Positions 1 to 10,805 of a DNA stretch of 10,805 nucleotides are shown in pieces; the first letter of the stretch is position 1, and each line of letters begins with the position of its first letter. Location: positions 1 to 10,805 of the forward strand of contig CAMWRB010000023.1 in the NCBI GenBank assembly GCA_947176545.1. Reading direction: 5' to 3'. The translations under genes were made by a program, and so were the position numbers. Source of the DNA: an uncultured Porphyromonadaceae bacterium. GTDB lineage: Bacteria; Bacteroidota; Bacteroidia; Bacteroidales; Muribaculaceae. The notes beneath the pieces were generated by a model. It saw nothing but the letters and a program-made list of their open reading frames with translations. It had not been told where the DNA came from and searched no databases.

Positions 1-35
1 AATTGAATGACGGGGATTTATTAAGTTCCAAGCGC

Positions 36-66
36 TTTGTAGTATCCGATTATTTTATTATATTTG
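36..66 (+). promoter_or_regulatory. Bacteroidetes-type promoter of the XRE regulator
   Basis: TTTG at 36-39 and TATATTTG at 59-66 are separated by exactly 19 bp. This fits the Bacteroidetes primary sigma consensus (TTTG, 19-21 bp, TAnnTTTG) at every defined position. The transcription start would fall near 73, leaving a leader of only about 15 nt before the ATG at 88. Both elements lie inside copies of a 10-bp direct repeat, so a repressor bound there would block the promoter. Confidence 0.75.
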
Positions 67-72
67 TAGTAT
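36..72 (+). repeat. Direct repeat TTTGTAGTAT, two copies
   Basis: The 10-mer TTTGTAGTAT occurs at 36-45 and at 63-72, 27 bp apart start to start. The first copy contains the -33 element and the second the end of the -7 element. The placement suggests a pair of operator half-sites for autoregulation by the HipB-like product of the following gene. That role is inferred; the repeat itself is exact. Confidence 0.5.
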
Positions 73-89
73 AATATTGGCAGTATTAT
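71..89 (+). promoter_or_regulatory. Inverted repeat over the predicted start site and ATG
   Basis: ATAATATT at 71-78 pairs with AGTATTAT at 82-89 across a 3-nt GGC spacer. Seven pairs are Watson-Crick and one is G-T. It spans the predicted transcription start and the first two bases of the ATG. It could be an operator for the XRE protein, or an RNA hairpin covering the start codon. AT-rich arms make the RNA form weak. Confidence 0.4.
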
Positions 90-504
90 GAATACGGCAG
101 GAAATAGTGATAATATATTATCTGTATTAGAAGGCTTTACGCTTGATAATCCTGATGACATCATGCAGCAGGTTGCCGAGAATTTTCGCAAACGTAGAGT
201 TGAGAAAAATATCACCCGACAGCGTATTGCCGAGCTGTCAGGAGTGCCGTTATCTTCAGTAGCACGTTTTGAGCAGAAAGGCCTTATTGCATTCGAATCG
301 CTAATTAAGCTTGCTATGGCTTTGGGATATACTTCTGAGATAAGGGCGCTGTTTTCTGCTCCAAAGTTTGACACAATGGAAGAACTCGACCTGATTCGTC
401 AGAAAAGAAATGACAAGAGGGCTTACCCTAAACGAAGTCGGGTGTGTAGGTTGGCCATGGCGATGGCGGCGACGGCTGCTTCCGAGCCTTTGTTGCCGAG
501 GTAG
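88..504 (+). CDS. HipB-like XRE-family helix-turn-helix regulator (orphan antitoxin)
   Basis: Small DNA-binding protein of the Cro/C1 (XRE) class, most like Bacteroidales HipB-type antitoxins that sit before hipA kinase-toxin genes. The HTH covers roughly residues 32-75, with RKRRVEKNITRQRIAELSG followed by a recognition segment ending in ARFE. An amphipathic helix-rich stretch follows, then the antitoxin-like tail FDTMEELDLIRQKR. Such proteins usually end soon after a basic KRA.. segment, about residues 109-116 here. The last 25 or so residues read antisense to the conserved C-terminal codons of ribH and look non-native. No hipA follows; the convergent neighbour is ribH, overlapping by 82 bp. 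The ATG at 88 is supported by the ideal promoter at 36-66. The gene looks more AT-rich than its neighbours, hinting at transfer. Function as a regulator is likely; antitoxin activity is inferred. Confidence 0.75.
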   Translation: MNTAGNSDNILSVLEGFTLDNPDDIMQQVAENFRKRRVEKNITRQRIAELSGVPLSSVARFEQKGLIAFESLIKLAMALGYTSEIRALFSAPKFDTMEELDLIRQKRNDKRAYPKRSRVCRLAMAMAATAASEPLLPR

Positions 505-923
505 CCGCCGGCACGGTCGCAGGCTTGCTGCAGGTTTTCGACGGTCAGGACGCCGAAGATGACCGGTGTCGTGCCGCGGGCATTGATTTCGGCCACACCT
601 TGTGCCGTGTGTTGGCATACATAGTCGAAGTGGGGAGTGTCGCCGCGTATGACGCATCCTATGACTATGACTGCATCAACTTCGGAATTGTTGATGACAG
701 CCGCTGCGGCATTGACAAGCTCGATAGTGCCCGGCACGTCATAGAGAGAGATATGTGAGTCATCCACTCCGGCATTATGCAGCACAGCGATTGCGCCGTC
801 GCGGAGCGTATGGGTGATGTCCGGATTCCATTCAGCCGTGATGATGGCACACCGGAATGTATCCTTGTCAATGATTGTCGGGATAGGCAGCTCGGCCCCG
901 TTTGTGTTGAGAACAGTCGCCAT
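423..923 (-). CDS. ribH: 6,7-dimethyl-8-ribityllumazine synthase (RibH)
   Basis: Penultimate enzyme of riboflavin synthesis. It condenses 5-amino-6-ribitylaminouracil with 3,4-dihydroxy-2-butanone 4-phosphate in the cytoplasm, usually as a pentamer or a 60-mer capsid. From the ATG at 923 the protein has 166 residues, normal for the family. Visible motifs are the substrate-binding AEWNPDI (30-36), PGTIEL (64-69), VIRGDTPHFDYV (91-102) with the proton-transfer His98, PVIFGVLTVENLQQA (120-134) and NKGSEAA (144-150). An in-frame ATG at 986 would add 21 residues unlike the family and run into the upstream gene, so 923 is preferred. The stop of the TPR-like gene lies 8 bp before this start, indicating co-transcription. 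It is the last gene of the minus-strand run and ends inside the 3' part of the XRE gene. Confidence 0.96.
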   Translation of the reverse strand: MATVLNTNGAELPIPTIIDKDTFRCAIITAEWNPDITHTLRDGAIAVLHNAGVDDSHISLYDVPGTIELVNAAAAVINNSEVDAVIVIGCVIRGDTPHFDYVCQHTAQGVAEINARGTTPVIFGVLTVENLQQACDRAGGYLGNKGSEAAVAAIAMANLHTRLRLG

Positions 924-931
924 ATCCGTAG

Positions 932-1780
932 TTATTTGATTTTGTTTTTGGCCGGACGGACTATGTTGTGCAGGAACGTCTTCCAACGTGGTTCCTGAGC
1001 CTTCTCGCCGTCTATAATCTCGAGGAGTGCGATGATTTCCTCTTCGAGTTCGATGGTTTCAAGAGAGATAGCGTGGGGGAGAACGGCCTGCAGGAGGCGT
1101 TTGGCGCGCGGTGTCATGCTCTTGACGCGCATCATGGTCTCGGCCATCTGAATAGTCATCTTAATCTCCTTGCGGGTGACCTTGCCGGTGCGTTTCTTGG
1201 AGAATTTGATAGCTTCGGCAAAGAATTTGAGAGCGGCCTTGTAGTCGCCGGCAGCTCCGAGCAATTCGGCGACCTTATGGAGTGAGTCGACGAGTCGGTC
1301 CGTAGCGGCTACGACACCGGAATTGACCTTTTCGTAGAGTGCATCGACAGCTATACGCTGCTTGATAAGGAGGTCCATCGCTTTCTTGCGCGAGCGCAGT
1401 ATTCTGGTAGACAGCTCCATAGCCAGAATATGATAGGGTCCGAAGCGGTCGGCGTCTTCACGCAGCAGGTTTTCAAGCACCTTGAAGAGCGTGTCGAGTT
1501 CCTTCTCGCTCTGCTTGTAGTCCTTGAGCAGGAAGTGTACCTCGGCAAGGTCGAAGAGGAGTGCAGCGAAGATGGCCTTGAACTCGACGTTGTCAAAATC
1601 AGAGAAAGCCCTGAGTTCGCGCATAGCGGTGACAATTCGTTCGAGCGCGTCGATGTATCTCTCTTCGGTGATGAGTTTGTGGGCTGTATCGCGTGCTTCG
1701 ATGACATTGTGGATTACTTCGGTATCCGGGCTCTTCTTGTCGAGTCGGTTGAGGTCAATCGGGAGTGGTATGTGGCTCAT
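932..1780 (-). CDS. TPR-like helical repeat protein
   Basis: A 282-residue, strongly helical and charged protein with no signal peptide or membrane segment, so probably cytoplasmic. Two stretches look like tetratricopeptide units: about residues 66-100 (FAALLFDLAEVHFLLKDYKQ) and 163-197 (LVDSLHKVAELLGAAGDYKA), each with the small-residue spacing and the xDYxx turn between helices. Further helices follow to residue 260, and the C-terminus is basic (RPAKNKIK). TPR proteins usually act as binding scaffolds; no partner can be read from the sequence. It lies 40 bp after the SIS isomerase gene and 8 bp before ribH. Bacteroides species often have a TPR gene before ribH, but as I recall that one is membrane-anchored, so this may be a replacement rather than an orthologue. 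Function is otherwise unknown. Confidence 0.8.
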   Translation of the reverse strand: MSHIPLPIDLNRLDKKSPDTEVIHNVIEARDTAHKLITEERYIDALERIVTAMRELRAFSDFDNVEFKAIFAALLFDLAEVHFLLKDYKQSEKELDTLFKVLENLLREDADRFGPYHILAMELSTRILRSRKKAMDLLIKQRIAVDALYEKVNSGVVAATDRLVDSLHKVAELLGAAGDYKAALKFFAEAIKFSKKRTGKVTRKEIKMTIQMAETMMRVKSMTPRAKRLLQAVLPHAISLETIELEEEIIALLEIIDGEKAQEPRWKTFLHNIVRPAKNKIK

Positions 1781-1820
1781 ATTATGTTGCTGAAAGGTAT
1801 GTTTATTCTATCTATCGGTG

Positions 1821-2432
1821 TTATTGTTTTTCGCAGGCTTTCCGTCCGGCTTTCTGTCCGAGGTATCCGCCGTGGTGACGTAGGGCGTACAGTTCGGCTG
1901 TGAAGCCGATACGTTTCATCACAGAGACGACGAGCAGGTCGCCAATGACGGTCATAACCGTAGTCGAGACTGTCGGTGTCAGTCCGAGCGGGCAGACTTC
2001 GGGCGCACCTCCGGTAAGCAGGAGCACATCGGCTGCCTCAGCCAGCGGACTTGTGCCGTCTCCGGTTATAACAATGACGGGGAGGTCAGTGTTCAACCGG
2101 TGGGCCAATTGGAGCACTTCGAGCACTTCGCGTGTCTTGCCCGAATTGGAAATGACAAGCATCAGGTCGTTGGGTTGCAGTATTCCCAAGTCGCCGTGTT
2201 GTGCCTCGGCGGGATGCAGGAAGACTGCCGGTGTGCCGGTCGAGCAGAAGGTTGTGGCAATATTCATGCCGATTTGACCGGCTTTACCCATGCCGGTGAC
2301 CACGAGCTTTCCACCGCGCTGATGGACACGTTCCACTATAAGCCGCACGGCATCATCGTAGGCGGCTGAGACAGGAATACCGCGAATGGCGTCGGCCTCG
2401 GCTTCGATTATGGATTTATAGTCAGCAGTCAT
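1821..2432 (-). CDS. kdsD: SIS-domain sugar-phosphate isomerase, KdsD/KpsF type without CBS domains
   Basis: Probable D-arabinose-5-phosphate isomerase. It would convert ribulose 5-phosphate to arabinose 5-phosphate, the precursor of Kdo in lipopolysaccharide or capsule. A single SIS domain fills the 203 residues: VVTGMGKAGQIG (44-55), the KpsF/GutQ signature HPAEAQHGDLG (73-83), NSGKT (96-100), CPLGLTPTVSTT (147-158) and a C-terminal HHGGYLG (186-192). E. coli KdsD and GutQ are about 320-330 residues with two C-terminal CBS domains; these are absent here. Short SIS-only forms are known in Bacteroidetes, so this is probably complete. Its ATG overlaps the stop of the thioesterase gene by 4 bp, suggesting translational coupling. 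Substrate assignment comes from family motifs; another phosphosugar is possible. Confidence 0.82.
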   Translation of the reverse strand: MTADYKSIIEAEADAIRGIPVSAAYDDAVRLIVERVHQRGGKLVVTGMGKAGQIGMNIATTFCSTGTPAVFLHPAEAQHGDLGILQPNDLMLVISNSGKTREVLEVLQLAHRLNTDLPVIVITGDGTSPLAEAADVLLLTGGAPEVCPLGLTPTVSTTVMTVIGDLLVVSVMKRIGFTAELYALRHHGGYLGQKAGRKACEKQ

Positions 2433-2872
2433 TTCTTCTCCAATAATGTGGGGTTATTTTCATAGTCTGCGAAACATTGCCGCCAATAGTCTGATACCGG
2501 TACGGACACCCCTTTGGCCGGGTCTATACACACCATGACGGTCTCACAGCGGGCCTTGACTTCGTCGGTATCTACATTGACCATCAGCTGGTCGAGTATG
2601 AAGCTCTTGTCGCCGACATGTTTGCAGCGCGTATAGATTTCTATATTCTCGCCGAAGCGCACCTGATTGATGTATGCACAATTGACATTGGCTATAACGC
2701 ATTCGACCTTTTGCCAGTCCATGTTGCCACGTCGTGTGGCCGCGAAATAGCGGGCTTTGGCCAGGTCGAAGAGTGAGAAATAGACCGTGTTGTTGAGGTG
2801 GCCGAGAATGTCGATGTCGTTAAATCTCAGCTGTACGGGTATGTGGTGAGTATATGGTTGGGTTTCTGTCAT
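2429..2872 (-). CDS. Acyl-CoA thioesterase, 4HBT hotdog family
   Basis: A 147-residue hotdog-fold protein likely to hydrolyse acyl-CoA or acyl-ACP thioesters in the cytoplasm. The family's active-site strand and helix are clear at residues 16-35: RFNDIDILGHLNNTVYFSLF matches the usual R-[YF]-x-D-x-D-x-x-G-H-x-N-N pattern, with Asp19 the probable catalytic residue. The rest shows the expected beta-rich layout (VNCAYINQVRFGENIEIYTRC and onward). Length is typical of the YbgC/FadM-like class. It lies 27 bp after the DUF721 gene and overlaps the SIS isomerase gene by 4 bp, so it belongs to the recF operon. The exact substrate cannot be told from sequence. Confidence 0.88.
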   Translation of the reverse strand: MTETQPYTHHIPVQLRFNDIDILGHLNNTVYFSLFDLAKARYFAATRRGNMDWQKVECVIANVNCAYINQVRFGENIEIYTRCKHVGDKSFILDQLMVNVDTDEVKARCETVMVCIDPAKGVSVPVSDYWRQCFADYENNPTLLEKK

Positions 2873-2899
2873 ATATGTGACTGATATTTCGTACTGTGA

Positions 2900-3193
2900 T
2901 TATGAGTAGAAGCGCAGCTGTCTGACGACCTCTTTGCCGGCCAGCCGGTTGAACTCGCGCATGATGCTTGTCCTGCTCATCGTGAGTTCCTGCCGCAGGG
3001 CGGCGTCGGGGACACGGATGCTCATCTTGCCGCCGTTGATGTATGGTTTCAGGCAACGGTCGGCTATTTCGGGTCCGACAATGTGAGGCCAGAAGTCAGC
3101 GGCTCTCAGCTCGTCAAAGTGCTGACTCATCTGAGAGTCCTGGATAGCGAGCCGCAGTATGTCTCCTATAGGTGTCGGTTCAAGTCGTTGCAT
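2900..3193 (-). CDS. DUF721/DciA-like protein
   Basis: A 97-residue protein of the DUF721 family. Some members, such as DciA, help load the replicative helicase DnaB in bacteria lacking DnaC. Visible family features are an N-terminal helix around IGDILRLAIQ, the central W-x-x-[IV]-V-G-P-E-I-A motif (residues 35-44), and a C-terminal half with VPDAALRQEL, a helix and a final strand LRFYS. Bacteroidetes members are short like this one and lie beside recF. The ATG at 3193 overlaps the 3' end of recF by 14 bp, so the two are translationally coupled. A role in helicase loading follows from the family and is not proven for short Bacteroidetes forms. Confidence 0.85.
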   Translation of the reverse strand: MQRLEPTPIGDILRLAIQDSQMSQHFDELRAADFWPHIVGPEIADRCLKPYINGGKMSIRVPDAALRQELTMSRTSIMREFNRLAGKEVVRQLRFYS

Positions 3194-4298
3194 CGAGGTG
3201 TTCTATAAGTGAGAAGTGTCCGTTGCTGACCTCGAAGAGGCGGGCGTCGTGCTTGATATGGCGCGTTATGTCGTCGAGGTGTGTGCGGTTGGTATCGGTG
3301 ACAAAGATTTGGGAGAAGTTGTCCGACTCGCTGACTATGTGGATAATCCGCGCTACACGGTCGGCATCGAGTTTGTCGAAGATGTCATCGAGGAGCAGGA
3401 GGGGTGTTATTCCGCCGGCCTGCTTTAGAAAGTCGAAGATGGCAAGTCGCAGAGCGATATTGTATGTCTTGATTTGTCCCTGGCTGCCGAGACGTCGCAT
3501 CGAATATTGTCCCAGCCCCATTGCTATGTCATCGCGATGTATGCCTTGCGATGAGAATCCGAGAGCGATATCCTTGGCGCGGCATTCGGCGAGCACCTGC
3601 TGCAGCGACGCGTCGTTGAGCACGCTGCGGTATGTCATGGTGGCCTGCTCGTCATTGCCGGCGATACGCTGATAATATAGTTCGAGCGAGGGGGCAATCT
3701 CATCAATCCATTGCCGGCGGGCTGAATGGATAGCCTGAGCGGCCTCCTGCATGCCGTTCTCCACCGATTCATACAGGAGATTGTCGCGTACTCCGGCACG
3801 CAGCATACGGTTGCGCGACTCAAGAGCCTTGTTATAGCGGATTAGGTGTGCAAGATATCCTTTGTCCGCCTGGGAGATGACCATATCCATAAGCCGTCTG
3901 CGTCCGTCGCCCGGACCGATGACGAGCATAGCGTCGGCCGGAGTGACACAGACCAGCGGGAAGCGGCCTATATGTTGTGATATGCGTTCATACTCCTTGC
4001 CGTTGCGTTTGAGCGATTTCCCCTTTCCCTTGATGAGACCGGCCGAAATTTTCTCCTCGCGGTCGCCTTCCATTATGAATGTTCCCTTGACCGACATCAG
4101 CGACTCCCCGTGACGGATGAGCTGAGACTCCGGTATTGACGACATCCCGCGTGCCAGGCACAACAGGTGTATGGCTTCGAGCAGATTGCTTTTGCCCATG
4201 CCGTTGAGTCCCAAAAAGCAGTTGAGACCCGGTGACATGGTCAGGGATGCGTCCGCGATATTCTTGAAGTTGAGTATGTCGATGGATTGGAGTCTCAT
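3180..4298 (-). CDS. recF: DNA replication/repair protein RecF
   Basis: SMC-like ATPase that binds gapped DNA and, with RecO and RecR, loads RecA on single-stranded gaps. The 372-residue length is normal. Walker A is GLNGMGKS (30-37), the ABC-type signature is LGSQGQIKT (270-278), and Walker B with D-loop is PLLLLDDIFDKLD (299-311), followed by IFVTDTN (331-337). RecF-specific patches include FKNI near the N-terminus and TPADAMLVIGPGDGRRRLMD (119-138). The family usually has SQGQQ[KR] in the signature; here the second Q of the pair is Ile. It starts 73 bp after upp, across a GTC-phased repeat, and overlaps the DUF721 gene by 14 bp. It is separated here from dnaA and dnaN, its neighbours in many other phyla. 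Confidence 0.97.
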   Translation of the reverse strand: MRLQSIDILNFKNIADASLTMSPGLNCFLGLNGMGKSNLLEAIHLLCLARGMSSIPESQLIRHGESLMSVKGTFIMEGDREEKISAGLIKGKGKSLKRNGKEYERISQHIGRFPLVCVTPADAMLVIGPGDGRRRLMDMVISQADKGYLAHLIRYNKALESRNRMLRAGVRDNLLYESVENGMQEAAQAIHSARRQWIDEIAPSLELYYQRIAGNDEQATMTYRSVLNDASLQQVLAECRAKDIALGFSSQGIHRDDIAMGLGQYSMRRLGSQGQIKTYNIALRLAIFDFLKQAGGITPLLLLDDIFDKLDADRVARIIHIVSESDNFSQIFVTDTNRTHLDDITRHIKHDARLFEVSNGHFSLIEHLDATT

Positions 4299-4300
4299 TC

Positions 4301-4370
4301 GGGGTCTTCAGGTCTTTGAGGTCGTTGGGTCTCCGGGCTTTTAGAGTCGCTAAGGTCTTTAAAGTCGGGG
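4301..4370 (-). repeat. Degenerate 8-9 bp GTC-phased intergenic repeat
   Basis: The whole upp-recF gap consists of a degenerate unit close to GGTCTTTRA (plus-strand reading). GTC begins at 4304, 4312, 4321, 4329, 4346, 4355 and 4364, with GGC in place of GTC at 4336. Steps are 8 or 9 bp. No TAnnTTTG-type promoter is visible in it on the minus strand. The periodicity resembles the GTCTGAC arrays at 9697 and 10451, though the consensus differs. Function unknown; it may shape transcription or folding between upp and recF. Confidence 0.55.
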
Positions 4371-4371
4371 G

Positions 4372-5037
4372 TTACTCTTTCTCTCCGTATGCGAGGTCAC
4401 CGGCGTCGCCGAGTCCGGGCACGATATAGGAGTGGGCATTGACTTCATCGTCGATGGCTCCTATCCAGAGGGTCGTCTTGTCGGCCGGGAAGTGGGTACA
4501 TACATACTCGACGCTCTGACGTGAAGCTATGACAGAGGCAACATGAATGTGAGCCGGTGTGCCCTTGCTGAGGAGCGCCTTGTATGCCAGCTCCATAGAG
4601 GAACCGGTAGCAAGCATCGGGTCTACGAGTATCAGCGTTTTGCCCTCAATCGAGGGGGAGGCGAGATACTCTATGAGCACATCAAACGAGTCCCCTTTCT
4701 CCTTATAACGGCGGTATGCGCTGACAAAGGCATTCTCGGCCTTATCGAAATAGTTGAGAAATCCGTGATGGAACGGGAGTCCGGCGCGGAGTATGGTGGC
4801 CAGAACGATTCTGTCGGAGATGTCCTGACAGATACACTTTCCGAGAGGTGTCTCAATCTCAGTGTCGTGATAGTTGAGGCGTCTGGATATTTCATAGGCC
4901 ATTATCTGTCCGATACGGTCCAGGTTGGCACGAAACCTCATCGGGTCTTTCTGGATATGTATGTTGCGGAGTTCCAGCATGTAGCGACTCACGAGCGATG
5001 GTGAGGCGGCAAAGTTGATTATCTCGATATTTTCCAT
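4372..5037 (-). CDS. upp: Uracil phosphoribosyltransferase
   Basis: Pyrimidine salvage enzyme that joins uracil to PRPP to give UMP in the cytoplasm. The 221 residues are normal for the family. The PRPP-binding loop LVDPMLATGSSM is at 137-148, the conserved ILRAGLPF at 82-89, and the uracil-binding C-terminal stretch YIVPGLGDAGDLAYG at 204-218. It lies 46 bp after the ribF-glycosyltransferase gene, and the gap to recF holds a phased short repeat. No clear promoter of its own is visible, so transcription from upstream is likely. Confidence 0.97.
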   Translation of the reverse strand: MENIEIINFAASPSLVSRYMLELRNIHIQKDPMRFRANLDRIGQIMAYEISRRLNYHDTEIETPLGKCICQDISDRIVLATILRAGLPFHHGFLNYFDKAENAFVSAYRRYKEKGDSFDVLIEYLASPSIEGKTLILVDPMLATGSSMELAYKALLSKGTPAHIHVASVIASRQSVEYVCTHFPADKTTLWIGAIDDEVNAHSYIVPGLGDAGDLAYGEKE

Positions 5038-5083
5038 TCTTTTATCTCGTTGTTGAGCTGTGATTATCTCAGGAGCTGCGGGT

Positions 5084-6913
5084 TTATGATTGAGGGTGCA
5101 AGATAGTAAAAAAAATTGTAATGGTCAATAGTTTGAGTCTCATTCTGCGGCTAACCCCCCTGACATTCCAGATATGTCTTGTAGCCCGTATTTCACGGGC
5201 TATCCTGCTAATGTCGTGTCGGCCGGCTCCGGATTTCCTTGCGATGTCATATACCCGCAGAGCGTCGTCGGCAAGTCGGCGTCCTATCTCTATACGGACC
5301 TCGGGCGTATCGAGTCCGTGGTCAAGTGCGAGCGTCAGGAGTTTGGCATCACAAGCTATATATCCGGTCATAGCCGGTCGCCAACGTCGTGAGATTGCAT
5401 CTGCATTGCCCGTGTGATAATAGAACGTGCAGGGAGCGGTACACACTCTGCGGGAGGTCAGATATAGCCGGCGTGTGTCGTACTCATCATCATTGAGATA
5501 GGTAGTACTGACACCAAGCTGACGCATCATCTCGGTGCGGAACATAGCGAATCCGTTGATTTGCCAGTTGAGCGAGAGGATAAACGCCTGATGTCCCGTA
5601 AGACATATTCCCGCAGAAGGTGTGGGATATTGTACACCCTGCAGGGGAGTGCCGTCCCGTCGGCTCCAGCTGCGCATGAGCGGCAATACCGCATCGATAT
5701 CTTCCGAACTTTGTGCGACCTCGAGCGCGACAGCAAAATAGTCGGCACTCAGCAGGTCATCCTGCGACATATATTGGGTGTAGAGTCCGCGGGCATGTGG
5801 GAGTGCGAACTTGATGCCGTATGTCGCAAATCCCTCATTAGGTTTGGTATATGCACGGATGCGGCTGTCTCTGCGGGCGTAGTCGGATATGATGGTGAGA
5901 CTATCATCTGTAGAGCTATCATCCACCAGCAATGCCTCCCAGTCGGTACGCGTCTGAGCCATAAGGGAATGAATGGTCTCGTGCAGGTACTTTGACCCGT
6001 TGTAGACCGGAATTATGACACTCACGGCCGGCTTCCGGGCCAGTATGGCTCGCATGGCTGATATGTCAAGGTCGATTTGAGCCTTCAGTTTATCAAGCGT
6101 ATCAAAGGTTTGCTCATCCCGTATTTTTGAGACAAATAGGAGTTCGGTAGTCGCGTCGTAGAGGTTACCCTGCCATCCGGGGATGTGAGCCTCGATGCGC
6201 AGCCGGTGAGTGAATGAGTCATCGAGCGACGGACGGTGGCCCACATTGACCACACACTGCCGGTATTCGCCGTCGGGAATTCTGATATATGCCGCATATA
6301 CACCGTTGGCGGGTATGACCATTCCGTTTGCCGGTTGCAGGTTGGCGGTCGGTATTCCGATTGTTGAACCGATTCTGTCGCCATGATTGATGGTGCCCGT
6401 CAGTGTATAGGGTCGGCCCAGAATATCGGCGGCCGTCTGCATATCTCCGAGTGAGACGGCTTTTCTCACCGCCGTGGAGGAACACCCCGGTACGGCCGGA
6501 GCAATGACCACCTCAATACCGGCCTCACGTCCGATACGTACGTAGTCATCGGGTGAGAGCGACCGTCCGTCGCGTCCGAAGGTGTTGTCATAGCCGAGCA
6601 CGAGAACACGGACATCATACTCATCGCGAAGACGTTCAAACCACTGTCGTGCGGTGAGATTACACAAATCCGGAGTGAAATCGAGCATCACAGTCTCCGC
6701 TCCACAGTGTGAGAGGAGGTGCTTTTTCTGTTCCGGAGTCGATAGAAACCGGGGTGCTCTCTCGGGAGCAATCACTTGGAGGGGGTGATTGCTGAATGTG
6801 ATGACCAGAGGTGACAGATTCCGGCTTCCGGCAAGAGTCATAAGGGTGTCGAGCACCATTTTATGTCCCCGGTGGCAACCGTCGAATGTTCCTACGGTAG
6901 CGATGCGGCTCAT
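5084..6913 (-). CDS. ribF: RibF (riboflavin kinase/FAD synthetase) fused to a GT2 glycosyltransferase
   Basis: One uninterrupted 609-codon frame encodes two proteins normally separate. Residues 1-294 form a complete RibF, which phosphorylates riboflavin to FMN and adenylylates FMN to FAD. Visible are the nucleotidyltransferase motif GTFDGCHRGH (8-17), SSTAVRKA (145-152), the kinase motifs TGTINHGDRIG (172-182) and IPTANL (187-192), GVYAAYI (204-210) and the catalytic-region RIEAHI (239-244). RibF families end here, at about 300 residues. Residues 296-609 are a GT-A family 2 glycosyltransferase: AVSVIIPVYNG (296-306), VDDSSTDDS (330-338), the metal-binding-type SQDD (383-386) and NDDEYDTRR (474-482), with a basic, mildly hydrophobic C-terminus and no clear transmembrane helix. 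The join has almost no linker. The start overlaps the HAD gene stop by 4 bp. Met287 (6055) could serve as an internal start for a separate transferase. The sugar donor and acceptor are unknown. Confidence 0.92.
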   Translation of the reverse strand: MSRIATVGTFDGCHRGHKMVLDTLMTLAGSRNLSPLVITFSNHPLQVIAPERAPRFLSTPEQKKHLLSHCGAETVMLDFTPDLCNLTARQWFERLRDEYDVRVLVLGYDNTFGRDGRSLSPDDYVRIGREAGIEVVIAPAVPGCSSTAVRKAVSLGDMQTAADILGRPYTLTGTINHGDRIGSTIGIPTANLQPANGMVIPANGVYAAYIRIPDGEYRQCVVNVGHRPSLDDSFTHRLRIEAHIPGWQGNLYDATTELLFVSKIRDEQTFDTLDKLKAQIDLDISAMRAILARKPAVSVIIPVYNGSKYLHETIHSLMAQTRTDWEALLVDDSSTDDSLTIISDYARRDSRIRAYTKPNEGFATYGIKFALPHARGLYTQYMSQDDLLSADYFAVALEVAQSSEDIDAVLPLMRSWSRRDGTPLQGVQYPTPSAGICLTGHQAFILSLNWQINGFAMFRTEMMRQLGVSTTYLNDDEYDTRRLYLTSRRVCTAPCTFYYHTGNADAISRRWRPAMTGYIACDAKLLTLALDHGLDTPEVRIEIGRRLADDALRVYDIARKSGAGRHDISRIAREIRATRHIWNVRGVSRRMRLKLLTITIFFTILHPQS

Positions 6914-7644
6914 TTCGGCTCAATGGGGTTGATGAGAGGAAGCCGTGATGTCACGGCCAGCATGTCGTCGCTATCGGTGTCTCCGATTCTGACAGCCTGC
7001 ATTCCGACCGAACGAGCCGCCTGACAGTTGTCCTCAGAGTCATCGAGCATCAGTGTCTCCTCCGGGTTAAGACGGTATCTGTCGAGAAGGATGCGGAATA
7101 TGGCAGGGTCCGGTTTGCATGTCAGCTCCTGAAAACTTGCCACGATGCCGTCGAAGTAGTCGTTGATGGTGAGTCCCTCTCCGCGGAATGCATTGGTTAT
7201 CCAGCCGTTATACATCACCGGATTGGTGTTGGAGAGTACGAAAGTCCGGTATCCGGCGCGCCTGATATATCTGAGCCGAGCAAGTCGTTCTGTCGGTATG
7301 TCTATGAGAAATCGGTCGAAAGCGCAGGTGATTTGAGCATCGGTAGCACCCGGACATCTTGAGCGAATCAAGTCAAAGAATTCCCCGGCCTCGACACGTC
7401 CCGTCTCCAGTCCCAGAAAGGGTTCTTCCTGACGGTACAGGCCCAGCAGCGTGTCAGCCTCGGCGAGACCGAGCTCCTGAAGTGCAGCGACAGCGCGATT
7501 ACGGTCGAGGTTAATGACCACCCCGCCGAGGTCAAAAATGATATTCTTAATTCCCGATATGACAGCCATCGGACTTTCTATATAGAAATCGGCGGAGACC
7601 TTCTGAGGAGGTACGAATTCGCCGGTCGGCATATTAATCTGCAT
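6910..7644 (-). CDS. HAD-superfamily phosphatase (YihX-like subclass)
   Basis: Cytoplasmic Mg-dependent phosphatase with a Rossmann-like HAD core. Numbered from the ATG at 7644, motif I is FDLGGV with nucleophile Asp38; Gly replaces the second Asp, as in the YihX subclass. Motif II is VLSNTN with Ser138, motif III is CKPDP with Lys177, and motif IV is LDDSEDN with Asp201 and Asp202. Residues between motifs I and II form the usual helical cap. The first 25 residues have no counterpart in typical members, so the ATG at 7569 (about 219 residues) is a serious alternative start. The stop overlaps the ribF start by 4 bp, so the two are coupled. An action on a flavin-pathway phosphate such as the pyrimidine precursor of lumazine, or FMN, is attractive but is inferred from neighbourhood only. 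Confidence 0.88.
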   Translation of the reverse strand: MQINMPTGEFVPPQKVSADFYIESPMAVISGIKNIIFDLGGVVINLDRNRAVAALQELGLAEADTLLGLYRQEEPFLGLETGRVEAGEFFDLIRSRCPGATDAQITCAFDRFLIDIPTERLARLRYIRRAGYRTFVLSNTNPVMYNGWITNAFRGEGLTINDYFDGIVASFQELTCKPDPAIFRILLDRYRLNPEETLMLDDSEDNCQAARSVGMQAVRIGDTDSDDMLAVTSRLPLINPIEPK

Positions 7645-7672
7645 TTATGACAAAGCTCTATGATTACGGTTG

Positions 7673-7680
7673 CAAAAATA
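7673..7680 (-). promoter_or_regulatory. Possible -7 element for the HAD-ribF operon
   Basis: On the minus strand this reads TATTTTTG, a full match to TAnnTTTG, in an AT-rich stretch 28 bp before the ATG at 7644. No TTTG lies 19-21 bp upstream, so only half of the promoter is supported. This is the only promoter-like site near the head of the nine-gene minus-strand run. Confidence 0.35.
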
Positions 7681-7778
7681 ATAAAAAAAATAATATCGCG
7701 AGTCAGCTGCACCCTGCCGGATTGGAGGGATTAGCTTATTCTCATTATTACCGTGAGTATGGGATTACGTGTATAAAT

Positions 7779-7818
7779 AAAGCAGAGTCGTATCCATGAC
7801 AAGAAACGACTCCGCTTT
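7779..7818 (-). terminator. Rho-independent-type terminator after slyD
   Basis: AAAGCAGAGTCGT (7779-7791) and ACGACTCCGCTTT (7806-7818) pair over 13 positions with one A-C mismatch around a 14-nt loop. On the minus strand the hairpin is followed by a T-rich tail (TTTATTTAT), as needed to end slyD transcripts 44 bp past its stop. The plus-strand tail is also T-rich but no plus-strand gene precedes it. Confidence 0.7.
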
Positions 7819-7862
7819 TACTATATTCACCTAATATATTTACCTGTATCAAACATTTACGA

Positions 7863-8459
7863 TTAGTGGCATCCTCCGCAGCACTTGCCGTCGTCAGTGT
7901 GGCCTTCACCACCGCAGCAACCGCCTTCATGCTCGCCACAGCCACCTCCGCAGCATCCGCCACAACCTTCGGCACCCTTTATCTCCTCTGGTGTGGCATC
8001 GCGCACCTCAATGACTTCACCGGCATATGTCACTGTCTTGCCGGCAAACGGGTGGTTAAAGTCCATCTTGATGTGCTTGTCGGTGATTTCAAGCACTTTA
8101 CCCTGTATGCGCAACCCTTCGGCTGTCATCATCGGCAATAATGCACCGACCATAACCTCCTCGGCCAGCTTACCGTCCCGCTCGAAAATCTGACGCTCAA
8201 GAGTAACTACATTTTCTTCGTAACGGTCACCGAACGCAGCTGCCGGTGGTAAAGTGATTTCAAAACGGTCACCTGTACCCAGACCATCGAGAGCCGCAAT
8301 AAGACCGGGCACCACGTCCTGACTCACACCATAGATTAACTCATCGGGAGCATCGGCGGGAACTTCAAAAAGCAATGCACCGTCTGTGGCATCGGTAAGC
8401 TTATAGGTATAACTCACATACTTGTTCGGGCCTACTTTCTCTTCTTTATTTTCACTCAT
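7863..8459 (-). CDS. slyD: SlyD-type FKBP peptidyl-prolyl cis-trans isomerase
   Basis: Cytoplasmic prolyl isomerase and chaperone with a metal-binding tail. From the ATG at 8459 the protein has 198 residues. The FKBP part covers about 12-75 and 137-155, interrupted by an insert-in-flap chaperone domain (about 82-135). The SlyD hallmark NHPFAGKTVTY is at 135-145. The last 37 residues hold nine Cys and three His in CC, CGGC and EHE patterns, fitting nickel or zinc binding as in E. coli SlyD, which supplies nickel to hydrogenase; no hydrogenase or urease genes are nearby. Starts at 8519 and 8477 exist in frame, but 8459 has AAAGGA about 10 nt upstream and matches the family N-terminus. A terminator follows at 7779-7818. 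pfkA ends 160 bp upstream. Confidence 0.92.
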   Translation of the reverse strand: MSENKEEKVGPNKYVSYTYKLTDATDGALLFEVPADAPDELIYGVSQDVVPGLIAALDGLGTGDRFEITLPPAAAFGDRYEENVVTLERQIFERDGKLAEEVMVGALLPMMTAEGLRIQGKVLEITDKHIKMDFNHPFAGKTVTYAGEVIEVRDATPEEIKGAEGCGGCCGGGCGEHEGGCCGGEGHTDDGKCCGGCH

Positions 8460-8619
8460 TATATCTTTTCCTTTCATGTATGGGATGTCATACTGCCGTG
8501 CGTGAGGAATATCACTCACACTCTTTTCTGACCGTCAGTATTTACATCCGGTGATTATATTGACTTTTCTATATCCTTTCTATGCAAAAATCATGCCAAT
8601 CATCCGTATGCTACACGGA

Positions 8620-9600
8620 TTATATGGACAGGCGGCGCAATGTGGCCAGCAGTTCGCGGTTTATCGGCTTGTCATTCTTGATGGCCTTGGTAAAGGGCAC
8701 ATACACAATTTCATCATTCTTGATACCAATCATGACATTACGCTGGTCGTCCTGCAGGGCATCAATCGCCGCTGAACCCATTCGGGAAGCCAAGATACGG
8801 TCAAAGGCAGTCGGACTACCGCCTCTTTGCAGATGACCCAGAATCGATACACGCACGTCATATCCGGGATATTCAGCCTTCACACGTTCGGCAAGCCCCA
8901 TAGCACCACCTGTGATTGGTGACTCCGCTACAAGAACAATCGAGGAGTTCTTCGACTTGCGGAATCCGTTCTGAATCAGCTCTGCGAGCTGGTCAACCTG
9001 AGTTGAAATCTCAGGAATGATAGCGGCCTCAGCGCCGGAAGCTATAGCACCGTTGAGCGCGAGGAATCCTGCATCACGACCCATCACCTCGATAAAGAAC
9101 AGGCGCTCGTGGGAAGTCGCTGTGTCGCGTATCTTATCGACGCAATCCATAATTGTATTGAGGGCTGTGTCATAACCTATTGTAGAGTCCGTACCATACA
9201 GGTCATTGTCTATCGTGCCCGGCAGACCAATGATAGGATATGAGTACTCATTGGCAAATATGCGTGCTCCCGTCAGAGAGCCGTCACCACCGATTACCAC
9301 AAGCGCATCTATCTCATGACGACGCAATACGTCATAGGCACACTGACGGCCCTCCGGAGTCTGAAACTCCGCGCAACGGGCTGTCTTCAATATTGTGCCC
9401 CCTCGCTGAATGATGTTGGAGACATTCTGAGTCGAAAACTCCTGAATCTCATCTGTGATAAGGCCACGATAGCCTCGGTAGATACCATATACACGATAAC
9501 CCGCAAATATTCCCGCACGCGTCACCGCACGGATAGCTGCATTCATACCCGGAGCATCACCGCCGGAAGTCAGAATACCGATTGATTTTATATTTGTCAT
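8620..9600 (-). CDS. pfkA: ATP-dependent 6-phosphofructokinase
   Basis: Committing step of glycolysis: fructose 6-phosphate plus ATP gives fructose 1,6-bisphosphate. The 326 residues match bacterial PfkA. The N-terminal ATP-binding [15 protein letters not shown] is at 10-24, GGDGS at 104-108 and LPGTIDND at 126-133, with catalytic Asp131. Gly at both GGDG and PGTIDND, where pyrophosphate enzymes have Asp and Lys, marks this as ATP-dependent. MGRDAG (173-178) and [14 protein letters not shown] (255-268) bind substrate and effector. It is probably transcribed alone: the upstream gap carries a 9-mer repeat array and no perfect promoter, and 160 bp separate it from slyD. A short hairpin at 8602-8620 with T residues further on may end the transcript, but it is weak. 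Confidence 0.97.
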
Positions 9601-9696
9601 AAATGTGGATGATATTTATAAATATTCTCTTATAGTTAAAATGAAATTTATACTCAAATTGTTTGCCTGCCGCGATTTTTACTCCCCATACAATTG

Positions 9697-9732
9697 GTCT
9701 GACACGTCTGAAAAGTCTGACAAGTCAGAATA
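9697..9732 (+). repeat. Array of 9-bp GTCTGACAN repeats, left of the four helix bundle gene
   Basis: Four units in exact 9-bp phase: GTCTGACAC (9697), GTCTGAAAA (9706), GTCTGACAA (9715) and GTCAGAATA (9724). TCTGAC and GTCAGA at 9716-9729 form a 6-bp inverted repeat with an AA spacer. The array lies 24 bp past the stop of the four helix bundle gene and about 100 bp before pfkA. Its GACACGTCTGA (9701-9711) recurs exactly at 10455-10465 on the other side of the gene. No spacers are present, so it is not a CRISPR. Confidence 0.75.
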
Positions 9733-9755
9733 TCAGAATCATTGTGTCAGTATAA

Positions 9756-10322
9756 CTATTTAAAATCCCTTTGACCGGTTCTATATTCAAGCCGTGCACG
9801 GGTCATTCTCTCTCTTATACCACCCTGCTCTAAAAACATCTTCTGCTGTCTTTCAATCAATCGCCTTAGCATGTATGTTGCCTGGTGTATCAAAGTGATA
9901 CATAAATTGCAAATTTCTTCATCGTTTATACGCGGCAACAACTCTGAATAACTCTGTATGACAGAATTACTTCGGCAATATTCTCTCAACCGGTGATAAC
10001 GCGAATTCTCTTTGCTCCACAATGATAGGTTTCTGACTCTTAGATAATCCTCATAATCAATTAGAAGCTCTTCAAGACTGGCTTTAGCAACATTTGTCAG
10101 TTTTATTTCTGTCTCCGTAGATGTTGTTGCAGACATACTCCCCTCGGCAATATTCTGTTTGCCTGAGCGGGCTGCCTGAATCATCTGGTCTATTGTTCGG
10201 TCACGAATATCAAGGTAATGATGAGCAAAATAGAACGTGATGTCATATACAACTTCGGCTATCCGGTAAACCCTAAGGTTTCTATAGCCACCCTTATTCT
10301 TAAGAAATGTATTCGCGTCCAT
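9756..10322 (-). CDS. Four helix bundle suffix domain protein (S23/Avd-like)
   Basis: A 188-residue helical protein. The N-terminal part (about 12-98) belongs to the four helix bundle family related to S23, which is encoded in 23S rRNA intervening sequences, and to Avd of diversity-generating retroelements. The signature QMIQAARSGKQNIAEGS is at 46-62, and NLRVYRIAEVVYDIT precedes it. From about residue 99 comes the extra 'suffix' part found in a Bacteroidales subfamily, ending in FLEQGGIRERMTRARLEYR (163-181). The protein is basic and lacks a signal peptide or membrane helix; nucleic-acid binding is plausible but unproven for this subgroup. It stands alone between pfkA and tRNA genes, and both sides carry 9-bp GTCTGAC arrays. 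A promoter-like site is at 10343-10375. No reverse transcriptase or template repeat is present, so it is not part of a retroelement here. Confidence 0.88.
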   Translation of the reverse strand: MDANTFLKNKGGYRNLRVYRIAEVVYDITFYFAHHYLDIRDRTIDQMIQAARSGKQNIAEGSMSATTSTETEIKLTNVAKASLEELLIDYEDYLRVRNLSLWSKENSRYHRLREYCRSNSVIQSYSELLPRINDEEICNLCITLIHQATYMLRRLIERQQKMFLEQGGIRERMTRARLEYRTGQRDFK

Positions 10323-10342
10323 ATCCCTGATACTAATATCTT

Positions 10343-10375
10343 CAAAAATAATGAAATTTATTGATACAAGGCAAC
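10343..10375 (-). promoter_or_regulatory. Probable promoter of the four helix bundle gene
   Basis: On the minus strand TATTTTTG (10350-10343) matches the -7 consensus. GTTG (10375-10372) lies 21 bp upstream, three of four positions of TTTG. The -7 element is 20 bp before the ATG at 10322, giving a very short leader like that of the XRE gene. Confidence 0.45.
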
Positions 10376-10450
10376 TAATTGGGAGAATTTACCACATATT
10401 CTATAAATTTCAGTGTAATTTCAATTTTATACGGAAACCTATCTGTGATA

Positions 10451-10486
10451 ATCAGACACGTCTGACGCATCAGACGTGTCTGACAT
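10451..10486. repeat. 9-bp repeat array forming a perfect 14-bp inverted repeat
   Basis: Four 9-bp units in phase: ATCAGACAC (10451), GTCTGACGC (10460), ATCAGACGT (10469) and GTCTGACAT (10478). Because units alternate in orientation, 10452-10465 (TCAGACACGTCTGA) and 10470-10483 (TCAGACGTGTCTGA) are perfect reverse complements around a CGCA loop. Each arm is itself a 6-2-6 palindrome. There is no T-tract after it on either strand, so it is not a standard terminator. The unit matches the array at 9697-9732, so the pair brackets the four helix bundle gene. Confidence 0.85.
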
Positions 10487-10554
10487 TGCTAATCCCTTCA
10501 ATCCGGCAGGGCGTAGCTGACTCGCGATATTAGTTTTTGTCGGATTTTATATTT

Positions 10555-10576
10555 GCACTTTTTTCGCACTTTTTTC
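10555..10576 (+). repeat. 11-bp tandem duplication upstream of the tRNA promoter
   Basis: GCACTTTTTTC occurs twice head-to-tail at 10555-10565 and 10566-10576, ending 18 bp before the -33 element. T-tracts in helical phase like these could act as an UP-element-like activator of a strong stable-RNA promoter. That role is inferred. Confidence 0.6.
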
Positions 10577-10594
10577 AATAAATGTCGGAATAAT

Positions 10595-10626
10595 TTTGTG
10601 GGATTGAAAAAAAAGTATTACTTTTG
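10595..10626 (+). promoter_or_regulatory. Promoter of the tRNA-Tyr/tRNA-Gly operon
   Basis: TTTG (10595-10598) and TACTTTTG (10619-10626) are 20 bp apart, a full match to the Bacteroidetes sigma consensus. Transcription would begin near 10633, about 26 nt before the mature tRNA-Tyr 5' end. The -33 TTTG is also the end of a second -7-like TAATTTTG (10591-10598), which has no matching -33. Confidence 0.75.
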
Positions 10627-10630
10627 TGAT

Positions 10631-10651
10631 GTCATTGTTGAGAACGATGAC
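10631..10651 (+). other. Hairpin in the tRNA precursor leader
   Basis: GTCATTGTT (10631-10639) pairs with AACGATGAC (10643-10651) over nine positions, one a G-U wobble, around a GAG loop. It begins about where transcription is predicted to start and ends 7 nt before tRNA-Tyr. It would cap the 5' leader that RNase P removes. No T-tract follows, so it is not a terminator. Confidence 0.5.
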
Positions 10652-10658
10652 ACCAAAA

Positions 10659-10741
10659 GGGCGAATACCAGAGTGGCCAAATGGGGCAGACTGTAAATCT
10701 GCTGGTTTATACCTTCGGTGGTTCGAATCCATCTTCGCCCA
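10659..10741 (+). tRNA. tRNA-Tyr (anticodon GTA)
   Basis: An 83-nt class II tRNA. Acceptor arms GGGCGAA (10659-10665) and TTCGCCC (10734-10740) pair fully, with discriminator A10741. The anticodon stem GCAGA/TCTGC encloses loop CTGTAAA with GTA at 10693-10695. A long variable arm (from about 10703) and the T-arm with TTCGAAT follow. CCA is not encoded. tRNA-Gly starts 14 bp downstream in the same transcript. Confidence 0.97.
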
Positions 10742-10755
10742 CTATTTTCTCTTCT

Positions 10756-10805
10756 GCGGAAGTAGCTCAGTCGATAGAGCATCAGCCTTCCAAGCTGAGG
10801 GTCGC
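10756..10805 (+). tRNA. tRNA-Gly (anticodon TCC), 3' end cut by the window
   Basis: Acceptor 5' strand GCGGAAG (10756-10762), then TA, and a standard D-arm (GCTCAG to GAGC). The anticodon stem TCAGC/GCTGA (10782-10786 and 10794-10798) encloses loop CTTCCAA with TCC at 10789-10791. The variable loop begins before the window ends; the T-arm and 3' acceptor strand are not seen. Spacing from tRNA-Tyr implies one precursor. Confidence 0.93.

Follow-up and report, generated by a model that had tools for sequence, protein, structure and literature searches.

A single gene on the minus strand of the window (the whole 10,805-nucleotide stretch analyzed here) joins RibF in frame to a family 2 glycosyltransferase (GT2), giving one protein of 609 residues. 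The open reading frame lies at 5084..6913 and runs from an ATG to a stop codon at 5084-5086; the plus-strand frame over the same positions contains 15 stops. The fusion is kept in several related genomes and represents a real, conserved and lineage-specific domain architecture. We think it probable that two working enzymes were joined here by a fusion of neighbors, making a real three-activity protein whose GT2 was captured and whose halves need not be coupled. The first-pass annotation had already proposed a RibF-GT2 protein at the correct coordinates, giving no strand, and the motifs it quoted are found in the window protein.

The RibF part (residues 1-291; 6041..6913, minus strand) comprises an FMN adenylyltransferase domain (residues 4-141) and a riboflavin kinase domain (165-291). 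The corresponding Pfam models, FAD_syn (PF06574; 101.5 bits against a cut-off of 27) followed by Flavokinase (PF01687; 123.3 bits against 19.6), match these two stretches in that order, each above its curated cut-off. The NCBIfam model TIGR00083 (ribF) matches as well, at 188.8 for a cut-off of 184.35, and its match stops at residue 291. Over the same stretch as TIGR00083, the equivalog models PRK05627.1-1 to 1-6 stay below cut-off (for example, 234.1 against 295), and the RibF equivalog NF045965 gives a weak match, also below its cut-off. The GT2 extends over about residues 295-609 and is matched by Glycos_transf_2 (PF00535) at 298-465 with 80.3 bits (cut-off 23.3). Placing the junction at residues 292-296 (6026..6040, minus strand), from the row alignment and an AlphaFold2 model, assigns residues 297-609 (5087..6025, minus strand) to the GT2 part, in which Pfam, the model and a fold search locate a GT-A domain with the motifs DDSSTD and SQDD, the pair D476-E477, and C-terminal helices.

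The AlphaFold2 model of the window protein, built on a 37-row alignment, has a pLDDT of 90.2 and a pTM of 0.86. The GT2 is complete in this model, with its GT-A elements and with C-terminal helices up to residue 605. The last predicted RibF helix (273-292) leads into the first predicted GT2 strand (297-303), and block pLDDT around the junction is 94-95; the absence of a linker, remarked on in the first reading of the sequence, is thus borne out. The high pTM, together with a junction free of gaps and of a linker, hints that the modelled halves are fixed relative to each other, beyond what a passive tether would need.

We searched residues 200-450 against about 5.8 billion clustered proteins and obtained 74 matches at E 1e-3, five of which are RibF-GT2 fusions of the window kind. 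One of these, P0001, is a 545-aa NCBI fragment that is 99% identical to the window protein and spans the junction. The other four are full-length relatives across the junction: P0002 (79% identical), P0003 and P0004 (62% each) and P0005 (61%). The six aligned rows show zero gaps over residues 280-310, and 290 of the 609 columns are invariant among the five full-length fusions, the window's included. P0003 is the same protein as the fusion of genome G364, which belongs to the window's genus and in which conserved genes flank the fusion as they do in the window. A profile search with the fused rows revealed no further member of this kind among the best 120 of 441 matches, with the best 7999 candidates scored.

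The window genome is a fragmented draft, 60% complete, and sequencing, binning or assembly might be suspected of masking a stop codon, as the first-pass annotation had cautioned. We give such an artefact practically no probability: the other fused records, at 61-99% identity, cross the junction gap-free, and the G364 copy has conserved neighbors. Assembly error is excluded because fused sequences recur in these separate records. The earlier remark that no RibF-GT2 protein is established agrees with the literature searched for a RibF-glycosyltransferase fusion, in which none was found. The sequences themselves sit in NCBI under one-sided names, either RibF or glycosyltransferase (P0003, for example, is named 'riboflavin biosynthesis protein RibF'), so that automated annotation hides the fusion.

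Just before the junction, the codon of Met287 (6053..6055, minus strand) is a possible internal start of the GT2, old or still in use. Met287 is present in all five full-length fusions and in none of 148 unfused RibFs of the family, 123 of which have Ala, Thr or Val at this position. A start at Met287 would yield a GT2 of 323 aa, which is the length of a standalone GT2. The gene might then have two products, full-length RibF-GT2 plus a free GT2 made from Met287 or released by cleavage at the junction. We regard this as unlikely. The fusions have a common ancestry, and with so many invariant columns (290/609), and with 7 of the 15 Met residues of the window protein invariant across the five full-length fusions, one conserved Met is weak evidence. 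The 20 nucleotides upstream of Met287 have an AT fraction of 0.50 in the window and 0.55 in G364, within the range of 0.45-0.80 seen at ten gene starts, and 10 of the 15 codons that encode the same residue between positions 272 and 300 differ synonymously between the two. Neither AT-richness nor synonymous constraint points to a present-day start at Met287 in the window or G364, and the junction is predicted as a continuous folded structure. Met287 may be the former start codon of the GT2.

To judge from the GT2 sequences, a second RibF-GT2 fusion arose independently of the window's. Seven matches of 665-703 aa (P0029, P0032, P0052 and P0061-P0064) share the order RibF then GT2 with the window protein but carry a GT2 of a different subfamily; in P0052, P0029 and P0032, the three that we scanned, both halves exceed the Pfam cut-offs. 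The GT2s of the two kinds of fusion are separated in the tree by a branch 3.36 changes per column in length. P0052 is matched by 39 of 395 phylum genomes at E 1e-100: four (G791, G818, G912 and G932, all of family f125) match it from end to end in a single frame, and the remaining 35 only in its GT2 half. In G916, another genome of family f125 (L098:1480-3490), ribF and the GT2 are separate genes in different frames, overlapping by 32 nt when the first ATG is taken as the start. The G916 GT2 adjoins the fused GT2s in the tree with support 92/80 (a fork that is not starred), the fused group itself having 95/83. This overlapping pair is likely to represent the stage before the second fusion.

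The two kinds of fusion also differ at the junction. The second has a linker of variable sequence, which is predicted at low confidence in a model with a pTM of 0.51 (26-row alignment), a value that stems only partly from the linker since this model, whose alignment has few GT2s of that subfamily, is weaker as a whole; the window protein has no linker and the higher pTM given above. That RibF and GT2 were joined twice could reflect selection for the pair.

The fused gene lies in a conserved block. A HAD-family hydrolase gene (6910..7644, minus strand) shares 4 nt with the start of ribF, upp, encoding uracil phosphoribosyltransferase (4372..5037, minus strand), follows 46 nt downstream of the fused gene, and ribH, encoding lumazine synthase (423..986, minus strand), belongs to the same block. 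The order HAD-ribF-upp-recF-dciA-thioesterase-SIS-TPR-ribH is found whole or in part in relatives. We compared 25 stretches, two of which are G364 itself, leaving 23 unfused; in 10 of these 23, upp comes after ribF in the same orientation and no GT2 intervenes (in L076 a further small ORF separates the two genes, and L066 and L077 probably represent one contig). Outside the block, the window also contains a tRNA-Tyr (gta) gene at 10659-10742 on the plus strand and a 188-aa ORF at 9756-10322 on the minus strand with no Pfam match at 1e-5, which by eye we take to resemble a four-helix-bundle protein.

Because upp follows ribF without a GT2 in unfused relatives, we infer that a GT2 gene was inserted between these two genes and then joined to RibF at its natural end. 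The unfused RibFs of the family (n=148) stop where the junction lies, with quartiles at window residues 292 and 298 and a range of 287-330. In a 45-row tree, the GT2 domains of the five fusions group together with fork support 99/99; in this tree the rows of the window, of P0002 and of P0120 are unusual in amino-acid composition, and the window genome's own GT2 paralogues were left out.

Our survey covered 149 family genomes (the fetched subset of a 297-genome listing, plus G364), with a single RibF locus per genome and at least 1 kb of downstream sequence in 139 of the 149; G364 is fused and the other 148 are unfused. Scored with a home-made GT2 profile at E 1e-6, a GT2 lies near ribF in only two unfused loci. 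In G024 (L133:1374-3277), of the window's family, ribF and a GT2 of another subtype lie on the same strand with a 4-nt overlap. In G050 (L069:6836-7837), the GT2 is on the opposite strand, 205 nt from ribF; the G050 RibF is the nearest to the window's among the 148 surveyed (52%), and its GT2 belongs to the subfamily of the second fusion (44% to P0052). There is, then, no general association of ribF with GT2 genes in the window's family. A separate gene of the fused GT2's kind stands beside ribF in 0 of the 148 unfused family loci, and no capture intermediate with the same GT2 kind was found among the surveyed relatives. The first-pass annotation had raised the case of close relatives that keep ribF and GT2 as separate genes at this locus. 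We did not find them, G024, with its other subtype, being the one same-strand neighbor in 148. Its explanation by an operon pair that lost a stop codon is well supported for the second fusion, through the overlapping genes of G916; in the window lineage no such intermediate with the same GT2 kind was seen in the survey, and we take the GT2 to have come from outside.

The fused GT2 itself has a narrow distribution in the genomes searched. At E 1e-20, 24 of 111 genus genomes match it, and it is in the RibF frame only in the window genome (G000) and G364. A RibF-like frame was seen at 0 of the 35 other GT2 loci within their stretches, and at the three positive-control loci from G000 and G364. All 297 genomes of the family sample, to which G364 does not belong, have a match of some kind to the full query, and among the matches listed the window's alone is full-length. 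Among 397 family genomes, P0077, a standalone relative of the fused GT2, has a match at E 1e-35 in two, in both cases through the fusion. At the order level, 6 of 393 genomes, the window's among them, match at E 1e-30 in the GT2 search; the closest standalone relatives share about 40% identity along their length. A contig scan with a single protein query yielded no locus, and with an alignment query five, one of which is a fusion, the same protein as that of G364. Many of the genomes are drafts, so that absence from any single one is uncertain.

In the reading that we prefer, the lineage ancestral to a small clade would have captured, between ribF and upp, a GT2 gene of a kind otherwise unseen in the sampled family, and this gene would have been fused in frame to the natural RibF end within the block HAD-ribF-upp-recF-dciA. 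Both domains would remain functional, the RibF half as the cell's supply of FMN and FAD, and the GT2 half as an enzyme that uses a nucleotide sugar to glycosylate an acceptor of the envelope or glycan class. Co-expression and a tether would be the gain from the fusion, and shared chemistry would be unnecessary.

Other fusions of RibF bear on this reading. In G043, a genome of the window's family (L117:1519-3054), a 511-aa ORF places an O-methyltransferase domain (PF01596, 136.8 bits) ahead of a full RibF. P0222 and P0223 have a HAD domain N-terminal to RibF, and P0246 (437 aa) has an archease domain (PF01951, 100.7 bits) after it. RibF tolerates fusion with different neighbors at both ends, and such repeated fusions, with a different GT2 subfamily, HAD, O-methyltransferase and archease, favor opportunistic fusion of neighbors over one specific link. 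The HAD case involves a usual neighbor: in 121 of 147 family loci, a HAD homologue is encoded on the ribF strand no more than 400 nt upstream of that gene, and the HAD fused in P0222 and P0223 is homologous to the window's (33% identity). The window HAD is a candidate riboflavin-pathway phosphatase or FMN phosphatase. ARAPDP phosphatases of the HAD type are reported from B. subtilis, E. coli and A. thaliana, and that of Aquifex is a non-HAD enzyme (PMC12051542).

The RibF half is likely to make FMN and FAD, as its conserved residues suggest. In C. ammoniagenes FADS, mutagenesis confirms roles for H28, H31, S164, T165, T208, N210 and E268 (PMC2573891). The counterparts of the residues named there, H14, H17, S146, T147, T189, N191 and E241, are kept in all five fusions, with Ser at position 147 in P0002, P0004 and P0005. 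G000 and G364 have one flavokinase match each, which is the fused gene, in genomes that are 60% and 82% complete. Between the window and G364, pN is 0.25 for the RibF part and 0.29 for the GT2 part, and pS is 0.69 and 0.79, near saturation; these values indicate purifying selection on both halves, which argues that both are in use. We also considered unusually fast evolution of RibF after the fusion, which is unsupported: RibF and RecF are 66% and 86% identical between the window and G364 (the only pair so close), and 53% and 76% identical in the pair that comes next.

For the GT2 half, an activity as glycosyltransferase on an acceptor of the envelope or glycan class may be proposed from sequence and fold. 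All six rows keep DDSS-x-D (T or Q at position 335), SQDD and D476-E477 unchanged, and the S and both D of SQDD are invariant in a 25-row subfamily alignment. By model and fold search, the domain shares its fold, C-terminal helices included, with the ribitol-phosphate glycosyltransferases TarS, TarP and RmlT. D385, D386 and D476-E477 align with TarS D93, D94 and E177-D178, and S383 stands in place of D91. According to the TarS paper, mutation shows R75 and D91 to be essential; the profile alignment places I367 and S383 opposite them, so neither residue is kept. Because these two residues differ, activity of the GT2 half is assumed. A C-terminal helix (residues 589-605; 5099..5149, minus strand), basic and then hydrophobic by hydropathy and in the model, could make peripheral membrane contact.

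A rival reading is functional coupling, in which the GT2 would place the FAD synthase at the membrane or modify flavin or a precursor, for instance the ribityl phosphate of FMN. Flavin-controlled or membrane-proximal glycosylation, suggested in the first-pass annotation, stays hypothetical. Flavin glycosylation is worth testing because the GT2 fold resembles that of the ribitol-phosphate transferases and a ribityl phosphate is part of FMN. We find coupling of either sort improbable. Fold likeness, considered as proof of a ribitol-phosphate acceptor, was rejected since CgT, whose record has no ribitol-phosphate acceptor, scores equally in the fold search. The replacement of TarS R75 and D91 by I367 and S383 also speaks against it, as does TarS itself, which is termed highly specific for its polymer in the TarS paper. 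The family loci offer a single same-strand GT2 neighbor of unfused ribF in 148, of a different subtype, and a literature search on flavin glycosides gave a single plant paper, in which 'glycosylated riboflavin' is used once. The strongest form of this idea, a dedicated flavin-glycoside synthase whose GT2 would glycosylate a ribityl-phosphate acceptor made or bound by RibF (FMN, riboflavin or a precursor), appears very improbable to us.

Our preferred reading, a fusion of two working neighbors, gives an essential cofactor enzyme a new domain architecture, in which the same pair of domain families has been joined twice independently. The surprise lies mainly in these two occurrences with different GT2s. 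They offer a natural test of whether a gene fusion marks a functional link ('Rosetta Stone' logic) or an accident of neighborhood. Should the halves act together, this would point to a new flavin modification or a membrane-tethered synthesis of flavin.

Compared with known systems, the GT2 half is only 15-21% identical to CgT/GalT1 (5hea), TarS, TarP and RmlT, and has SQDD and D-E at the base position where the TarS kind has DxDD and E-D. Flavin-cofactor enzymes with an extra enzyme domain are known; theirs processes flavin, whereas that of the window protein is a glycosyltransferase, for which we know of no established flavin link. C. ammoniagenes FADS (2x0k/5fnz) and T. maritima RibF (1mrz/1s4m) end at RibF, whereas the last RibF helix of the window protein runs on into the GT2.
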